Positions 1 through 64,000 of a DNA stretch of 64,000 nucleotides are shown piece after piece. The notes under the pieces are model-generated. The model was not told where the DNA came from. It did no database searches and was given only the letters and a program-made list of their open reading frames with translations. Origin of the DNA: Pseudobutyrivibrio sp. OR37 (GTDB taxonomy: Bacteria > Bacillota > Clostridia > Lachnospirales > Lachnospiraceae); contig NZ_FOQF01000014.1 in assembly GCF_900113655.1 (NCBI RefSeq), forward strand, positions 1-64,000, in the 5' to 3' direction. A program made the position numbers and the translations under genes. The stretch's first letter is position 1, and each line of letters opens with the position of its first letter.

Positions 1-230
1 CGTTTAGCGGAGTACTGGGTTCCGCAGGTGGGACAGAATCTACTGTGACATCTGAAAGGGACAAATTTAAGAGTGCCACATTTTGTACATCCGTACATGG
101 CACCACCAAAAGAAGGATTTCCACACTCGATCATCTTGTCTACATTTTCAATGACAGCTTGACGTGGATGTGTGGTCATCATAAATTCTTCGTAATTGTC
201 TAGGAATATTTCTTGAAGAATGTTACCCAT
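1..230 (-). CDS. IS91-like transposase, N-terminal zinc-binding part (cut by window edge)
   Basis: The reverse strand reads from an ATG at 228-230 through 76 codons without a stop and runs off the left edge. The segment carries paired cysteine knuckles, YGCTKCG and then RCHSRFCPTCG, preceded by a helix of the type EIFLDNYEEF. This is the pattern of the zinc-binding domain that opens IS91/IS801-type Y1/Y2 HUH transposases, which move by rolling-circle single-strand transfer. The catalytic HUH and tyrosine region would lie outside the window. The reading frame stays open upstream of the ATG until a TGA near 275, so a slightly earlier non-ATG start is possible. Whether the element is intact cannot be seen. 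Confidence 0.72.
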   Translation of the reverse strand, partial: MGNILQEIFLDNYEEFMMTTHPRQAVIENVDKMIECGNPSFGGAMYGCTKCGTLKFVPFRCHSRFCPTCGTQYSAK

Positions 231-265
231 AAGATAATTATAGAAGACTAGAACTAAGAGATAAA

Positions 266-295
266 CCCCCACCCCTCATGATTGAGGGGCAGGGG
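266..295. repeat. GC-rich hairpin beside the transposase gene
   Basis: CCCCTCA at 272-278 pairs perfectly with TGAGGGG at 283-289 across a 4-nt loop. Outer C-run 266-270 and G-run 292-295 extend the stem with a small bulge. It lies about 40 bp upstream of the transposase start. IS91-like elements carry subterminal hairpins at their ends, so this may mark the terminus of the element on this side; that assignment is inference. Confidence 0.55.
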
Positions 296-302
296 AGTTG
301 AG

Positions 303-321
303 TAGGCGTAGCCTATTTTTT
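303..321 (+). terminator. weak terminator-like hairpin
   Basis: TAGGC (303-307) pairs with GCCTA (311-315) around a 3-nt loop and is followed by six T residues. The five-pair stem is short, so it is a marginal intrinsic terminator, or part of the end of the mobile element just upstream. No plus-strand gene before it is visible in the window. Confidence 0.3.
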
Positions 322-425
322 ATACCATGGCCCAAATACTCATTCCTACTTAAGGTTACAGTATCCTAATAAGAATAGGCATAGATACCGCTGTGGAGCT
401 ATTCCTCTGTTCAGCTGTAAAATCA

Positions 426-713
426 AAAAAAGTATATACAAGCTACAAAAATATCAATTCAAAACCTTTTTCGGGAGAAAATGGCATAGATTCAGCTGTT
501 AAGGTATATATAGTGTGAACTTGTTCATATATATACTTTTTCACTCTCCAAAACAGCCAAAATCAGCTTAAAAAAGTATATATACAACAATCTTCACACA
601 ACATATACCAAGTCCCCCTTCAACAACCTCAAAACAAGCCATTTTTGGTATATATATATCAATTTTCACACACTATATACCGAGTCCATCAAACCACCCA
701 AAACCATCTCCTG
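426..713. repeat. degenerate tandem array with a 72-bp period
   Basis: Four units begin with a GTATATA core at 432, 504, 576 and 648, exactly 72 bp apart. A second core ending in TATATAC(C/T) recurs at about 537, 609 and 681, again 72 bp apart. Units 3 and 4 are the most alike (TTCACACA, then TATACC, then AGTCC). In unit 2, GTATATATA (504-512) plus TGAAC (516-520) can fold onto GTTCA (523-527) plus TATATATAC (528-536). Nothing here looks coding. It may be a decayed minisatellite or a set of protein-binding sites. Confidence 0.65.
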
Positions 714-717
714 CTCC

Positions 718-754
718 TACGTCCAATTAGCCCAATATCGGTGATTGAGACGTA
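718..754. repeat. inverted-repeat element TACGTC-N25-GACGTA, copy 1
   Basis: TACGTC (718-723) and GACGTA (749-754) are perfect complements separated by 25 bases. The same arrangement recurs exactly 177 bp downstream at 895-931, with a similar interior (ATATCGGTGATTGA here, ATATTCGATGAATA there). Function unknown. Confidence 0.5.
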
Positions 755-894
755 GCCCACATAGCCAGTGTGTATTATCTCAACAACATGTATGCTACAG
801 TGTCTTTTATCTGCAGGAAAAAGGATAAATTATATTCTATTTGCAAAATCAACAAGTCAGAAAGGGTAAGTCAAACCAAAGAAACGCAGGTATT

Positions 895-931
895 TACGTC
901 TAGGTGTATACATATTCGATGAATAGACGTA
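895..931. repeat. inverted-repeat element TACGTC-N25-GACGTA, copy 2
   Basis: This is the second copy of the element at 718-754, with identical arms and an identical 25-base interior length. A further shared 12-mer, TTATCTCAACAA, lies downstream of each copy (775-786 and 1023-1034). The rest of 755-1016 holds no gene or recognised site. Confidence 0.5.
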
Positions 932-1016
932 GTCCCTCAAAGTGATATGCCGCATGCCTGCTTTAATTCCACCATATCCGCTCACATCAGCGTAAAGCCA
1001 CATCCCCTATCACCTG

Positions 1017-1045
1017 TTGCCGTTATCTCAACAAATTGATATAAT
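1017..1045 (+). promoter_or_regulatory. promoter of the large surface-protein gene
   Basis: TTGCCG (-35, 1017-1022) and TATAAT (-10, 1040-1045) are 17 bp apart. TG at 1037-1038 adds an extended -10. The leader to the ATG at 1082 is about 30 nt and contains a strong AAGGAGG at 1068-1074. Confidence 0.75.
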
Positions 1046-1081
1046 TTTCTATGCTTATTTCAAGCACAAGGAGGATGTATT

Positions 1082-4000
1082 ATGAAAAAGGCAATTGGGC
1101 TGCTGGCACCAAGGCTATTATGCTTGGCGCTTATTTTTTGTCTAAGCACGCCTTCGGTTGCGTATGCCATGCAGGCACAACCGGCTTATCAGGCGCAGCT
1201 TAATCAGACAGATGCAGCAGAAATTAACGAAGGCGAAGGGCAAAAGTCAGATGATAAAAAGGGAGAATCATCAGAAGAGCCTTCACAATCAGGCGAAAAA
1301 GAGCCATCAGAATCAACAAATGAAAATCCGGCTCAAGCTCCAGGCGAAAACAAGCCAGGCGAAAACAATCCCGGCGAGAGCCAAACTGGTGAAAGCAAAC
1401 CAGACGAAGAAAAAACAGAAGAAAACAAAGAAAGTGATACAGATGAAAATCTAACAGACCCTTCCGAGGAAGAGGAACTTCTATTAGAAGAGCCAGCCGA
1501 AGAGGAGGAGCTTCTAGAGGATGCCAATCATGGTAAGGCCGGTGACAATATCACATGGTCATATGATGAAAGTACATACACTCTTTCATTTAAGGGAAGC
1601 GGCCGTATGTACGACTATAGCTACGGTAATAATCAACAAGCCGGTGCTCCATCTGATAGCAATGCACCATGGTACAATTACCATAAGGTAATGATAAGCG
1701 CTAATACATCTAGGGATATAAACATAGAGTTCTCGGATGATATTACTTACATAGGTTCTATGAGCTTTGTTAAATTCGGTATTCATTCAATGAAACTACC
1801 TGCAAAGCTAACGGGTATTGGTAAATATGCTTTTTCAGATGCTAGTGTAACTACCGGAAAAAACAATCCATTAGTGATACCTGGTACAGTAAAAAAAGTA
1901 GATGATTATAGTTTCTATAGAGCATCAATTTCATACATTGAATTTAAACCAGGCGTAAAGGAAATCGGCAAATCTGCTTTCAGTTGTGCTCACTTTGATG
2001 ATATTACTTGGAACGATGTATCGATAATAGGTGAAAACGCTTTTTGGTACGCAGGTATACATAATTTTACAGTCCCTGCAAAATGTACACTTGTTAAATC
2101 AGGGGGCTTTGGTAATATCAACGGTGCGAAAAAAGTTACATTTTTAGGCCAGCTCCCAACCTTAGAAAAAGATGCATTTAAATTGTGTTACGTAAATGCT
2201 TTTTACAATCCTAATGAGAAATCCTTTACAAAGGAAGCAATGGATAAAGCCTCTGAAACTTTTGAGGGTGTAACCTGGATTCCAAATGGACAAAAGGTTA
2301 GTAATAAGGCTGGTGACAATATCACATGGTCATTCGATGAAAAAACAGAAACATTGATTTTTTCAGGCTATGGTGACATGTATGATTATTCTCCAACAAA
2401 AGTATATCCATGGAATGATCGTCTAGGGTCATTCAAATCCGTAAAAATGGATGACAGAATTACATCTATTGGTGAGTATGCATTTTATAAGGCTCACGTA
2501 GGGAAGATTTTAGTGCTTCCTAAAAAGTTAAAGAAAATTGGAAAATATGCTTTTTATGATGCATATCTATCTGACGTTCAATTCCCCGAATCAGTGGAAG
2601 TGATAGATGATATGGCATTCTATAGTGTGGCATATATGAAAAATACCAATTCTTTTCCAAAGGGTGTAAAAAGAATTGGTAAAAAGGCTTTTTGGGATAC
2701 AGATTGGAGTGGAGAAATAAATCTCGATAGCATAGAGAGAATAGAAGACGAGGGACTTCATTTTAGCCAAAGCATTAAGCACCCTATAATAAACAATCAT
2801 TTTCCTAATACATTAAAGTACGTAGGAAATCGCGTTTTTTCTAATATTGATGCAAAATACAAAGACACAATATACCCTGATACAATTCAGCATTTAGGTG
2901 CTAACTGCTTGGCTTTCTCTGGGGGAGCAGAAGGTACATACACTGTTCCAAAAGGAATCACTTCATTAAGTGAAAATTTTATATTCGGTAGTAATTATAG
3001 CAAGCTTATAGTAGGTAAACAGGTAAAGCATCTAGGGGCAAGTGCTTTATATTCTGGTAAACTAAAAGAAGTAGTTTTTGAAGGAGATTTTCCTGCCTAT
3101 GATGGGATGGTCTTTAAGGAAGTAGACTACAATAATTTATTAACAATTTATTATTCTGCAGAAAATGAAACCTGGCAGGATGGTATTGCTGATGCAACAT
3201 ATGATGATCGATACATACAGTTTGTTCCAGTGACGAATGGAAAGCCTGTATCTGTGACATTTGTGGGGTATGATGGCAAAACAGTCATCAATAAAGTACA
3301 GGTTACAGCTGGACAGTCAGTGGCAGAGCCATCCGCTAAATTGGCTAATCTTGGAGGCTGGTATACAGAGGCCAAGGTTCAATGTGAATTGACTAAGTGG
3401 GATTTTACAAAGCCTGTTAATGCTAATATGAAACTATACGCTGGAAAGAGTTATACTGGCCATCGTGTATATTTTAAATCAAATGGTGGCTCACCTGTGA
3501 GCATGCAGACAGTCGCCGATGGTGGCCTTGTAAAAGAGCCAAAAGAACCTACAAAAAACAATGCTCGCTTTGATTATTGGAGTCCTAACAAAGCATTAAA
3601 TAAGGAATATTATTTTAAGAATAAAATAAAATCAGATTTGATTTTATATGCAAAATGGGATAGAAATCATACTAAAATAATTCATCATCTAGACATTGGC
3701 GGTTTTTCTTCAGGTACAACTTCACTATACGGTACAAAAAGCTTAGCTGACCTTTATAAGGATGATATTGCTGATTTGTCTAAAGAATACAAGGCAACCT
3801 TTAAGGGGTGGTATTATGATAAGGCATTTACAAAGCCGGTTCCTGGCAATTTAGTATTTGACTCAAGTAAGAATGAAACTTATGAAATATATGCAAAATG
3901 GGAGAAAACACTTGTTAAGGTAACCTTTAAATATAATGATGGTGTTACAAAAGATAAGGTTGTAACTGTTGGATATAAAGAGTGGATTGATTCTAAAGAC

Positions 4001-6364
4001 CTGAAGGCTCCACAAAGAAAGGGTTATCAATTTGCAGGTTGGTATGACGACGAAGCATGTACAACCTCGGTTGCTTTTGTATTTGAAAGTGATGCAGTTA
4101 AATATGCAAAATGGATTCCAAATAAGAACGGCGTATCATATTACGCTCTTCTCCCACATGGATACCGTAAATACCTTGGATATAATTCAATAGAAACGGG
4201 AAATAAATTATTTAAATCTGATGAAGAAATAATAAATGAAGTAGGTGATGATTATGTTGTAGAGGGTTGGTACTTCGATGAAGCATGTACTAAGCCTATT
4301 AGCAAATCTTACCTTGTTGATGAGAGTGTTAATGCATATGTAAAGCTGAAATTGAAAACATATACAGTTACCGCTGATCCTAAGAATGGAGAAAAGCCAT
4401 ATACAGCAGAATTAAGACTTGATGATAAGCTTCCATTTCCAATTCCTAAAAAGGAAGGCTATGAATTTACATATTGGCTATATCAGGATTCTACTGATAC
4501 CACTAAATGGTATTATACAGACAAACTTAACAGAGGCTTGATAAAATCGGGTTGTAAATTGATTGCCAGATATTCTCAGGAGAATATTCACAATACATCA
4601 ATCAGCATTTCAGGAATTAAGGATTACACATACACTGGATTTGCCATCACTCAGCCAGATTTAAAGGTAATGGATGGTAAGACAGTATTAACGCAGGGTG
4701 TTGATTACACATTAGCTTACAGCAAAAATGTAAATGCTGGTGAAGCACAGGTTATAATCAATTTTAAGGGAATGTATTCAGGCAAACAGGTTCACACCTT
4801 TATGATTAAGCAGGCTGATTTGGCAGAGGCCATCAAGGCAAAAACTCTTACCACAAATGAAGCCGATTTAATATATGCATCAAATGGTCGTGTTCAAAAG
4901 GCAACACCTAAGCTAATCCTTAAAACAGGCGAAAAGGCATATACACTTAAGAACACCATCAATTACACACTTGCTTATCCAAAGACAGATAAAAAGCAGC
5001 CGGATTATGATGCCAATGCTTTCAAGATACCAGGAGTTTACTACATAACAGTTAATGGTAAAGGTAATTTCAAAGGCACTATCAAAGTAAAACAGGAAAT
5101 TACAACAGATAAATTAGTAAGCAAAGTGACTATCGCAGGGCTTAAAGCCTACACCTATACAGGAAATTCTATCTGTCCAGATTTTACTATTAAATATGGC
5201 AAGGATACTGTTGCTACATCAAAAGATGGTGCATTCAAAAGCGATGTATTAGCTGTGGCCTATACAGATAATAAAGGGGTAGGAACAGCCACAATCAAGC
5301 TGACAGGAAAAGCTGGCAGTGGCTACAAGGGTACAAAATCATTTACCTTTAAAATCACTGGAACTCCTATATCAAAAGCCAAGGTGACAGGAATCACAAG
5401 TCAAATCTACGATTCAGAAGCAAAAGTACAGAGTGGCATAATACTTACAGTTGGTAAGGATGAGCTAAAGAACAACAAGGATTATACTGTATCTTATTCA
5501 AATAATATTAATAAGGGTACAGCGAAAATCCTCATCAGCGGAATAAATGGTTACACAGGCTCTATTACAAAAACATTTACTATAGCTGCTCATGATTTAT
5601 CCCAGGATGGAACTGTTACAGTAGATGCGACTGCACCATATCTTAAGAAGGGTGCAAAACCAGGGAATATCACTGTTAAGGCCTGTGGTCAGACGCTTGT
5701 AAATAACAGAGATTTTACTGTTACATATCTCAACAACAAAAAGGTTGGGGCTGAGGCAACAGTTCAAATTACAGGAAAGGGTAATTACAAGGGCTTGCTT
5801 AAAACTACATATAAGGTAGTACAAGGTGATTTTTCTAAATGCAAAGTAGTTGCCAATAATGTTAATTACAAGAATAAAGCTGGAAACTTCCAGACTACAG
5901 TTACTGTGTATGATGCTGAAGGTACCAAGCTTGCAGCAGGAGTTGATTATGAAAAAGCGTTTACTTACTCTGCATCATATAACTCAGCCGCTCTTGACCC
6001 TAAGAAAGATAAATGCCTATCTGGTACTCGCTATGTGACTGTAAAGCCAAAGGGAAATTTCTTTAGCGAAGGGGTTGAGGTAAAGGCCTCATATCGAATT
6101 TTGCCCCAAAATATTAAGAATATTAGCAATGCCAAATTTACAATTAGAGATTATACATATACTGGCAAGCAGATTGCACCATATATTCGTAATATAGTAG
6201 GAAAATACGGTAAAACTGATCTGACCCCAAGCATAGATTTTGTTGTCTCAGAATATGGCGAAAATACCAAGCTTGGAACGGGTTATGTAATCGTAAAAGG
6301 ACAAGGCGCATACACTGGCACCAAGAAGGTTACCTTCAAGATTACAAAAAGAGCTGTTAAGTAA
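1082..6364 (+). CDS. giant secreted surface protein with BspA-like LRR, InlB-like and Ig-like repeats
   Basis: This 1760-residue protein starts at an ATG preceded by AAGGAGG. Residues 1-29 are a signal peptide (hydrophobic core, then SVAYA). An acidic, low-complexity stretch with repeated GE(N/S) units (about 45-145) probably spans the cell wall. Two copies of an AGDNITWS(Y/F)DE module (near 150 and 408) each lead into BspA-type leucine-rich repeats. From about 720 to 1165 there are several Listeria/Bacteroides-type repeats marked by GWY..EAC and YAKW. From about 1170 to the end are repeated Ig-like modules with YTYTG at the start and NYKG or YTG near the end. No LPXTG or S-layer anchor is visible at the C-terminus, so attachment is unknown. 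Such proteins usually act in adhesion or host/substrate contact; the ligand cannot be read from the sequence. Confidence 0.88.
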   Translation: MKKAIGLLAPRLLCLALIFCLSTPSVAYAMQAQPAYQAQLNQTDAAEINEGEGQKSDDKKGESSEEPSQSGEKEPSESTNENPAQAPGENKPGENNPGESQTGESKPDEEKTEENKESDTDENLTDPSEEEELLLEEPAEEEELLEDANHGKAGDNITWSYDESTYTLSFKGSGRMYDYSYGNNQQAGAPSDSNAPWYNYHKVMISANTSRDINIEFSDDITYIGSMSFVKFGIHSMKLPAKLTGIGKYAFSDASVTTGKNNPLVIPGTVKKVDDYSFYRASISYIEFKPGVKEIGKSAFSCAHFDDITWNDVSIIGENAFWYAGIHNFTVPAKCTLVKSGGFGNINGAKKVTFLGQLPTLEKDAFKLCYVNAFYNPNEKSFTKEAMDKASETFEGVTWIPNGQKVSNKAGDNITWSFDEKTETLIFSGYGDMYDYSPTKVYPWNDRLGSFKSVKMDDRITSIGEYAFYKAHVGKILVLPKKLKKIGKYAFYDAYLSDVQFPESVEVIDDMAFYSVAYMKNTNSFPKGVKRIGKKAFWDTDWSGEINLDSIERIEDEGLHFSQSIKHPIINNHFPNTLKYVGNRVFSNIDAKYKDTIYPDTIQHLGANCLAFSGGAEGTYTVPKGITSLSENFIFGSNYSKLIVGKQVKHLGASALYSGKLKEVVFEGDFPAYDGMVFKEVDYNNLLTIYYSAENETWQDGIADATYDDRYIQFVPVTNGKPVSVTFVGYDGKTVINKVQVTAGQSVAEPSAKLANLGGWYTEAKVQCELTKWDFTKPVNANMKLYAGKSYTGHRVYFKSNGGSPVSMQTVADGGLVKEPKEPTKNNARFDYWSPNKALNKEYYFKNKIKSDLILYAKWDRNHTKIIHHLDIGGFSSGTTSLYGTKSLADLYKDDIADLSKEYKATFKGWYYDKAFTKPVPGNLVFDSSKNETYEIYAKWEKTLVKVTFKYNDGVTKDKVVTVGYKEWIDSKDLKAPQRKGYQFAGWYDDEACTTSVAFVFESDAVKYAKWIPNKNGVSYYALLPHGYRKYLGYNSIETGNKLFKSDEEIINEVGDDYVVEGWYFDEACTKPISKSYLVDESVNAYVKLKLKTYTVTADPKNGEKPYTAELRLDDKLPFPIPKKEGYEFTYWLYQDSTDTTKWYYTDKLNRGLIKSGCKLIARYSQENIHNTSISISGIKDYTYTGFAITQPDLKVMDGKTVLTQGVDYTLAYSKNVNAGEAQVIINFKGMYSGKQVHTFMIKQADLAEAIKAKTLTTNEADLIYASNGRVQKATPKLILKTGEKAYTLKNTINYTLAYPKTDKKQPDYDANAFKIPGVYYITVNGKGNFKGTIKVKQEITTDKLVSKVTIAGLKAYTYTGNSICPDFTIKYGKDTVATSKDGAFKSDVLAVAYTDNKGVGTATIKLTGKAGSGYKGTKSFTFKITGTPISKAKVTGITSQIYDSEAKVQSGIILTVGKDELKNNKDYTVSYSNNINKGTAKILISGINGYTGSITKTFTIAAHDLSQDGTVTVDATAPYLKKGAKPGNITVKACGQTLVNNRDFTVTYLNNKKVGAEATVQITGKGNYKGLLKTTYKVVQGDFSKCKVVANNVNYKNKAGNFQTTVTVYDAEGTKLAAGVDYEKAFTYSASYNSAALDPKKDKCLSGTRYVTVKPKGNFFSEGVEVKASYRILPQNIKNISNAKFTIRDYTYTGKQIAPYIRNIVGKYGKTDLTPSIDFVVSEYGENTKLGTGYVIVKGQGAYTGTKKVTFKITKRAVK

Positions 6365-6372
6365 TAATCGAA

Positions 6373-6401
6373 TTGATTTTATGCCTGTTCCATGATAAAA
6401 T
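6373..6401 (+). promoter_or_regulatory. promoter of the small membrane-protein gene
   Basis: TTGATT (6373-6378) and TAAAAT (6396-6401) are 17 bp apart, with TG at 6393-6394 forming an extended -10. There is no terminator between this promoter and the upstream gene, so read-through is possible. The leader holds a small GCTCC-AGG-GGAGC hairpin just before the ribosome site. Confidence 0.7.
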
Positions 6402-6452
6402 ATCACCTAGTTGTGGCTCCAGGGGAGCATTAGATATGGAGGATATATTTAT

Positions 6453-6950
6453 ATGAATACACTTGGAATTGTACTGCTAGTAATTGCAATCGTTCTTGTA
6501 GTTGCTATGGTAGTTTTATATTTCCTTGGCAAGCGTATGCAGACACGCCAGGACGAGCAGAAGGCACAGATGGATGCTGTTGCACAGCAGGTTTCAATGC
6601 TTATCATTGATAAAAAGCGTATGAAGCTTAAGGATGCAGGTCTTCCAGAGGCAGTTGTTGCTAACACACCTTGGTACGTTAGAGGCTCTAAGATACCTGT
6701 TGTTAAGGCAAAGGTAGGCCCACAGGTTATGACACTTATCTGTGATGCTCAGATTTTTGATGATATTCCTGTTAAAAAGGAAGTTAAGGCTACTGTTTCA
6801 GGTCTTTACATCACAAAGGTTAAGGGCTTACACGGTAAGGCAGAGCAGAAGGACACCAAGAAGAAAAAGGGCGGCTTAAGAGCATGGGCACTTAAGAAGC
6901 AGGCAGAGCTTAACGAACAGTCTTCTGATAAGTCTAACAAAAAGAAATAA
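6453..6950 (+). CDS. small single-pass membrane protein of unknown function
   Basis: The ATG at 6453 is chosen because GGAGG at 6438-6442 sits 10 nt before it; the frame is open further upstream but lacks a ribosome site there. The 165-residue product has one N-terminal membrane helix (about 4-25), a charged helix (KRMQTRQDEQKAQ), a compact middle region with the phrase TPWYVRGSKIPVVKAKVGP, and a lysine-rich tail ending in KSNKKK. The topology suggests an anchored protein with a cytoplasmic basic tail. I do not recognise a family. Confidence 0.8.
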   Translation: MNTLGIVLLVIAIVLVVAMVVLYFLGKRMQTRQDEQKAQMDAVAQQVSMLIIDKKRMKLKDAGLPEAVVANTPWYVRGSKIPVVKAKVGPQVMTLICDAQIFDDIPVKKEVKATVSGLYITKVKGLHGKAEQKDTKKKKGGLRAWALKKQAELNEQSSDKSNKKK

Positions 6951-6965
6951 TATCGAATTATTACA

Positions 6966-7002
6966 TACGTCAGCGACAGAAATGTCGTTGGCGTATTTTT
7001 TT
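6966..7002 (+). terminator. intrinsic terminator
   Basis: TACGTCAGCGACA (6966-6978) pairs with TGTCGTTGGCGTA (6983-6995) over 13 positions, two of them G-T, with a GAAA loop, followed by seven T residues. It closes the gene ending at 6950. Confidence 0.9.
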
Positions 7003-7044
7003 ACACACAAAACTCAAAATAGTCACACAATTTATACTAACAAG

Positions 7045-7053
7045 TGCTAGAAT
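7045..7053 (+). promoter_or_regulatory. extended -10 promoter of the VanW-like gene
   Basis: TGCTAGAAT is an extended -10 element with no convincing -35 in front. It lies 31 bp before the start codon, after the strong terminator at 6966-7002, so a promoter is needed here. Confidence 0.5.
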
Positions 7054-7084
7054 AATACACAGAATAATATATTTAGGAGGAATT

Positions 7085-7948
7085 ATGGAAACACGAGTAG
7101 GTATTAGAAAGCTTTTTTTAGCAATGTTAGTATTTTCGATGGCGTTTTTGTTTGTTCCAGGAATGAAGGCGGAGGCTGCATCAAATGATGAGCTACAGGC
7201 TGTAGCAAAAATCTTTGATGCCAATTATTATGCAATAGCATATCCAGATGTTGCTGCAAGAGGCAACGGAAGCCCTCTATACCTGCTTAACCATTATCTA
7301 TACCATGGTGTAAATGAAGGTAGAAATGCCAGCGCTACCTTTAATGCCACAGATTACAAAAATAGATATCCTGATTTAGCTGCACTTTACGGTGACAATA
7401 TGCTTGCATATGCAGTTCATTACAGTATGGCAGGCGCTGCCGAAGGTAGAGATGGAACTCCAGCAGCAGGCGTGGTAGATGTGGTTCCACCTACAAATGT
7501 GAAGCTTTTAGGTGTGTACTGTACAGAATATGATGCTGCGGCTCCAAGAGGTAGCAATATCGCCACCGCAGCAAAAAAGATTGGCGTAAAGGTATTGGCT
7601 CCAGGACAGACCTTCTCCGCTTCAAATAGCATCGGTCCACGTACATCTGCAAATGGCTTTGTAGAGGCTCCTGTTTTCATCGCAAAGCAGCATGCCATGG
7701 GCTTAGGCGGAGGCGTATGCCAGGTATCATCAACTATCTATGCATCTACCAAAATGGCAGGCTTGAAGGTATCTGAAAGACATCCTCATTCACTTCCAGT
7801 GTATTATTTGCCAGAAGGATGGGATGCTACAATTTCATGGGGCTCATTAGATTTGAAATTTGCAAATCCTTATGATTCAAATATGTTGGTGTGCGTAACT
7901 GCTGATGCAGGAAAACTGACAGCGGCGTTATATTTGGAAAATTATTAA
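7085..7948 (+). CDS. secreted VanW-family protein with N-terminal repeats
   Basis: AGGAGG at 7075-7080 fixes the ATG. The 287-residue protein has a signal peptide (about 1-32, ending KAEAA). Next come two short repeats of the form (Y/F)...YPD(V/L)....G......HY...G..EGR (about 44-78 and 83-121), a motif common in clostridial wall proteins. The rest is a VanW-like domain (about 138-285) with the hallmark GGGVCQVSSTIY, then ERHPHSLPVYYLPEG and a C-terminal strand cluster. VanW proteins are linked to glycopeptide-resistance loci and wall biology, but their biochemical role is not established. It has its own promoter, so it is probably a single-gene unit. Confidence 0.85.
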   Translation: METRVGIRKLFLAMLVFSMAFLFVPGMKAEAASNDELQAVAKIFDANYYAIAYPDVAARGNGSPLYLLNHYLYHGVNEGRNASATFNATDYKNRYPDLAALYGDNMLAYAVHYSMAGAAEGRDGTPAAGVVDVVPPTNVKLLGVYCTEYDAAAPRGSNIATAAKKIGVKVLAPGQTFSASNSIGPRTSANGFVEAPVFIAKQHAMGLGGGVCQVSSTIYASTKMAGLKVSERHPHSLPVYYLPEGWDATISWGSLDLKFANPYDSNMLVCVTADAGKLTAALYLENY

Positions 7949-7978
7949 AAAATACAAGTAGATACATAACGGAATTCA

Positions 7979-7987
7979 TGCTATAAT
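7979..7987 (+). promoter_or_regulatory. extended -10 promoter of the GGDEF gene
   Basis: TGCTATAAT carries a consensus -10 with the TG extension. The -35 region is poor (TAGATA at 17 bp). The TTG start codon follows 38 bp downstream. Confidence 0.65.
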
Positions 7988-8025
7988 CACACTAGTTTTG
8001 TGTTTTTATAGAGGGGATAGTATTT

Positions 8026-9624
8026 TTGGAAGAATTGCGTAGTAAACAGTCTCCAGAGGTTGTGGAGCTTATAAAAGAAATAGCCAAGGCACGAGGTGTT
8101 GATCCGGATAAACACCTCGATTTGTCATGTGATCTTTTCGATTTGGCTTATGAATGTGGTAATGATGATTTAAAGAGCTTTGCAAGCTGCACTCTGGGAG
8201 ATGCTTGCTGTAAGAACGGCGATTTTTCACAAGGCTTGTATTATCTGTCAGCAGGAGTTCAGGCGGTATCCAAGACTGATGAATATCAGCTTATTTGCCG
8301 TTGCTATAACGAACTTGGCATCATATTCAGAAGTGAAAGCCATTTCATTACAGCAGAAGAATATTTCATTAACTGTATCGAAATCGCAAGGGCGAATCGT
8401 CTTTATAAGGACGAGGCTGTTGCCTGCTCGAATTTTGCTTCTTTATGCTATGAAATGGACGCGGCCTTTCAGGCATTAGAGTACAGCTACAGGGCTATCG
8501 AATGCTGCTCCTTCATAGAGGACAATGATTTAAAGCACACCTTCCTGATTACAAATTATGCCTTCATAGTTCGATTATATACAGTCCTTGGTGAGGCTGA
8601 TAAAGCAGCAGAAGCATTTGCTGAAATGGAAAAGATTGTTAAGGCGGAACCTGACCACAATGATAATCTGACTGTTTTACTGGCTCGTTTACATTATTTT
8701 AGATTCAGACAGGATGATTTGAACACCCAGATAATGAAGAAACGATGCTTAGAAACATTTTATTCTTGTGATGATTGTATTTTATATTACGACGAAACCA
8801 AGGCACTTATCAGCCTTATGATGGAAGAAAACGATTATGCCGAGCTTGACAAAATGTTTACTCACATCGAAACAATCGTAAATAAGCAGGATTGTGTGGA
8901 GCTACATTTGTACATAGAAAACTGCCGAACTGTCATATATGAAACAGTTGGTGATGATAAAAAGCTGATGGAAAGCCTTAAGAATTATTACTTGTACAGT
9001 AAGCAAAAGAGCGAGGATAGCAGACGTTCCTTCCTTGCTACATTAAGGCTTCGTTCAGAGCTTGCCCAGGAAAAGACTCAGAATCTATTCCTGCTTGCCG
9101 CAGCAGAAACAGATTCCCTTACAGGAATTGCCAACAGGCTAAAGATGAATGCGGTGGTCGATGAGCTCTTTGAAATGGCAAATAAGGAGCAAAAGCACCT
9201 TGGAGTAGAAATGATGGATGTTGATTACTTCAAGGAGGTAAACGACACCTACGGCCATTCTAAGGGCGATGAATTGCTGGTTTCTTTAGCAAATGTTTTG
9301 AAAAATATTACAGATAACAAGATTTTCGTGGCCCGCTATGGCGGTGATGAATTTGTTGTTTTCTATTACGATATGACAGACGCTGAGATTATTGAAAAAG
9401 CAGAAATAATCAAAGCTTCAATTAAAAAAGCCAGCTCAAAGCTGGGACTCCAGGATGTTTCAGTATCCCAGGGTATCGTAAATCACGTGCCTAGACCACT
9501 TAACCGTGCATGGGATTATCTTAATGCGGCAGATCTTACATTGTATTTTGTTAAAAACCATGGCAAGGACAATGTCAGATTAGTCCACAGAGCTACAGAT
9601 TTGGAAACCCAAGAATGGAAGTAA
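8026..9624 (+). CDS. TPR-like diguanylate cyclase (GGDEF) regulator
   Basis: The TTG start at 8026 follows GAGGGG (8011-8016). The 532-residue soluble protein has a long N-terminal helical part (about 1-345) with paired helices of the tetratricopeptide type (for example AACSNFASLCYEM). A GGDEF domain follows (about 360-525) with MMDVDYFKEVNDTYGH and an intact RYGGDEF (GGDEF at about 439-443). The intact motif predicts synthesis of cyclic di-GMP from GTP. The RxxD product-inhibition site normally found nine residues before GGDEF is replaced by NKIF, so feedback inhibition is probably absent. There is no membrane segment; the TPR part probably senses a protein or peptide partner. Confidence 0.88.
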   Translation: MEELRSKQSPEVVELIKEIAKARGVDPDKHLDLSCDLFDLAYECGNDDLKSFASCTLGDACCKNGDFSQGLYYLSAGVQAVSKTDEYQLICRCYNELGIIFRSESHFITAEEYFINCIEIARANRLYKDEAVACSNFASLCYEMDAAFQALEYSYRAIECCSFIEDNDLKHTFLITNYAFIVRLYTVLGEADKAAEAFAEMEKIVKAEPDHNDNLTVLLARLHYFRFRQDDLNTQIMKKRCLETFYSCDDCILYYDETKALISLMMEENDYAELDKMFTHIETIVNKQDCVELHLYIENCRTVIYETVGDDKKLMESLKNYYLYSKQKSEDSRRSFLATLRLRSELAQEKTQNLFLLAAAETDSLTGIANRLKMNAVVDELFEMANKEQKHLGVEMMDVDYFKEVNDTYGHSKGDELLVSLANVLKNITDNKIFVARYGGDEFVVFYYDMTDAEIIEKAEIIKASIKKASSKLGLQDVSVSQGIVNHVPRPLNRAWDYLNAADLTLYFVKNHGKDNVRLVHRATDLETQEWK

Positions 9625-9628
9625 AGTT

Positions 9629-9657
9629 TTGACTTTTCCCACTATTATTATTAAAAT
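9629..9657 (+). promoter_or_regulatory. promoter of tdk and downstream genes
   Basis: TTGACT (9629-9634) and TAAAAT (9652-9657) are 17 bp apart. The leader to the start codon at 9721 is about 55-60 nt and contains the hairpin at 9669-9696. Confidence 0.7.
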
Positions 9658-9668
9658 ATGATTAATTA

Positions 9669-9696
9669 GACAGAAGGCGATTATCAGTCTTCTGTC
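9669..9696 (+). other. leader hairpin before tdk
   Basis: GACAGAAG (9669-9676) pairs perfectly with CTTCTGTC (9689-9696) over a 12-nt loop. It lies downstream of a good promoter and lacks a T-run, so it is a 5'-leader stem-loop rather than a terminator of the preceding gene. It could affect stability or attenuation. Confidence 0.5.
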
Positions 9697-9720
9697 AATT
9701 TATGTAAAGGGGAATATGCT

Positions 9721-10302
9721 ATGGCAAAGCTATACTATTATTATGGAGCAATGGGATCTTCTAAGACCGCCAACGCCCTTATGACACACTTCAACTATGA
9801 GGAGGTTGGGCAGAACGCGCTTCTAGTAAAGCCAAAGCTTGACACTCGCGATGGCGAGCGTATTGTTCGTTCAAGAATTGGCTTGCAGAATGAATGTGTT
9901 TTTCTTGAGGATTTAATCGAGATGGAGGAGGATGATATCAAAAAATATGATTGTATCATCGTAGATGAGGTTCAGTTTGCAACACCTGAACAGATAGATT
10001 ATCTATCCGATATCGTAGATTTTATGGATGTTCCAGTAGTAGCTTATGGACTTAGAGCCGATTTCAGAAACAAGCTCTTTCCAGGTTCAGAACGATTGAT
10101 TGCTATAGCTGATGTTATTCATGAAGTAAAGACTGTCTGCTGGTGCGGACATAAGGCTACCTGCAATTGCCGTTACAATGAAAACGGCATCGTTCGTTCA
10201 GGCCCTCAGGTAATGCTTGGGGCAAACGATTCATACGTGGCTTTATGTAGAAAGCATTTTAAACTAGGACAGTTAGCCCCTGAGGAGAAAGAGGAGAGTT
10301 AA
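9721..10302 (+). CDS. tdk: thymidine kinase
   Basis: This enzyme phosphorylates thymidine to dTMP in the salvage pathway. The 193-residue length fits type II thymidine kinases. The P-loop GAMGSSKT lies at about 9-16, the Walker B-like DEVQF at about 87-91, and the structural zinc is provided by CWCGHKATCNCRY (about 140-152) and the late CRKH. AAAGGGG sets the ATG. The stop codon overlaps the start of the next gene by one base, so translation is coupled to a glycan-export operon, an unusual partner for a salvage enzyme. Confidence 0.95.
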   Translation: MAKLYYYYGAMGSSKTANALMTHFNYEEVGQNALLVKPKLDTRDGERIVRSRIGLQNECVFLEDLIEMEEDDIKKYDCIIVDEVQFATPEQIDYLSDIVDFMDVPVVAYGLRADFRNKLFPGSERLIAIADVIHEVKTVCWCGHKATCNCRYNENGIVRSGPQVMLGANDSYVALCRKHFKLGQLAPEEKEES

Positions 10303-12290
10303 TGACTTTTAGTTTATCAATCACATTGATATTTTGGGCGTATATAGCTGTATGGATACAAATCCCAGGTATGCTTATTGGAAATTTTCTTTTTCCTAGA
10401 AGATTAAAATTATCCACTAGAATACTGGCAGGATTCTTTATCGGATTTCTCTATCTTGCAACGCTATATTTTTTAGAGTCCATGTCCAAGCTTAATGGCT
10501 TGATTATGGTAGCAGGCCCTATCACAACTATTATTGCCATTATTGTTTATCTGAAAAAAGGCAAGCCATCCTTCTACAATGCTGATGAGCACTTTAGATG
10601 GACTGGAATAATTATATTTGGATTTATTTATTTGGTTTCAGTACTGAATTTCCAGCTTAAATACATGGGAGCTTTAGATGGACGTACCGTTCAGGTATAT
10701 CATGATTACCTGTTTCACACTGGAAATATAGTATCCCTTAGCCGCTCTTTTCCAAATACAGATATCAGAATAGAGGGCTTAACCTTCTATTATCATTATT
10801 ATTACGAGCTAATCTTTGCTATGTGTAAGCACATATTTAAGATGGATGCCTTCAGATTGTACATGAACGGCAATGCATTAATGTGTGCCATGCCTACCAC
10901 CGTTGCACTGATGATTATAGGCGAAAGAATCAGAGGCGGAAAAATTACACATAGATTTAATTATTTTGTTTATTGCGCAGGAACCTTGGTTTCTCTTATC
11001 TGCGTGATGCCACTTAACATCGTGGGAATAAAGCTACCAGTTTCATGGCTTGATAATCATTTGTTTAGCAATGCAAATGCACTTGGCATGGCTATGGCAC
11101 TTTCAGTTCTTGTTGTGGACATTTTGGTAGAAGTTTGGTACGACAAGCTAAGCGTAAAGGTATTGGTTGGTCTTTATCTTTTGTCTGCGGCAGCCACAGG
11201 CTTTAAGGGAACTACAGGAATTCTTTTAGTAGCTATTACTTGGTCGGTTTATGTTATAGAAAGCTTAATTCTAAAGAAATTCCACCTGCCACGTTTTCTT
11301 TATGCAGTTGTAGTTACCTTAGGATTTGCATTTACCTACATGGTGGTAACTGTTGGTCTTAATTCATCTGGCTCCAACAATCGCGCCATGAAGCTTTCGC
11401 CTGAAGGCACAATAGGTGCCGGCAGGGTAGGTCAGATTATTACAAAGCTTGGCTTTGATTATATGTCCTTCCCATGGGTGGTTATAGCGGTAGTGCTTTG
11501 CGCTATTTGTATTATCGGTCCTATGATTTTTGCCTTCACAGGCTTTACAGTATCAAAGTTTAAAACTCTCATTCATGAGGGGGTTATTGGTGATATTTTC
11601 GACTGGTTCGTTATAGGTTCTGTTATAATGGGCGTGATAGGCTTTTGTTTTATCACTGTACCAGGCATGTCTCAGGGCTATTTTGTAATTACTAACGCAG
11701 GCTTCATTTTCTACGGAGCCATCAGGTATGCGGTGGATCATCGTAAATCACTGGTAGCTTATGTTACCTTTGCCTCTCTTGCTGTTGGAACACTTTGTCT
11801 TGCGGCAGATGTGGCATACTTCTGTTATGATGATGTAAAGCAGGCTGCAGTTTTCAAAGAACAGGCAGGGGATGAACCAAGCAAGGTTTCTGATGGTATG
11901 ATGGATGCTTACATCTGGCTTAGAGACAACACTCCAGAGGATTCTGTTGTAGCTGTTGATAGATTTTCCGAGGAAACTGATTACAGAAGTATCTTTTTCT
12001 ATTGTAGTGCTTTTTCTGAAAGACAGTGTTATCTTGAAGGCTATGATTATTCAGATGTTACCGAAAAACAGATAGAAGCTATGATGTCTATCAACAATAA
12101 GTTCTTCAGTGATAATGTAGCAGAGGCTGAAACAGCCATGGACATGAGCGGTGTAGATTATCTGGTTGTAACCAATATGCAACACCCTAATTATAAGGCT
12201 AAAAGTCAGAAATTAAGTTTAGTTTTTACAAATGAAGAAGTTGATATTTATAAATTTAATTCCGATGGCGGATTGACAACCGTCAATTAA
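10302..12290 (+). CDS. polytopic membrane protein, probable GT-C-type glycosyltransferase
   Basis: The ATG overlaps the tdk stop (TAATG). The 662-residue protein has roughly a dozen membrane helices in its first 530 residues. A large extracytoplasmic loop after helix 4 contains YHDYLFHTGN and EGLTFYYHYYYE. A soluble C-terminal domain follows (about 535-662), with WLRDNTPEDSVVAVDR and VDYLVVTN. Early acidic and aromatic residues in the first outer loop plus a terminal soluble domain match lipid-sugar-dependent GT-C enzymes. No exact family or sugar can be assigned. It is followed after 16 bp by the ABC exporter permease, which supports a role in surface glycan modification. Confidence 0.7.
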   Translation: MTFSLSITLIFWAYIAVWIQIPGMLIGNFLFPRRLKLSTRILAGFFIGFLYLATLYFLESMSKLNGLIMVAGPITTIIAIIVYLKKGKPSFYNADEHFRWTGIIIFGFIYLVSVLNFQLKYMGALDGRTVQVYHDYLFHTGNIVSLSRSFPNTDIRIEGLTFYYHYYYELIFAMCKHIFKMDAFRLYMNGNALMCAMPTTVALMIIGERIRGGKITHRFNYFVYCAGTLVSLICVMPLNIVGIKLPVSWLDNHLFSNANALGMAMALSVLVVDILVEVWYDKLSVKVLVGLYLLSAAATGFKGTTGILLVAITWSVYVIESLILKKFHLPRFLYAVVVTLGFAFTYMVVTVGLNSSGSNNRAMKLSPEGTIGAGRVGQIITKLGFDYMSFPWVVIAVVLCAICIIGPMIFAFTGFTVSKFKTLIHEGVIGDIFDWFVIGSVIMGVIGFCFITVPGMSQGYFVITNAGFIFYGAIRYAVDHRKSLVAYVTFASLAVGTLCLAADVAYFCYDDVKQAAVFKEQAGDEPSKVSDGMMDAYIWLRDNTPEDSVVAVDRFSEETDYRSIFFYCSAFSERQCYLEGYDYSDVTEKQIEAMMSINNKFFSDNVAEAETAMDMSGVDYLVVTNMQHPNYKAKSQKLSLVFTNEEVDIYKFNSDGGLTTVN

Positions 12291-12306
12291 AGGTTTGGTA
12301 GGTAAA

Positions 12307-13116
12307 ATGATTAAAGATATTATTACTAACAAAAAACTGATAGCAAAGCTTGCAAGAAACGATTTCAAGCAGAAGTTCGCAGGCTCCACACTTGGTGTTA
12401 TTTGGGCATTCGTTCAGCCTGTTATTACAGTCCTTGTATATTGGATCGTTTTCGACAAGGCTCTGAATCAGGGTACACAGGGAACAAAAGCAGGAATCAG
12501 TGCACCATTTGTTTTCTGGCTGTCTGCAGGTATTGTTCCTTGGTTTTATTTCAGCGAGGTTTTATCAGCTGGAACAGTAGTGCTTCACGAATACAACTAC
12601 CTTGTTAAAAAGGTTGTGTTCCCAATCGATGTACTACCTTTTGTAAAGGCTATTTCATCTATTTTTGTGCATGGCTTTTTCGTACTATTTACACTTGTTG
12701 TAGGTCTTCTATATGGATTTGGGCTTACACCTTATACATTGCAGCTTATTTATTATTTCGTTGCAATGATAGCTCTTACAATTGGATTGATTTATCTAAG
12801 CAGTGCCCTTTGCGTATTCTTCAAGGATATGGCGCAGCTTATTAATATCTTCCTTCAGGTAGGTGTTTGGGCTACACCAATTATGTGGAACTTTGATACT
12901 ATGATTGATAAGATTCCAAATTGGCTTGTTATCTTGCTTCAGCTCAACCCTATGTACTATATTACAAGTGGATATCGTGACAGCTTTATTTCCCAGACAG
13001 GCTTCTGGACCAGACCATGGCTTACACTTTATTTCTGGTGCTTCACGGTAATTGTTTTTGCCCTTGGTACACACGTATTCCGCAAGCTTCAGCCACAGTT
13101 TGCAGATGCTTTATAG
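12307..13116 (+). CDS. ABC-2 polysaccharide/teichoic-acid export permease
   Basis: This is the membrane half of a Wzm/TagG-type exporter, six helices over 269 residues. NDFKQKFAGSTLGVIWAF near the N-terminus and LNPMYYITSGYRD near the end are typical of the family. I chose the ATG at 12307; a TTG at 12295 in the same frame has AAAGG almost touching it, too close to function. The matching ATPase lies 1.1 kb downstream after a GDPD gene and two terminators, although the two are normally adjacent. Together they should flip a completed lipid-linked glycan across the membrane. Confidence 0.9.
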   Translation: MIKDIITNKKLIAKLARNDFKQKFAGSTLGVIWAFVQPVITVLVYWIVFDKALNQGTQGTKAGISAPFVFWLSAGIVPWFYFSEVLSAGTVVLHEYNYLVKKVVFPIDVLPFVKAISSIFVHGFFVLFTLVVGLLYGFGLTPYTLQLIYYFVAMIALTIGLIYLSSALCVFFKDMAQLINIFLQVGVWATPIMWNFDTMIDKIPNWLVILLQLNPMYYITSGYRDSFISQTGFWTRPWLTLYFWCFTVIVFALGTHVFRKLQPQFADAL

Positions 13117-13153
13117 AAAAAACACCAAATCGCAATACTAAATTTTTAATAAA

Positions 13154-13183
13154 AAATGCCCGAGGATTTCGGGCATTTTTTTT
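13154..13183 (+). terminator. intrinsic terminator after the export permease
   Basis: ATGCCCGA (13156-13163) pairs with TCGGGCAT (13169-13176), extended by A-T pairs, and is followed by eight T residues. It ends the tdk-GT-C-permease operon. Confidence 0.93.
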
Positions 13184-13214
13184 ATGCTCCCTTTATGCGA
13201 GCAAAGTAAAAGAG

Positions 13215-13223
13215 TGGTAAAAT
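13215..13223 (+). promoter_or_regulatory. extended -10 promoter of the GDPD gene
   Basis: TGGTAAAAT is an extended -10; no good -35 precedes it. The same nonamer occurs before the export ATPase gene at 14172-14180. Confidence 0.6.
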
Positions 13224-13252
13224 ATAAGTAGCTAGAGAGAGGGGGCTTGCGT

Positions 13253-14074
13253 ATGGGGAAAATACATTTTTTCAAGGTAGGGAAGACCTTTGCAGTCAGC
13301 ATGGTTGCCTTACTTTGTTCTTTTATGATTGCAAGTGAATTCTTCTATTTACCCGCCGATGCAGATGAGGATATTGTGGTTCAAATCGTAGCGCACAGAG
13401 GATACTCTGGTGCGTATCCTGAGAACACCCTTAGCGCATTTGCAGGTGCTTATGCAGCCGGGGCTAAAACGGTAGAATTCGACGTTAGAAAGACCAAGGA
13501 TGGGGAGCTTGTCATCTATCACGACGACACCTTGGAACGTCTAACAGGCGATCAGACAACAGTGGCAGATCACACATACGAGGAGCTTTTGCAATTAGAT
13601 GCGGGGGAATGGTTTGATAGGGACTACAGCCGTGAGCGTATTCCAACATTGGACCAGACATTGAATTTGCTAAGCACCACTAATATGCGTGTATTTTGCG
13701 AGCTAAAAAACATTGGTGATGACCCAGAATTTGCGCGTCAGGTTTACGAAAAATGCGCCCAGTACAATATGCTGAACCGAATTGTATTTTTGTCCTTCAA
13801 CTACGACTATCTATCATCAATAAAGGACATCAATCCATATCAGCCTATTATGATGCTGGCATCCTTTGGTAAATCTACACTGCCAACCAAATACCCAGCT
13901 GAATACTACGGAGTCAACATGAAAACACTTACTCCAAAAACAATCAAGGCCATTCACGAGGCCGGCGGTAAGGTTTATTCATACGCTCCAGAAAGCAAGG
14001 GACAAATGCTTTCACTTCAGCGATTAGGTGTGGATGGCGTCATTACAGACTATGCCGATATGAGCATGCTCTAA
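13253..14074 (+). CDS. glycerophosphodiester phosphodiesterase, membrane-anchored or secreted
   Basis: The enzyme hydrolyses glycerophosphodiesters to glycerol 3-phosphate and an alcohol. AGGGGG at 13240-13245 is placed correctly for the ATG at 13253 and too close to the TTG at 13247. The 273 residues start with a hydrophobic signal or anchor (about 12-35). The catalytic signature is complete: AHRG, PENT, EFDVRKTKDG and YHDD, with KTLTPKT and GVDGVITDY later in the TIM barrel. Extracytoplasmic location suggests turnover of deacylated lipids or teichoic-acid-like polymers. It forms its own unit between the two halves of an ABC exporter. Confidence 0.92.
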   Translation: MGKIHFFKVGKTFAVSMVALLCSFMIASEFFYLPADADEDIVVQIVAHRGYSGAYPENTLSAFAGAYAAGAKTVEFDVRKTKDGELVIYHDDTLERLTGDQTTVADHTYEELLQLDAGEWFDRDYSRERIPTLDQTLNLLSTTNMRVFCELKNIGDDPEFARQVYEKCAQYNMLNRIVFLSFNYDYLSSIKDINPYQPIMMLASFGKSTLPTKYPAEYYGVNMKTLTPKTIKAIHEAGGKVYSYAPESKGQMLSLQRLGVDGVITDYADMSML

Positions 14075-14090
14075 CAACTTAATACCTATC

Positions 14091-14120
14091 GGGCACTGAA
14101 CAAGCTTCAGTGCCCTTTTT
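14091..14120 (+). terminator. intrinsic terminator after the GDPD gene
   Basis: GGGCACTGAA (14091-14100) pairs perfectly with TTCAGTGCCC (14106-14115) around a 5-nt loop, with five T residues following. Confidence 0.93.
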
Positions 14121-14152
14121 GCGTCTCCAGCGGGGCGGAAGACCTTGACACT

Positions 14153-14180
14153 TTGCGGGCTAGCCGAAATGTGGTAAAAT
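14153..14180 (+). promoter_or_regulatory. promoter of the glycan-export operon
   Basis: TTGCGG (14153-14158) and TAAAAT (14175-14180) are 16 bp apart with TG at 14172-14173. A perfect TTGACA at 14145-14150 lies 24 bp from the -10, too far to pair with it. The promoter lies inside an upstream extension of the ATPase frame, which supports the ATG at 14210 as the true start. Confidence 0.7.
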
Positions 14181-14209
14181 ATAACGGAATACGTAAGATT
14201 GGAGAGACC

Positions 14210-15508
14210 ATGAGCGATTTAGTTATAAATGTAGAGCATGTTGATAAGGTTTATAAGCTTTACGATAGTAATAGAGCCCGCGTAGCTGATACTTTAGGGC
14301 TTTCAAGAAAAAAGAATTATAAGGAGCATTATGCTCTTAAGGATATGTCCTTTACAGTAAAGAAGGGCGAATGTGTTGGACTTATTGGAACTAACGGTTC
14401 TGGTAAATCCACAATTTTAAAGATTATTACAGGTGTGCTTTCACCTACTGCCGGTGAAGTAACAGTTAATGGCCGTATTTCAGCTCTTTTGGAGCTTGGA
14501 GCAGGCTTTAATCAGGAATACACAGGTATGGAGAATATTTACCTTAATGGTACTATGCTTGGCTATTCCAAGGAAGAAATCGATGAAAAGCTGGATGATA
14601 TCTTAAGCTTTGCAGATATAGGAGATTTCGTTTTCCAGCCAGTAAAGACATACTCAAGCGGTATGTTTGTGCGCCTTGCCTTTGCTGTAGCAATCAATAT
14701 CGATCCTGAGATTCTTATTGTTGACGAGGCTCTTTCTGTAGGTGATGTTTTCTTCCAGGCTAAATGCTATAAAAAATTCGAGGAATTCAAGGCTGCTGGA
14801 AAGACTATACTTTTCGTTTCCCACGATTTAGGTGCCATCAGCAAATACTGCGATAAGGCAGTGCTCATCAATAAGGGTGATAAGGTAGCCGAAGGCACAC
14901 CAAAGGATATGATTGATATCTACAAAAAGATTTTGGTAGGTCAGGAGCCAGCTCTAACCAGCAAGGTGGATATGGCAGATGGTTTTGCAGACGATTCTGC
15001 TAAGGCTGCACCCGTGGATGAAGGCACCAGCTGGAAGTCAAACTACCAGCTTAATCCTAACGTTAATGAATATGGCGATGGCAGAGCATCTATCGTTGAT
15101 TTTGCAATCATTGATGATAATGGCAATTACACAAATGCTATCATGAAGGGCAGCACCTTTACCGTTAAATCAAAGGTGCATTTCAATACAGATATAGAAA
15201 ATCCTATCTTCACACTTACCTTTAAGACACTTAAGGGCATCGATGTTACAGGCACCAACACCATGTACGAAAAGTGCGATGTAGGTCTATGTAAGGAAGG
15301 CAGCGAATACGTTGCTACATTTACACAGAAAATGGATATGCAGGGCGGAGAATACCTTATGTCCATCAGCTGCACCGGCTTTGATGGTGTTGATTTTGTA
15401 GCTTATCACAGATTATACGATGTTATGAATCTTACAGTTGTTAGCACTAAAAATACTGTAGGCTTTTATGATATGAATTCAATGGTTTCTGTTGAGCAGG
15501 TAAAATAA
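14210..15508 (+). CDS. polysaccharide/teichoic-acid export ABC ATPase with Wzt-type C-terminal domain
   Basis: The ATG at 14210 follows GGAGAG. The ATPase domain (about 1-250 of 432 residues) has Walker A GTNGSGKST, signature YSSGM and Walker B ILIVDEAL, plus FVSHDL. Residues about 285-430 form an extra beta-rich domain like the carbohydrate-binding domain of Wzt, which recognises the finished polymer end. Its partner is the permease at 12307-13116. It heads an apparently unbroken run of co-oriented genes to 24783, so it is probably the first gene of the operon. Confidence 0.92.
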   Translation: MSDLVINVEHVDKVYKLYDSNRARVADTLGLSRKKNYKEHYALKDMSFTVKKGECVGLIGTNGSGKSTILKIITGVLSPTAGEVTVNGRISALLELGAGFNQEYTGMENIYLNGTMLGYSKEEIDEKLDDILSFADIGDFVFQPVKTYSSGMFVRLAFAVAINIDPEILIVDEALSVGDVFFQAKCYKKFEEFKAAGKTILFVSHDLGAISKYCDKAVLINKGDKVAEGTPKDMIDIYKKILVGQEPALTSKVDMADGFADDSAKAAPVDEGTSWKSNYQLNPNVNEYGDGRASIVDFAIIDDNGNYTNAIMKGSTFTVKSKVHFNTDIENPIFTLTFKTLKGIDVTGTNTMYEKCDVGLCKEGSEYVATFTQKMDMQGGEYLMSISCTGFDGVDFVAYHRLYDVMNLTVVSTKNTVGFYDMNSMVSVEQVK

Positions 15509-15520
15509 AGGGGAGTGCCT

Positions 15521-16012
15521 ATGATTCAAGAAAAATATAACAGGGGTATTTTTGATGAGGGAACTGAAGAGGCGATAGAAAACCTTTCTCACCTTAGGAG
15601 CAATGTACTATCTCCTGTAGGAATTAAAAAGGGTGATAGAGTGCTAATCATCGAGCCAGATTGTCAGGCATTGGTTGAATGGCTACAGGACGAGGTGCAG
15701 GCACAGGCAACTGTTGGTACTGCAGATGATTTGGTAGATATTAAAGGAACATTTAATTATATCATAAACCTTGGAAGTCTTGTCGAAACACCTTCCGTAC
15801 TAAAAGAAAAGCTGTCTGCAGATGGCAAGCTGGTATATGCCTTGCCACAAAAGCTTCGCATGGCAGATTTTGCCAAAAAGCTTTTAAAGGAAGCAGGCTT
15901 TAATAATATAGAGACCTATAGGGTCAGCCCTGATTACATGTTTACAACAGAGATATATGCAGAGGATTATATAGGGGGTGGAGCAGGCGACTATCTGCTC
16001 ATTGCTAAATAA
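15521..16012 (+). CDS. small protein with a degenerate methyltransferase-like fold
   Basis: AAGGGG places the start at the ATG 15521; a GTG at 15515 is too close. The 163-residue product has the strand-helix pattern of a Rossmann methyltransferase: KKGDRVLIIEPD where motif I should be, FNYIINLGSLVE, then KLVYALPQKLR and LLKEAGFNNIETY near the end. The glycine-rich SAM loop is missing, so activity is doubtful. Its stop overlaps the start of the next gene by one base, suggesting tight co-expression and perhaps a partner role for the large protein that follows. Confidence 0.65.
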   Translation: MIQEKYNRGIFDEGTEEAIENLSHLRSNVLSPVGIKKGDRVLIIEPDCQALVEWLQDEVQAQATVGTADDLVDIKGTFNYIINLGSLVETPSVLKEKLSADGKLVYALPQKLRMADFAKKLLKEAGFNNIETYRVSPDYMFTTEIYAEDYIGGGAGDYLLIAK

Positions 16013-19000
16013 TGGAACGATTATTGTACGAAAAGCTTTCTAATGAACGCAATCCCAAATACAATATCATCACAGATATTGTGGAGCGAGATGGTAAAAG
16101 GGTAGTTATCAAACGCCCTTACAGTGAAGAGGCAAAACCACATATTAATAGAGTTTATGACTGTTACAGAGGCTTGCAGGAAGTTTTGCAAGGCTCTGCT
16201 TTTTGCGTAAATGAGAGTAAGTTTGTGGAGAATTCTATCGAAAGCGAATTCCTTGAAGGAAGCCATATCACAGCAGCAGATTCACAGGAATACATCGAAG
16301 CTGTTAAGAATGCCTACATGAAAAATGCCAAGGAATTTGAATCAAGTCCAGAGTTTGAAAAAGTCTTTGGTCAGGTTGATTTACCACGTGGAATCCTTGC
16401 AAGCAAATACTTAGATGTAGATTTAATTTTTGATAATATCATTAAAACAGATAAAGGTTGGCAGATAATCGACTACGAGTGGACCTTCGATTTTCTGGTT
16501 CCAATCAATTATGTATTTTATCGAGCTAGCAAGTTCAGTGATTTGCCAGAGCACATGGTAGAGATATCTGATGCCGAAAAGGCAGTATACCAGCAGATGG
16601 AAAATCACTTCCAGTCTCAGTATATTTTCAAGGATGTGAAGAATCTCCACGAGCTTAGAGAGCATGCAGGTAGCCGTAGCAAGACTAGCGCAGATTTTGC
16701 TCTGGCAAGCCGTGACTATCAGATAAAGCAGCTTCAGGAACTGATAGCTGCAAAGGATGTTCACATCCGTAACATTGAGGCCAATCTAGAGCAGATCAAG
16801 ACTATCTACGACAACACAGTTAATACTAGAGGCTATCAGGCACTAGAGAGCATAAGAGCCTTCAAGTCCTTCCTGTCAGGTAAGGATACTCCAGCACGCC
16901 AAGCCAAGCGAGCTGCTAAGACAGAGGCAAAAAGAGCCAAGCAGGCGGCCAAGGAAGCCAAGCGTTTGGCGGCTAAGGGCGAGCCAGAGCCTAGCATCGC
17001 TATCCACCTACATTTATTCTATGTGGATTTGTTGCCAGAGTTCGTTAGCTATTTTTCAAATATGCCATACAGCTTTGATTTATACATCTCCTGCCAAGAG
17101 GATGCTAATGTTACTGAAATTAAATCAGGATTAAAGGAACTAAAAAAGGCTAAAACAATCGATATTCGCCCTCTACCAAACAGAGGTAGAGATTTAGCTC
17201 CACTGTATGTTAAGTTTGCAAATGAAATATTAAATCACGATTATTTTTTACATATACACAGTAAGAAGTCCCTATACTCAGGTCAGGAAAAGGGTGGCTG
17301 GCGTCAGTTCTCCCTAGAGCTTCTATTAGGTTCTGAGGACAAAATCAAAGGGATTATTGATTTGTTTAAGAATGGTAACGCCGGAATTGTCTACCCAGAT
17401 ATTCAGGAGGAGGTTCCTACAATAGCCTACTCATGGCTTGCCAATGAAGGCCTTGGAAGACAGCTTTTTGCTGAATATGATTTAGGCGATATGCCATCAG
17501 TTTTCAACTATCCAGCTGGTTCCTTCTTCTGGGCTAGAACAGATGCGTTGCGCCCATTGCTAGAGCATGGCTACACCTACGAGGATTTTCCTAGGGAAGC
17601 AGGCCAGACAGACGGCACTCTTGCCCATGCCCTGGAGCGTATTCTTCCATTTGTTTCTAGGAAACAGGGATATGATGATTACATTTTGTATCTAAACGAT
17701 TCAGATACAGTTAAAAATAAAAGCTTGAGACCTTTCTACAGCATCTTCAAGATGGACAAGGAGATTCTTACAATGAAGCTTGGGGCTTATGAGGTGGTAT
17801 CCTTCGATATTTTCGACACCCTTGTAACCCGCGGAATCTTCGAGCCTGATGATGTGTTTACACTTATGGAACAAATCATCCAAAACAAATACGGCAAAAA
17901 GGTTCATTTCCTTAAGATTAGAAAGGCCGCAGAGGCCGAGGCTGTTAAAAAGTACGGCCCAATGACTACACTAGATAAAATCTACGTTGAGGTTTCAAAG
18001 GATAAGACTATCGGAGATATTGCTCAGGATATCAAAAAGCTTGAGGTAGATCTTGAAACAAGGCTTTGCATGCCACGTAAGGACATGGTTGATGTGTTCA
18101 ACACACTGAAGGCTATGGGCAGACATGTAATCCTTGTCAGCGACATGTATCTTAACCGTGCCCAGATGGTGGGAATCCTTCATAAATGCGGTATCGGAGG
18201 CTATGATGAGCTGATTATTTCCTGCGAGGTAGGAGCCAGAAAGGATGACGGAAGCATGTGGGATATGTTGCTTTCTAGCATCAATCCAGCCGGCTTTATC
18301 CATGTGGGAGACAATTTCCGCTCTGATTCACAATTCCTTATGGACAGAGGCGTTGCCAGCCACGTAGTGCTTAGCCCTAAAGCTATGCTTGAGCTTTCAG
18401 ATTTTTCATATCTTAAGAGCTTCGGCAAGGAAAGCATTGCAAATTCACTCATGCTAGGTCATGCACTAAACGGCGGTATCTTCAATTCGCCATTCGCTTA
18501 TGGTGATGAAGGACAGCTTCAGTTCAAGGATAATTACGATTTTGGCTACACCACTATGGGACCTCTTATGGCCCGCTTCGTTCAGTGGATTGTAGAAAAT
18601 AATAAAGAGACAGGCGAGGCACTATTACTTCTTGCCAGAGAAGGCTATCTGTTGGAGCAGATGCTGAAGGATTACTGCAAGAATCGTTCAGTGGAAATGC
18701 CAGTGGCACATTATTTCCTTACATCTCGCCGAGCAGTTGCGGTGCCTGCCCTTGAAAATGATGAAGATATTCGTGAGCTTTTACGTCAGAAATATCTTGG
18801 AAGCTTTAGCAATCTTTTGGATGAGCGTTTCGGAATCAGCCTCCATGAGGGACAGGAGGATGTTCAGATTACCTACGAAACCAGCCAGGATGAGCTGATG
18901 AATCTTATCGCAGACTACAAGGAGGAAATCCTAGCAAAGGCGGCGGTTGAAAAGAATTCATATATGAACTATGCAAATGAATTGATTGGTTCCGCTTCCG

Positions 19001-19548
19001 ATTTGGCAGTTATCGATGTGGGATTTTCGGGAACCATCCAGTACTTCCTCATGAAGCTTACCGGCAGGGATATTGCAGGTCACTACTTGGCTCTTCATTC
19101 CAACAAGCCAGAGCGCATCGGTGGCAGAGCAGATGCTATCTTCGAGATAAAGGATGCCAGCAAAATCGGCGAAAGCAAGCTGCTTAGATACCAGCTGTTT
19201 TTGGAGAGCGCCCTTAAAGCTCCAACAGGCCAGCTTATCAATTTCACCATGGAAAACGGCAAGCCACAGCCACATTACAAGGATGATGATTATGTCAGCC
19301 AGGATGTGAAAAGGCTTCAGCAGGGTATTTTGGATTTTGTTAAGCAGTTCGCAGAAAGCACCAAAGATACAAAAGATGGGCTTTTAGCTGATACAAAACT
19401 TGTAGAAGATTTATTCTATGATATAATTGCAGACGGTACATTAACGGAGGAGATTGCCGAAAGCCTCACAGTGGAGGACGGCTACAGCCGCGGTGGTGTA
19501 CAGAAGTTTGATGTTAAAGCAGGAACCTGGAAAGTGGCTTCCCCTTGA
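16012..19548 (+). CDS. 1178-residue kinase-like / RgpF-like / HAD multidomain protein
   Basis: Four blocks are visible. Residues about 1-220 resemble an aminoglycoside-phosphotransferase/kinase fold, with DLIFDNI (about 137) and IDYEW (about 153) matching the catalytic and metal positions. A coiled coil and Lys/Ala-rich linker follow (about 225-322). Residues about 325-560 match the rhamnan-synthesis RgpF type, with PNRGRDLAPL, HIHSKKS and PAGSFFWAR. Residues about 592-800 are a HAD phosphatase-like domain with SFDIFDTLVTRG, VSDMYLN and HVGDNFRSD. The C-terminal part (about 820-1178) has LAREGYLLEQM and IDVGFSGTIQ, as in HAD-linked glycan proteins. The last residues and the stop codon lie inside a dispersed repeat. 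The substrate is unknown. Confidence 0.8.
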   Translation: MERLLYEKLSNERNPKYNIITDIVERDGKRVVIKRPYSEEAKPHINRVYDCYRGLQEVLQGSAFCVNESKFVENSIESEFLEGSHITAADSQEYIEAVKNAYMKNAKEFESSPEFEKVFGQVDLPRGILASKYLDVDLIFDNIIKTDKGWQIIDYEWTFDFLVPINYVFYRASKFSDLPEHMVEISDAEKAVYQQMENHFQSQYIFKDVKNLHELREHAGSRSKTSADFALASRDYQIKQLQELIAAKDVHIRNIEANLEQIKTIYDNTVNTRGYQALESIRAFKSFLSGKDTPARQAKRAAKTEAKRAKQAAKEAKRLAAKGEPEPSIAIHLHLFYVDLLPEFVSYFSNMPYSFDLYISCQEDANVTEIKSGLKELKKAKTIDIRPLPNRGRDLAPLYVKFANEILNHDYFLHIHSKKSLYSGQEKGGWRQFSLELLLGSEDKIKGIIDLFKNGNAGIVYPDIQEEVPTIAYSWLANEGLGRQLFAEYDLGDMPSVFNYPAGSFFWARTDALRPLLEHGYTYEDFPREAGQTDGTLAHALERILPFVSRKQGYDDYILYLNDSDTVKNKSLRPFYSIFKMDKEILTMKLGAYEVVSFDIFDTLVTRGIFEPDDVFTLMEQIIQNKYGKKVHFLKIRKAAEAEAVKKYGPMTTLDKIYVEVSKDKTIGDIAQDIKKLEVDLETRLCMPRKDMVDVFNTLKAMGRHVILVSDMYLNRAQMVGILHKCGIGGYDELIISCEVGARKDDGSMWDMLLSSINPAGFIHVGDNFRSDSQFLMDRGVASHVVLSPKAMLELSDFSYLKSFGKESIANSLMLGHALNGGIFNSPFAYGDEGQLQFKDNYDFGYTTMGPLMARFVQWIVENNKETGEALLLLAREGYLLEQMLKDYCKNRSVEMPVAHYFLTSRRAVAVPALENDEDIRELLRQKYLGSFSNLLDERFGISLHEGQEDVQITYETSQDELMNLIADYKEEILAKAAVEKNSYMNYANELIGSASDLAVIDVGFSGTIQYFLMKLTGRDIAGHYLALHSNKPERIGGRADAIFEIKDASKIGESKLLRYQLFLESALKAPTGQLINFTMENGKPQPHYKDDDYVSQDVKRLQQGILDFVKQFAESTKDTKDGLLADTKLVEDLFYDIIADGTLTEEIAESLTVEDGYSRGGVQKFDVKAGTWKVASP

Positions 19549-19582
19549 GGGGAAGCTGTCACCGAAGGTGACTGATGAGGTG
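19534..19582 (+). repeat. dispersed double-hairpin repeat, copy 1
   Basis: GCTTCCCC (19537-19544) pairs with GGGGAAGC (19549-19556) around TTGA; a second hairpin is GTCACC-GAA-GGTGAC. The tail GATGAGGTG sits 8-9 nt before the next ATG and is the only visible Shine-Dalgarno there. The stop codon of the upstream gene (TGA 19546-19548) falls in the first loop. Copies 2 and 3 are at 22038 and 52808, in the same orientation relative to their neighbours. Confidence 0.85.
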
Positions 19583-19590
19583 TATATACA

Positions 19591-22038
19591 ATGAGAGATA
19601 CTTTTAATGTGGTATTCATCAGATATCACTTAACCAAGAAAAATACATTATTATTCCAGGGCTTTTATCCTTTTGACAATCCAAAGGGATATGAGCTTGT
19701 AGCTGAAATGAACGGCCAGCCTTACAAGATGGACATCACCATCAACGAAGGTAACGAGGTTCGCCGCCGCTACATTGCAGCTCACAAAAGTGTTTCCAAG
19801 GAATACGTTGGCGAGATAGAGCTTCCAGCAAACCTTAAGGAGGTTAAATCTCTTAAGCTTGTTTGCGTGTTGGGCGATACAAAGAGTGTTGTCTACAAGG
19901 CTACAGGCCGCGACCTTGAAAAGCTTAAAAAAGAATACGAATACAATTTGGAGCGTGCTGCGGTTACAGACGACAAGATTCAAATCTTAGGCTGGGCCAT
20001 CGGCAATGTTCCAGAGGAATTCCATTTATATGATGGCAACACAGAAATCCCAATTTCTGTTAAGCGTATGTTTAGAAAGGACGTTTACGGCGTTTATCCT
20101 GAGCTTACCGAAAAGTGCGATTCTGGTCTTGAGATTGTTTTTGATAAGGGCAACTATAAAAAGCTTCGCCTTACAATCACTGCAAATGGTCAGGTTTATG
20201 ATTGCAAGGTTGATACAGAGCATGTCCTTACTGGTGGCAATCTTCTTCCAAAGAAGAGTCTATGGGAGCGCATCGAGCTTTACCGTCAGGACAATGGTCT
20301 TGGCGCAACTATCAAGCACGCCATCGACAAGTTCAAGGATGCTGATGCACCAAAATATACCTACATGGATTTCCTTACAAGCTTTGGTCCTACAGATGTA
20401 GAGCTTCAGCGCCAGAGAGATGAAAAATTCGATTACAATCCAGTGATGAGTATTGTAATTCCACTATACAAAACACCAGAAAAATATCTGGTAGAGCTTA
20501 TCGATTCAATCATCGCCCAGACATATCCTAACTGGGAGCTTTGCCTTGCAGATGGCAGCGGTGATGATTCAATCGGCAAATTCATCGAGAAGAAATACGG
20601 CAAGGAAAGCCGAATTAAATACACATTGCTTTCAGACAACCTAGGTATTTCTGAAAACACAAATGCAGCCATTGCACTTGCAACAGGAGACTACGTGGTG
20701 CTTTCCGACCACGATGATACATTAGCTCCAAACGCTATGTACGAATGTGTTGCAGCTATCAATAAGGACCGCGAAATCGATGTGCTTTACACAGACGAGG
20801 ATAAGATTTCCATGGATTCCAAGGAATACTTCGAGCCAGTGTTCAAGCCAGATTTTAACCTGGATTTACTTTGTTCAGTTAATTACATCTGCCACTTATT
20901 CATTTTCAAGAAGGAATTATTTGAAAAGGTTGGCGGATTCAACAAGGAATATGATGGAGCACAGGATCACGATTTAATTCTTCGTTACTGTGAGGCAGCT
21001 AAAAAGGTTCATCACGTTCCAAAGGCACTCTACCATTGGCGCAGCCATGCAGCATCTACAGCCATGAGTGCAGAAAGCAAGCTTTACGCTTTCGATGCAG
21101 GAGCCAAGGCTGTGCAGGCTCACTATGACAGATTAGGCATTCCAGCTACAGTTGAGCAGGATACGTTCTATGGATGCTACCGCACCACCTACAACTGGGG
21201 CAAGGAGCCACTTGTTTCAATCATCATCCCTAACAAGGACCACACTGATGATTTAGACAAATGTATCAAGTCAATCGATTCAAAGAGCACTTATAAAAAT
21301 ATTGAATATATCATCGTTGAGAACAACTCTACAGAGCCAGAAACCTTCGAATACTACAAGAGCATTGAAGGACGCGAGGATGTAAAGATTGTTCGCTACG
21401 AGACTCCGGGCTTCAACTTCTCTGCAATCAACAACTGCGGAGCAAAGGTTGCCAAAGGAGAAATGTTCCTACTATTAAATAACGATACAGAAATCATCAA
21501 CGAGACCTGCATCAAGGAATTGGTTGATGTTTGCCTTCGTCCAGATGTTGGCATCTGCGGAGCGCTTTTATATTATCCTGACAACACAGTGCAGCACGCA
21601 GGTGTTGTAATGGGAATCGGCGGTATCGCTGGCCACACCTTTGTTGGCCTAGAGCGAAGCGAGCCAGGCTACATGTTCAGAGCCGTAACTACTCAGGATC
21701 TATCAGCAGTTACAGCCGCATGTCTCATGGTTAGACGTGATGTGTTTGAGGAAGTAGGCGGCCTTACAGAAGACCTTGCAGTTGCCTTCAACGACGTGGA
21801 CTTCTGCATGAAGGTTCGCGATAAGGGCTACCTTGTAGTCTACAATCCACACGCCGAGCTTTACCACTACGAATCAAAATCTCGTGGCTACGAAGACACA
21901 GGCGAAAAGGTTGCCCGCTTCAATTCGGAAGTAGAAAAGCTAGAAAAATACTGGCCAGACATCCTAGAAAAAGGCGACCCATACTACAACCCAAATCTAT
22001 CAATATTAGATGGTTGGTATCGCCTAAAGGAAGAATAG
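19591..22038 (+). CDS. tandem-domain GT2 glycosyltransferase
   Basis: The 815-residue protein probably makes a surface glycan backbone by adding two sugars in sequence. The N-terminal 240 residues are beta-rich and unassigned. The first GT-A/GT2 domain (about 285-510) begins with SIVIPLYKTPE and has the metal-binding SDHDD and the late AQDHDL. The second (about 542-780) begins with SIIIPNKDH and has LLNNDTE, TAACLMVRR and FNDVDF. Two complete active sites suggest a bifunctional enzyme. It is paralogous to the protein at 35053-36903, which lacks the extra N-terminal region. The ribosome site is supplied by the repeat in front. Confidence 0.9.
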   Translation: MRDTFNVVFIRYHLTKKNTLLFQGFYPFDNPKGYELVAEMNGQPYKMDITINEGNEVRRRYIAAHKSVSKEYVGEIELPANLKEVKSLKLVCVLGDTKSVVYKATGRDLEKLKKEYEYNLERAAVTDDKIQILGWAIGNVPEEFHLYDGNTEIPISVKRMFRKDVYGVYPELTEKCDSGLEIVFDKGNYKKLRLTITANGQVYDCKVDTEHVLTGGNLLPKKSLWERIELYRQDNGLGATIKHAIDKFKDADAPKYTYMDFLTSFGPTDVELQRQRDEKFDYNPVMSIVIPLYKTPEKYLVELIDSIIAQTYPNWELCLADGSGDDSIGKFIEKKYGKESRIKYTLLSDNLGISENTNAAIALATGDYVVLSDHDDTLAPNAMYECVAAINKDREIDVLYTDEDKISMDSKEYFEPVFKPDFNLDLLCSVNYICHLFIFKKELFEKVGGFNKEYDGAQDHDLILRYCEAAKKVHHVPKALYHWRSHAASTAMSAESKLYAFDAGAKAVQAHYDRLGIPATVEQDTFYGCYRTTYNWGKEPLVSIIIPNKDHTDDLDKCIKSIDSKSTYKNIEYIIVENNSTEPETFEYYKSIEGREDVKIVRYETPGFNFSAINNCGAKVAKGEMFLLLNNDTEIINETCIKELVDVCLRPDVGICGALLYYPDNTVQHAGVVMGIGGIAGHTFVGLERSEPGYMFRAVTTQDLSAVTAACLMVRRDVFEEVGGLTEDLAVAFNDVDFCMKVRDKGYLVVYNPHAELYHYESKSRGYEDTGEKVARFNSEVEKLEKYWPDILEKGDPYYNPNLSILDGWYRLKEE

Positions 22039-22137
22039 TGGCTTCCCCCTCTGGGTTGCTAGGCTCCAGTGGAGCCTGTTCAGCAACGACCGAGCCGGGA
22101 GGCGAGACAAGCTGTCAGCGAAGCTGACTGATGAGGG
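22038..22137 (+). repeat. dispersed double-hairpin repeat, copy 2, with nested insert
   Basis: It starts at the last base of the upstream stop codon with GTGGCTTCCCC and ends with GTCAGC-GAA-GCTGAC and TGATGAGGG. Compared with copies 1 and 3, the first loop is expanded by about 55 bp. The insert contains its own hairpin, GTTGCT.GGCTCC paired with GGAGCC....AGCAAC. A separate AAAGGAG follows and serves the next gene. Confidence 0.8.
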
Positions 22138-22154
22138 TAAAAAGGAGTAAAAAT

Positions 22155-23399
22155 ATGAATAGAAAAATTGCAGTAGCCGGCACCGGCTACGTAGGACTTT
22201 CAATTGCTACACTTTTAGCACAGCACAACCACGTAGTAGCAGTTGACGTAATTCCAGAAAAAGTAGAACTAATCAACAACAAAAAGTCTCCAATCGTAGA
22301 TCCAGAGATTGAAGATTATCTTGCAAACAAGGAGCTTGACCTTGTAGCTACACTTGATGGCGAAAGCGCATACAAGGAAGCAGAATTCGTAGTTATTGCA
22401 ACACCTACAAACTACGATAGCACAAAGGATTATTTTGATACATCAGCTGTAGAGGCAGTTATCGAGCTTGTACAGAAGGTAAATCCTGATGCCTTTATGG
22501 TAATCAAGTCTACAATTCCAGTAGGCTACACAAAGAGAATCCGTGAGAAGATGGGTTCAGATAAGATTTTATTCAGCCCAGAATTCCTTCGTGAATCAAG
22601 AGCCCTTTATGATAATCTTTACCCAAGCCGTATTATCGTTGGTACAGATGAAAAGGATGAGGCTCTTACAAAGGCTGCTCATGAATTTGCGGCACTTCTT
22701 CAGGAGGGCGCAATCAAAGAGAACATCGATACTCTTGTAATGGGCTTCACAGAGGCAGAGGCTGTAAAGCTTTTTGCTAACACATACCTTGCACTTCGTG
22801 TCAGCTACTTCAACGAGCTTGATACTTATGCAGAGACAAAGGGCTTGGATACACAGGCAATCATCAAGGGTGTTTGCCTTGACCCACGTATCTCAGACCA
22901 GTACAACAACCCATCATTTGGCTACGGCGGATACTGCTTACCAAAGGATACAAAGCAGTTACTTGCAAACTACAACGATGTGCCACAGGAGCTTATCCGT
23001 GCTATCGTTGAATCAAATAGAACACGTAAGGATTTCATTGCTGATCAGGTTCTTAAGAAGGCAGGCTACTATGGCTATGCTGATTCAAACCAGTACAGCA
23101 AGGACGCTGAAAAGGAAGTAACAATCGGTGTATATCGTCTTACAATGAAGTCAAATTCCGATAACTTCCGTCAGTCATCAATTCAGGGCGTAATGAAGCG
23201 TGTAAAGGCAAAGGGCGCAACAGTAATCATCTACGAGCCAACCCTTGAAGACGGTACAACCTTCTTCGGCTCACGTGTAGTAAATGACCTTGGCAAGTTC
23301 AAGGCACTCAGCAACGCCATCATCGCCAACCGCTACAACTCATGCCTCGACGATGTCCGCGACAAGGTCTATACCAGAGATGTATTTTCTCGTGACTAA
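22155..23399 (+). CDS. ugd: UDP-glucose 6-dehydrogenase
   Basis: It oxidises UDP-glucose to UDP-glucuronate with two NAD+. AAAGGAG at 22141-22147 sets the ATG at 22155; the frame extends upstream into the repeat. The 414-residue product has the NAD site [29 protein letters not shown] and the catalytic cysteine in [11 protein letters not shown] (Cys about 261). Length and motifs fit the short Ugd class of E. coli and streptococci. It probably feeds uronic acid into the polymer assembled by the neighbouring transferases. A related nucleotide-sugar substrate cannot be excluded. Confidence 0.93.
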
Positions 23400-23421
23400 G
23401 CAACTTTTTAATTTTAGATGA

Positions 23422-23558
23422 GGCATACTCACAGTCTTGGCGAGCGCAAGGAGGAGGGCCCCATGGAAAGCAACAGAGGGGACCCACGCCGGCGGGGAGT
23501 TTCTGTTGCTTTCCAATGGGAGGTGGCCTCCGGGAGCATGAAAACCTAGGTGTATGCC
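23422..23558 (+). ncRNA. candidate structured RNA, copy 1 (unassigned family)
   Basis: Proposed fold: P1 GGCATAC (23422-23428) with GTATGCC (23552-23558); P2 GGAGG (23450-23454) with CCTCC (23527-23531); P3, a long hairpin from CCCAT/GGAAAGCAACAG on the left to CTGTTGCTTTCC/AATGGG on the right, ending at 23520. Conserved single-stranded parts are GCGAGCGCAA before P2 and GGGAGCATGAAAACCTA after it. The element at 53066-53197 has the same conserved core, but P1 and P2 are changed on both strands in a pairing-preserving way. It lies between ugd and the rRNA methyltransferase gene; GGAG immediately after P1 is that gene's ribosome site. It could be a cis-regulator or a free RNA. Confidence 0.75.
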
Positions 23559-23574
23559 GGAGTATATTATAATT

Positions 23575-24783
23575 ATGGAAGCAATTGTAACATTAAAAAA
23601 GGGCGAAGGCCGCACTATTAAGGCGGGCGGAGCCTGGATATTCGACAACGAAATAGATACAGTAATGGGCTCCTTCGAAAACGGAGACATTGTCATCGTC
23701 CACGACTTTGATGGCTACATGATGGGCCGCGGCTTCATCAATACCAATTCAAAGATAAGAGTGCGCATGATGACTCGCGATAAGGAACAGCTTATCGACG
23801 ACGATTTCATTGCCATGCGTGTGAAGAACGCCTGGGAATATCGTAAATCCGTTTTGCTAGAGAAGGATTTGAATTGCTGTAGAGTGATTTTTGGCGAGGC
23901 AGATTTCTTGCCTGGTCTTGTAATTGATAAGTATGCTGATGTGCTTGTGGTTGAATCACTGGCACTTGGCATTGATAGATTTAAGGTGCAGATTGTAGAG
24001 CATCTTAAAAAGCTTATGGCTGAGGATGGCTATAACATCCGCGGAGTTTATGAGCGTAGCGATGCAGCTGTTCGTAAGAAGGAAGGCTTGGCACCATACA
24101 AGGGCTTTATCGGTGCAGAATTTGATACCGATGTGGAGATAGTAGAAAACGGTGTTCATTACATGGTAGATGTGGTGAATGGTCAAAAGACAGGTTTCTT
24201 CCTTGATCAGAAGTACAATCGTCTTGCTATTCAGCGTTTGTGCAAGGGTAAAAAGGTACTTGATTGCTTTACCCACATGGGAACCTTCGCGCTTAACGCA
24301 GGTATTGCTGGCGCTGCAGATGTAACAGGTCTTGATATATCAGAATTCGCTGTATCTCAGGCCACAGCAAATGCAAAGCTTAACGGATTAGATTCTACTG
24401 TAAAGTTTAGACAGGCAAACGTCCTTGATGAACTTCCAAAGCTTGCAGAGGCTGGAGAAAAATATGATGTAGTAATCCTTGATCCACCAGCATTCACCAA
24501 ATCCCGAGAGGCTACAAAGAACGCCATGAAGGGTTACCGTGAGATTAACATGAAGGGCTTAAAGCTAGTAAAGGATGGCGGTTATCTTGCCACTTGCTCA
24601 TGCTCACATTTCATGACACAGGATTTATTTATAAAAGTAATCGGCCAGGCTGCCAAGGCTGCTCACAAGCGCCTTCGTCAGGTTGAGTTCCGCACACAGG
24701 CACCAGACCACCCAATACTATGGGCTGCAGATGAAAGCTATTATCTTAAGTTCTTAGTGTTCCAGGTTGTGGATGAGAAATAA
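23575..24783 (+). CDS. class I SAM-dependent rRNA (cytosine-C5) methyltransferase, RlmI-like
   Basis: The 402-residue protein starts at ATG 23575, 12 nt after GGAG. It has a PUA-like N-terminal RNA-binding domain (about 1-75, with GGAWIFDNEI) and an RNase H-like bridge. The Rossmann methyltransferase domain carries DCFTHMGTFALNAG (SAM loop), LDPPAFTKS and the cysteine-containing LATCSCSHFM. RlmI modifies C1962 of E. coli 23S rRNA; the exact target here is inferred by similarity. It is preceded by candidate RNA copy 1, whose P2 strand could mask its ribosome site, so it may be regulated at translation. Confidence 0.88.
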   Translation: MEAIVTLKKGEGRTIKAGGAWIFDNEIDTVMGSFENGDIVIVHDFDGYMMGRGFINTNSKIRVRMMTRDKEQLIDDDFIAMRVKNAWEYRKSVLLEKDLNCCRVIFGEADFLPGLVIDKYADVLVVESLALGIDRFKVQIVEHLKKLMAEDGYNIRGVYERSDAAVRKKEGLAPYKGFIGAEFDTDVEIVENGVHYMVDVVNGQKTGFFLDQKYNRLAIQRLCKGKKVLDCFTHMGTFALNAGIAGAADVTGLDISEFAVSQATANAKLNGLDSTVKFRQANVLDELPKLAEAGEKYDVVILDPPAFTKSREATKNAMKGYREINMKGLKLVKDGGYLATCSCSHFMTQDLFIKVIGQAAKAAHKRLRQVEFRTQAPDHPILWAADESYYLKFLVFQVVDEK

Positions 24784-24796
24784 AAAGAGGCAAAAA

Positions 24797-24840
24797 GACA
24801 CTGCATAAACCTTGATAGTTTATGCAGTGTCTTATTATTT
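24797..24840. terminator. bidirectional intrinsic terminator
   Basis: GACACTGCATAAAC (24797-24810) pairs perfectly with the complement at 24818-24831. It is followed by TTATTATTT on the plus strand and by CTTTTTG on the minus strand. It sits between converging genes and can serve both. Confidence 0.92.
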
Positions 24841-24845
24841 ATGTA

Positions 24846-27071
24846 TTATTTTGCTCTTTGCAGAACTACAAGGATACCGTCTCTGTATGTTTCATTTATA
24901 TCCTTTTCCCAGAAATAACCATTGTAAGAGTAGTATGAAGATTCACATGTTTCTTTTGCATTCTTTTCTTTCATGTTAATTCCATTGTAGGTTCTGCTAA
25001 CAAAACCATGGCCTTTACCACGACCACTGTGACTTGAAGCTTTTTGAGTTTTAAGTGTTGAGAGAAATGCTTTTCTATCAGTATTCTTAATTGGTGATAA
25101 ATCGAAGCCAATCTGGTCTAAATATTCTTCCATTGTTATACCCATGCCATTAACATGCTGCTGAAGCTTATTTATTTGCTCAACGGTTAGAGCAGAGTGT
25201 GATTTAAGTGTTTTTTCATTAGTCTTCTCAGATTTCTGGGTATAAATCTTAGTACTAAGCTTAATTTCATTAAAGCCAGTATTTGTCTGTTCTACAAATA
25301 CAGTTCTGTCCTGACTACTGTATTGCTTTACGGCATCAACGATTCCGTATTTTGCCATTTCTATATCAGAATTTTTGTTTCCAATAAATGCGTATGTTAC
25401 AAGCTTTTTCTTGGCTTCAATTTCATTCTTGTTTGCCTTAACCTTCTTGCAAAAGGCTTTTTTTTCTTCGCTAGTTAAAGCTTCAATTTCTTCATCTGTA
25501 AAGTTGGCAACTTTTTCGTGAACATTTAATACTTCCATCAAAACATTGCAGTTTAGAGCAAAGTCCTTAATTCTTGACTGAATCTGTCCCGCAGATTTAT
25601 CTATGGCTTCGCCGGAGAACATTGAAGTCTCCTTATTGTAATCATAGAAGAGCTGATATAAATTACGTCTGTTAACATCTGAGTTAGTGCCTTTGTCACT
25701 CATTGAACCAAGAATTCCAGCAGCATCGTTCAGTCTGGTAAAAATACTTGCACTGCTGTTATACCATTGGTCGGGTGTACCAATCTTTTTAGCTATATTT
25801 ATAAGCATAGAGGTTTCGCTTTCTGAACCATTTTTATATTTCTCCTTTTCACCGTAATACTCTTTTGCAAGTGAGGAACAACTACTTGAAAATGCATCTA
25901 AAGACTGACCACATACACTAATAGCATTTACAATAGCCTCACAGCGTTTGTTAGATGCTAGGAGCTGTTCCGTTTTATATTGATTTTGATTCAGCTTCTC
26001 CATAATTGGATCTTTTTGTGCTGGTGAATCTAAATGCATGGCCTTCATAAGTAAATCTTTGACAGTACCGCCAATTAAAGAAGAACCTGGCATTTTAGCA
26101 ATAGCTTTGTCTAAGACAAATGAATAAGCCTTTTTTATGATTTCAGGTACCTCGCCTGGTTTTTCATCCGCTACAACAGCCTCGGTAGAGTCGGTAGAAT
26201 CAGCGTGTTTAGCGATTATACCTGTACCATCGGTATTAAGGCTGCTGAAGAATGTAAGTACCTCATCTAAAGTAGCAGATTCTTCAATTCTCTTAGCTTC
26301 CTTTAATTCATTTAAAGTCTTGTTTTCGGACTTAATGATTTTTGCCATTTCATCGGCAGAATAATTATTAGTTGCCTGTTCAATGCCTCTATCATAATTG
26401 GTATCAGTCCATGTACCGTCAGCGTTGTAGGTACGTACAGAAACCAATCTATCTGGAATTTCTTTGTCTTCAAAACCATCAGCTTTTACACTGGTGCCAT
26501 CTATTTTAGAAATAACTGGAGCGTGGATAATGAAGCCAGGCATAACAACTTTTTCTACGAAGGTTCCATCAGTATTGTAAATACGTTCTACGGTTTCTCC
26601 AGTTTCTCTCTTATAAGTGCGAACACATGCGCCATCCACAAGTTCTTCCTTAACAAAAGTATCAGTGCACTTTACAGGATTATCCTTCTCCATTTTTTCT
26701 ATTAATGCATGGATTGTATCAGCAGCTACAATCATAGGATTATCATCAGAAAGAATCTCATCAGCAACAGCTTCTTCATTGGCTGCATCCTCAGGCGCAA
26801 CATCATCAGCATCATCCTCAGGAGTGATTAATGATGGCTCCTGGGTAAACTCAATGTCTATTGCCTCGGCTGTATCTGATTCAACAGAAGCATCATCAAA
26901 TATATCAGCAATTTCGGTTGGAAACTCTTGCTCCTCACTTTCATCAATTGTAACAACCTGAGCCGTAGGCTCTGCCTCAGCAGCAAATGCGATGGATGTC
27001 ATACTAGACATTGACATTATGGCGGCCAGGCCACCAGCGAATAACCTAACTTTTAAAAATCTCTTTTTCAT
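24846..27071 (-). CDS. large secreted protein of unknown family
   Basis: GGAGG at 27081-27085 on the minus strand precedes the ATG by 9 nt. The 741-residue protein has a clear signal peptide (about 1-31, ending IAFAA), then a very acidic linker (about 35-110, rich in D, E and A). A middle region has short beta-like motifs, (Y)NTDGTFVEK and YNADGTWTD, that look like a duplicated module. A long, mostly helical C-terminal half contains many Lys/Glu residues. No cysteine pattern, catalytic motif or wall anchor was recognised. The acidic linker resembles that of the surface protein at 1082. It has its own promoter and terminator. Confidence 0.82.
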   Translation of the reverse strand: MKKRFLKVRLFAGGLAAIMSMSSMTSIAFAAEAEPTAQVVTIDESEEQEFPTEIADIFDDASVESDTAEAIDIEFTQEPSLITPEDDADDVAPEDAANEEAVADEILSDDNPMIVAADTIHALIEKMEKDNPVKCTDTFVKEELVDGACVRTYKRETGETVERIYNTDGTFVEKVVMPGFIIHAPVISKIDGTSVKADGFEDKEIPDRLVSVRTYNADGTWTDTNYDRGIEQATNNYSADEMAKIIKSENKTLNELKEAKRIEESATLDEVLTFFSSLNTDGTGIIAKHADSTDSTEAVVADEKPGEVPEIIKKAYSFVLDKAIAKMPGSSLIGGTVKDLLMKAMHLDSPAQKDPIMEKLNQNQYKTEQLLASNKRCEAIVNAISVCGQSLDAFSSSCSSLAKEYYGEKEKYKNGSESETSMLINIAKKIGTPDQWYNSSASIFTRLNDAAGILGSMSDKGTNSDVNRRNLYQLFYDYNKETSMFSGEAIDKSAGQIQSRIKDFALNCNVLMEVLNVHEKVANFTDEEIEALTSEEKKAFCKKVKANKNEIEAKKKLVTYAFIGNKNSDIEMAKYGIVDAVKQYSSQDRTVFVEQTNTGFNEIKLSTKIYTQKSEKTNEKTLKSHSALTVEQINKLQQHVNGMGITMEEYLDQIGFDLSPIKNTDRKAFLSTLKTQKASSHSGRGKGHGFVSRTYNGINMKEKNAKETCESSYYSYNGYFWEKDINETYRDGILVVLQRAK

Positions 27072-27150
27072 TTACTCATACCTCCAAATGTTAAAACGTA
27101 TTATTTGTTTATCGCTTAAGCTTGTCTTGTTGATTATGATAATAGGAGGT

Positions 27151-27159
27151 GTTATATCA
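27151..27159 (-). promoter_or_regulatory. extended -10 promoter of the secreted-protein gene
   Basis: On the minus strand TGATATAAC gives an extended -10 with no clear -35, about 80 bp before the start codon. It follows the terminator of the upstream gene at 27173-27203, so a promoter is expected in this gap. Confidence 0.45.
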
Positions 27160-27172
27160 CAAAACTGTCACA

Positions 27173-27203
27173 GTAAAAAAAAGCCCCGTAAATTCGGGGC
27201 TTT
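27173..27203 (-). terminator. intrinsic terminator of the nitronate-monooxygenase-like gene
   Basis: On the minus strand AAAGCCCCG pairs with CGGGGCTTT around a 6-nt loop (plus-strand arms 27180-27188 and 27195-27203), followed by an eight-T run. Confidence 0.92.
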
Positions 27204-27211
27204 CTGAGAGT

Positions 27212-28288
27212 CTAGCAGGAGCTTAGATTGGCGGTGCAATCTGTTAAAAGCTCATTGATGAGTGTTTTTACTGGAACAATTTCTTTCACTTTAGAGGCGT
27301 TTTCGCCACAGAAGAACAAGCCTTCCTCACGATTGCCTTCAACTGCAGCAATAAGAGCGCGGCTGATGCAGTATGGCACTTTATCGCCTTTAGGGCATGC
27401 GGTTAGGCAGTTATTGCATCTTTGAGCAAAGAAGGTCTTGCCCTTGTTCAGGTTATCCAGCAGTGGGGTATATACGGCTCGCGCTGGCATACCTACAGGA
27501 CTTTTGATAATTTTTATATCCTCTGGCTTGGAATCAACAATCACTTGTTTGAAGGTATTCGAGGCATCACATTCATCAGTGGCGATGAATCTGGTGCCAA
27601 TTTGAACACCGTCGGCGCCGGCCTTTAAAGCATCTGCCATATCTTTTCCTGTGAATATGCCGCCACCAAGAAAAACTCTGATTTTCTTATGGAACTTTTC
27701 CTCAAAAGGCTTTATCACTTCAAGCACTTCTTTCAAAATATCCAGATTTTCCTGACAGTTATCTTCATCAAGATTCTCTCTGGAAAAACCTAGATGTCCG
27801 CCAGCCTTGTGACCTTCTATTACAATGAAGTCAGGAAGAACGCCAGACTTTTGAGAGAATGTCTTGCATAAAAGCATGGCAGCCTTTTTGCTGGAAACGA
27901 TTGGCGCAAATAGAGTATTGGTGTTTTTGACAAGCTCCGCCAGCTTTAGAGGAAGCCCTGCACCAGAAATGATAGCATCTGCCCCAGCGGCAATTGCAGC
28001 TTTTACAGTTTCCTCGTAATGACTCACTGCAACCATGATATTTACGCCTATAAGGCCTTTGCCTCCAGAAATCTCTTTGGCTTTTTTGATATGCTCCTTC
28101 AATGCACGGATGTTAGCTTCAAATGGGTTCTTCAGAAAATCAGGCTCTTTAAAGCCAATGTTTACAGAACTGATAACACCCATGCACCCTTCTTTTGCCA
28201 CATTACCCGCGAGCTCAGATAGGGAAACGCCAATCCCCATTCCACCCTGAATAATGCCATGTTTTAATTCTTTTCCATTAATATTCAT
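27212..28288 (-). CDS. nitronate monooxygenase / FabK-like flavoprotein
   Basis: The 358-residue protein is an FMN TIM-barrel enzyme of the 2-nitropropane dioxygenase family. HGIIQGGMGIGVS opens the barrel, EGHKAGGHLG carries the usual catalytic histidine region, and VFLGGGIFTGKD and AGADGVQIGTRF form the phosphate-binding loops. Members oxidise nitronates or, as FabK, reduce enoyl-ACP. No fatty-acid genes are nearby, so I prefer the general call. A C-terminal cysteine cluster (CNNCLTACPKGDKVPYC) is added beyond the barrel and may hold metal. GGAGATGAG lies before the ATG. It is probably monocistronic. Confidence 0.87.
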   Translation of the reverse strand: MNINGKELKHGIIQGGMGIGVSLSELAGNVAKEGCMGVISSVNIGFKEPDFLKNPFEANIRALKEHIKKAKEISGGKGLIGVNIMVAVSHYEETVKAAIAAGADAIISGAGLPLKLAELVKNTNTLFAPIVSSKKAAMLLCKTFSQKSGVLPDFIVIEGHKAGGHLGFSRENLDEDNCQENLDILKEVLEVIKPFEEKFHKKIRVFLGGGIFTGKDMADALKAGADGVQIGTRFIATDECDASNTFKQVIVDSKPEDIKIIKSPVGMPARAVYTPLLDNLNKGKTFFAQRCNNCLTACPKGDKVPYCISRALIAAVEGNREEGLFFCGENASKVKEIVPVKTLINELLTDCTANLSSC

Positions 28289-28396
28289 GTCTCATCTCCA
28301 TTAAACAATGTTAGAATATTTTAACTAAGTCATTTGAATAATACATATATGGAAGATAAATGTCAATTATCTAATTAAAAATATTTAGTAGAATTT

Positions 28397-28425
28397 TTGA
28401 TAAAAATTATTACTTTTGTTATCAT
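28397..28425 (+). promoter_or_regulatory. promoter of the GH114-M15 lipoprotein gene
   Basis: TTGATA (28397-28402) and TATCAT (28420-28425) are 17 bp apart. The leader is only about 15 nt and contains GGAAGG. Confidence 0.7.
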
Positions 28426-28446
28426 TAGGACGAAGGAAGGCGTATT

Positions 28447-30000
28447 ATGAAAAATCGAATTAAATTTTTAGCATTAATAATGACACTGATGTTGACTGGC
28501 TGCGGTGAGATTTCGGCCAGCTCGGATTACGGCGTGTACATCGGGGCAGAATACAGCGAACTGCCAGAGGATATAAGCTATGACACGCTTGTGATAGATG
28601 CGCAGTATTATTCTTCAGAAGAAATTTTGTCTTTAAAGGAAAGCTGTGGTGAGATTTATTCATATCTAAACATGGGCTCTGTGGAAAGCTTTAGGGATTA
28701 CTATGATGATTACAAGGACATCACCACAGCACCTTATGAAAACTGGGATGACGAGCGTTGGGTGGATGTGAGCAATCCAAAATGGCAGGAATTTATCTTA
28801 AATGATTTGGCCCCACAGCTTATCGAAAAAGGCATAGATGGATTTTTTGTTGATAACGTAGATGTCTATTACATCGATCCACGAGAGGAGATATATCAGG
28901 CTTTGACAGATATGCTATCTGGATTGAAAGCTACTGGTAAGACTGTCATTGTAAATGGCGGCGACTCCTACGTCTTACGCTATCTGGATGAGAATGACAC
29001 TCTGTCAGCAGTGATAGATGGAGTCAACCAGGAGAGTGTCTACACCTCCATCAACTGGGAGGAAGGCACCTTCGGCGAAGCCACCACCGAGGACAACGAA
29101 TACTTCCTGGACTACTTGGAAAGAGTAAGCGACGCCGGAGGAGAGGTATATCTCTTGGAATACACCACCGACGAAAAGCTAGCCCACTATATCCGGGATG
29201 AAGCCGATGCCCTAGGCTACCATGTGTATGTATCACCTACCCTTGAGTTAGTGCCTGTGACAGAATCTGGAAAAGATGTAGAGCAACAATCAGCTTCAGG
29301 CCTAGAAAAGCAAACGCAAATAAACAAAGATGCACCAGAAAAACATGAGCAACTAGATAAATCCAATATAGACAACACTACAGGGGAAGAAAGAATGACC
29401 ACAACAAAAGTTAAAGACACAACCAATTTCTACGGAATAAAATTCACAGCCGACAGCGACATATTCGCAAGGATAAAGGGAAAGTCCTACAAGGATGACT
29501 GCACAATAGCGCTGGAGGATTTGAGATATCTGCATGTATTGCATGTAGGCTTTGATGGTCAGACCCATGATGGGGAGATTATCTGCAACAAAGCTATAGC
29601 GGAGGATTTGCTGGAGATATTTGAACAGCTTTACGAAGCTGGATACCAGATAGAAAAGATTAAGCTGGTGGATGAATACAATGCTGAAGATGAAGCATCA
29701 ATGGCAGACAACAATTCCTCAAGCTTTAATTTCAGATTCATCAGTCACACCACAAAGATTTCAAAGCATGGAAGTGGGATGGCGATAGATATTAATCCAC
29801 TCTACAATCCATACATCAAAACAGTTAATGGAAACCTAAACATAGAGCCAGCCAACAGCACCCCATACGTAGATCGCACGGCAGATTTCCCACACAAGAT
29901 CGACGAAACCGACCTGGCTTATCAGCTGTTCATCGCCCACGGATTCAGTTGGGGTGGAGCATGGAATTCATCAAAAGACTATCAGCATTTCGAAAAATAA
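28447..30000 (+). CDS. lipoprotein fusing a GH114-like glycosidase to an M15 D,D-carboxypeptidase-like domain
   Basis: A lipobox, LTGC, ends the signal peptide (lipidated Cys at about 19). Residues about 30-275 form a GH114-type TIM barrel, the family of endo-alpha-1,4-polygalactosaminidases, with YSYLNMGSVESF, PKWQEFI and GIDGFFVDNVD. A Gln/Lys/Glu-rich linker (about 277-330) leads to an M15 metallopeptidase domain (about 345-517) with the zinc ligands H441 and D448 in SKHGSGMAIDIN and H514 in the terminal YQHFE. M15 enzymes cut D-Ala links in peptidoglycan. The fusion suggests a membrane-tethered enzyme acting on an amino-sugar polymer and on wall peptides. Substrates are inferred from family only. 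Confidence 0.85.
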   Translation: MKNRIKFLALIMTLMLTGCGEISASSDYGVYIGAEYSELPEDISYDTLVIDAQYYSSEEILSLKESCGEIYSYLNMGSVESFRDYYDDYKDITTAPYENWDDERWVDVSNPKWQEFILNDLAPQLIEKGIDGFFVDNVDVYYIDPREEIYQALTDMLSGLKATGKTVIVNGGDSYVLRYLDENDTLSAVIDGVNQESVYTSINWEEGTFGEATTEDNEYFLDYLERVSDAGGEVYLLEYTTDEKLAHYIRDEADALGYHVYVSPTLELVPVTESGKDVEQQSASGLEKQTQINKDAPEKHEQLDKSNIDNTTGEERMTTTKVKDTTNFYGIKFTADSDIFARIKGKSYKDDCTIALEDLRYLHVLHVGFDGQTHDGEIICNKAIAEDLLEIFEQLYEAGYQIEKIKLVDEYNAEDEASMADNNSSSFNFRFISHTTKISKHGSGMAIDINPLYNPYIKTVNGNLNIEPANSTPYVDRTADFPHKIDETDLAYQLFIAHGFSWGGAWNSSKDYQHFEK

Positions 30001-30002
30001 AA

Positions 30003-30027
30003 ATAGCGCTACCGAAGTGGTAGCGCT
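30003..30027. terminator. hairpin terminator between converging genes
   Basis: AGCGCTACC (30005-30013) pairs perfectly with GGTAGCGCT (30019-30027). On the minus strand it is followed by TATTTTTATTTTT, a good tail for the GT-C-like gene ending at 30032; the plus-strand tail (TAAATT) is weak. Confidence 0.8.
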
Positions 30028-30031
30028 TAAA

Positions 30032-31531
30032 TTATGATGCGAAGTGAAGCAAGAAAAATGGGAAGTTGCCATAGAATAATAGGGCGGCGTAGCCGAGGCC
30101 TGAAAGGTAAATCAGGTGATTATAAAGCATGCGCTTTCCAAAGGTGGCGATTGTTCCATTTACTTTGATTTCCTCAGTATCTGCATTGAATCCATTTTCG
30201 ATTAGCAAGCTTACAAAAATCAAAGCCAATGACAAAGCCAATATTGGGATAAATGGCAAATAATATCTAGAGGCGAATCCGCCTAAATATCCACGTGTAA
30301 TATAAGTTCCATAAGCACTCTTGAGCTGATAGATAAAAGTGAGGACACATGAAATCCAACCAGCCAAAATAGGAAGTGAAAGTGCATCCGCTTTCTTTCT
30401 TACAATTGGTGCAAATACAAGGACTGGTAAAACCCATAGTAGCTCAAAAGGAATAGCTGTAAGGCTGTAAGTGTAGGTTTTCATGAATCTATGGATTGAT
30501 TCGATACCAGACCATGAAAGGAAAAATCTCTCAAAATAATATGAAAGATATTCATTAAAGCTGTAGCTTACACGGTGGGCTTCACTCACGTAATATATCG
30601 TATTTTCGAAGTACTCCTTGCTGCAGATAAGCTCCAAAGAAGGATGAATAGTTCCATAACGCTGATAAACCAAAACGTAGTAAATAGCAGCGATTGCATA
30701 CACAGGAATAGAGAATAAAAACTCCTTGCAGATAAGGCTCTTTAGGCTACGTTCCTTTATCATTGACACAATAAGCACAATGAGCGCCATGAAGATGCAA
30801 AGCATTGCAGCTGTAAGCTTTGTTAATAGAGAGGCTGATATGCCAGCAGCTATCAACATGTATGTGCCCACATTTCGCTTGCCCTCGCAAAATCTAATGA
30901 GTCCCAGGATGCAGATGGCAGATGTAACAAGTGCCAAAGCGTCATTGGTGACTGCGCATAATTCGTAAGCGAGCATAGGAATATTTGTGACTGTAACAGC
31001 ATAAATAAGATGTAGCCATGGACGCTGCTTTGGAAGTCTTGAATATCCGATGTACAGCATGATGCCGATTCCAATCAAAGCGATGCCCATACTAAAATAT
31101 CTAAGCTGCATTTTATGGATAGTCATTACAACATCAGATTCTGTAGGTGCGAAGCCCCCAGCCAGTCTCATGATGTGATAATAAAGTGGTGGATGGCAAA
31201 GGTAGTTTACAAGAGATGTCTGGTACTCATAGTTTGGCTCCTCCGACCACTTCATAACTACATTGTTGAAGATGTGCATGTTCTCAAAATGAGGAATGAT
31301 TTCCCCTGTTTCCCTCAGATAATATACGTAAGCAATGTGAGCCGATTCATCAGGAGATGAGTCCGGAACATAGTGAGCATAGAACACTCCAACTGCAGCA
31401 GTGTAAATCAAAAAGAAGACATATAGGCAAATCAGGAAAATGCCTCGGCCCTTTTTCTTTACCCCAAAATAGAAGGAGGTCAAGCCTATAATAAAAAATA
31501 AAATAACTAAAAAATACGCTAATGCTCTCAT
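30032..31531 (-). CDS. polytopic membrane protein, GT-C/ArnT-like
   Basis: The 499-residue protein has about eleven membrane helices. The first outer loop contains DSSPDESAHIAYVYYLRETG, with adjacent acidic residues where GT-C enzymes place their catalytic Asp, followed by CHPPLYYH. These features resemble lipid-linked-sugar transferases of the PMT/ArnT and DUF2142 groups. It is the last gene of a minus-strand run after a GT2 and a flippase, so it probably decorates the same exported glycan on the outer face. Donor and acceptor are unknown. Confidence 0.72.
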   Translation of the reverse strand: MRALAYFLVILFFIIGLTSFYFGVKKKGRGIFLICLYVFFLIYTAAVGVFYAHYVPDSSPDESAHIAYVYYLRETGEIIPHFENMHIFNNVVMKWSEEPNYEYQTSLVNYLCHPPLYYHIMRLAGGFAPTESDVVMTIHKMQLRYFSMGIALIGIGIMLYIGYSRLPKQRPWLHLIYAVTVTNIPMLAYELCAVTNDALALVTSAICILGLIRFCEGKRNVGTYMLIAAGISASLLTKLTAAMLCIFMALIVLIVSMIKERSLKSLICKEFLFSIPVYAIAAIYYVLVYQRYGTIHPSLELICSKEYFENTIYYVSEAHRVSYSFNEYLSYYFERFFLSWSGIESIHRFMKTYTYSLTAIPFELLWVLPVLVFAPIVRKKADALSLPILAGWISCVLTFIYQLKSAYGTYITRGYLGGFASRYYLPFIPILALSLALIFVSLLIENGFNADTEEIKVNGTIATFGKRMLYNHLIYLSGLGYAALLFYGNFPFFLLHFAS

Positions 31532-31538
31532 TAAAAAT

Positions 31539-32996
31539 TTAACTCCGTTTAATAATCTTCTTTAACTTATTAATTACGATTGTAGCATTTTCTATAAAGA
31601 ATGTATCTACAAGCACTACCAAAAGTGCAAAATACAGGCCGGCTCCTGAAACTACACGAAGCAATGTTCCAATGATTGTAGCAGGTAAAAACTGATTTTC
31701 CAAAAGCAGAAGTGCTCCCATCAAAATAGATGCAAGCAGATATTTACCGGCTGGCGCAAACACCTTTTTGATATCAAGCTCGTATCTTACATAGTAAAGC
31801 TGAATGCCTGCGATGGAAAGCTCAGCAACAGCCGATGCAATAGCAGCACCGTAAGATAACAGCTGTGGTATCAACAAAAGATTGAGACAGCAGTTGATAA
31901 CTGCGCCTATTAAAACAGTTCTTGTGTATAATTTCTCTCGTTTGGTTGGCACCAGATATTCGATTCCGGTGACGTTATTTATGGAAATTGCCACAGTGAT
32001 TACCGAAACGATTTTAAGCAAAAGCTTAACCTTTTCGTAGCTGCTGCCATAGAACCATGGAACAAAGCTGTCGGCGATTCCAAAAAGCCCAAACATCAGC
32101 GGAAGTCCCAAGAACCAAGCAAACTGATAAGCCTTGTACATGGCATTTTTAATAGCATCCTTGTTGCCCTCGCTGAAATATTGTCCGATGCGAGGCACCA
32201 TAACTGTGCTCATGGAGGTTACCAAAACAAGCACCATTTTAGTGATACGCATGGCAGCATCATAGTAGCCATTTTCTGCATTTCCTTCGGTGAAAAGACC
32301 AATCATAATTTTGTCCAAATACTGATAAATCTGAACTGCTATTGTAGGAAGGAAAAGCCCTAAGATAACTTTTGTATCCTTAAATGGCGTAAGCTCCTTA
32401 CGATTAACATGTGTCAGATATTTAGGCAGATATACCCAAAGTGAAACATGTCCCATCATGGTGATGATGGCAGTACCAGCAGTGTAAAGTGCCAAATCAT
32501 TTTCATCCTTAATGAGAGTGAAAATCATGATTAGATTAACGATTCTAAAGATTGCGTTTCTTCCAACGATTTTTCCGAACTCTTCCAATCCCTGGAAAAA
32601 CCAGCTGGTATCGCAGGCAACATTGATGATTTCAATAAACTGAATGATGTAGATAACCATCCACTGAGGATGTGCCACAAAAACAAACACACCATAAATA
32701 AACAGAAAGATGGCAGTGCTTACACATCTAAAGATGGCAGTATTCCAAAAAGCAATGGATCTTTTGTAGGTATCGGTTTGAACATAGGAAACTTCACGTT
32801 GACCGTAGGTAGATGTTCCGAGATTTGCAAATATAATAAAGAAAGCTGCAATAGCAGTGACATAGCTAAATACACCCATTCCGTTGGCGCCCAAAACCCT
32901 TGCGATATAAGGGGCTGTAAGAAGAGGTGTAATAATAACCAGCATCTGATATGCAACATTATATATGTAGTTTTTCTTAACGTTTTTTTCTTTCAT
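31539..32996 (-). CDS. oligosaccharide flippase (Wzx/MATE-like)
   Basis: This 485-residue protein has the 12-14 helix layout of the MVF/Wzx superfamily that moves lipid-linked repeat units across the membrane. The N-terminus has YIYNVAYQMLVIITPLLTAPY and the middle has SMSTVMVPRIGQYFSEG, both typical. It sits between a GT2 upstream and a GT-C protein downstream on the same strand. It gives the second cluster a Wzx-type route, separate from the ABC-2 exporter at 12-15 kb. No polymerase (Wzy) is certain nearby. Confidence 0.9.
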   Translation of the reverse strand: MKEKNVKKNYIYNVAYQMLVIITPLLTAPYIARVLGANGMGVFSYVTAIAAFFIIFANLGTSTYGQREVSYVQTDTYKRSIAFWNTAIFRCVSTAIFLFIYGVFVFVAHPQWMVIYIIQFIEIINVACDTSWFFQGLEEFGKIVGRNAIFRIVNLIMIFTLIKDENDLALYTAGTAIITMMGHVSLWVYLPKYLTHVNRKELTPFKDTKVILGLFLPTIAVQIYQYLDKIMIGLFTEGNAENGYYDAAMRITKMVLVLVTSMSTVMVPRIGQYFSEGNKDAIKNAMYKAYQFAWFLGLPLMFGLFGIADSFVPWFYGSSYEKVKLLLKIVSVITVAISINNVTGIEYLVPTKREKLYTRTVLIGAVINCCLNLLLIPQLLSYGAAIASAVAELSIAGIQLYYVRYELDIKKVFAPAGKYLLASILMGALLLLENQFLPATIIGTLLRVVSGAGLYFALLVVLVDTFFIENATIVINKLKKIIKRS

Positions 32997-33017
32997 TTCA
33001 CGTCCTAATGTTTTATT

Positions 33018-33950
33018 TTAAAGCTTTCCAAGCAAAATGATTAGTCTAAGAAGAAATTCTCCCGAAGGGCTGCGTCTAAGGTGCTTTGGATAGAAGAGCT
33101 TTTTTATCTTTTTATCTCCAACAAAAATCTGAAGGAATTGCTTAATATCAGAATCAACGGAAGCTGAAAAAAGCTGATTAAAGCATTTGAGCATGAGCCT
33201 TGTGCGAGGACAAAAATCTCCATTTAATACAGTGCCGATTCTCCATTTGATTTTAGCGAAAGCTCCAAGATTAGTAGAGGATGCCGCAGAAGAATGACGT
33301 CTGTATTTGGCAAGTGGAGTGGTATCGAAAACAATCCTTCCACCAAGCCCAAGGGCGATAAGTGACACCCATTTATCGTGATAGTAAATGTCCTTGGAAC
33401 AATCATTCAAAAATGAAAGTTTGGCCAAATGTCTGTTGATTACAAGAGTGAAGCCTGGAAAGACTCCCTCAAAAAACATGTTTTGGAAGGTGACCCCGTC
33501 CATAGGATTAGTGTCAGAAAAAGTGCCGTTTACATTCAGCTTTTCATCACAGATATAATAATTAGAAGCAAACAATGCAGGCGCGTTAGCATCTACCCCA
33601 GCCAGCTTATCCACAGCAGCCTGAAGCTTGCCAGCTTCCCAAACATCATCCTGATCACAAAATGCCAGGTAGCTAAATTCTGAATCATTGTTAAGAGCAA
33701 AAGCCGCAGCCGATGAAAAGCTGGCACCAAAGCCCATATTAGTATTAGCGCCGCTACCATCCTTAACAAGAACGATTCTGGAATCAGCCACTGCCATTTC
33801 TTCTATAATAGAAACAGTTTCATCTGAAGAACCATCATCCCTGATATACAAAGTAAAATCAGAAAAGCTCTGGCCTAAGATACTGTTAATTTGTTCCTTT
33901 AAAAAAGTCTGCCCATTATAGGTAGACATTACGATTGCTATAGTTGCCAT
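33018..33950 (-). CDS. GT2 glycosyltransferase, rhamnosyltransferase-like
   Basis: The 310-residue enzyme has one GT-A domain: IVMSTYNGQTFLKEQINSI at the start, RDDGSSD for nucleotide binding, and CDQDDVW as the metal-binding DxD region. The DQDDVW form is typical of dTDP-rhamnosyltransferase-like GT2 proteins. AAAAGGATATT precedes the ATG on the minus strand. It is first in the minus-strand operon with the flippase and GT-C protein, and diverges from the plus-strand operon at 34065. Confidence 0.87.
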   Translation of the reverse strand: MATIAIVMSTYNGQTFLKEQINSILGQSFSDFTLYIRDDGSSDETVSIIEEMAVADSRIVLVKDGSGANTNMGFGASFSSAAAFALNNDSEFSYLAFCDQDDVWEAGKLQAAVDKLAGVDANAPALFASNYYICDEKLNVNGTFSDTNPMDGVTFQNMFFEGVFPGFTLVINRHLAKLSFLNDCSKDIYYHDKWVSLIALGLGGRIVFDTTPLAKYRRHSSAASSTNLGAFAKIKWRIGTVLNGDFCPRTRLMLKCFNQLFSASVDSDIKQFLQIFVGDKKIKKLFYPKHLRRSPSGEFLLRLIILLGKL

Positions 33951-33982
33951 AATATCCTTTTCACTAAAGTTATTTACAAACT

Positions 33983-34011
33983 ATTCTAAATCAATACCAT
34001 AGGCAATGCAA
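33983..34011 (-). promoter_or_regulatory. promoter of the minus-strand glycan operon
   Basis: On the minus strand TTGCAT (plus 34006-34011) and TAGAAT (plus 33983-33988) are 17 bp apart. It lies back to back with the plus-strand extended -10 at 34026-34034, so the two operons share one compact control region. Confidence 0.6.
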
Positions 34012-34025
34012 GGAGTGACAGTTTG

Positions 34026-34034
34026 TGCTATACT
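34026..34034 (+). promoter_or_regulatory. extended -10 promoter of the plus-strand glycan operon
   Basis: TGCTATACT is an extended -10 with no good -35. The leader to the ATG is about 25 nt with AAAGGA at 34053-34058. Confidence 0.55.
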
Positions 34035-34064
34035 ATGTACAAACTGTGTTTTAAAGGAAAAATG

Positions 34065-35066
34065 ATGGATAAATTTGAATCCCTGTCATCCCGTTTTGAT
34101 GGCAAGCAAGTTTTATATATAACAACAAAAAATCTTGATTACATTAGGGTTACACAGGAAATCGATTTCCTCAAAGCCCACGCAGGCGCCCTTACTGTAA
34201 TCGGCAGCAAAAGCAAAAGCTATCCAAAGAGATTGCTGCATGTATGGAAGTGCCTGATGGCACAGTCTATGAAGAACATTGATGTTGGCTTTGTAGGCTT
34301 TGCACCACAGCTGGTGGTTCCCTTTTTCAAGGGCAAGCTTAAGAAAAAGCAGCTGTTTATTGATTTCTTCATATCTGTGTACGACACCATGATTTTAGAT
34401 AGAAAGAAATTTAAGGACGGTGGCATTATATCAGGGCTTTGCCACAAGCTTGACGAGGCTACCCTTAAGGCAGCCGATGCAATCGTGTGCGATACCAAGG
34501 CCCACGGTCAGTTTTTCTCAGAGGAATTTGGAACCCCAATAGACAGGCTTTACGTTTATTATCTTCATGCAAACGAGGCCATCTATCATCCTATGGATGT
34601 GGCGCAGCCAGAGGGGCAGGCCAATTCAAATAAAAAGGTTCTCTACTTTGGCTCCATCCTAAACCTTCAGGGGGTAGATGTGATTCTGGAGGCTCTTAAG
34701 GAATTTGCCGCAGATGATAAAATCACCTTCGAAATCATCGGCCCAATATCAGATAAAATGCAAAAGCCAATGCAGCCAAATATCACATATATCGATTGGC
34801 TCACCCAGGAGGATTTGGCAAAGCATATCGCTTCCGCAGATTTGTGTTTAGCAGGACATTTCTCCGGAGATATCATGAAGGCAAAGCGCACCATCCCTGG
34901 CAAGGCATATATATACGAAGCAATGCAAAAGCCTATGATTCTAGGTGATGGCATGGCCAACCACGAATTATTTACTAACGATGACAAGCATATTTTTGTA
35001 GAAATGGGAAATCCTAAAGCATTAGCAAAGGCTATTAAGGATTATTTTGATTATGAGCGAAATTAA
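34065..35066 (+). CDS. GT4-like glycosyltransferase
   Basis: Of the two adjacent ATGs, 34065 has the better distance (6 nt) from AAAGGA. The 333-residue protein has a GT-B layout. The C-terminal half carries KKVLYFGSILNLQGVDVILEA and an acidic-tail region around GKAYIYEAMQKP, where GT4 enzymes contact the donor nucleotide. The N-terminal half has FKGKLKKKQLFIDFFISVYD and DAIVCDTKAH. The donor sugar cannot be assigned. It is first in a closely packed plus-strand operon reaching at least 40698 and overlaps the next gene by 14 bp. Confidence 0.8.
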   Translation: MDKFESLSSRFDGKQVLYITTKNLDYIRVTQEIDFLKAHAGALTVIGSKSKSYPKRLLHVWKCLMAQSMKNIDVGFVGFAPQLVVPFFKGKLKKKQLFIDFFISVYDTMILDRKKFKDGGIISGLCHKLDEATLKAADAIVCDTKAHGQFFSEEFGTPIDRLYVYYLHANEAIYHPMDVAQPEGQANSNKKVLYFGSILNLQGVDVILEALKEFAADDKITFEIIGPISDKMQKPMQPNITYIDWLTQEDLAKHIASADLCLAGHFSGDIMKAKRTIPGKAYIYEAMQKPMILGDGMANHELFTNDDKHIFVEMGNPKALAKAIKDYFDYERN

Positions 35067-36903
35067 AAATTACAGACAACCAACTAATAAAATCGAAAAG
35101 GGAATCTTATATATGCAGCATTACGGCGTGAAAAAGACTGTAGCCAAGACCATCCGCAAGATGATGGGTCACGACCAGGAGCACTACAGCTACAGACAGT
35201 TCCTTAAGGAAAATCCTATCACCGAGCAGGAATTAGAAAGACAGCGCCAGACCAGATTTGAATACAATCCAGTAATCAGTATCGTAATTCCGTTATACAA
35301 CACAAAGGAGCAGTTTTTGGTGGAGCTTATCCATTCCTTTGTAAATCAGACCTATCCACACTGGCAGCTATGCCTTGGGGATGGTAGTCCAAAGGACGGC
35401 CTTTACGATATCATAAAGCGTGCCACCGGGGGCGTTTGGGACGAGCGAATCGTCTACAAAAAGCTCACCGACAACACAGGCATCGCAGGCAACACAAATG
35501 CTGCCATGGAGCTTGCAACTGGGGATTACATAGGCTTTACAGACCACGACGATATCATCACAGAAGATGCAATGTTCTATATCGCCGAGGCTTTAAATAA
35601 GGATAGAACAATCCAGGCTATTTATTCCGACGAAGACAAAATCGACATGGAGGGCAAGGAATATTTCCTTCCTCACTTCAAGTCTGATTTCAATATTGAT
35701 TTACTTTGCTCTCACAACTACATCACTCATTTATTTATTGTAAGAGCAGATATTGCAAAGGAAAGCGGCGGTATCCTTTCAGAATTCGATGGTGCTCAGG
35801 ACCACGATTTTGATTTTAGAGTTCTTGAAAAGTGCGATAATATCTACCACATTCCAAGAGTGCTTTATCACTGGAGATGCCATCCAGATTCTACTGCAGA
35901 TCATCCAGAGGCTAAAATGTACGCTTACGAAAATGGGCGTCGCGCCGTAGAAAATCACTACAAGCGCCTGGGCATTCCAGCAAGGGTTGAGCTTGATACT
36001 CACCTGGGATATTACAGAACTATTTACGAATGGCAGGATACACCACGTCTTTCCATCATCATTCCAAACATGAATCATGTGGAGGATTTGAGAGCCTGCA
36101 TCGATAGCATTGTTGAAAAGACCACTTATCCAAACTACGAATTTGTAATTGTGGAAAACAATTCCACTGATAAGGACATCCGTGGATATTACAACGAATT
36201 AGAAAAGCGAAATGACATCAGCGCCAGAGTGTGCGATTACACCAAGGCTCACCCTGAGTCAAAGGGCAGCTTTAATTTCTCTGCACTTGTAAATTACGGT
36301 GTGCAGCAGGCCTTCGGGGAATACATTCTTCTACTCAACAACGACACCAGAATGATTAATGGTGATGCCATCACAGAAATGATGGGCTTCATCCGCAGAG
36401 AAGATGTGGGTGCCGTTGGCGCCAGACTATATTATGGAAACAACACCGTTCAGCATGCCGGACTTATCCTTGGCTTAGGCGGCGTTGCCAATTCCCAGTT
36501 CCTAGGCAGCGGCAGAGAGCAGGTAGGCTATTTCTATAGAAGCACCTGCGTTCAGGATTTATCAGCTGTTACAGGTGCATGTCTTCTTACAAAGCGAGCT
36601 TGCTACAACGCAGTAGGCGGCTTTGATGAGGGCTTGGCGGTAGCCTTTAACGATGTTGATTATTGCCTAAAGCTCAGAAGCAAAAAGCTTTTATGTGTTT
36701 ACACTCCATTCTCAGAGTGGTATCATTTGGAATCTGTTAGCCGCGGCCTTGATCACGAGGATGCTGATAAAACAGCCCGCATGAATGCAGAGACAAATTA
36801 TTTCATGACAAAATGGCAGGATGTATACAGTAAGGGAGATCCTTATTACAATCCTAATTTGTCACTTACAAAATTTGATTATTCTTTTAAGAGTAAGGAG
36901 TAG
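35053..36903 (+). CDS. tandem-domain GT2 glycosyltransferase
   Basis: The 616-residue protein starts at ATG 35053, inside the end of the previous gene; TAAGGA lies 12 nt upstream. GT2 domain 1 (about 75-310) has SIVIPLYNTKEQF, FTDHDD and QDHDFDFR. Domain 2 (about 333-580) has SIIIPNMNH, LLNNDTRM, TGACLLTKR and FNDVDYCLK. It aligns along its whole length with the second and third parts of the 815-residue protein at 19591, so the two glycan clusters use paralogous bifunctional polymer synthases. The stop is 2 bp before the next ATG. Confidence 0.9.
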   Translation: MSEIKNYRQPTNKIEKGILYMQHYGVKKTVAKTIRKMMGHDQEHYSYRQFLKENPITEQELERQRQTRFEYNPVISIVIPLYNTKEQFLVELIHSFVNQTYPHWQLCLGDGSPKDGLYDIIKRATGGVWDERIVYKKLTDNTGIAGNTNAAMELATGDYIGFTDHDDIITEDAMFYIAEALNKDRTIQAIYSDEDKIDMEGKEYFLPHFKSDFNIDLLCSHNYITHLFIVRADIAKESGGILSEFDGAQDHDFDFRVLEKCDNIYHIPRVLYHWRCHPDSTADHPEAKMYAYENGRRAVENHYKRLGIPARVELDTHLGYYRTIYEWQDTPRLSIIIPNMNHVEDLRACIDSIVEKTTYPNYEFVIVENNSTDKDIRGYYNELEKRNDISARVCDYTKAHPESKGSFNFSALVNYGVQQAFGEYILLLNNDTRMINGDAITEMMGFIRREDVGAVGARLYYGNNTVQHAGLILGLGGVANSQFLGSGREQVGYFYRSTCVQDLSAVTGACLLTKRACYNAVGGFDEGLAVAFNDVDYCLKLRSKKLLCVYTPFSEWYHLESVSRGLDHEDADKTARMNAETNYFMTKWQDVYSKGDPYYNPNLSLTKFDYSFKSKE

Positions 36904-36905
36904 CT

Positions 36906-37886
36906 ATGAAACTTATCATTCAAATTCCATGCTTTAACGAGGCAGAAACACTTGAGATTGCCCTTAATGATTTACCAAAGCATATAGATGGAATCGATGA
37001 AATCGAATATTTAATTATCAATGATGGAAGTGAGGATAACACAGTAGAGGTTGCCCAAAAGTGGGGTGTCAACTATGTTGTAAACTTCCGTCGTAACAAG
37101 GGCCTTGCCTACGGATTTATGGCAGGACTTGATGCATGTCTTAGAAATGGTGCAGATATTATCGTAAATACGGATGCAGATAATCAGTACGTGGCAGATG
37201 ATATTGAGCTTTTAGTTCGTCCTATCATCGAGGGCAAATCCGATATCGTAATCGGCGCTCGCCCTATCGATCAGACTGAACACTTTTCACCACTTAAGAA
37301 AAAGCTTCAGCACCTTGGTAGCTGGGTAGTTCAGAAGGCTAGTAATTCAGACATCCCAGATGCTCCAAGTGGATTTAGAGCATATTCAAGAGACGCTGCA
37401 ATGCGCATCAATGTTACAAACGATTATACCTACACTCTTGAGACAATCGTTCAGGCAGGAAGAAACAGAATCGCTCAGACCAGCGTTCCAATCAGAACAA
37501 ATGGTGAGCTTCGTCCATCACGTCTTTTCAATAGCATGATGGGATATGTTAAGAAATCTATGGTTACAATCCTTAGAGCATATCTTATGTATCAGCCACT
37601 CAAGACCTTTAGTGCACTTGCAGTCGTTCCATTTGTTGTAGGACTTGGAGTGATTATTCGCTTCCTTGTTTTCGTTGCAATGGGCAATTCAGCAGGGCAC
37701 ATTCAGTCACTCATTTTAGGCTGTACACTTTTAATCATGGGCTTCATCAGTCTTATGATTGCTCTTATCGGAGATTTGCTTGCAAAGAACCGTAAGATTT
37801 TAGAGGACATCGAATATCACACTAGAAAAATGGATTATGATGGTGTGAAGAATAATGATGGATATACAAACAACAATAATTTATAA
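36906..37886 (+). CDS. GtrB/DPM-like membrane GT2 glycosyltransferase
   Basis: This 326-residue enzyme loads a sugar onto a polyprenyl phosphate. The cytosolic GT-A domain (about 1-215) has IQIPCFNEAETL, NDGSEDNT, the NTDADNQY metal site and APSGFRAYSRDAA. Two membrane helices follow (about 235-260 and 272-297), as in GtrB of the phage O-antigen glucosylation system. The lipid-linked sugar could be the donor for the GT-C-like proteins at 30032 or 10302. It is embedded in the operon, 2 bp after the preceding stop. Confidence 0.9.
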   Translation: MKLIIQIPCFNEAETLEIALNDLPKHIDGIDEIEYLIINDGSEDNTVEVAQKWGVNYVVNFRRNKGLAYGFMAGLDACLRNGADIIVNTDADNQYVADDIELLVRPIIEGKSDIVIGARPIDQTEHFSPLKKKLQHLGSWVVQKASNSDIPDAPSGFRAYSRDAAMRINVTNDYTYTLETIVQAGRNRIAQTSVPIRTNGELRPSRLFNSMMGYVKKSMVTILRAYLMYQPLKTFSALAVVPFVVGLGVIIRFLVFVAMGNSAGHIQSLILGCTLLIMGFISLMIALIGDLLAKNRKILEDIEYHTRKMDYDGVKNNDGYTNNNNL

Positions 37887-37924
37887 TTAGAATAGCATTG
37901 GGGAAGCTATAGGGGGAATAAGCG

Positions 37925-39349
37925 TTGTATAAGAAGAAAAAACGCTCTTGGGTCAAGCACCTGGACTTTATGATATTGGATTTGCTGGCTGCGGAACTGG
38001 CACTATTCCTTGGGGTAATGATAAAGTTCAATGGAAGCATTATTTTTCTAGACAAATTTGAGTGGTTCAGCGGCTACCAGAATTTGGTCAAGCTATTACC
38101 TTTCATTGATTTGGCAGGTGTGTTTTTCACCGAGACCTATAAGGGCATTTTACGAAGAACTAAATATGAAGAATTAATTTCTACCATTTGGCATGTAGCG
38201 GTGAATTTCCTTGGAGTTCTCCTTTACATGTACATGTCAAAAACATCTTTCATGTACTCAAGAGCAGTTCTTGGTATTTTTGTCTTTGGGATGATATTAA
38301 TATCATATATCTTCAGGGTAAGCTGGAAGCGTGTTATTCGTAGAATAAAGCTAAAGGATGTCAACAAGACAGCCATGATTGTTGTGGCCGAGACCACAAA
38401 TGTGGAACAGTGCCTTAGAGAAATTGCACTTAGCCCATATCCTGAATATAAGGTAGTGGGAGTTACTGTCGTTGATAAAGATATGAGAGGACAGAAAATC
38501 CAGGGCATTCCTGTCGTGGCTAGCGCTGACACTCTTTTTGAATATCTTAGAACCAGCGTTGTGGATGAAGTGTTCCTAGACGGCAATACCAGATCAAGCG
38601 AGGAAGCCCTTGCTGCCAGGTTAGTAGATCAGGGACTTACAGTTCACATACCTCTTGTGAAAACCAGCAGTCTTGTGCCAAACCGTATCATGGAAAAATA
38701 CGGTGAATATATTGTGCTTACCACAAGCATGCACATTGCCAACAACAGGCAGGCCTTTGCAAAAAGAGTGATGGATATCATCGGTGCTTTGATAGGATTG
38801 ATATTTACATTAATCGCATTTATCATTTTCGCACCAATCATCAAGCTCCAATCACCTGGTCCAGTATTCTTTACCCAAACCAGAATCGGTAAAAACGGAC
38901 GAAAGTTTAAATTCTATAAATTCAGAACCATGTACGTGGACGCTGAGGAACGAAAGAAAGAGCTGATGGCTCAAAATGAAATAAATGGAAATATGTTCAA
39001 GATGGATAATGATCCAAGAATCATTCCAATTGGACACTTCCTTAGAAAATATTCCATTGATGAATTACCTCAATTTTGGAATGTTTTAGTGGGAGATATG
39101 TCACTAGTGGGGACAAGACCACCACTAGAGGATGAGTATGAAAATTATGCACTGCACCATAAAGCAAGGCTTTCAATCAAGCCAGGGCTTACAGGAATGT
39201 GGCAGGTTAGCGGTAGAAGCGATATAAAAGATTTTGAACAAGTAGTAGCACTTGATACACAGTATATATCCAACTGGTCTTTGGTTTTGGATATAAAGAT
39301 ACTATTAAAAACAATAGCAGTTGTATTTGGGGGAAAGGGCTCTAAGTAG
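37925..39349 (+). CDS. undecaprenyl-phosphate sugar-1-phosphate transferase (WbaP/CpsE-like)
   Basis: It starts the lipid-linked repeat unit by moving a sugar 1-phosphate to undecaprenyl phosphate. The TTG start at 37925 is set by AGGGGG at 37911-37916. The 474-residue protein has N-terminal helices, a central Rossmann-like region, and the catalytic domain from about 280: a membrane anchor (DIIGALIGLIFTLIAFIIF), KFYKFRTMYVDAE, SIDELPQFWNVL and SLVGTRPP. The DE pair in SIDELPQ is the catalytic Asp-Glu of this superfamily. The first sugar (glucose or galactose in relatives) is not decidable. Confidence 0.93.
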   Translation: MYKKKKRSWVKHLDFMILDLLAAELALFLGVMIKFNGSIIFLDKFEWFSGYQNLVKLLPFIDLAGVFFTETYKGILRRTKYEELISTIWHVAVNFLGVLLYMYMSKTSFMYSRAVLGIFVFGMILISYIFRVSWKRVIRRIKLKDVNKTAMIVVAETTNVEQCLREIALSPYPEYKVVGVTVVDKDMRGQKIQGIPVVASADTLFEYLRTSVVDEVFLDGNTRSSEEALAARLVDQGLTVHIPLVKTSSLVPNRIMEKYGEYIVLTTSMHIANNRQAFAKRVMDIIGALIGLIFTLIAFIIFAPIIKLQSPGPVFFTQTRIGKNGRKFKFYKFRTMYVDAEERKKELMAQNEINGNMFKMDNDPRIIPIGHFLRKYSIDELPQFWNVLVGDMSLVGTRPPLEDEYENYALHHKARLSIKPGLTGMWQVSGRSDIKDFEQVVALDTQYISNWSLVLDIKILLKTIAVVFGGKGSK

Positions 39350-40698
39350 TGGCAGACAATTATTTTTCGCTAGTAGTCTGGACCAACGAGACTGATATGG
39401 ATTTGTTTAAGGACTGTCTCGAGTCCATTGATGAACAGGAATATCGTGAATTCGAATTATATATTTTAGATAATAATCCTTCTAACACCATCGAAGTGAC
39501 TATCCAGGAATTCTTCCCTGATATCGTAGATAAGGTTCACTATCGAAGGCTGAAAAAGAAAAATGGGATGTCCTATGCCTATAACATAGGCACCCATTTT
39601 GCAGAGGGAGATTATCTTGTCTTTTTTGGACAACATGATAGATTAAGCTCCAAAACTCTAAGCTCACTTAATGAAAAGCTGGAGGAGCTAGAGAATAAAG
39701 AGTGCGTTATCTACACTGACCATGATGAGCTTATCGGGCTCGATAGAAAGAATCCTCATTTTAAAACAGATTTTAATAAAGAACTATTTTTGCAGATGGA
39801 TTATATTGGAGATTTTGTGTGCATCTCCAAGGCTTTGTGCAAAAGGCTAGGTGAATTCAATGAGAAGGCGATTACTTCCACCTTGTATGAATTCATATTA
39901 AGGGCAGCCTTCAAAAAGGAGTCTATAGAACATATTCCATCCTTGTTGTATCACAAGCGAGCCAGCGATAAGGCAATGACAAAAGAGCAGCGAAACGATG
40001 CCAAATATTATTGCAAGGAACACCTGGCACTGGCTACCTCTTATCTAAGGCAGAATGATGTTATCTGCGAGGGACGAATCGATGCATCATTAAAGAAATG
40101 GCATTTGGATTATGACGATTCCACCTTCAGAAGATTTTCTGGTGATTACATGTTTCTAAGAGATGATAATGTAAGGCTCTATACCAGAAATAATGTAAAG
40201 AAAATGTATGCCTATTTGTGTCAGCCTGACGTGGCTGTTGTGGGGGTTAGGTTTATAGATAGAGGCTTTAAGATTGATAATGTGGGCTATATCTATGACA
40301 CTGATGGAGCCTGGTATCCAGCCTTCCACGGCCAGAGTGTTTTTAGGGATACCTACGATGGAATCGGCAGCATGCCTCGTGATGTTTCTGTGGTAGATTG
40401 CGGTTGCTGCCTGATAGATGCCAAGGTGTACAGAATGCTGCGTGGTTTCGATACCCGTCTCACAGGACAGGATGCCATGTTTGATTTTTGTATGCGGGCA
40501 AGAGCCAGAGGCTTTCGTATAATTTTACTTCCTAGGGTAATCGCCAGGTGGAAGGAGAAATCTGTAGAAACCCCAGCCGATAATCATGAAATAATTATGG
40601 AAAAGCACGGCGCGATAATTGAAAAAGGTGATAGTTTTTATAATAAGAACCTACCTATTGGTATGGAGAATTATATTTTGCCCGGAACACAAGAGTGA
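39349..40698 (+). CDS. GT2-like glycosyltransferase
   Basis: A GTG start overlaps the previous stop (TAGTG) with a GGGGGAAAGGG ribosome site. The 449-residue protein has a GT2 domain (about 5-215) with SLVVWTNETDMDLFKDCL and a modified metal site, FFGQHD, in place of the usual DHDD. It then has a second, shorter GT2-like segment (about 235-430) with DCGCCLIDAKVYR and GQDAMFDFCMRA. The altered FGQHD motif makes catalysis by the first domain uncertain. It resembles a reduced version of the tandem-GT2 proteins at 19591 and 35053 and closes the operon. Confidence 0.82.
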   Translation: MADNYFSLVVWTNETDMDLFKDCLESIDEQEYREFELYILDNNPSNTIEVTIQEFFPDIVDKVHYRRLKKKNGMSYAYNIGTHFAEGDYLVFFGQHDRLSSKTLSSLNEKLEELENKECVIYTDHDELIGLDRKNPHFKTDFNKELFLQMDYIGDFVCISKALCKRLGEFNEKAITSTLYEFILRAAFKKESIEHIPSLLYHKRASDKAMTKEQRNDAKYYCKEHLALATSYLRQNDVICEGRIDASLKKWHLDYDDSTFRRFSGDYMFLRDDNVRLYTRNNVKKMYAYLCQPDVAVVGVRFIDRGFKIDNVGYIYDTDGAWYPAFHGQSVFRDTYDGIGSMPRDVSVVDCGCCLIDAKVYRMLRGFDTRLTGQDAMFDFCMRARARGFRIILLPRVIARWKEKSVETPADNHEIIMEKHGAIIEKGDSFYNKNLPIGMENYILPGTQE

Positions 40699-40755
40699 TT
40701 TTAAAAGATAATTTGTCAAAATTTTATTAAATATGACAGAAATATTACATAATTC

Positions 40756-40785
40756 TTGACATGCTACGAACTAATAGAGTAGACT
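40756..40785 (+). promoter_or_regulatory. promoter of the LCP gene
   Basis: A perfect TTGACA (40756-40761) is 18 bp from TAGACT (40780-40785). A leader of about 65 nt, AT-rich and without a hairpin of note, precedes GGAGAG and the ATG. Confidence 0.65.
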
Positions 40786-40856
40786 TACATAGACTGTTGC
40801 ATTCGATAATTCGATACAATTTTTAATATAAAATTTAGATTGGAGAGATTCATTTA

Positions 40857-42443
40857 ATGAGTAATTTCGAAGATTATGATTTAGGACGTGGTGGCGAACC
40901 ACGACGTCGTAGACCAGCAAATAGACCAAGCGGAAGCCGCCCAGCAGGCGCTCGTCCAAACGGTGGCCGCCCAGCAGGTAGAAATGGCTATAGCAGTCGT
41001 CCTAGTCGTTCATTAGATTTAGATGACGAAATCGAGCTTTACGAATATGGCTCAGAATACAGATACGAGGATGATGATATGCCAGCTAGACGTTCCGCTT
41101 CAAGCAGTGCCAGAAGAGCATCAGCTGGTCACTCAGGAAGCCGTCCAAGTGGACGCTCAGGTTCAGGAAGCCGCCCAGCTAATCATAAAAAGCCAGCTTC
41201 CAGACCATCAAGAGATGCTAGAGATTCAAGAGAGGCTAGAGCAGCCAGAGCTGCAAGTACACGTGGTGGTGCAAAACGCCCAGCAGGAAAGAACACAAAA
41301 AAGAAAAAGATGAAGCGCACAATATTCGTTGTGGAAATCGCAATCATCCTTCTACTTCTTATTATATTCTTCCTTTGGAGCAAGTTCGGTAAGGTTAATT
41401 GGGACAACATCAACATGTCCGAGCTTGAGAATCCAAACCTGGATGAAGAGACAAAAGAAGTACTTAGCCAGTACACCACACTTGCACTTTTTGGTGTAGA
41501 TAACCGTTCAAATGGTAACCTTGATAGTGGTAACTCAGATACTATCATCCTTGTTTCTATTAATAATGATACAAAGGAAGTTAAGATGGTATCAGTTCAG
41601 CGTGATACTTACTTACAGGTTGAAGAAGATACTTACAGAAAATGTAACTACGCATACAACCACGGTGGCGTTGAAACAGCACTTGAGATGCTTAATAAGA
41701 ACCTTGACTTAAATATTTCGGGTTACGTATCAGTTGACTTCTACGCAGTTGCAAAGGTTGTTGACGATTTAGGTGGTCTTGATCTTGAGGTTACTCAGAA
41801 GATGATTGACACAAACAACCCTGAGACAGGTCAGAATGCTTTGGCAGGTTACATCGCAGAGGTTGAGCATGTCCTTAAGTATTATCCTAACAAGGATGAA
41901 TATTGGGATAGAAACGACTGCTACTTCGACAAGCCTGGTGTATACCACATGAACGGTGCGCAGGTAGTTGGTTATTGCCGAAACAGATATGCTGTTGACA
42001 ACGATTACGGTCGTGCTGAGAATCAGCGTACAGTTATCAAGCTTCTTATGGAAAAGGCAAAGAAGGCTAACATTGCACAGCTCAACAAGATTTGTGATGA
42101 TGTCTTCCCAGAGATTTCAACAAGCTTAAGCTTGGGACAGTGCGTAGGAATGGCTACAGCAGTTAAGGATTACGAGGTTGTTAATTCATCTGGCTTCCCA
42201 TTCGCACTTAAGACAAAGACAATTAGCAAGAAGACTGGTAGTGTTGTTGTTCCATGTACACTTTCAACAAACGTTTCAACACTCCATCAGTTCATGTACG
42301 AACAGGAAAATTACGATGCTACAGATGATGTTGTTGATGTAATCAGTGATCACATCGTAAACGAAACAGGATGTACAGAATCTAGCGCTGAAATTAATCA
42401 GACTCCAGATATGTCATCTGGTTCAGAAGATAAAAAAGAGTAA
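40857..42443 (+). CDS. LytR-CpsA-Psr (LCP) family glycan ligase with long basic cytoplasmic tail
   Basis: LCP proteins transfer lipid-linked polymers onto peptidoglycan. The 528-residue protein begins with about 150 low-complexity residues rich in R, P, S, G and A (repeats such as RPSGSRPAGARP), a strongly basic cytoplasmic tail. One membrane helix follows (about 157-178). The extracellular LCP domain (about 205-430) has LFGVDNR, SDTIILVSI, SVQRDTY, NYAYNHGG and late YCRNRY and GRAENQR. The arginines in these motifs bind the pyrophosphate lipid. Its place right after the polymer operon suggests it attaches that glycan to the wall. Confidence 0.92.
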   Translation: MSNFEDYDLGRGGEPRRRRPANRPSGSRPAGARPNGGRPAGRNGYSSRPSRSLDLDDEIELYEYGSEYRYEDDDMPARRSASSSARRASAGHSGSRPSGRSGSGSRPANHKKPASRPSRDARDSREARAARAASTRGGAKRPAGKNTKKKKMKRTIFVVEIAIILLLLIIFFLWSKFGKVNWDNINMSELENPNLDEETKEVLSQYTTLALFGVDNRSNGNLDSGNSDTIILVSINNDTKEVKMVSVQRDTYLQVEEDTYRKCNYAYNHGGVETALEMLNKNLDLNISGYVSVDFYAVAKVVDDLGGLDLEVTQKMIDTNNPETGQNALAGYIAEVEHVLKYYPNKDEYWDRNDCYFDKPGVYHMNGAQVVGYCRNRYAVDNDYGRAENQRTVIKLLMEKAKKANIAQLNKICDDVFPEISTSLSLGQCVGMATAVKDYEVVNSSGFPFALKTKTISKKTGSVVVPCTLSTNVSTLHQFMYEQENYDATDDVVDVISDHIVNETGCTESSAEINQTPDMSSGSEDKKE

Positions 42444-42460
42444 TAATAAATAGGTAATCA

Positions 42461-42498
42461 ATGAGGATTGACCATTAGGCCAGTCCTCATTTTACTTT
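42461..42498 (+). terminator. intrinsic terminator after the LCP gene
   Basis: ATGAGGATTG (42461-42470) pairs with CAGTCCTCAT (42481-42490), one G-T pair, followed by TTTTACTTTT. The T-rich tail overlaps the next promoter's -35. Confidence 0.8.
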
Positions 42499-42519
42499 TA
42501 GGCAAAATAGTAGTAAAAT
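42491..42519 (+). promoter_or_regulatory. promoter of glmS
   Basis: TTTACT (42491-42496) and TAAAAT (42514-42519) are 17 bp apart. The leader is only about 30 nt, so there is no room for a glmS ribozyme. Confidence 0.65.
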
Positions 42520-42554
42520 GATAGCGCTTATTATGCAAAGAAAGGAATTTTAAT

Positions 42555-44387
42555 ATGTGTGGAATAGTAGGTTACGTAGGTAAATCACAGGCAGCGCCTA
42601 TACTTTTGGATGGACTTAGTAAGCTAGAATATAGAGGCTACGATTCAGCAGGAATGGCTGTATATGATGGTAGCAAGATTGAATATGAAAAGGCTAAGGG
42701 ACGTCTTCGTCTTCTTAGTGAAAAGACTCACGATGGTGCCACAATGCAGGGTACTATCGGTATTGGTCATACACGTTGGGCTACACATGGTGAGCCTAGC
42801 GAGACAAACGCTCATCCACATCTTAACGAGGATGAGACTATCGCTGTTGTTCACAACGGTATCATTGAAAACTACGCTAAGCTTAAGGAAAAGCTTATGA
42901 AGCGTGGATATAACTTTAAGTCAGAAACAGATACAGAGGTTGTTGCACACCTTCTTGATTATTACTACAAGCAGGGCAATGATCCTCTTACAAGTGTAAC
43001 AAAGGTTATGCACCGTGTTGAAGGTGCTTATGCCCTTGGTATCATTTTTGCAGATTACCCAGATCAGATTTATTCAGTTCGTAAGGACAGCCCACTTATC
43101 GTAGGTCTTGGAAAGGACGGCAATCTTATTGCTTCCGATGTTCCAGCTGTTCTTAAGTACACTCGTGAGGTTTACTTCATCGAGAACGAAGAAATCGCTC
43201 GTCTTTCAGAGAACGAAATCGAATTCTTCGATGTAGATGGTCAGCCAATCGAAAAGGAATCTAAGACAATTGATTGGGATGTTGATGCAGCAGAAAAGGG
43301 TGGTTACGACCACTTCATGATTAAGGAAATCCACGAGGAGCCTAAGACTGTTCGTGATACTCTTAATCCACGTATCAAGAACGACACTGTTGATATTGAA
43401 GAGCTTGGCATGTCTGATGAAGAGATTAAAGCGATCTCACGTATCAGAATCGTTGCCTGCGGTTCAGCTTATCACACAGGTGTTACAGCTAAATATGTAT
43501 TTGAAGAGATGGCACGTATCCCTGTAGAGGTAGATATCGCTTCAGAATTTAGATATCGTAATCCAATTCTTCAGGAGAACGAGCTTGTTATTGCAGTTTC
43601 ACAGTCTGGTGAGACCGCCGATACAAAGGAAGCAGTTAGAATGGCACGCGCTATGGGTAACATGACACTTGCTATCGTAAACGTAGTAGGTTCATCTATC
43701 GCACGTGAGGCTGAAAAGGTTATGTACACATGGGCAGGCCCTGAAATCTCTGTTGCTACAACAAAGGCTTACAGTGCACAGCTTATCGCATTCTATCTTC
43801 TTGCTATGAAGTTTGCAGATGTTAGAGGCCTTCTTTCAGCTGATGAAATGAAGTCTCTTATCTCTGATTTAAAGAAGCTTCCAGAGCAGATTGAAATGCT
43901 TCTTGGAAACAAGGAACGCATCCAGAGATTTGCCAACCGTTTCGTTGCTGCAAAGGACGTATTCTTCATCGGACGTGGTATCGATTATGCTATCTCTATG
44001 GAAGGCTCACTTAAGCTTAAGGAGATTTCATACATCCATTCAGAGGCATACGCAGCAGGCGAATTAAAGCACGGAACTATCTCTCTTATCGAGGATGGTA
44101 CACTTGTTGCAGCAGTAGCTACACAGGACAACATTTATCCTAAGACAGTTTCAAATATTGTAGAGTGCAAGACTCGTGGAGCATTCATCCTTGCTGTTAC
44201 AACAGTAGGACACGAAGATATCGAGGAAGTGGCAGATTACGTAATGTACATTCCACAGACTAATAAGTACTTTGCTAACTCACTTGCAATCATTCCACTA
44301 CAGTTATTTGGTTACTATGTATCTGTAGGTAAGGGCTTTGATGTGGATCACCCAAGAAACTTAGCAAAATCAGTTACTGTTGAATAA
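42555..44387 (+). CDS. glmS: glutamine-fructose-6-phosphate aminotransferase (isomerising)
   Basis: It makes glucosamine 6-phosphate from fructose 6-phosphate and glutamine, the first step to UDP-GlcNAc. The 610-residue length is standard. Cys2 of MCGIVGYVG is the glutaminase nucleophile; RGYDSAG, GHTRWATHG and HNGIIENY are in place. The two SIS domains carry ACGSAYHTG, VSQSGETADT and FIGRGIDYA, and the C-terminus ends LAKSVTVE. AAAGGAA precedes the ATG. Supply of amino sugars links it to the neighbouring glycan genes, but it has its own promoter. Confidence 0.97.
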   Translation: MCGIVGYVGKSQAAPILLDGLSKLEYRGYDSAGMAVYDGSKIEYEKAKGRLRLLSEKTHDGATMQGTIGIGHTRWATHGEPSETNAHPHLNEDETIAVVHNGIIENYAKLKEKLMKRGYNFKSETDTEVVAHLLDYYYKQGNDPLTSVTKVMHRVEGAYALGIIFADYPDQIYSVRKDSPLIVGLGKDGNLIASDVPAVLKYTREVYFIENEEIARLSENEIEFFDVDGQPIEKESKTIDWDVDAAEKGGYDHFMIKEIHEEPKTVRDTLNPRIKNDTVDIEELGMSDEEIKAISRIRIVACGSAYHTGVTAKYVFEEMARIPVEVDIASEFRYRNPILQENELVIAVSQSGETADTKEAVRMARAMGNMTLAIVNVVGSSIAREAEKVMYTWAGPEISVATTKAYSAQLIAFYLLAMKFADVRGLLSADEMKSLISDLKKLPEQIEMLLGNKERIQRFANRFVAAKDVFFIGRGIDYAISMEGSLKLKEISYIHSEAYAAGELKHGTISLIEDGTLVAAVATQDNIYPKTVSNIVECKTRGAFILAVTTVGHEDIEEVADYVMYIPQTNKYFANSLAIIPLQLFGYYVSVGKGFDVDHPRNLAKSVTVE

Positions 44388-44458
44388 ACCGTCACCTAGT
44401 TGTCACATTTCGGGATTATTCTACGTTCATGAAATGAAAAATCAATGGAGGCGAGTTT

Positions 44459-45874
44459 ATGAGTGATTTTTATTCAAACAACAATGGTATGAATAACATG
44501 GGGGACAATGGTTCAACTGGTAGCGAATCGTCTAGTAATCAGACTAACAGCTCTACAACAGATGGAGCTTACTCTTATAAGAAGGATCAGATTAATCAGG
44601 GTGAATCATATTATCAGTGGTCTCCTTACGATGATGGAAGAAAGAACAAGAAGCCTAAGAAATCATCTAGCTTTGGTGCAAAGCTTGGAAAGACGACAGC
44701 AATTGCTTTAGTATTTGGTCTTGTTGCTGGTATTGCTTTCCAGTCGGTGGTAGCTGTTTCTAATCAGTTCATCAACAAGAACACTGCACAGATAACACAG
44801 ACTCAGAGCACAGGCAGCTCAAGCAATAAAAAGGTAGAAAGCTCTACCACATCAAAGGCTTCAGCTACAACAGTTTCAACAGATGTGTCTGAAATCGTAG
44901 AAAATGTACTTCCTGCAATCGTACAGGTTACAAACGCAGGTCTTAAGGAATACAGAACATTCTTTGGAACCATGCAGCAGCCTACTACATCAGCAGGTTC
45001 TGGTATCATTGTTTCACAGGACGAGGACAACATCTACATCGCTACCAACAATCACGTAGTAAGCGGTGCAGAGACACTTACCATTACATTCAACGATGGT
45101 GAAGCTGTAGAAGGAACAATCAAGGGAACAGATTCTTCTTGCGACCTTGCAGTTGTATCAGTAGCAATGAAGGACATCAAGGAAGATACTTTATCAGAGA
45201 TTAAGGTTGCTACACTTGGTGATTCAGATGCCACAGTTGTTGGTGAAGCAGCAATCGTAATCGGTAACGCAATGGGTTATGGTACATCAGTTACTAACGG
45301 TATCATTTCTGCAAAGGACCGCGAGGTTTCTATTACAGATGATGATGGTAATGTTGTAACAAACAGCCTTCTTCAGACTAATGCAGCTGTAAACCCTGGT
45401 AACTCAGGTGGTGCTCTTTTAAATGCAAAGGGCGAGGTCATCGGTATCGTTTCAGCAAAGCTTGCAGAGGAAAGCGTTGAAGGTATGGGTTATGCAATCC
45501 CTATCTCTTACGCATGGAACATCATCCAGCAGATGGTAGACAACGATGTTGTATCTGAGCTTGAGGCATCATACCTTGGTATTGCCGGCAGAGATATTAC
45601 ATCTGAAATGTCAGAGCAGTACGAAATTCCTGTAGGTGTTTATGTTGCACAGGTAGTTGCAGGCTCTGGTGCAGAGGCAGCAGGTATCGAAACAGAAGAT
45701 GTTATCACATCCTTCAACGGACGTAAGGTTACATCAGTTAATACACTTAACAATATCATGAAGTACTTGCCAGCAGGCTCTACTGTAGATGTTACAGTTG
45801 CCCGCGCAAAGAATGACTACAAGGAAGAGACAATCCAGGTTACACTCACACACAAGATTGAGTCAGTACAATAA
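44459..45874 (+). CDS. HtrA/DegP-like membrane serine protease with PDZ domain
   Basis: This 471-residue envelope quality-control protease has a Ser/Asn-rich cytoplasmic N-terminus (about 1-75), one membrane helix (about 82-101), a trypsin-like domain and one PDZ domain (about 370-465). The catalytic triad is H199 (NNHVV), D229 (CDLAVV) and S316 (NPGNSGGAL). GGAGG at 44447-44451 sets the ATG. The layout matches B. subtilis HtrA/YyxA. It probably degrades or refolds misfolded secreted proteins. Confidence 0.95.
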   Translation: MSDFYSNNNGMNNMGDNGSTGSESSSNQTNSSTTDGAYSYKKDQINQGESYYQWSPYDDGRKNKKPKKSSSFGAKLGKTTAIALVFGLVAGIAFQSVVAVSNQFINKNTAQITQTQSTGSSSNKKVESSTTSKASATTVSTDVSEIVENVLPAIVQVTNAGLKEYRTFFGTMQQPTTSAGSGIIVSQDEDNIYIATNNHVVSGAETLTITFNDGEAVEGTIKGTDSSCDLAVVSVAMKDIKEDTLSEIKVATLGDSDATVVGEAAIVIGNAMGYGTSVTNGIISAKDREVSITDDDGNVVTNSLLQTNAAVNPGNSGGALLNAKGEVIGIVSAKLAEESVEGMGYAIPISYAWNIIQQMVDNDVVSELEASYLGIAGRDITSEMSEQYEIPVGVYVAQVVAGSGAEAAGIETEDVITSFNGRKVTSVNTLNNIMKYLPAGSTVDVTVARAKNDYKEETIQVTLTHKIESVQ

Positions 45875-45890
45875 TATATCGTATATACGA

Positions 45891-45919
45891 AGAGCCAACA
45901 TTCGCCGTTGGCTCTTTTT
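45891..45919 (+). terminator. intrinsic terminator after the htrA-like gene
   Basis: AGAGCCAAC (45891-45899) pairs perfectly with GTTGGCTCT (45907-45915), followed by TTTTG. Confidence 0.93.
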
Positions 45920-45931
45920 GTCTGTAATCGT

Positions 45932-45960
45932 TTTACGAATAGGGCGTGATATGGTAGAAT
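45932..45960 (+). promoter_or_regulatory. promoter almost touching the VanZ-like start codon
   Basis: TTTACG (45932-45937) and TAGAAT (45955-45960) are 17 bp apart with TG at 45952-45953. The -10 ends only 7 bp before the ATG at 45968, so the transcript may begin at or next to the start codon. Confidence 0.65.
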
Positions 45961-45967
45961 ACGGGGT

Positions 45968-46405
45968 ATGAATAAGAAAAAGATTATATTGGGTATTTTG
46001 ATTGTTGCATGGATTTGTGTTATATGGGGACACAGCCTGCAACCGGCGTATATTTCCGAGGGAGAAAGTAGTAAATATTTAGAAGTTATCAGCAAGGTAG
46101 TTCCTTTTATTACAAATGATGATGAGGGTATGTATATTGTTAGAAAGACAGCCCATTTTACAGAGTATGCTATACTTGGCGTGTTGCTTTGTCTGGAGTT
46201 TGCTACCTATCTTAAGGGGTTGTTTAAAAGATTTGTCAATCCAACCATGACAGCACTTTTTGTTGCTTTTATAGATGAGACTATTCAGTTATTTGTTGAA
46301 GGAAGATCAGGTCAGGTTTCTGATATATGGATAGATTTGGCAGGGGCATCACTGATGGTTGTAATCGTCCTTGCTATTATTGGAAATAGAAGATATAGAA
46401 GATAA
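45968..46405 (+). CDS. VanZ-like membrane protein, possibly from a leaderless mRNA
   Basis: The 145-residue protein has about four membrane helices and the VanZ-family signatures RKTAHFTEYAILG and AFIDETIQLFVEGR followed by SDIWIDLAGA. VanZ confers low-level teicoplanin resistance in enterococci by an unclear mechanism; most relatives are of unknown function. There is no Shine-Dalgarno at a usual distance: the only purine run, GGGG at 45963-45966, touches the ATG, and the promoter -10 ends at 45960. The carbamate kinase gene follows 46 bp downstream with its own strong ribosome site. Confidence 0.88.
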   Translation: MNKKKIILGILIVAWICVIWGHSLQPAYISEGESSKYLEVISKVVPFITNDDEGMYIVRKTAHFTEYAILGVLLCLEFATYLKGLFKRFVNPTMTALFVAFIDETIQLFVEGRSGQVSDIWIDLAGASLMVVIVLAIIGNRRYRR

Positions 46406-46451
46406 ACTATATATAGCAATAATGCGAAACGCAAATAAAGGGAGGCAGCAT

Positions 46452-47384
46452 ATGGCAAAGAAAAGAATAGTTATCGCACTTGGACACGACGCACTGGGCA
46501 CTACAGTGTTGGAGCAGTGGAACGCTACAAAGCGTACAGCTGTGGCAGTTGCAGAGTTTATTAAGCAGGATTATCAGGTGGTTATCACACACAGTAATGG
46601 ACCACAGGTTGGTATGATTCATACAGCACTTTCAGAGTTCTATCAGAATCATCCTGATTATACATCAACACCAATGTCAGTGTGCTCGGCAATGAGTCAG
46701 GGATATATTGGGTACGATTTGCAGCAGGCTATTCGTTCCGAGCTTGTAGGCAGAGGAATTTACAAGCCAGTTTCAACTATTCTTACACAGGTTACTGTGG
46801 ACCCATATGATGAGGCATTCTATAAGCCAACAAAAATAATAGGAAGAGTTATGACAGCTGAGGAAGCTGAGCGTGAGGAGGCAAAGGGCAATCACACAGT
46901 TCAGGTTGAGGGCGGCTATCGCAGAATCGTGGCAGCTCCAAAGCCAATAGAGATTGTTGAGATTGATGCAATCAAGGCACTTTGCGAGGCAGACCAGGTG
47001 GTAATTGCAGCAGGTGGCGGCGGAATCCCAGTGCTTATTCAGGACAACAAGCTCAAGGGTGCTTCGGCCGTAGTTGAGAAGGATACAGCAGCAGGCTTGC
47101 TCGCTTCAGAGCTTGAGGCAGACATGCTTGTAATCCTTACAAGTGTATCAAAGGTATGCAAGAATTTTGGAAAGGCTGATGAGCAGCCTCTCGATTATAT
47201 ATCAGTAGCTGATGCTAAAAAGATGCTTGAAGCAGGAGAATTTGGTGCAACAGATATGGCTCCAAAGATTCAGGCTGCCATCGATTATATTGGCGATTCA
47301 GCTATTAGAAAGGTTTTAATTACCAAGCTGTCAGATGCAGGAAATGCCGTAGGCGGACAGACTGGTACAATGATAGGAAAATAA
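46452..47384 (+). CDS. arcC: carbamate kinase
   Basis: It interconverts carbamoyl phosphate + ADP and carbamate + ATP. GGAGG at 46441-46445 sets the ATG at 46452; the open frame extends upstream. The 310-residue product fits the amino-acid kinase fold: THSNGPQVGM, AAGGGGIPVL, VEKDTAAGLLA and KIQAAIDYI. The usual N-terminal ALGGNAL is ALGHDALG here, changing two residues of a phosphate-contact loop. No arginine deiminase or ornithine carbamoyltransferase gene is adjacent; the neighbours are VanZ-like and feoB. Confidence 0.92.
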   Translation: MAKKRIVIALGHDALGTTVLEQWNATKRTAVAVAEFIKQDYQVVITHSNGPQVGMIHTALSEFYQNHPDYTSTPMSVCSAMSQGYIGYDLQQAIRSELVGRGIYKPVSTILTQVTVDPYDEAFYKPTKIIGRVMTAEEAEREEAKGNHTVQVEGGYRRIVAAPKPIEIVEIDAIKALCEADQVVIAAGGGGIPVLIQDNKLKGASAVVEKDTAAGLLASELEADMLVILTSVSKVCKNFGKADEQPLDYISVADAKKMLEAGEFGATDMAPKIQAAIDYIGDSAIRKVLITKLSDAGNAVGGQTGTMIGK

Positions 47385-47385
47385 T

Positions 47386-49737
47386 ATGACAATCAGAGAT
47401 TTACAGATTGGACAAACAGCTAGAATAGATGCTGTCGGGGGCGAGGGCGCCCTCAGACAGCATTTCTTAGATATGGGAGTTATTCCAGGCGTGGAGGTTA
47501 CGCTTGTGAGACTTGCCCCAATGGGAGATCCAATGGAGCTTAGAATCCACGGATATGAGCTTACCCTGAGACTAGCCGATGCAGAAAAAATCGATGCAAC
47601 ACTATTGGAGAACCTCAAGGACGAAGAGGCACCAGTGGAGGCAAACAAGCATGATATCGCTCACCCTGGTCTTGGTGAGGAAGGCAAATATCATCTTAAG
47701 GGTGATGGTGAGCCTCTGCCCAAGGGAACACAGCTTACATTTGCTCTTGTAGGTAATCAGAACTGCGGTAAGACTACTCTTTTCAATCAGCTTACTGGTT
47801 CTAATCAGCATGTGGGAAACTTCCCTGGCGTTACAGTAGATAGAAAAGATGGTGCCATCCGAGGCAAGGATAATACCTGCATCACAGATTTGCCAGGAAT
47901 CTATTCCATGTCCCCATATTCCAATGAGGAGCTTGTCAGCAGAGATTTTGTTTTACACGAAAAGCCAAAGGCTATCATCAACATTGTCGATGCCACAAAT
48001 ATAGAGCGAAATCTGTATCTTACTATGCAGCTGTTAGAGCTTAACATCCCTATGGTTGTTGCTCTTAATATGATGGACGAGCTTAGAGGTAACGGTGGTT
48101 CAGTAGATATCAACCGAATGGAAAAAATGCTGGGTGTTCCAGTAGTTCCTATTTCGGCAGCTAAAAATGAAGGTATCGACGAGCTTGTAGCTCACGCAAT
48201 GCACGTGGCTCAGTATCAGGAAAGACCACAGGTAGATGATTTCTGCGACGAGAACGATAACGGTGGTGCAGTTCACAGATGCATCCACGGTGTTATTCAT
48301 CTGATGGAGGACCATGCAAAGCGTGCTGATATCCCAGTTAGATTTGCAGCCAGCAAGGCCATTGAAAATGACGCGCAGATTATTAAGAAGCTAGATTTAG
48401 ATGAAAACGAAATCGAGACCTTAGAGCACATCACAAAGCAGATGGAAAAGGAAAGAGGTCTTGATAGAAGTGCTGCCATGGCAGATATGCGTTTCGCATT
48501 TATAGATAAGGTTTGCAAGGAATGTGTTATCAAGCCAAAGGAAAGCAAGGAGCACATCCGCAGTCAGCGTATCGACAAATGGCTGACAGGAAAGTACACA
48601 GCTATTCCTATTTTCATCTGCGTAATGGCAATGGTGTTCTTCCTTACATTTAACGTTATCGGCGCATGGCTTCAGGGCTTGCTTGAAGAAGGGATAGCAT
48701 TCCTTACAGATATTACAGACAAGGCTCTTACTATGGCAAACGTAAATGTTACCGTACATGAGCTGATTATAGGCGGTATTTTTGAAGGTGTCGGAGGAGT
48801 TCTTAGCTTCCTTCCAATCATCATCACTATGTTCTTCTTCCTATCTATATTGGAGGACAGCGGTTATATCGCCAGAGTTGCATTTTTCATGGATAAGATG
48901 CTTAGAAGAATCGGTCTTTCAGGCCGAAGCATCGTGCCACTTTTGATTGGATTTGGATGTACAGTTCCAGCGGTAATGTCTACACGTACATTGCCTAGTG
49001 ACAGGGACCGTAAGATGACAATTCTTCTTACACCATTTATGAGCTGTACTGCAAAGCTTCCAATATACACATTCTTCGTAGCAGCATTCTTCCCTGAGAA
49101 TGGATGGCTTGTAATCACTGTGTTGTATTTCCTTGGAATATTCCTTGGAGTGCTTGCAGCTCTTTTCTTTAAAAAGGTTAGATTCAAGGGTGAGGCTGTT
49201 CCATTTGTTATGGAGCTTCCAAACTACAGATTGCCTAGCGCAAGAAACGTAATTCAGCTTCTTTGGGAAAAGGCAAAGGATTTCTTACAACGAGCATTTA
49301 CGGTCATCTTCCTTGCAACAGTTATTGTATGGGTATTACAGAGCTTTGATACTCATCTTAATCTGGTGGCAGACCAGAAGGATAGCATCCTTGCGTTGAT
49401 AGCAGGTGGACTTGCTCCATTGTTTACACCAATCGGTTTGGGAGATTGGAGAATCTGTACATCACTTATTTCAGGATTCATGGCAAAGGAAAGCGTGGTA
49501 TCCGTGCTAGAGGTATTGTTTGGTACTACAGGAGTTGCAGCAGCTATGTCAAGCCTTACAGCATTTTGCTTGCTGGTATTCTCATTGCTATACACACCAT
49601 GTGTGGCAGCCATTGCATCTATCAAAAGAGAGATGGGTGGTAAATGGGCTGTTTGCGTAGTGATTTGGCAGTGTGCAATTGCATGGATATGTGCATTTAT
49701 AGTACATACAATTGGAATGCTGATTGGCATGGTATAA
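47386..49737 (+). CDS. feoB: FeoA-FeoB fusion, ferrous iron transporter
   Basis: Residues about 1-76 are a complete FeoA-like SH3 domain (QTARIDAVGGEGALRQHFL, GDPMELRIHGYELTLR). A linker of about 40 residues leads to FeoB: G-protein motifs GNQNCGKTT, DLPGIYSM and NMMD, then a membrane region with two gate repeats around LLIGFGCTVPAVMSTRT and AVFPENG-like loops. It imports Fe2+ across the cytoplasmic membrane under GTP control. The ATG is 1 bp after the arcC stop, so the two are co-transcribed. A second, unfused Feo operon follows. The fusion is in frame with no sign of a recent breakpoint. Confidence 0.95.
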   Translation: MTIRDLQIGQTARIDAVGGEGALRQHFLDMGVIPGVEVTLVRLAPMGDPMELRIHGYELTLRLADAEKIDATLLENLKDEEAPVEANKHDIAHPGLGEEGKYHLKGDGEPLPKGTQLTFALVGNQNCGKTTLFNQLTGSNQHVGNFPGVTVDRKDGAIRGKDNTCITDLPGIYSMSPYSNEELVSRDFVLHEKPKAIINIVDATNIERNLYLTMQLLELNIPMVVALNMMDELRGNGGSVDINRMEKMLGVPVVPISAAKNEGIDELVAHAMHVAQYQERPQVDDFCDENDNGGAVHRCIHGVIHLMEDHAKRADIPVRFAASKAIENDAQIIKKLDLDENEIETLEHITKQMEKERGLDRSAAMADMRFAFIDKVCKECVIKPKESKEHIRSQRIDKWLTGKYTAIPIFICVMAMVFFLTFNVIGAWLQGLLEEGIAFLTDITDKALTMANVNVTVHELIIGGIFEGVGGVLSFLPIIITMFFFLSILEDSGYIARVAFFMDKMLRRIGLSGRSIVPLLIGFGCTVPAVMSTRTLPSDRDRKMTILLTPFMSCTAKLPIYTFFVAAFFPENGWLVITVLYFLGIFLGVLAALFFKKVRFKGEAVPFVMELPNYRLPSARNVIQLLWEKAKDFLQRAFTVIFLATVIVWVLQSFDTHLNLVADQKDSILALIAGGLAPLFTPIGLGDWRICTSLISGFMAKESVVSVLEVLFGTTGVAAAMSSLTAFCLLVFSLLYTPCVAAIASIKREMGGKWAVCVVIWQCAIAWICAFIVHTIGMLIGMV

Positions 49738-49757
49738 CAACGATTTTGAAATTTTGT

Positions 49758-49786
49758 AGAGTTCCGCAAAGCGGGACTCTTTTTTT
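49758..49786 (+). terminator. intrinsic terminator after the FeoA-FeoB gene
   Basis: AGAGTTCCGC (49758-49767) pairs with GCGGGACTCT (49771-49780), one G-T pair and an AAA loop, followed by six T residues. Confidence 0.92.
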
Positions 49787-49819
49787 AATTATTATTTACG
49801 AGAAACTTGGGTTAGAGGC

Positions 49820-49848
49820 TTGAAACTAAAGTAAGTTTGTGATAAATT
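49820..49848 (+). promoter_or_regulatory. promoter of the second feo operon
   Basis: TTGAAA (49820-49825) and TAAATT (49843-49848) are 17 bp apart, with TG at 49840-49841. AACTAAAG at 49824-49831 within the spacer has its exact complement CTTTAGTT at 49892-49899, so an operator pair around the promoter is possible. Confidence 0.6.
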
Positions 49849-49855
49849 ATACGTG

Positions 49856-49873
49856 CGTTAGAAGATACTAACG
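49856..49873 (+). promoter_or_regulatory. palindrome downstream of the feo promoter
   Basis: CGTTAG (49856-49861) and CTAACG (49868-49873) are a perfect inverted repeat over six bases, placed just past the predicted transcription start. This position suits a repressor of the DtxR or Fur type, but the sequence is not a clear consensus for either. Confidence 0.45.
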
Positions 49874-49964
49874 ATTATTAATAGTGTCAAACTTTAGTTG
49901 GATACAATTGATTTTCGTAATAGTCATCTAACAGAAGGTTAAATAAATATTAAGGAAGTAATAT

Positions 49965-50177
49965 ATGATGCCATTAGTAGTAGCGCCAACAGGCGAAGAA
50001 CAAATGATTAAACGAATTGGTGGAAATGAGGATGTTAAACGACATCTTCAGGAGCTTGGCTTTGTGCCAGGCGGACACGTTACAGTTGTAAACGAAATAG
50101 GTGGAAACCTAATCGTAAATGTAAAGGAGTCAAGAGTGGCTGTAGATAAGCAGCTGGCTCAGAAGATATATGTATAA
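49965..50177 (+). CDS. feoA: FeoA-like protein (first of two)
   Basis: The 70-residue protein has the FeoA SH3-like pattern: IKRIGGNEDVKRHLQELGF, then PGGHVTVVNEIGGNLIVNVKESRVAVD. FeoA proteins bind and stimulate FeoB. AAGGA lies before the ATG; the next residue is also Met. It is first in a four-gene operon with a second feoA, feoB and a FeoB-associated peptide. The two FeoA proteins differ clearly, so they are not a recent duplication. Confidence 0.88.
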   Translation: MMPLVVAPTGEEQMIKRIGGNEDVKRHLQELGFVPGGHVTVVNEIGGNLIVNVKESRVAVDKQLAQKIYV

Positions 50178-50189
50178 AAGGAGAGAAAG

Positions 50190-50411
50190 ATGAGAACATT
50201 AAAGGATGTTAATATTGGCGAGACAGTCAATGTTACAAAGCTTAACGGTGAAGGCGCAGTAAAGCGTAGAATCATGGATATGGGAATTACAAAAGGTGTA
50301 GAGATTTACGTTAGAAAAATCGCTCCTCTTGGAGATCCAGTAGAGATTACAGTTAGAGGCTATGAGCTATCAGTTCGCAAGGCTGATGCTGAAATGATAG
50401 TAGTAGAATAA
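50190..50411 (+). CDS. feoA: FeoA-like protein (second of two)
   Basis: The 73-residue product (GETVNVTKLNGEGAVKRRI, ITKGVEIYVRKIAPLGDPVEI, YELSVRKADAEMI) matches the FeoA SH3 domain and is close to the FeoA half of the fusion at 47386. AAAGGAG precedes the ATG, 12 bp after the first feoA. Having two FeoA partners for one FeoB is common in Clostridia. Confidence 0.92.
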   Translation: MRTLKDVNIGETVNVTKLNGEGAVKRRIMDMGITKGVEIYVRKIAPLGDPVEITVRGYELSVRKADAEMIVVE

Positions 50412-50426
50412 AAGGAGGAGAATAAA

Positions 50427-52802
50427 GTGGGAATTCGTATTGCACTAGCAGGTAACCCAAATTGCGGTAAAACAACATTGTTCAATGCTCTCACAGGTTC
50501 TAACCAGTTTGTAGGTAACTGGCCAGGTGTTACTGTAGAGTACAAAGAAGGAAAATACAAAGGTGATAAGGAAGTAACAATCGTTGACCTTCCTGGTATC
50601 TATTCACTTTCACCATATACATTAGAGGAGGTTGTATCACGTAACTATCTTATCGATGAGAAGCCAGATGCAATCATCAATGTAATCGATGGTACAAACC
50701 TTGAGAGAAACCTTTATCTTACAACACAGGTAGTAGAGCTTGGTATTCCAGTAGTTATCGCTATCAACATGATGGATGTTGTAGAAAAGAACGGTGACAA
50801 GATTAACGCTAACAAGCTTTCAGAAGAAATCGGCGTTCCAGTAATTCAGATTTCAGCTCTTAAGAACAGAGGTCTTAAGGAAATCGTTGAGGCTGCAGTG
50901 AAGGCTGGCAAGGAAGCAAAGCCACAGTCACCTAAGCATAGATTTGATGGTTCTGTAGAGCATGCACTTGCTCACATCGAGGAGCTTTGCTTACACAACA
51001 TCGATGATGAAAATCTTCAGAGATGGTATTCAATCAAGCTTTTCGAGCGTGACTCAAAGATTCAGGAGAAGCTTGGTCTTTCAGCAGATGTTATTGCACA
51101 TATCGAAAATGACATTGCATCTTGCGAGAAGGAAATGGATGATGATTCAGAATCAATCATCACAGGCGAGAGATACAATTACATCGGCACAATCATTGGA
51201 GCTTGCGTAAAGAAAGCGGCAAAGGGAATGACAACATCTGATAAGATTGATCAGGTTGTTACAAACAGATTCCTTGCACTTCCAATCTTTGCAGTAGTTA
51301 TGTTCCTTGTATATTTTGTATCAGTTACAACAGTAGGTACATGGGCTACTGACTGGGCAAATGATGGTGTGTTCGGCGATGGCTGGCACTTATTTGCAAT
51401 TGGCTCAAAAGCATACAATGAAGCTGCAGAAGAGTTTACAGCAAATCAGCTTATCGTAGATGGATATGATTTATATGTAGAAGAAAACGGCGCAGAGCCT
51501 ACAGGTGATTTTGAGTATCCTGTAGAGGATGAGGAAACAGCAGCCGTTGAATCTGAGACAGCTACACTTGATGATTATGCAGCAGCTGCAGCTTATGTAG
51601 AGGCTAATGAAGAGCCAGATCCAGCAAACTATGGCGTATGGATTCCTGGTATTCCAGTATTCATCGAGGCTGGACTTGATGCAATTAATTGTAACGATGT
51701 GGTTAAGGGACTTATCCTTGATGGTATCGTAGCAGGTGTTGGTGCGGTTCTTGGTTTCGTTCCACAGATGCTTGTACTTTTCATCTTCCTTGCGTTCCTT
51801 GAGGCTTGCGGTTACATGGCACGTGTTGCCTTCATCATGGACCGTATCTTCAGAAAGTTTGGTCTTTCAGGTAAGTCATTCATTCCAATGCTTATCGGTA
51901 CAGGTTGTGGTGTTCCTGGTATCATGGCATCACGTACTATCGAAAATGATAGAGACCGAAAGATGACAATCATGACAACAACATTCATTCCATGTGGAGC
52001 TAAGCTTCCATTCATCGCAATGGTAGCAGGCGCTATCTTCGGTGGAGCAGCTTGGGTTGCACCAACAGCTTACTTCCTTGGAATTTTTTCAATCATCGTA
52101 TCAGGTATTATGCTTAAGAAGACAAAGCTCTTCGCAGGCGACCCAGCACCATTCGTTATGGAGCTTCCAGCATACCACTGGCCAACAGTAGGTAACGTAC
52201 TCCGCAGCATGTGGGAGCGTGGCTGGTCTTTCATCAAGAAAGCTGGTACAATCATTTTACTTTCAACAATCATAGTTTGGTTCTGCACATTCTTCGGTGT
52301 TGTTGATGGAGCATTTACAATGCTTGAGGAAGACCAGATTGATCATTCTATCCTTGCTACACTTGGTAGATGTCTTGCATGGATCTTCATTCCACTTGGA
52401 TTTGGTGATTGGGAGGCAACAGTTGCTTCAATCACAGGTCTTGTTGCTAAGGAAAACATCGTTGGTACACTTGCTATTATCTACGGTGCTTCTGGTGATG
52501 TTTACGAGACAATGCGTGCAGCATTTACAGATGCATCTGGTATGGCATTCCTCGCATTCAACCTTCTTTGCGCTCCTTGCTTCGCAGCTATGGGTGCAAT
52601 CAAGCGTGAGATGAACAACACAAAGTGGTTCTGGACAGCTATCGGATATCAGTGTGGCTTCGCATGGGTAATCGGCCTTATCATCTACCAGGTAGGTAAG
52701 GTATTCACAGGCGAAGGATTCACATTCGGAACAATCTTCGGACTCGCAGCCATCTGCTGCCTTATCTACGGATTATTCCGCAAAGACAAGTACAATAAGT
52801 AG
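50427..52802 (+). CDS. feoB: ferrous iron transporter FeoB with acidic loop insertion
   Basis: GTG start after AAAGGAGGAG. The 791-residue protein has GNPNCGKTT (G1), DLPGIYSL (G3) and NMMDV (G4), a helical GDI region, and the two gate segments, the first around MLIGTGCGVPGIMASRT. Between the first membrane helix and gate 1 (about 310-430) there is an insert with an acidic stretch (about 359-403, rich in E, D and A) absent from the fused FeoB upstream. That loop may gather metal cations outside the membrane. A dispersed repeat follows directly. Confidence 0.95.
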   Translation: MGIRIALAGNPNCGKTTLFNALTGSNQFVGNWPGVTVEYKEGKYKGDKEVTIVDLPGIYSLSPYTLEEVVSRNYLIDEKPDAIINVIDGTNLERNLYLTTQVVELGIPVVIAINMMDVVEKNGDKINANKLSEEIGVPVIQISALKNRGLKEIVEAAVKAGKEAKPQSPKHRFDGSVEHALAHIEELCLHNIDDENLQRWYSIKLFERDSKIQEKLGLSADVIAHIENDIASCEKEMDDDSESIITGERYNYIGTIIGACVKKAAKGMTTSDKIDQVVTNRFLALPIFAVVMFLVYFVSVTTVGTWATDWANDGVFGDGWHLFAIGSKAYNEAAEEFTANQLIVDGYDLYVEENGAEPTGDFEYPVEDEETAAVESETATLDDYAAAAAYVEANEEPDPANYGVWIPGIPVFIEAGLDAINCNDVVKGLILDGIVAGVGAVLGFVPQMLVLFIFLAFLEACGYMARVAFIMDRIFRKFGLSGKSFIPMLIGTGCGVPGIMASRTIENDRDRKMTIMTTTFIPCGAKLPFIAMVAGAIFGGAAWVAPTAYFLGIFSIIVSGIMLKKTKLFAGDPAPFVMELPAYHWPTVGNVLRSMWERGWSFIKKAGTIILLSTIIVWFCTFFGVVDGAFTMLEEDQIDHSILATLGRCLAWIFIPLGFGDWEATVASITGLVAKENIVGTLAIIYGASGDVYETMRAAFTDASGMAFLAFNLLCAPCFAAMGAIKREMNNTKWFWTAIGYQCGFAWVIGLIIYQVGKVFTGEGFTFGTIFGLAAICCLIYGLFRKDKYNK

Positions 52803-52807
52803 TTTTT

Positions 52808-52857
52808 AAGCCTTCCCCCCTTGGGGGAAGGTGTCAGCGCAGCTGACGGATGAGGGT
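52808..52857 (+). repeat. dispersed double-hairpin repeat, copy 3
   Basis: CCTTCCCCC (52811-52819) folds on GGGGGAAGG (52822-52830); then GTCAGC-GCA-GCTGAC, then GGATGAGGG. The final GAGGG is the ribosome site of the 45-codon gene at 52865, 8 nt away. Same layout as the copies at 19534 and 22038. Confidence 0.85.
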
Positions 52858-52864
52858 AATAATC

Positions 52865-53002
52865 ATGGGAACAGCAATAGTAATTTTAATCCTAATCGCG
52901 ATAGTGGGCGCAATAATCCGCTCCCTAATAAAAGCACATAAACGTGGCGAACATCCAGCCTGCGGCGGCGACTGCGGTCACTGCGGCGGTGGATGTCACT
53001 AG
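52865..53002 (+). CDS. FeoB-associated Cys-rich membrane peptide
   Basis: This 45-residue product has an N-terminal helix (MGTAIVILILIAIVGAII), a basic stretch, and the tail CGGDCGHCGGGCH with four cysteines and two nearby histidines. It matches the FeoB-associated Cys-rich family found next to feoB in Firmicutes, thought to help FeoB assembly or iron handling. Its Shine-Dalgarno comes from the dispersed repeat. It is the last gene of the operon, before a terminator. Confidence 0.92.
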   Translation: MGTAIVILILIAIVGAIIRSLIKAHKRGEHPACGGDCGHCGGGCH

Positions 53003-53013
53003 GAAAATATTGC

Positions 53014-53044
53014 CCCTTGGCTTTTCTTAGCCAAGGGACTTTTT
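53014..53044 (+). terminator. intrinsic terminator of the feo operon
   Basis: CCCTTGGCT (53014-53022) pairs perfectly with AGCCAAGGG (53029-53037), followed by ACTTTTT. Confidence 0.92.
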
Positions 53045-53065
53045 GTATGTTTGATGATTATTTGA

Positions 53066-53197
53066 GCAACACATTAATAATGTCGGCAAGCGCGAGCAAG
53101 AGGACCCCATGGAGTTAAGGAGGGACCCTTTAGGGAGGTTCCCTTGACTCCAATGGGAGATGGCTTGCGGGAGCATGAGAACCTACGACTGTGTTGC
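53066..53197 (+). ncRNA. candidate structured RNA, copy 2 (unassigned family)
   Basis: Same fold as 23422-23558: P1 GCAACAC (53066-53072) with GTGTTGC (53191-53197); P2 GCAAG (53096-53100) with CTTGC (53164-53168); P3 starts CCCAT (53106-53110) and closes ATGGG (53153-53157), with GGGACC/GGTTCCC in its upper part. Shared unpaired blocks are GCGCGA, AGGACCCCATGGA, CCAATGGGAGATGG and GGGAGCATGAGAACCTA. It follows the feo terminator, so it is not the tail of that operon. Its 3' end overlaps the -35 of the next gene's predicted promoter. Confidence 0.75.
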
Positions 53198-53222
53198 GGA
53201 CTCTGGTGCTTTTTGGTATCAT
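53194..53222 (+). promoter_or_regulatory. possible promoter inside the end of RNA copy 2
   Basis: TTGCGG (53194-53199) and TATCAT (53217-53222) are 17 bp apart. The -10 ends 7 bp before the ATG at 53230 and no Shine-Dalgarno is visible, as at 45932-45968. Confidence 0.45.
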
Positions 53223-53229
53223 TTTAAAT

Positions 53230-54318
53230 ATGAGCGATGATATTAAATTTTCCGTGATAATGCCTACTTATGGGGTGGGCGACTATATTGGTGATGCCTT
53301 AGGCTGCCTCTCAATGCAGACCTATGATAACTTTGAAGTAATCATTGTAGATGATTGCTCTCCTGATAAATCAGGTGAGATTGCATATGGTTTTACGCAG
53401 CGAGATGACAGGTTTTACTATGTAAAGCATGACGTAAATAAGGGTGTCTCAGAGGCTCGCAACACAGGTATTGAGCACGCCACAGGAGATTATATTTTGT
53501 TCCTAGATCCAGATGATTTGTACGAGCGAAATCTTCTCAGGGTGTGTGCAGCTGCGCTGGAGCGTAATCCAGTTGATATGCTTGTGTATAGCTTTACAGA
53601 GGATTATCGTAATTACGAATCAGGAAAAATCGAATATAGAAAATGCATCAGCCTTGAGCAGATGGATTATGATGATGATATGGTGAGCACCAGGGATGCT
53701 GCCACTATCCACAAGATGGCTATGCAGATGGAAGCAATCACCATGCTGGGCTATCCTTGGAACAAGTGCTATAAGGCTAGCATCATCAAGGAAAATGGGC
53801 TTAAATATCAGCAGATAAAACACGTAGAGGATATTCTGTTTAACTGCGATTTCTTGGACTACACCACATCTCTTACTGTGCTTAATGATGTGTTGTACCA
53901 TTATAGAAATCAGGGGCAGGCTCGCCTTACTGGTGGAGCAATAGATGATTATTTCAAGCTCCAAAAGATAAGGGTGCAGCGTATTTACGACCAGCAACAG
54001 CAGTGGAAGACATGCGATTTTGAGGCTCTTGGAACTCTTTCTAAGGCATATTTTAGAAGCTTCCAATCTGCTATGGTGCGTCAGCTAGAGCAAGGCATCA
54101 AGTGTGATGAGATCCTTAAATGGTGTAATGCTGAATCAGAAACAGAGCTTTATCAGGAGATGAAAAGATATCTTCCTGACGATTCAAAGACTCTTAAGTT
54201 TTTATACAAGCCACTTGCACAGGGCATGTTTGGCACAGCCCTAAAACGTGCCCGCATCATGGAATACACCAAGCATCACTTCCCAGGTATATTCAATAGG
54301 GCAAAGCAGTTAAGGTAG
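53230..54318 (+). CDS. GT2 glycosyltransferase
   Basis: The ATG at 53230 is favoured over an upstream TTG that overlaps the RNA element. The 362-residue protein has one GT-A domain: SVIMPTYGVGDYIGDAL, VDDCSPDKSG, GVSEARNTG and LDPDDLYE, all standard for GT2 capsule-type enzymes. The C-terminal half is helical and unassigned. It stands apart from the large glycan clusters, next to an accessory region. No ribosome site is visible, which fits either leaderless translation or coupling to the RNA element. Confidence 0.87.
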   Translation: MSDDIKFSVIMPTYGVGDYIGDALGCLSMQTYDNFEVIIVDDCSPDKSGEIAYGFTQRDDRFYYVKHDVNKGVSEARNTGIEHATGDYILFLDPDDLYERNLLRVCAAALERNPVDMLVYSFTEDYRNYESGKIEYRKCISLEQMDYDDDMVSTRDAATIHKMAMQMEAITMLGYPWNKCYKASIIKENGLKYQQIKHVEDILFNCDFLDYTTSLTVLNDVLYHYRNQGQARLTGGAIDDYFKLQKIRVQRIYDQQQQWKTCDFEALGTLSKAYFRSFQSAMVRQLEQGIKCDEILKWCNAESETELYQEMKRYLPDDSKTLKFLYKPLAQGMFGTALKRARIMEYTKHHFPGIFNRAKQLR

Positions 54319-54372
54319 TGGGTCTTTTTTATTTTGATAGTAAGTAGTATTAATAGGAAGAGTGAGCAGTGT

Positions 54373-54720
54373 ATGGAAAAGCCAGTTTATGAAAAAATCT
54401 TTGATATTCTTAGGGCGAAGGGAATGACGCAGAAAGATTTTTCAAAAGCTACAGGTATTCCTGAAAGCACTATAAGTGATTGGAAAAAGAAAAAGTTCAA
54501 TCCAGGACTTGATAAAATACCTGTTATTTGTCAGGTGTTGGGCGTATCTTCGGCAGAATTATTAGAAACTGAGAATAATTCTGAGACGCAGGACTTTAGA
54601 TATTATTTGTCAGAGGATGAGAAAGAATTAATAGATAAGTATAGATTGATTAATGATATAGATAAAGAGCATATTCGTGCATATACAAGGTTTTTATTAA
54701 ATATGTTTGTTGAAAAATAG
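54373..54720 (+). CDS. XRE-family helix-turn-helix regulator
   Basis: The 115-residue protein starts at ATG 54373 (GGAAG about 12 nt upstream). The N-terminal 65 residues form a Cro/C1 HTH: KGMTQKDFSKATGIPESTISDWKK and then the usual VICQVLGVSSAELL. The C-terminal half is short, helical and possibly a dimerisation arm (YYLSEDEKELIDKYRLI). Such stand-alone XRE proteins are frequent in prophage remnants and defence islands. Target unknown. Confidence 0.88.
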   Translation: MEKPVYEKIFDILRAKGMTQKDFSKATGIPESTISDWKKKKFNPGLDKIPVICQVLGVSSAELLETENNSETQDFRYYLSEDEKELIDKYRLINDIDKEHIRAYTRFLLNMFVEK

Positions 54721-54724
54721 TAGT

Positions 54725-54762
54725 AACACCTATTGCTGTTTTATGTAGTAGGTGTTATATTA
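54725..54762 (+). terminator. probable terminator after the XRE gene
   Basis: AACACCTA (54725-54732) pairs with TAGGTGTT (54749-54756) across a 16-nt loop; the tail ATATTATT is only moderately T-rich. Confidence 0.55.
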
Positions 54763-54826
54763 TTAAATACAAATCCGACATATCGGAGAATACGCATACA
54801 ATTCGAAGGGCTGACAAGGTTGTGTA

Positions 54827-54855
54827 GAGCAAGAGATGGCTTGCCATTAGAGCAT
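54827..54855 (+). other. possible relic of the structured-RNA element
   Basis: GAGCAAG-AGATGG-CTTGC followed after six bases by AGAGCATG matches the P2 helix and 3' core of RNA copy 2, including 12 identical bases (GAGATGGCTTGC), but the long P3 hairpin and P1 are missing. It may be a decayed copy or a chance hairpin. Confidence 0.35.
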
Positions 54856-54882
54856 GCTAGGCTATTTTTATTGCCTATAACG

Positions 54883-54891
54883 TGCTATAAT
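54883..54891 (+). promoter_or_regulatory. extended -10 promoter of the GNAT gene pair
   Basis: TGCTATAAT is a consensus extended -10 with no good -35. It lies 67 bp before the ATG at 54959. Confidence 0.6.
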
Positions 54892-54958
54892 TAACATATA
54901 TTATATGGTTGTGGCAGGCTTTCTACTGACTAATTTTTTTAGAAGGAGGAAAGCGGAA

Positions 54959-55153
54959 ATGAGAGGTTTTATCATGGAATCAAATAACACAATTAAATAT
55001 AATAAGCCTAATATCGGTGCATTACCTATGGATGCAGGCAGAGATATTTTTAAAATTATAATGAATACCCCAAAGCCTAATCATGAAAAGTTGAAAAGAG
55101 AAGCAGATGAATTAGAAAAAAAGATTTTCGCTTCAATAGGGTATGAGAAATAG
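54959..55153 (+). CDS. small protein, candidate antitoxin of the GNAT pair
   Basis: AAGGAGG at 54943-54949 favours the ATG at 54959, giving 64 residues (a second ATG at 54974 is possible). The C-terminal half is a charged helix (HEKLKREADELEKKIF); the N-terminal half is polar with NIGALPMDAGRDIF. I recognise no family. Its end overlaps the start of the acetyltransferase gene by 11 bp, as in many antitoxin-toxin pairs, and its size fits an antitoxin. It lacks an obvious ribbon-helix-helix motif, the usual partner of GNAT toxins, so the assignment is tentative. Confidence 0.6.
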   Translation: MRGFIMESNNTIKYNKPNIGALPMDAGRDIFKIIMNTPKPNHEKLKREADELEKKIFASIGYEK

Positions 55154-55727
55154 GAAAATTGTTGCTGAATCAAAGCACCTTTATTGTACACATATTTCTG
55201 ATAATGACATTGAACCTATAATGAACTTTCGTGTAATCAAGGAAGAAGGTTCAGGAGTAGAAAAATTTATTAATTATTATTCTTTTATACACGAAGATGA
55301 ATTATTAGATAGATCTTATCTGGTTTGGATGAAAGAAACTGATGAGTTGGTTGCTTTCTTTTCTTTAAGAGCAGGATTTGTTGCTAGAAATAATATGTAT
55401 GAGCATGAGGATTCTTTTGATTCTCTGCCAGGAATAGAAATATCTAATTTTGCTATAAATAAAGCATTTAGAGAAAAATATCCTACTACCAAAGGCATAG
55501 GTAAAGTAATATTTGAAAGTATTATTAAGCCAATAATCAAGCAGGCCTCGGAAATTGTAGGAATACGTATGATATATATTTTTGCATTACCAATTGAAAA
55601 GTTGATTGGTTATTATAATGATAAGCTTGAATTTTCAAGATTGCACGAAATTGAAGAAGAAAAGATGCATAATCGCATTAGACCTGAATATGATAAGGAC
55701 TGTATTTTTATGTACCAAAGAATTTAA
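55143..55727 (+). CDS. GNAT acetyltransferase, TacT/AtaT-like candidate toxin
   Basis: The 194-residue protein has the GNAT layout: a central strand with LVAFFSLRAGFV, then IEISNFAINKAFR, then the acetyl-CoA loop TTKGIGK before a long helix, and IYIFALPIEKLIGYYNDKLEF at the end. The combination of an ISNFAI-type strand with a late Tyr-rich segment resembles toxins that acetylate aminoacyl-tRNA. It overlaps a small upstream gene, supporting a toxin-antitoxin unit. An ordinary N-acetyltransferase is the alternative. Confidence 0.72.
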   Translation: MRNRKIVAESKHLYCTHISDNDIEPIMNFRVIKEEGSGVEKFINYYSFIHEDELLDRSYLVWMKETDELVAFFSLRAGFVARNNMYEHEDSFDSLPGIEISNFAINKAFREKYPTTKGIGKVIFESIIKPIIKQASEIVGIRMIYIFALPIEKLIGYYNDKLEFSRLHEIEEEKMHNRIRPEYDKDCIFMYQRI

Positions 55728-55793
55728 AACATTCGTCTAATGAGCCTGTAGGTAACAGGCGGACTTCGGTAGGATTGGATTATGGGTAAATAT

Positions 55794-55822
55794 TTGCTTT
55801 TGTAGATACAGTAGGTTATAAT
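55794..55822 (+). promoter_or_regulatory. promoter of the 45-residue membrane protein gene
   Basis: TTGCTT (55794-55799) and TATAAT (55817-55822) are 17 bp apart; the leader has GAAGGAGGG. Confidence 0.65.
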
Positions 55823-55851
55823 TTAGATAGTTGTGAGAAGGAGGGTTTACT

Positions 55852-55989
55852 ATGACTGAGGGCGGTTTTTTAATTTTCTTTTTTGCATTAATTTTATTAG
55901 TTGTCATCATAGCTGTTATCGCAGTTGTGTCTGCGGTTTCAGGAGCAGCGGCAGCGATTGCCGATGAAGAAGATGGCGAAGAGGATTAA
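55852..55989 (+). CDS. 45-residue single-pass membrane protein
   Basis: A strong ribosome site (GAAGGAGGG, 55837-55845) and promoter support this short gene. The product is one long hydrophobic helix (about 5-32, FLIFFFALILLVVIIAVIA), a small-residue stretch (SGAAAAIA) and a tail of eight acidic residues among the last ten (DEEDGEED). It has no recognised family. It ends 6 bp before the TTG of the DUF4422 gene, so the two are translationally coupled; it may be a membrane anchor or regulator for that enzyme. Confidence 0.78.
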   Translation: MTEGGFLIFFFALILLVVIIAVIAVVSAVSGAAAAIADEEDGEED

Positions 55990-55995
55990 CTAGTT

Positions 55996-56820
55996 TTGGA
56001 TATAAAAATCTTTATAGCGGCTCACAAAGCTTGCTTGCTTCCGGAGCAGGATTGCTATGTGCCAATTCATGTGGGAGCAAAAGGTAAAGACAGTATTTCA
56101 TATAAAGAATGCGGGATTAATAAAGAGGGAGCCCTGGTAAGAGATGATGCAGGCATCAATATCTCTGAAAAGAACCCTTACTATTGTGAGCTTACAGCTA
56201 CTTATTACATCTGGAAAAACGTTACGGCGGATGTAGTTGGTTTGTGCCACTACAGACGCTATTTTTCTTCTAAGAAGAATATAGGCGATGATAATCAGCC
56301 ATTTAAAAATATCCTGTCAGCAGATGAAATCAGCTGCTTGATGAAGGATAACGATATAGTGGTTCCAAAGACTAATAAATACTTTATTGAGACTTTGTAC
56401 AGCCACTATTCACACACACTGGATGGAAGTCATCTGGATATTGCCAGGGAAGTTATGGCTCAGTTGTATCCACAGGATTTGAAATATTTAGATGCCATCT
56501 ATTCTAAAACAAACGGCAGCATGTACAATATGTGCATCATGAAAAAGGAAATGTTTGACGCGTACTGCGAGTGGATGTTCAATCTGCTTGCCGGTGTGGA
56601 GGAAAGGATTGATGTATCCCACCTGTCAGCATTCCAGGCCAGACTGTTTGGTCGTGTGTCTGAGATTCTTATGAATGTCTGGATTTTAAAGGCTACCAAC
56701 GAAGGTCACAGTGTTGCAGAAGTGTCTGCCGCATACACAGAAAAAATCAATTGGGTTAAGAAGGGCGTGTGGTTCCTTCAGGCCAAATTTTTCGGAAAAA
56801 AGTATACCAAAAGTGCATAA
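55996..56820 (+). CDS. DUF4422 glycosyltransferase-like protein
   Basis: The 274-residue protein starts at a TTG coupled to the previous stop. It shows the DUF4422 hallmarks: IFIAAHKAC near the start, an early YVPIHVGA, then SEKNPYYCELTATYYIWKN and VGLCHYRRYF, and NMCIMKKEMFDAYCEWMF. This family is found in capsule and O-antigen clusters and is regarded as glycosyltransferase-related. No sugar can be assigned. It ends before a strong terminator. Confidence 0.87.
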   Translation: MDIKIFIAAHKACLLPEQDCYVPIHVGAKGKDSISYKECGINKEGALVRDDAGINISEKNPYYCELTATYYIWKNVTADVVGLCHYRRYFSSKKNIGDDNQPFKNILSADEISCLMKDNDIVVPKTNKYFIETLYSHYSHTLDGSHLDIAREVMAQLYPQDLKYLDAIYSKTNGSMYNMCIMKKEMFDAYCEWMFNLLAGVEERIDVSHLSAFQARLFGRVSEILMNVWILKATNEGHSVAEVSAAYTEKINWVKKGVWFLQAKFFGKKYTKSA

Positions 56821-56830
56821 AAAAATATAC

Positions 56831-56870
56831 AAAGCCATGGCTAGAAAATTGTTAGCAATGGCTTTTTTTT
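56831..56870 (+). terminator. intrinsic terminator after the DUF4422 gene
   Basis: AAAGCCAT (56831-56838) pairs with ATGGCTTT at 56858-56865, with an inner GCTA/TAGC helix, and is followed by eight T residues. Confidence 0.88.
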
Positions 56871-56882
56871 ATAGACTATTAA

Positions 56883-56891
56883 TGTTAAAAT
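56883..56891 (+). promoter_or_regulatory. extended -10 promoter of the metallophosphoesterase gene
   Basis: TGTTAAAAT is an extended -10 directly after the terminator at 56831-56870; no -35 outside the T-run is visible. Confidence 0.5.
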
Positions 56892-56928
56892 ACAAAGTCG
56901 TAAAAAATGAGGAAGAGATTATAAATAT

Positions 56929-57747
56929 ATGATAAAAAGAAAAAGTAAGTTAAGAATTATTGGTTTAATACTTTTGGTTTTATTAATATTAATTCTTGTA
57001 GGTTTTGTTAGCCCGCTTAGGACTACAAGATATAATTTGAAGCTGGATGATTTGCCAGAGGAAATGGATGGATACAGAATTGTTCAGATTACAGATTTCC
57101 ACTGCAAAGAATTTGGCGACCATGAAGAAGATTTAATCAAGCTGGTGGCAAGAGCTAAGCCAGATGTTATTTTCCTGACAGGAGATATCGTGGATGAAAA
57201 GCATACAACAGAAAATGCTGAGGATCTTTTGGCTGGAATTACTGAACTGGCGCCAGTGTACTATGTAACAGGTAATCATGAGTATTACCCAGGTGCGCCT
57301 TATTTTGAATTTAGGGAATTATGTGACAAGTATGGTGTTGTAATGCTTGAAAATGAAACTGCAGAAGTTGAGTTTAATGGTACAAGCTATATGCTTACAG
57401 GACTTGATTTTGTTGATTCTACAGTACACATGAAAGATGTCATTGGCTACGCCAATACAAATTATTTCAATATATTACTGTATCACGATTCATCAAAATT
57501 CAATTATCTATCGGAATATGGATATGATTTGGAATTTGCAGGTCATGGACATGGAGGCTTGATCCGCCTTCCAATTGTTGGCGGATTGTTGGGGCCAGAC
57601 TATCGTTTGTTCCCTAAATATGATTATGGTGTGTACCATGAGAAGAATGCCACTATGATAGCAAGCTCGGGCTTGGGCGACGCTAGAGTGCCTAGATGGA
57701 ACAATCCTAGAGAAATAGTGCTGGTTACATTACATAAAAAGAAATAG
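56929..57747 (+). CDS. membrane-anchored metallophosphoesterase (YaeI-like)
   Basis: The 272-residue protein has one N-terminal anchor (about 8-27) and a calcineurin-like domain. The dinuclear metal motifs are ITDFHCKEFG (DxH), TGDIVD, TGNHEYY and FAGHGHGG (GHxH). The anchor puts the active site outside the cell, as in YaeI/YkuE-type phosphodiesterases. The substrate, perhaps an envelope phospholipid or phosphodiester, is unknown. GAGGAAGAGA precedes the ATG. Confidence 0.9.
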   Translation: MIKRKSKLRIIGLILLVLLILILVGFVSPLRTTRYNLKLDDLPEEMDGYRIVQITDFHCKEFGDHEEDLIKLVARAKPDVIFLTGDIVDEKHTTENAEDLLAGITELAPVYYVTGNHEYYPGAPYFEFRELCDKYGVVMLENETAEVEFNGTSYMLTGLDFVDSTVHMKDVIGYANTNYFNILLYHDSSKFNYLSEYGYDLEFAGHGHGGLIRLPIVGGLLGPDYRLFPKYDYGVYHEKNATMIASSGLGDARVPRWNNPREIVLVTLHKKK

Positions 57748-57760
57748 TTGAAAATGGGCA

Positions 57761-57790
57761 AGGGCACACCGCAAGGTGTGCCCTATTTTT
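57761..57790 (+). terminator. GGCACACC-family terminator, copy 1
   Basis: AGGGCACACC (57761-57770) and GGTGTGCCCT (57775-57784) pair perfectly around a GCAA tetraloop, followed by ATTTTT. Three close relatives lie at 59061, 61577 and 62631. Confidence 0.93.
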
Positions 57791-57800
57791 AAGGAGGATT

Positions 57801-57900
57801 GCGAAAGGTTGCACCTGAAGATGTTGTATTGCGAAAGGATGCGAAAGGTTGCACCTGAAGATGTTGTATTGTGAAAGGATACGAAAGGTTGCACCTCAAA
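57801..57900 (+). repeat. 40-bp tandem repeat with AGGTTGCACCT palindromes
   Basis: Units at 57801-57840 and 57841-57880 differ at one base; a partial third unit starts at 57881. Each unit carries CGAAAGGTTGCACCT, within which AGGT and ACCT flank a 3-nt centre, so three palindromic sites fall exactly 40 bp apart. The third contains the -35 of the following gene. There are no spacers between units, so it is not a CRISPR array. Confidence 0.88.
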
Positions 57901-57917
57901 AAGAATGTTGCTATAAT
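57889..57917 (+). promoter_or_regulatory. promoter of the AAA ATPase gene, overlapped by a repeat site
   Basis: TTGCAC (57889-57894) and TATAAT (57912-57917) are 17 bp apart with TG at 57909-57910. The -35 is the core of the third AGGTTGCACCT site, so a protein bound there would block polymerase. Confidence 0.72.
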
Positions 57918-57939
57918 TTAGGTAACGGAGGTATGAAGA

Positions 57940-59046
57940 ATGCAAAATCCTTTTACACATGCTTTTGGAGCGCAGCCTAATAAATATATTTCAACAAATC
58001 TAGAAGAATCTATATTTGATAATTTTAGTTATCCGAACCCATCAGAAAAATGCTACATAATCACAGGTGTCAGGGGATCTGGAAAAACAGTTATGATGTC
58101 TTCAATAACCAGAAGACTCATGGAAAGTGAAGACTGGGTGGTATGCAATTTGGTGCTGGGTGATGATATATTAAATCAATTTGCCGCATCCCTAGCTGAA
58201 AATCCAATTTGTGCAAAGCATTTTTTGAAAGCATCAAATATTTCATTTTCAATGCTAGGTTTAGCCGCAGGCATTGAATATGACAAGGAAAAAGTTTTTG
58301 ATATACATATTCTAATCGGAAAACTTGTAGAGACATTAGCGCAGGCTGGAAAAAAGGTTATGATTACACTTGATGATATTTATGTATGTGATGGAATGAT
58401 AGCCTTTGCCCAAGAGTTTCAGCATCTGATAATCGATCATAGAAACCTTCCTGTGTATTTAATTATGACAGGTTTATACCAAAACTATAGAGAATTAACA
58501 GATGTGAAGAATGCTAAACTAAAGGGTTGTACATTCCTTACAAGAACATTAGATAGAGAAATTCCTCCACTAGATGATAGCCAAATGGCAGTATCATATT
58601 TTAATACTTTTGGAATTGACGAAAAGGAAGCTATTAAGCTTGCAAAGATGACAAAGGGATATGCATTTGCTTATCAGTTACTAGGATACTGGTATTTTGA
58701 AAAATATGTAAATAAAAATGATGAGGTTCGCGATGTTGAGGTTGAATATAGAAGTGAGCTGATTAAGTATACATATAATAAATTATGGAGTGAACTTTCA
58801 GAAAAAGATAAAGATATAGTTTTTGTCTTGGTAGAGCTTGGCGCAGATGAGAAGCAAGTGAAACGAGCAGAAGTGATTAACTATATGAATGAAAGTGGAA
58901 ATGAAATTACATCTTCCACATTTAATAAGTATCGCGAGAGACTTCTGGGAAAGGGAATAATATCCACTTCGGAAAATCGAGATGGATACATTTGGCTTCC
59001 GCTACCACAGTTTGGAAATTTTGTAAGACTTTATCATATGGATTAA
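57940..59046 (+). CDS. AAA/STAND-type ATP-binding protein
   Basis: CGGAGG at 57926-57931 favours ATG 57940. The 368-residue protein has Walker A GVRGSGKT (about 43-50), Walker B VMITLDDIY, a later arginine-rich region (LTRTLDRE) and a C-terminal winged-helix-like part (YNKLWSELSEKDKDI, GIISTSENRDGYIWL). It resembles AAA ATPases of archaeal/bacterial STAND type, often found singly in accessory DNA. The winged helix suggests it could bind the AGGTTGCACCT sites in its own promoter; that is inference. Function unknown. Confidence 0.85.
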   Translation: MQNPFTHAFGAQPNKYISTNLEESIFDNFSYPNPSEKCYIITGVRGSGKTVMMSSITRRLMESEDWVVCNLVLGDDILNQFAASLAENPICAKHFLKASNISFSMLGLAAGIEYDKEKVFDIHILIGKLVETLAQAGKKVMITLDDIYVCDGMIAFAQEFQHLIIDHRNLPVYLIMTGLYQNYRELTDVKNAKLKGCTFLTRTLDREIPPLDDSQMAVSYFNTFGIDEKEAIKLAKMTKGYAFAYQLLGYWYFEKYVNKNDEVRDVEVEYRSELIKYTYNKLWSELSEKDKDIVFVLVELGADEKQVKRAEVINYMNESGNEITSSTFNKYRERLLGKGIISTSENRDGYIWLPLPQFGNFVRLYHMD

Positions 59047-59060
59047 AAGTAGCATGTACA

Positions 59061-59089
59061 GGGCACACCGGAGGGTGTGCCTTATTTTA
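59061..59089 (+). terminator. GGCACACC-family terminator, copy 2
   Basis: GGCACACC (59062-59069) pairs with GGTGTGCC (59074-59081) around GGAG, followed by TTATTTTA. Confidence 0.88.
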
Positions 59090-59235
59090 TTGGATAATCA
59101 AAGGTTATAGAGGAAAAAAGATAGATATATACATCTAACTGAGGAAAAGTCACACTTGGGAGTTGAAATTCGGATATAAATCTATATAATTAATTATGAA
59201 AGAGTTAATTGGATAGAATATGTGAGGTAGATAAT

Positions 59236-60495
59236 ATGTTGATACAGTTTAATTTTAAAAACTATAAATCGTTTAGAGATGACGCAACACTTGATTTATC
59301 TGCTGCAAAAATGACAGAGTTTTCAGATAGAGTTATTCAGGTAGGTAATGAGAAAATCTTGTCTGTAGCAGCTATATATGGCGCCAATGCTAGCGGTAAA
59401 TCAAATGTATACAGTGCATTCGAATATATGACAGATTACGTAACAAATTCCTTTAAGTATGGTGATGAGGAAGATGATTATCATGATTATAGACCAACGC
59501 CATTTTTGTTTGATAGTCACTCTGAAAATGATGAATCTTCTTTTGAAGTATATTTTACACTTCCAGGTGATCAATCTGGTAGAACATATAATTATGGGTT
59601 TTGTATAGGAATAGATGGAGTTACAGAAGAATGGTTAAATGTTAAGGCCAAGAGTGCAAGAAAGTATACTACGGTGTTTTATCGTGGGGGTGAAGATAAT
59701 GAATTGGATTTAGTTGGTTTTCCAAAAGTCAGTAGAGAAAATTTAGAGGTAGCCTTAGAAAAACAAGTTCTGATAATCTCGCTTGGAGCAAAATTAAAAA
59801 TAGCGAAATGCAAGTTAATAAGAGACTGGTTTTTAGCAAATGAATTTACTGATTTTGGGGATCCGATAAAGAACTTTTTCATGTTGAGAATGTTACCAGA
59901 AGATTTTGTTGAAGATGAGCTAGTTAGAGAGAAAGTAGTAGATTATTTTTCTTCATTTGATGAGCATATAAAGGGTTTTAAAATTGAGAAAATTCCAAGT
60001 GATAAAGAAAATGAGGAGAGATTTAAACTTAGTTCATTACATAATAAAATTGATTCAGATGATATGGCAGAGATTCCTTTTGAAATGGAATCAGCTGGAA
60101 CACTTAAGATGTTTGCTCTATACCCAGAATTGCAAGAAGTTTTAAAAAAAGGTAGTGTCTTTTTTATTGATGAATTAAATGCAAGATTACATCCATTACT
60201 TGTTAGGAACTTTGTGCTTACATTTTTGAATCCAGAAATTAATGTTAACCATGCACAACTTATATTTACTACGCATGATACATGGCAACTGTCTAACCAA
60301 TTATTACGAAGAGATGAAATATGGTTTACGGAAAAAGATGCCAATGGTGTTTCTTCGTTATATTCACTAGCAGATTTTGTTGATGAAGATGGAACAAGAA
60401 TACGTAAAGATGAAAATTATGAAAAAAACTATTTAATTGGAAAATATGGTGCCATTCCTTCTTTAAAGAGTTTCGCGCTATTAGAGGAGGTATAG
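59236..60495 (+). CDS. AAA15-family ATPase, RloA/AbiLi-like
   Basis: The ATG at 59236 follows GTGAGGT. The 419-residue protein is an SMC/ABC-like AAA15 ATPase: FNFKNYKSFRD at the N-terminus, Walker A GANASGKSN (about 50-58), then a long insert, and Walker B SVFFIDELNARLHP (about 305) with TTHDTWQLS after it. In AbiL/RloAB pairs the ATPase senses phage infection and acts with a RloB-type effector. The RloB-like gene starts 1 bp after this stop and uses AGGAGG within its last codons, supporting a two-gene unit. Anti-phage activity is inferred. Confidence 0.9.
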   Translation: MLIQFNFKNYKSFRDDATLDLSAAKMTEFSDRVIQVGNEKILSVAAIYGANASGKSNVYSAFEYMTDYVTNSFKYGDEEDDYHDYRPTPFLFDSHSENDESSFEVYFTLPGDQSGRTYNYGFCIGIDGVTEEWLNVKAKSARKYTTVFYRGGEDNELDLVGFPKVSRENLEVALEKQVLIISLGAKLKIAKCKLIRDWFLANEFTDFGDPIKNFFMLRMLPEDFVEDELVREKVVDYFSSFDEHIKGFKIEKIPSDKENEERFKLSSLHNKIDSDDMAEIPFEMESAGTLKMFALYPELQEVLKKGSVFFIDELNARLHPLLVRNFVLTFLNPEINVNHAQLIFTTHDTWQLSNQLLRRDEIWFTEKDANGVSSLYSLADFVDEDGTRIRKDENYEKNYLIGKYGAIPSLKSFALLEEV

Positions 60496-60496
60496 T

Positions 60497-61153
60497 ATGG
60501 CAAGAAAAGATAGAACAGGAGAACGAAAAAGTCGTTCTAATAAGCGTAACATGCGTGTCCCTGAGTTAGGGTATTATTTAATAGCAACAGATACAAAGGG
60601 AACAGAACGATGTTTTTTTAGCGGGCTACAAAGTGCTTTGCCAGATGAAATCAAGAATAGAATAGTAATTAAGGTTGTCGAAACAAAGACACATTCCCTA
60701 ATTGATAAGTGCTTGGAGTATTGTTCGTATGATGCACAGTATCGTAGTCCATGGATCGTTTTTGATAGAGATGAAGTTCAGGGATTTGATGAAATAATAT
60801 TGGAAGCAGAAAAAAAGGGGATTAGAGTAGGGTGGTCGAATCCTTGCTTTGAAATTTGGATGTACGCATATTTTGGTGAGATGCCAGCAATACAAGAATC
60901 GTGGACTTGTTGCAGTGAATTTGGAAGAGTGTATGAGAGAAAAACAGGACAAAAATATTCAAAAGTTGATGACCAAATGTACAACAGACTCTGTGAAAAA
61001 GGAAACGAAGGGGCTGCAATAAAAATTGCTCGGCAAAAAATAGACCAATGCATTAGAGAGGGGAAATCAAGGCCATCTGAAATGTGTCCTGCAACAACAG
61101 TGCACGAATTAGTCGGAGAGATTAAAGAGAAGGTGAATAATAATACTAAGTAG
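60497..61153 (+). CDS. RloB/AbiLii-like defence protein
   Basis: The 218-residue protein has a lysine/arginine-rich N-terminus and then the RloB pattern: YYLIATDTKGTERCFFSGL, IVIKVVETK, WIVFDRDEV with a metal-like D-D-E cluster, and SNPCFEIWMYAYF. This fold is related to Toprim-like nuclease domains. With the AAA15 ATPase upstream it forms the standard RloA-RloB (AbiLi-AbiLii) arrangement. It ends before an Rpn-derived fragment and an HigBA module, in an accessory stretch rich in such genes. Confidence 0.88.
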   Translation: MARKDRTGERKSRSNKRNMRVPELGYYLIATDTKGTERCFFSGLQSALPDEIKNRIVIKVVETKTHSLIDKCLEYCSYDAQYRSPWIVFDRDEVQGFDEIILEAEKKGIRVGWSNPCFEIWMYAYFGEMPAIQESWTCCSEFGRVYERKTGQKYSKVDDQMYNRLCEKGNEGAAIKIARQKIDQCIREGKSRPSEMCPATTVHELVGEIKEKVNNNTK

Positions 61154-61201
61154 CGATGTTAAGCAACATAAAAAAGTGCTAGGCGTTTCATTAAAGAATA
61201 G

Positions 61202-61558
61202 CTTATGCTGTATAATGGGGATAAGCAGAAGGCTATACAAGCAACTATTAGCATCTGTATTGAACAAGGAAAATTATTAAGATACCTTTCTGAACACAGG
61301 AGGGAGGTTGAAGACTATATGTTTGCATTATTAAGTGATGAAGAATTAAAAGAAGCCTACGGAGATTATAGGGAGAGCATTGGAGAAGAACGAGGAATAG
61401 AAAAAGGAATAGAAAAAGGAATAGAAAAAGGAATAGAAAAAGCTATGCTAATGGTTATTGAAAAGCTAATAAAAAACAAAGGCTTTTCAATTGAGGAAGC
61501 TTTGGAAGCGCTGGATATTCCAGAAGAAAAAAAGGAAGAATATAGAGCATTATTATAA
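61202..61558 (+). pseudogene. C-terminal fragment of an Rpn-type nuclease/transposase, copy 1
   Basis: The frame (YNGDKQKAIQATISICIEQG, then EELKEAYGDYRES and a lysine/glutamate tail) matches the C-terminal third of Rpn recombination-promoting nucleases. The PD-(D/E)XK catalytic part is absent; an in-frame TAG stands at 61199-61201. Translation from the ATG at 61205 would give 117 residues, but no ribosome site is seen. It includes four GIEK repeats. A second copy of the same fragment starts at 62289. Confidence 0.78.
61394..61441 (+). repeat. 12-bp microsatellite, four perfect units
   Basis: GGAATAGAAAAA is repeated four times without error, encoding (GIEK)4 in the Rpn fragment. Rpn proteins often have such EKG-rich variable stretches, which can change length by slippage without loss of frame. 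The second Rpn copy has diverged here and lacks the array. Confidence 0.92.
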
Positions 61559-61576
61559 AGAGTGAACGAATTGGCC

Positions 61577-61605
61577 AGGGCACACCGAAAGGTGTGCCTT
61601 TGTTG
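61577..61605 (+). terminator. GGCACACC-family terminator, copy 3
   Basis: GGCACACC (61579-61586) pairs with GGTGTGCC (61591-61598) around GAAA, followed by TTTGTT. Confidence 0.85.
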
Positions 61606-61629
61606 ACTGCGTTTTCAGATAAAATAAGG

Positions 61630-61658
61630 TTGACAAAAAAATATAAAAGATATATCTT
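61630..61658 (+). promoter_or_regulatory. higBA promoter with overlapping palindrome
   Basis: TTGACA (61630-61635) and TATCTT (61653-61658) are 17 bp apart. A perfect 14-bp palindrome, AAAGATATATCTTT, at 61646-61659 covers the -10 and is the likely HigA operator. Confidence 0.75.
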
Positions 61659-61691
61659 TAAAGCAGAAGTACTAATGGAGAACAGAAGTAA

Positions 61692-61973
61692 ATGATAGTG
61701 GTATGGCATGATAAAGAAGCTGAGAAAATTTGGAACATGAAATTCTCAACAAAACTTCCTCATGATATTCAAAAGACGGCGAGAAGGAAGCTTATTATGC
61801 TTAATTCAGCTGCAAGTATAAATGATTTGAGAATACCTCCATCTAATCATCTTGAGGAATTGGCAGGGAATCGGGAGGGACAGCATAGCATTAGAATTAA
61901 TGATCAGTATAGAATTTGTTTTTATTGGAATAATGGAAATGTAATTGTTGAAGACATTTGTGATTATCACTAA
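61692..61973 (+). CDS. higB: HigB-type toxin (RelE superfamily mRNA interferase)
   Basis: The 93-residue protein matches the HigB/GraT toxin family: WHDKEAEKIWNMKFSTKLP, AARRKL-like helix (TARRKLIMLNSA), DLRIPPSNHLEELAG and SIRINDQYRICFYW, with VEDICDYH at the end. HigB cleaves mRNA at the ribosome unless bound by HigA. Toxin-first order is usual for higBA. GGAG at 61677-61680 precedes the ATG. The next gene's AAGGAGG overlaps this stop codon. Confidence 0.94.
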   Translation: MIVVWHDKEAEKIWNMKFSTKLPHDIQKTARRKLIMLNSAASINDLRIPPSNHLEELAGNREGQHSIRINDQYRICFYWNNGNVIVEDICDYH

Positions 61974-61985
61974 GGAGGGCTATAT

Positions 61986-62288
61986 ATGATGAGTTTAGAA
62001 CCTACATCTCCAGGAGAAATTTTACGTGAAGAATTTCTTGAACCTATGAACATTACGGGATATAAACTTGCAAAGGAGGTACATATTCCTCAGTCTAGGA
62101 TTAGTGATATTCTTAGTGGTAAGAGAGGAATTACAGCAGACACTGCAATGAGATTTGCAAGGTATTTTGGAACAACGCCACAGTTTTGGCTGAATATTCA
62201 GAATCAGTATGACTTAGATATGCTTAAGGTATCGGGTAAAGTTGTAGATATCGCAGATATCAGACCTTTTAATTTGATGCAAGGATAA
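61986..62288 (+). CDS. higA: HigA-type XRE antitoxin
   Basis: The 100-residue antitoxin has the standard HigA opening EPTSPGEILREEFLEP, an HTH (ITGYKLAKEVHIPQSRISDI) and the family phrase FGTTPQFWLNIQNQYDL. It neutralises HigB and represses the operon through the palindrome at 61646-61659. AAGGAGG precedes two adjacent ATG codons. The next Rpn fragment begins at the base after its stop, so the module's right boundary is abrupt. Confidence 0.95.
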   Translation: MMSLEPTSPGEILREEFLEPMNITGYKLAKEVHIPQSRISDILSGKRGITADTAMRFARYFGTTPQFWLNIQNQYDLDMLKVSGKVVDIADIRPFNLMQG

Positions 62289-62615
62289 TCTATACAAGCA
62301 ACTATTAGCATCTGCATCGAACAGGGAAAATTATTAAGATACCTTTCTGAACACAGGAGGGAGGTTGAAGACTATATGTTTGCATTATTAAGTGATGAAG
62401 AATTAAAAGAAGCCTACGGAGATTATAGGGAGAGCATAGGAGAAGAAAGAGGTTTAAAAATAGGAGAAGAAAAAGGTGAAAAGCATGGTAAAGAGATGGG
62501 TTTACTCACGGCTATTGAGAAGCTAATGAAAAACAAGGGCTTTTCAGCTGATGAGGCTATGGAAATCTTGGATATTCCAGAGGAAAAAAGAGAAGAATAC
62601 AAAGCATTATTATAA
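62289..62615 (+). pseudogene. C-terminal fragment of an Rpn-type nuclease/transposase, copy 2
   Basis: From 62290 the DNA matches 61233-61394 with about five substitutions in 162 bp (offset 1057), then diverges in the EKG-rich part and realigns at the end (NKGFS(I/A)(E/D)EA, LDIPEEK, ALL). The frame opens straight after the higA stop with no start or ribosome site; an internal ATG at 62376 could give 79 residues. It lacks any catalytic residues. Confidence 0.78.
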
Positions 62616-62630
62616 AAGCTTGATAAAGCA

Positions 62631-62669
62631 GCCAGGGGCACACCGCAAGGTGTGCCCCTGGCTTGTTTT
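62631..62669 (+). terminator. GGCACACC-family terminator, copy 4
   Basis: GCCAGGGGCACACC (62631-62644) pairs perfectly over 14 bp with its complement at 62649-62662 around GCAA, followed by TTGTTTTT. It is the longest of the four. Confidence 0.93.
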
Positions 62670-62746
62670 TATGCCATTTGTGTATTATTTGTGAAAAGTT
62701 ACATATATTAATGAAAAAAATATAAGTAATTTTAATCAGTAGGCAA

Positions 62747-62775
62747 TTGTCAACAACTCTCTAATGATGTATACT
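62747..62775 (+). promoter_or_regulatory. promoter of the right-end GT4 gene
   Basis: TTGTCA (62747-62752) and TATACT (62770-62775) are 17 bp apart. AGGGAG at 62818-62823 is the ribosome site. The stretch 62676-62746 is AT-rich without other signals. Confidence 0.7.
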
Positions 62776-62829
62776 TCTGCAAGATGGCCTATTACAGGTC
62801 TATCAGCGAAAAATACGAGGGAGTTTAAA

Positions 62830-64000
62830 ATGAGAGTTCTAATTGTAAATAAATTCTTATACCCTAACGGGGGTTCAGAAACATATATTTTCAAGCTGGG
62901 CGAAGCTCTTATGGCAAAGGGCAATGAGGTTCAGTATTTCGGCATGGAGCATGAAGGCAGATGCGTAGGCAATGCGGTTAATGCATACACATCTGATATG
63001 GATTTCCATGATGCCAGCAAGCTTGAAAAGCTTACATATCCTTTAAAGACTATCTATTCTAAAGAAGCTAGACAGAAGATTCGTCTTGTTTTAGATGATT
63101 TCAAGCCAGATGTTGTACATCTTAATAATTTCAATTATCAGCTTACACCATCCATGATTTTAGAGATTGTGAAGTGGAGAAAGCAGACAGGTCATGCATG
63201 TAAGATTGTATTTACAGCCCATGATTATCAGCTGGTTTGCCCTAACCACATGTGTAACAATCCAAACACACATGAAAATTGCGAAAAGTGCCTTAGTGGT
63301 AAGTTCATGAACTGTACCAAGGGTAAGTGTATCCACGGCAGCACAGCGAAAAGCTTTATCGGTACACTGGAAGCTACCTTCTGGAAGCTTAAGGGCACAT
63401 ATAAATACATTGATACATTCATTTGCTGTAGCCAGTTTATGAAGAGCAAGCTTGATGCTAATCCATTGTTTGCTCCAAAGACTATTGCAATACATAATTT
63501 TATCGAATCTATCCCATGGATAGAATCTGAGAAGGAAGATTACGTACTCTACTTCGGAAGATATTCCGAGGAAAAGGGGATCCGTACATTGATTGAGGCA
63601 GCCAAGAGAATGCCTGAGGTTAATTTCATTTTTGCAGGCAAGGGTCCATTAGAAGATTTGCTTAAAGGCATTGATAATATTAAGAATGTGGGCTTTAGGA
63701 GTGGCGATGATTTAGCTAATCTGATTCGCAAGGCCAAGATGTCTGTTTACTCATCAGAATGGTACGAAAACTGTCCTTTTTCTGTAATGGAATCCCAGAT
63801 GTATGGTACACCAGTTATCGGTGCAAATATCGGCGGTATCCCGGAGCTTATTCAGGTAGGCAAGACTGGTCTTCTATATGAAAGCGGAGATGTAGACCAG
63901 CTTTGTGATGCAATCCACAGCATTTGGCAGGATGATGCCAAGGCACAGGCTATGCATGAGGCTTGTAAGGATTTGAAGTTTGATACTATTGATGAGTATT
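62830..64000 (+). CDS. GT4 glycosyltransferase with Cys cluster (cut by window edge)
   Basis: The first 390 residues are in the window. It is a GT-B enzyme: NKFLYPNGGSETYIFKLG at the N-terminus (donor-loop glycines), TAHDYQLVCPNH, YFGRYSEEKGIRTLIEA, FAGKGPLED and the GT4 acidic-tail region ENCPFSVMESQMYGTPVIG. Between the Rossmann lobes (about 135-180) lies a cluster of nine cysteines and two histidines (VCPNHMCNN, ENCEKC, NCTKGKC) that could bind zinc or iron-sulfur. The gene probably starts a further glycan cluster to the right. Confidence 0.93.
   Translation, partial: MRVLIVNKFLYPNGGSETYIFKLGEALMAKGNEVQYFGMEHEGRCVGNAVNAYTSDMDFHDASKLEKLTYPLKTIYSKEARQKIRLVLDDFKPDVVHLNNFNYQLTPSMILEIVKWRKQTGHACKIVFTAHDYQLVCPNHMCNNPNTHENCEKCLSGKFMNCTKGKCIHGSTAKSFIGTLEATFWKLKGTYKYIDTFICCSQFMKSKLDANPLFAPKTIAIHNFIESIPWIESEKEDYVLYFGRYSEEKGIRTLIEAAKRMPEVNFIFAGKGPLEDLLKGIDNIKNVGFRSGDDLANLIRKAKMSVYSSEWYENCPFSVMESQMYGTPVIGANIGGIPELIQVGKTGLLYESGDVDQLCDAIHSIWQDDAKAQAMHEACKDLKFDTIDEY

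Follow-up and report, generated by a model that had tools for sequence, protein, structure and literature searches.

The ERIC and Correia elements are known from bacterial groups other than the one considered here, the genus Pseudobutyrivibrio. Both are described as structured intergenic repeats affecting cleavage of host mRNAs in PMC3049150, where the sections drawn on here portray the BOX elements of Streptococcus pneumoniae as small, modular, interspersed intergenic repeats with an optional central module and a predicted RNA fold. These BOX repeats are reported to have dispersed at some time in the species' past, to be in excess between convergent genes, and to have a leading-strand share of about 61%. 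The bcr1 and other repeats of Bacillus cereus measure 100-400 bp, are confined to one taxonomic group and have mobile features, with 11-130 copies of bcr1 per genome and a TTTAT-associated mechanism (PMC6542083). In GTAG-tagged REP/RAYT systems the repeats are palindromic and form head-to-head dimers, and Y1 transposases are the proposed movers of the REP elements (PMC3733652).

The window analysed here, a 64-kb stretch of Pseudobutyrivibrio DNA, carries two copies of an element which, compared by description, belongs to the same dispersed, intergenic, structured and narrow-range kind, and which is set apart by a covarying locus stem, by nested exchangeable tips and by the strength of its sense bias. 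Specifically, i) like BOX, and again by description, the hairpin family is intergenic, modular and dispersed with a predicted RNA fold, but its stem is locus-specific and covarying; ii) like bcr1, it is confined to one taxonomic group and has many copies per genome, but locus-specific stems and nested tips do not figure in the sections on bcr1, with its TTTAT-associated mechanism, in PMC6542083; iii) like REP/RAYT, it includes head-to-head pairs and has GTAG in the lower stem of a larger family of related hairpins, but the elements are about 100-180 nt long, GTAG is internal, and no Y1 transposase was found in the source genome; and iv) like ERIC and Correia, by description, the elements are structured and intergenic. 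They are best read as genus-specific untranslated elements of the BOX/bcr1 kind, dispersed, modular and structured, whose RNA structure is under selection.

Both elements proposed in the first-pass annotation are present, with the three strings said to be shared in place as written (Table 1). When the two are aligned the core agrees, and P1 and P2 differ on both strands with pairing kept, which bears out the earlier claim that these helices change on both sides and still pair. Folding energy z-scores are -4.8 for copy 1 and -4.0 for copy 2 (0 of 200 dinucleotide shuffles as good). The 3′ boundary of copy 1 perhaps doubles as a ribosome-binding site for the gene whose start is at 23575; GCGGAG is retained at this site in two genomes without the element (G004 and G024). 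A separate REP-like short repeat, CCTTCCCCC..GGGGGAAGG..CAGCGCAGCTGACGGATGAGGG, lies at window positions 52803-52866 and recurs in several genus genomes (BLAST).

Table 1. Parts of the two elements and of a tipless relative, in window coordinates.
Feature	Position	Strand	Basis or remark
Copy 1, whole element	23422-23558	+	sequence
Copy 1, 5′ boundary motif ATGAG	23418-23422	+	sequence; motif also bounds larger hairpin family
Copy 1, P1 5′ arm GGCATAC (locus-specific stem)	23422-23428	+	
Copy 1, conserved left core GCGAGCGCAAG	23440-23450	+	
Copy 1, P2 5′ arm GGAGG	23450-23454	+	
Copy 1, inner hairpin CCCATGG..CCAATGGG, tip ACCCACGCCGGCGGGGAG, reads as type B	23460-23520	+	
Copy 1, P2 3′ arm CCTCC	23527-23531	+	
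Copy 1, conserved right core GGGAGCATGAAAACCTA	23532-23548	+	
Copy 1, P1 3′ arm GTATGCC	23552-23558	+	
Copy 1, 3′ boundary CGGAG	23558-23562	+	sequence
Copy 2, whole element	53066-53197	+	sequence
Copy 2, 5′ boundary motif TGAG	53063-53066	+	
Copy 2, P1 5′ arm GCAACACA	53066-53073	+	
Copy 2, conserved left core GCAAGCGCGAG	53086-53096	+	
Copy 2, P2 5′ arm GCAAG	53096-53100	+	
Copy 2, inner hairpin type A, TTTA tip	53106-53157	+	
Copy 2, P2 3′ arm CTTGC	53164-53168	+	
Copy 2, conserved right core GGGAGCATGAGAACCTA	53169-53185	+	
Copy 2, P1 3′ arm TGTGTTGC	53190-53197	+	
Copy 2, 3′ boundary motif CGGACT	53197-53202	+	
Tipless mini-hairpin TGAGCCTGTAGGTAACAGGCGGACT, larger family	55737-55768	+	R2, 23.4 bits, E 0.0017

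A pattern search of the source genome revealed further copies with different P1 stems. R1, a covariance model built from the core alignment of 16 source-genome copies (A2), matches only copies 1 and 2 within the window, 28 copies in the source genome (the 16 model members included), and 383 copies across 29 genus genomes, with 0 to 50 in each and at least one in 27. Among 397 sampled Lachnospiraceae genomes, searched under stricter filters and with a small number of candidates scored in each, so that weak relatives could escape, 395 had no match and the two that matched both belong to this genus; the exact pattern matched two named contigs, P. ruminis SIG311 and a Pseudobutyrivibrio sp. MAG. 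The family thus has the many dispersed intergenic copies, variable number and narrow taxonomic range of small interspersed structured repeats.

The conserved core sits on a stem that is specific to its locus and is kept paired through compensatory change. We parsed 157 distinct copies (orthologs included), selected for carrying two core motifs and no fewer than 4 of the 5 P2 pairs, with P1 unused; copies with fewer P2 pairs are left out of every count on the 157, and P2 pairing is inflated in this set and in alignment A3 because the collection demanded it. The mean length of the longest P1 helix is 8.7 Watson-Crick pairs, versus 5.0 for arms exchanged among copies; P1 helices of at least 8 Watson-Crick pairs are found in 73% of copies, versus 3.6% of arm swaps; and the P1 register is identical in 107 of the 157. 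In A3, an ungapped core alignment of 32 loci with one copy per ortholog group, 95.3% of cells are paired versus 83.3% in shuffles, the covariation score is 0.338 versus 0.111 (0 of 500 shuffles as high), and double changes occur at all 7 P1 pairs, six of which show all four Watson-Crick types; the innermost P1 pair is unpaired in 16 of the 32 loci, and one pair of the short helix in columns 22-26 is broken in 13. Mean pairwise identity over these loci is 92% in the core and 34% and 30% in the P1 arms. For the 16 copies of A2 the corresponding figures are 95.1% of cells paired versus 85.2% shuffled, double changes at 10 of 23 pairs, and covariation of 0.269 versus 0.125. Eight orthologous copies upstream of purM carry four different P1 stems, each paired, and upstream of dnaE the long stem has been replaced with pairing still largely kept. 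That locus-specific stems stay paired through compensatory change speaks for selection acting on the fold at each locus, and the case made at the outset from two copies has survived the addition of many more, which show strong covariation and a conserved core.

Nor was a described RNA found that corresponds to the element. Rfam 15 gave no match in the 64-kb window at gathering thresholds, in agreement with the earlier failure to match the element to a riboswitch or ribozyme class; at E up to 10 the two elements drew weak matches, mostly to miRNA models, none of them credible. A search of the open-access literature, beyond which most subscription journals lie, found no account of the hairpin family.

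The AUGAG/CGGA ends of both window copies are common to a larger hairpin family with other tips, and the outer boundary AUGAG/CGGACUA is shared with that family by part of the copies. A simple pattern finds both boundary motifs in 20 of 80 R1 ortholog groups, one in 9 and neither in 51, which leaves a minority of R1 copies directly tied to the larger family. A search with the 3′ boundary and a GUAAC motif yielded more hairpins with the same ends and different tips, and 11 of these larger-family hairpins (alignment A4, double changes at 18 of 30 pairs) were used to build a second model, R2. Its copies number 57 in the source genome and at least 1,662 over 28 of the 29 genus genomes, with at most 142 candidates scored per genome (at least 137 copies in G028); under the same stricter filters and limited scoring as for R1, its only matches among the 397 sampled family genomes were in two members of this genus. 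Within the window R2 found one tipless member and, at E up to 1, no match to copies 1 and 2. The pair described earlier is real, but it is part of a many-copy repeat linked to a larger hairpin family unseen before. In Rfam, 11 larger-family loci gave no credible match for the hairpins themselves; at E up to 1 there were an adjoining lysine riboswitch and one weak miRNA match. The riboswitch (105.7 bits; L265, 1651-1837, minus strand) lies upstream of a larger-family hairpin. The tipless mini-hairpin directly follows a 194-aa open frame without a Pfam match. The AUGAG/CGGACUA internal loop is not a canonical k-turn, and that reading was set aside.

Orthologous loci differ both in the presence of the element and in its type, and the apical module is exchangeable: the same place may hold any of several types of inner hairpin, an extra hairpin, or just a minimal tip. 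At the copy-1 locus, among genomes where both flanks were found together, G000 (the source genome), G006, G011 and G014 carry an element, with differing inner modules on related but different P1 stems; G004, G024 and G008 have no element and 24-27 nt between the genes, versus 176 in the source genome; and G007 and G009 have another gene in its place. At the copy-2 locus one base stem bears type A in G000, type A with an extra hairpin in G014, and type C in G011 and G006; G003 has a residual 3′ arm and boundary, and the element is absent from G004 and several more distant genomes. The element is evidently dispensable at such element-free sites, where loss and a history without insertion look alike. 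In G024 the intergene at the copy-2 locus (L131) is enlarged by several TTAAGTGA/TCACTTAA inverted repeats.

Elsewhere, one terminator has, on the same stem, a minimal tip in the source genome and a full type A module in G011, while G006 and G004 have there a larger-family member antisense to the gene (R2, 49.4 bits), and the hairpins of G018 and G017 are plain; another locus has a larger-family type in G006, a full R1 type in G011 and a minimal tip in the source genome. At this second locus the whole hairpin has been replaced between G006 and G011, within flanks of 879 nt (98.9% identical) and 900 nt (98.7%), and a larger-family hairpin occupies the purM upstream site in G005. More than one inner type occurs in 17 of 35 ortholog groups with at least two members, an approximate count, as the typing script scores copy 1 as A where its tip reads B. 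The extra hairpin, with a GGTCC(AGT or GGC)GGACC tip, stands beside P2 in 8 of the 157 copies (L068, L100, L040, L006). P2 halves of unlike kinds are found in 2 of the 157, worse mismatches being barred from the set; both have the extra hairpin, and the halves are unlike as recombinants would have them. The longest nested forms, L075 (+) and L134 (+), have cores of 174 and 176 nt and apparently two additional distal-module hairpins. Near-identical tips on unrelated stems point to exchange or insertion of tips between loci. It is possible, if unlikely, that the unit of spread is a mobile hairpin-tip module of about 75-90 nt, which would colonise the loops of pre-existing hairpins, an intrinsic terminator among them, nest modules within one another and leave the locus stem undisturbed; its hosts would be a genus-wide population of hundreds of hairpins.

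Dispersal of this kind raises the question of whether the family is purely selfish, a MITE-like repeat spread by a transposase or recombinase, with a structure that serves mobility and a sense orientation that is simply less harmful. Such a repeat would account for the 0 to 50 copies per genome and the element-free sites, as well as for the head-to-head pairs, the short GAG-like repeat at inner-module ends, and the possible CTTTTTG direct repeat that brackets copy 2, where the G004 site has a single CTTTTTG; around copy 1 no direct repeat was seen. We nevertheless consider this explanation doubtful, since P1 changes in a compensatory way at fixed loci, which would hardly be expected without selection there, and since the terminal inverted repeats common to loci that mark a MITE were not found (P1 arms 30-34% identical over 32 loci). 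In addition, blastn of copy 2 against plasmids and phages gave no match, and the exact pattern had none in viral contigs. Among transposases we looked at Y1, whose domain, PF01797, has no match in G000 and is also absent from G004, G006 and G011, copy-rich genomes that hold 28, 27, 19 and 50 R1 copies, respectively; mobilisation by Y1/RAYT is therefore rejected as a general cause. The domain occurs in 10 of the 29 genus genomes, including G014 (39 copies) and G021 (29 copies).

The elements show a strong sense bias relative to neighbouring genes, here called as simple open frames of at least 80 codons around the top-scoring copies. With one copy per ortholog group (80 groups), 50 R1 elements lie between two sense genes (+E+) and 10 are antisense to both neighbours (-E-, p 1.6e-7 for 50 versus 10), some of the latter head to head with a sense copy; 12 are +E-, 4 are -E+, and 4 have a neighbour missing. 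An earlier count of 51 copies gave 38, 6, 5 and 2 in the same order. For the larger family the figures are 34, 3, 2 and 0 among 40 copies with orthologs included (one neighbour missing), and 18, 2, 2 and 0 when these are reduced to 23 loci (one unknown; p 4e-4). This dominance of co-directional sense positions (50 versus 10; 18 versus 2) differs from what is described for BOX, although gene orientation is a different measure from a leading-strand share. Head-to-head copy pairs do exist, with one copy antisense to the preceding gene. The sense bias points to action in RNA.

The sense orientation, a position often about 10-40 nt upstream of an open frame, and conserved internal loops would also suit a riboswitch or attenuator-type cis-regulatory RNA that senses a ligand or protein, but the neighbours make this improbable. 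Copy 1 is flanked by a UDP-glucose dehydrogenase gene and a PUA/SAM methyltransferase gene, copy 2 by the feoB region and a glycosyltransferase gene, and other copies lie upstream of purM, dnaE, valS, typA and a hydroxybutyryl-CoA dehydrogenase gene; these are unrelated, and at the two window copies and five other loci no shared pathway of the kind expected around a riboswitch was found. Copies are also found facing an antisense gene or within a terminator hairpin, only one genus is involved, and near copy 1 we saw neither a terminator-like site nor, on either strand, a promoter-like one. Because neighbours vary by copy, genomes hold 0 to 50 copies within a single genus, and element-free sites exist, a riboswitch- or ribozyme-like class is unsupported, and nothing indicates a riboswitch or ribozyme; of the new structured RNA class that the first-pass annotation put forward, the real structured element stands, as a member of a dispersed repeat family instead. 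Copy 2 has a terminator-like hairpin just 5′ and, on its 3′ side, TGGTATCAT, read as an extended -10, and may thus sit outside the leader of the downstream gene. Association with terminators was rejected as a rule, with a T run after P1 in only 3 of 80 groups.

Near-perfect inverted symmetry, and palindromes that could extrude, are compatible with an element that works as DNA, in the form of a cruciform or single-strand hairpin to which a nucleoid or replication protein binds; we hold this to be highly improbable, as the sense bias, the G-U pairs and the conserved asymmetric internal loops all point to RNA. Least probable of all is an independent family of trans-acting small RNA genes, which the compact fold and strong z-score would fit, but for which copy 1 has no promoter-like site on either strand and copy 2 none in sense, and sense genes flank 50 of the 80 groups on both sides.

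We conclude that the elements are probably genus-specific, dispersed, rod-like intergenic hairpins that are transcribed in mRNAs and act in cis, with inner modules that spread between loci, a conclusion drawn from sequence comparison. As parts of the mRNA the hairpins would act on the transcripts that contain them, most likely as intercistronic structures that set mRNA processing or decay boundaries, or that keep the ribosome-binding site of the following gene covered. RNase III-type enzymes could plausibly act on such long interrupted duplexes between cistrons, or the duplexes could serve as stabilisers. The inner modules may move from locus to locus through recombination at short homologies or through some form of transposition.

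If this is correct, a gut and rumen genus carries well over a thousand structured elements outside Rfam, many of them in sense orientation between housekeeping genes. It also offers a natural experiment, in which a single locus in close relatives may lack the hairpin, bear a minimal tip or a full module, or hold another hairpin, so that direct tests would be possible both of how intercistronic structure affects operon expression and of how hairpin modules spread.
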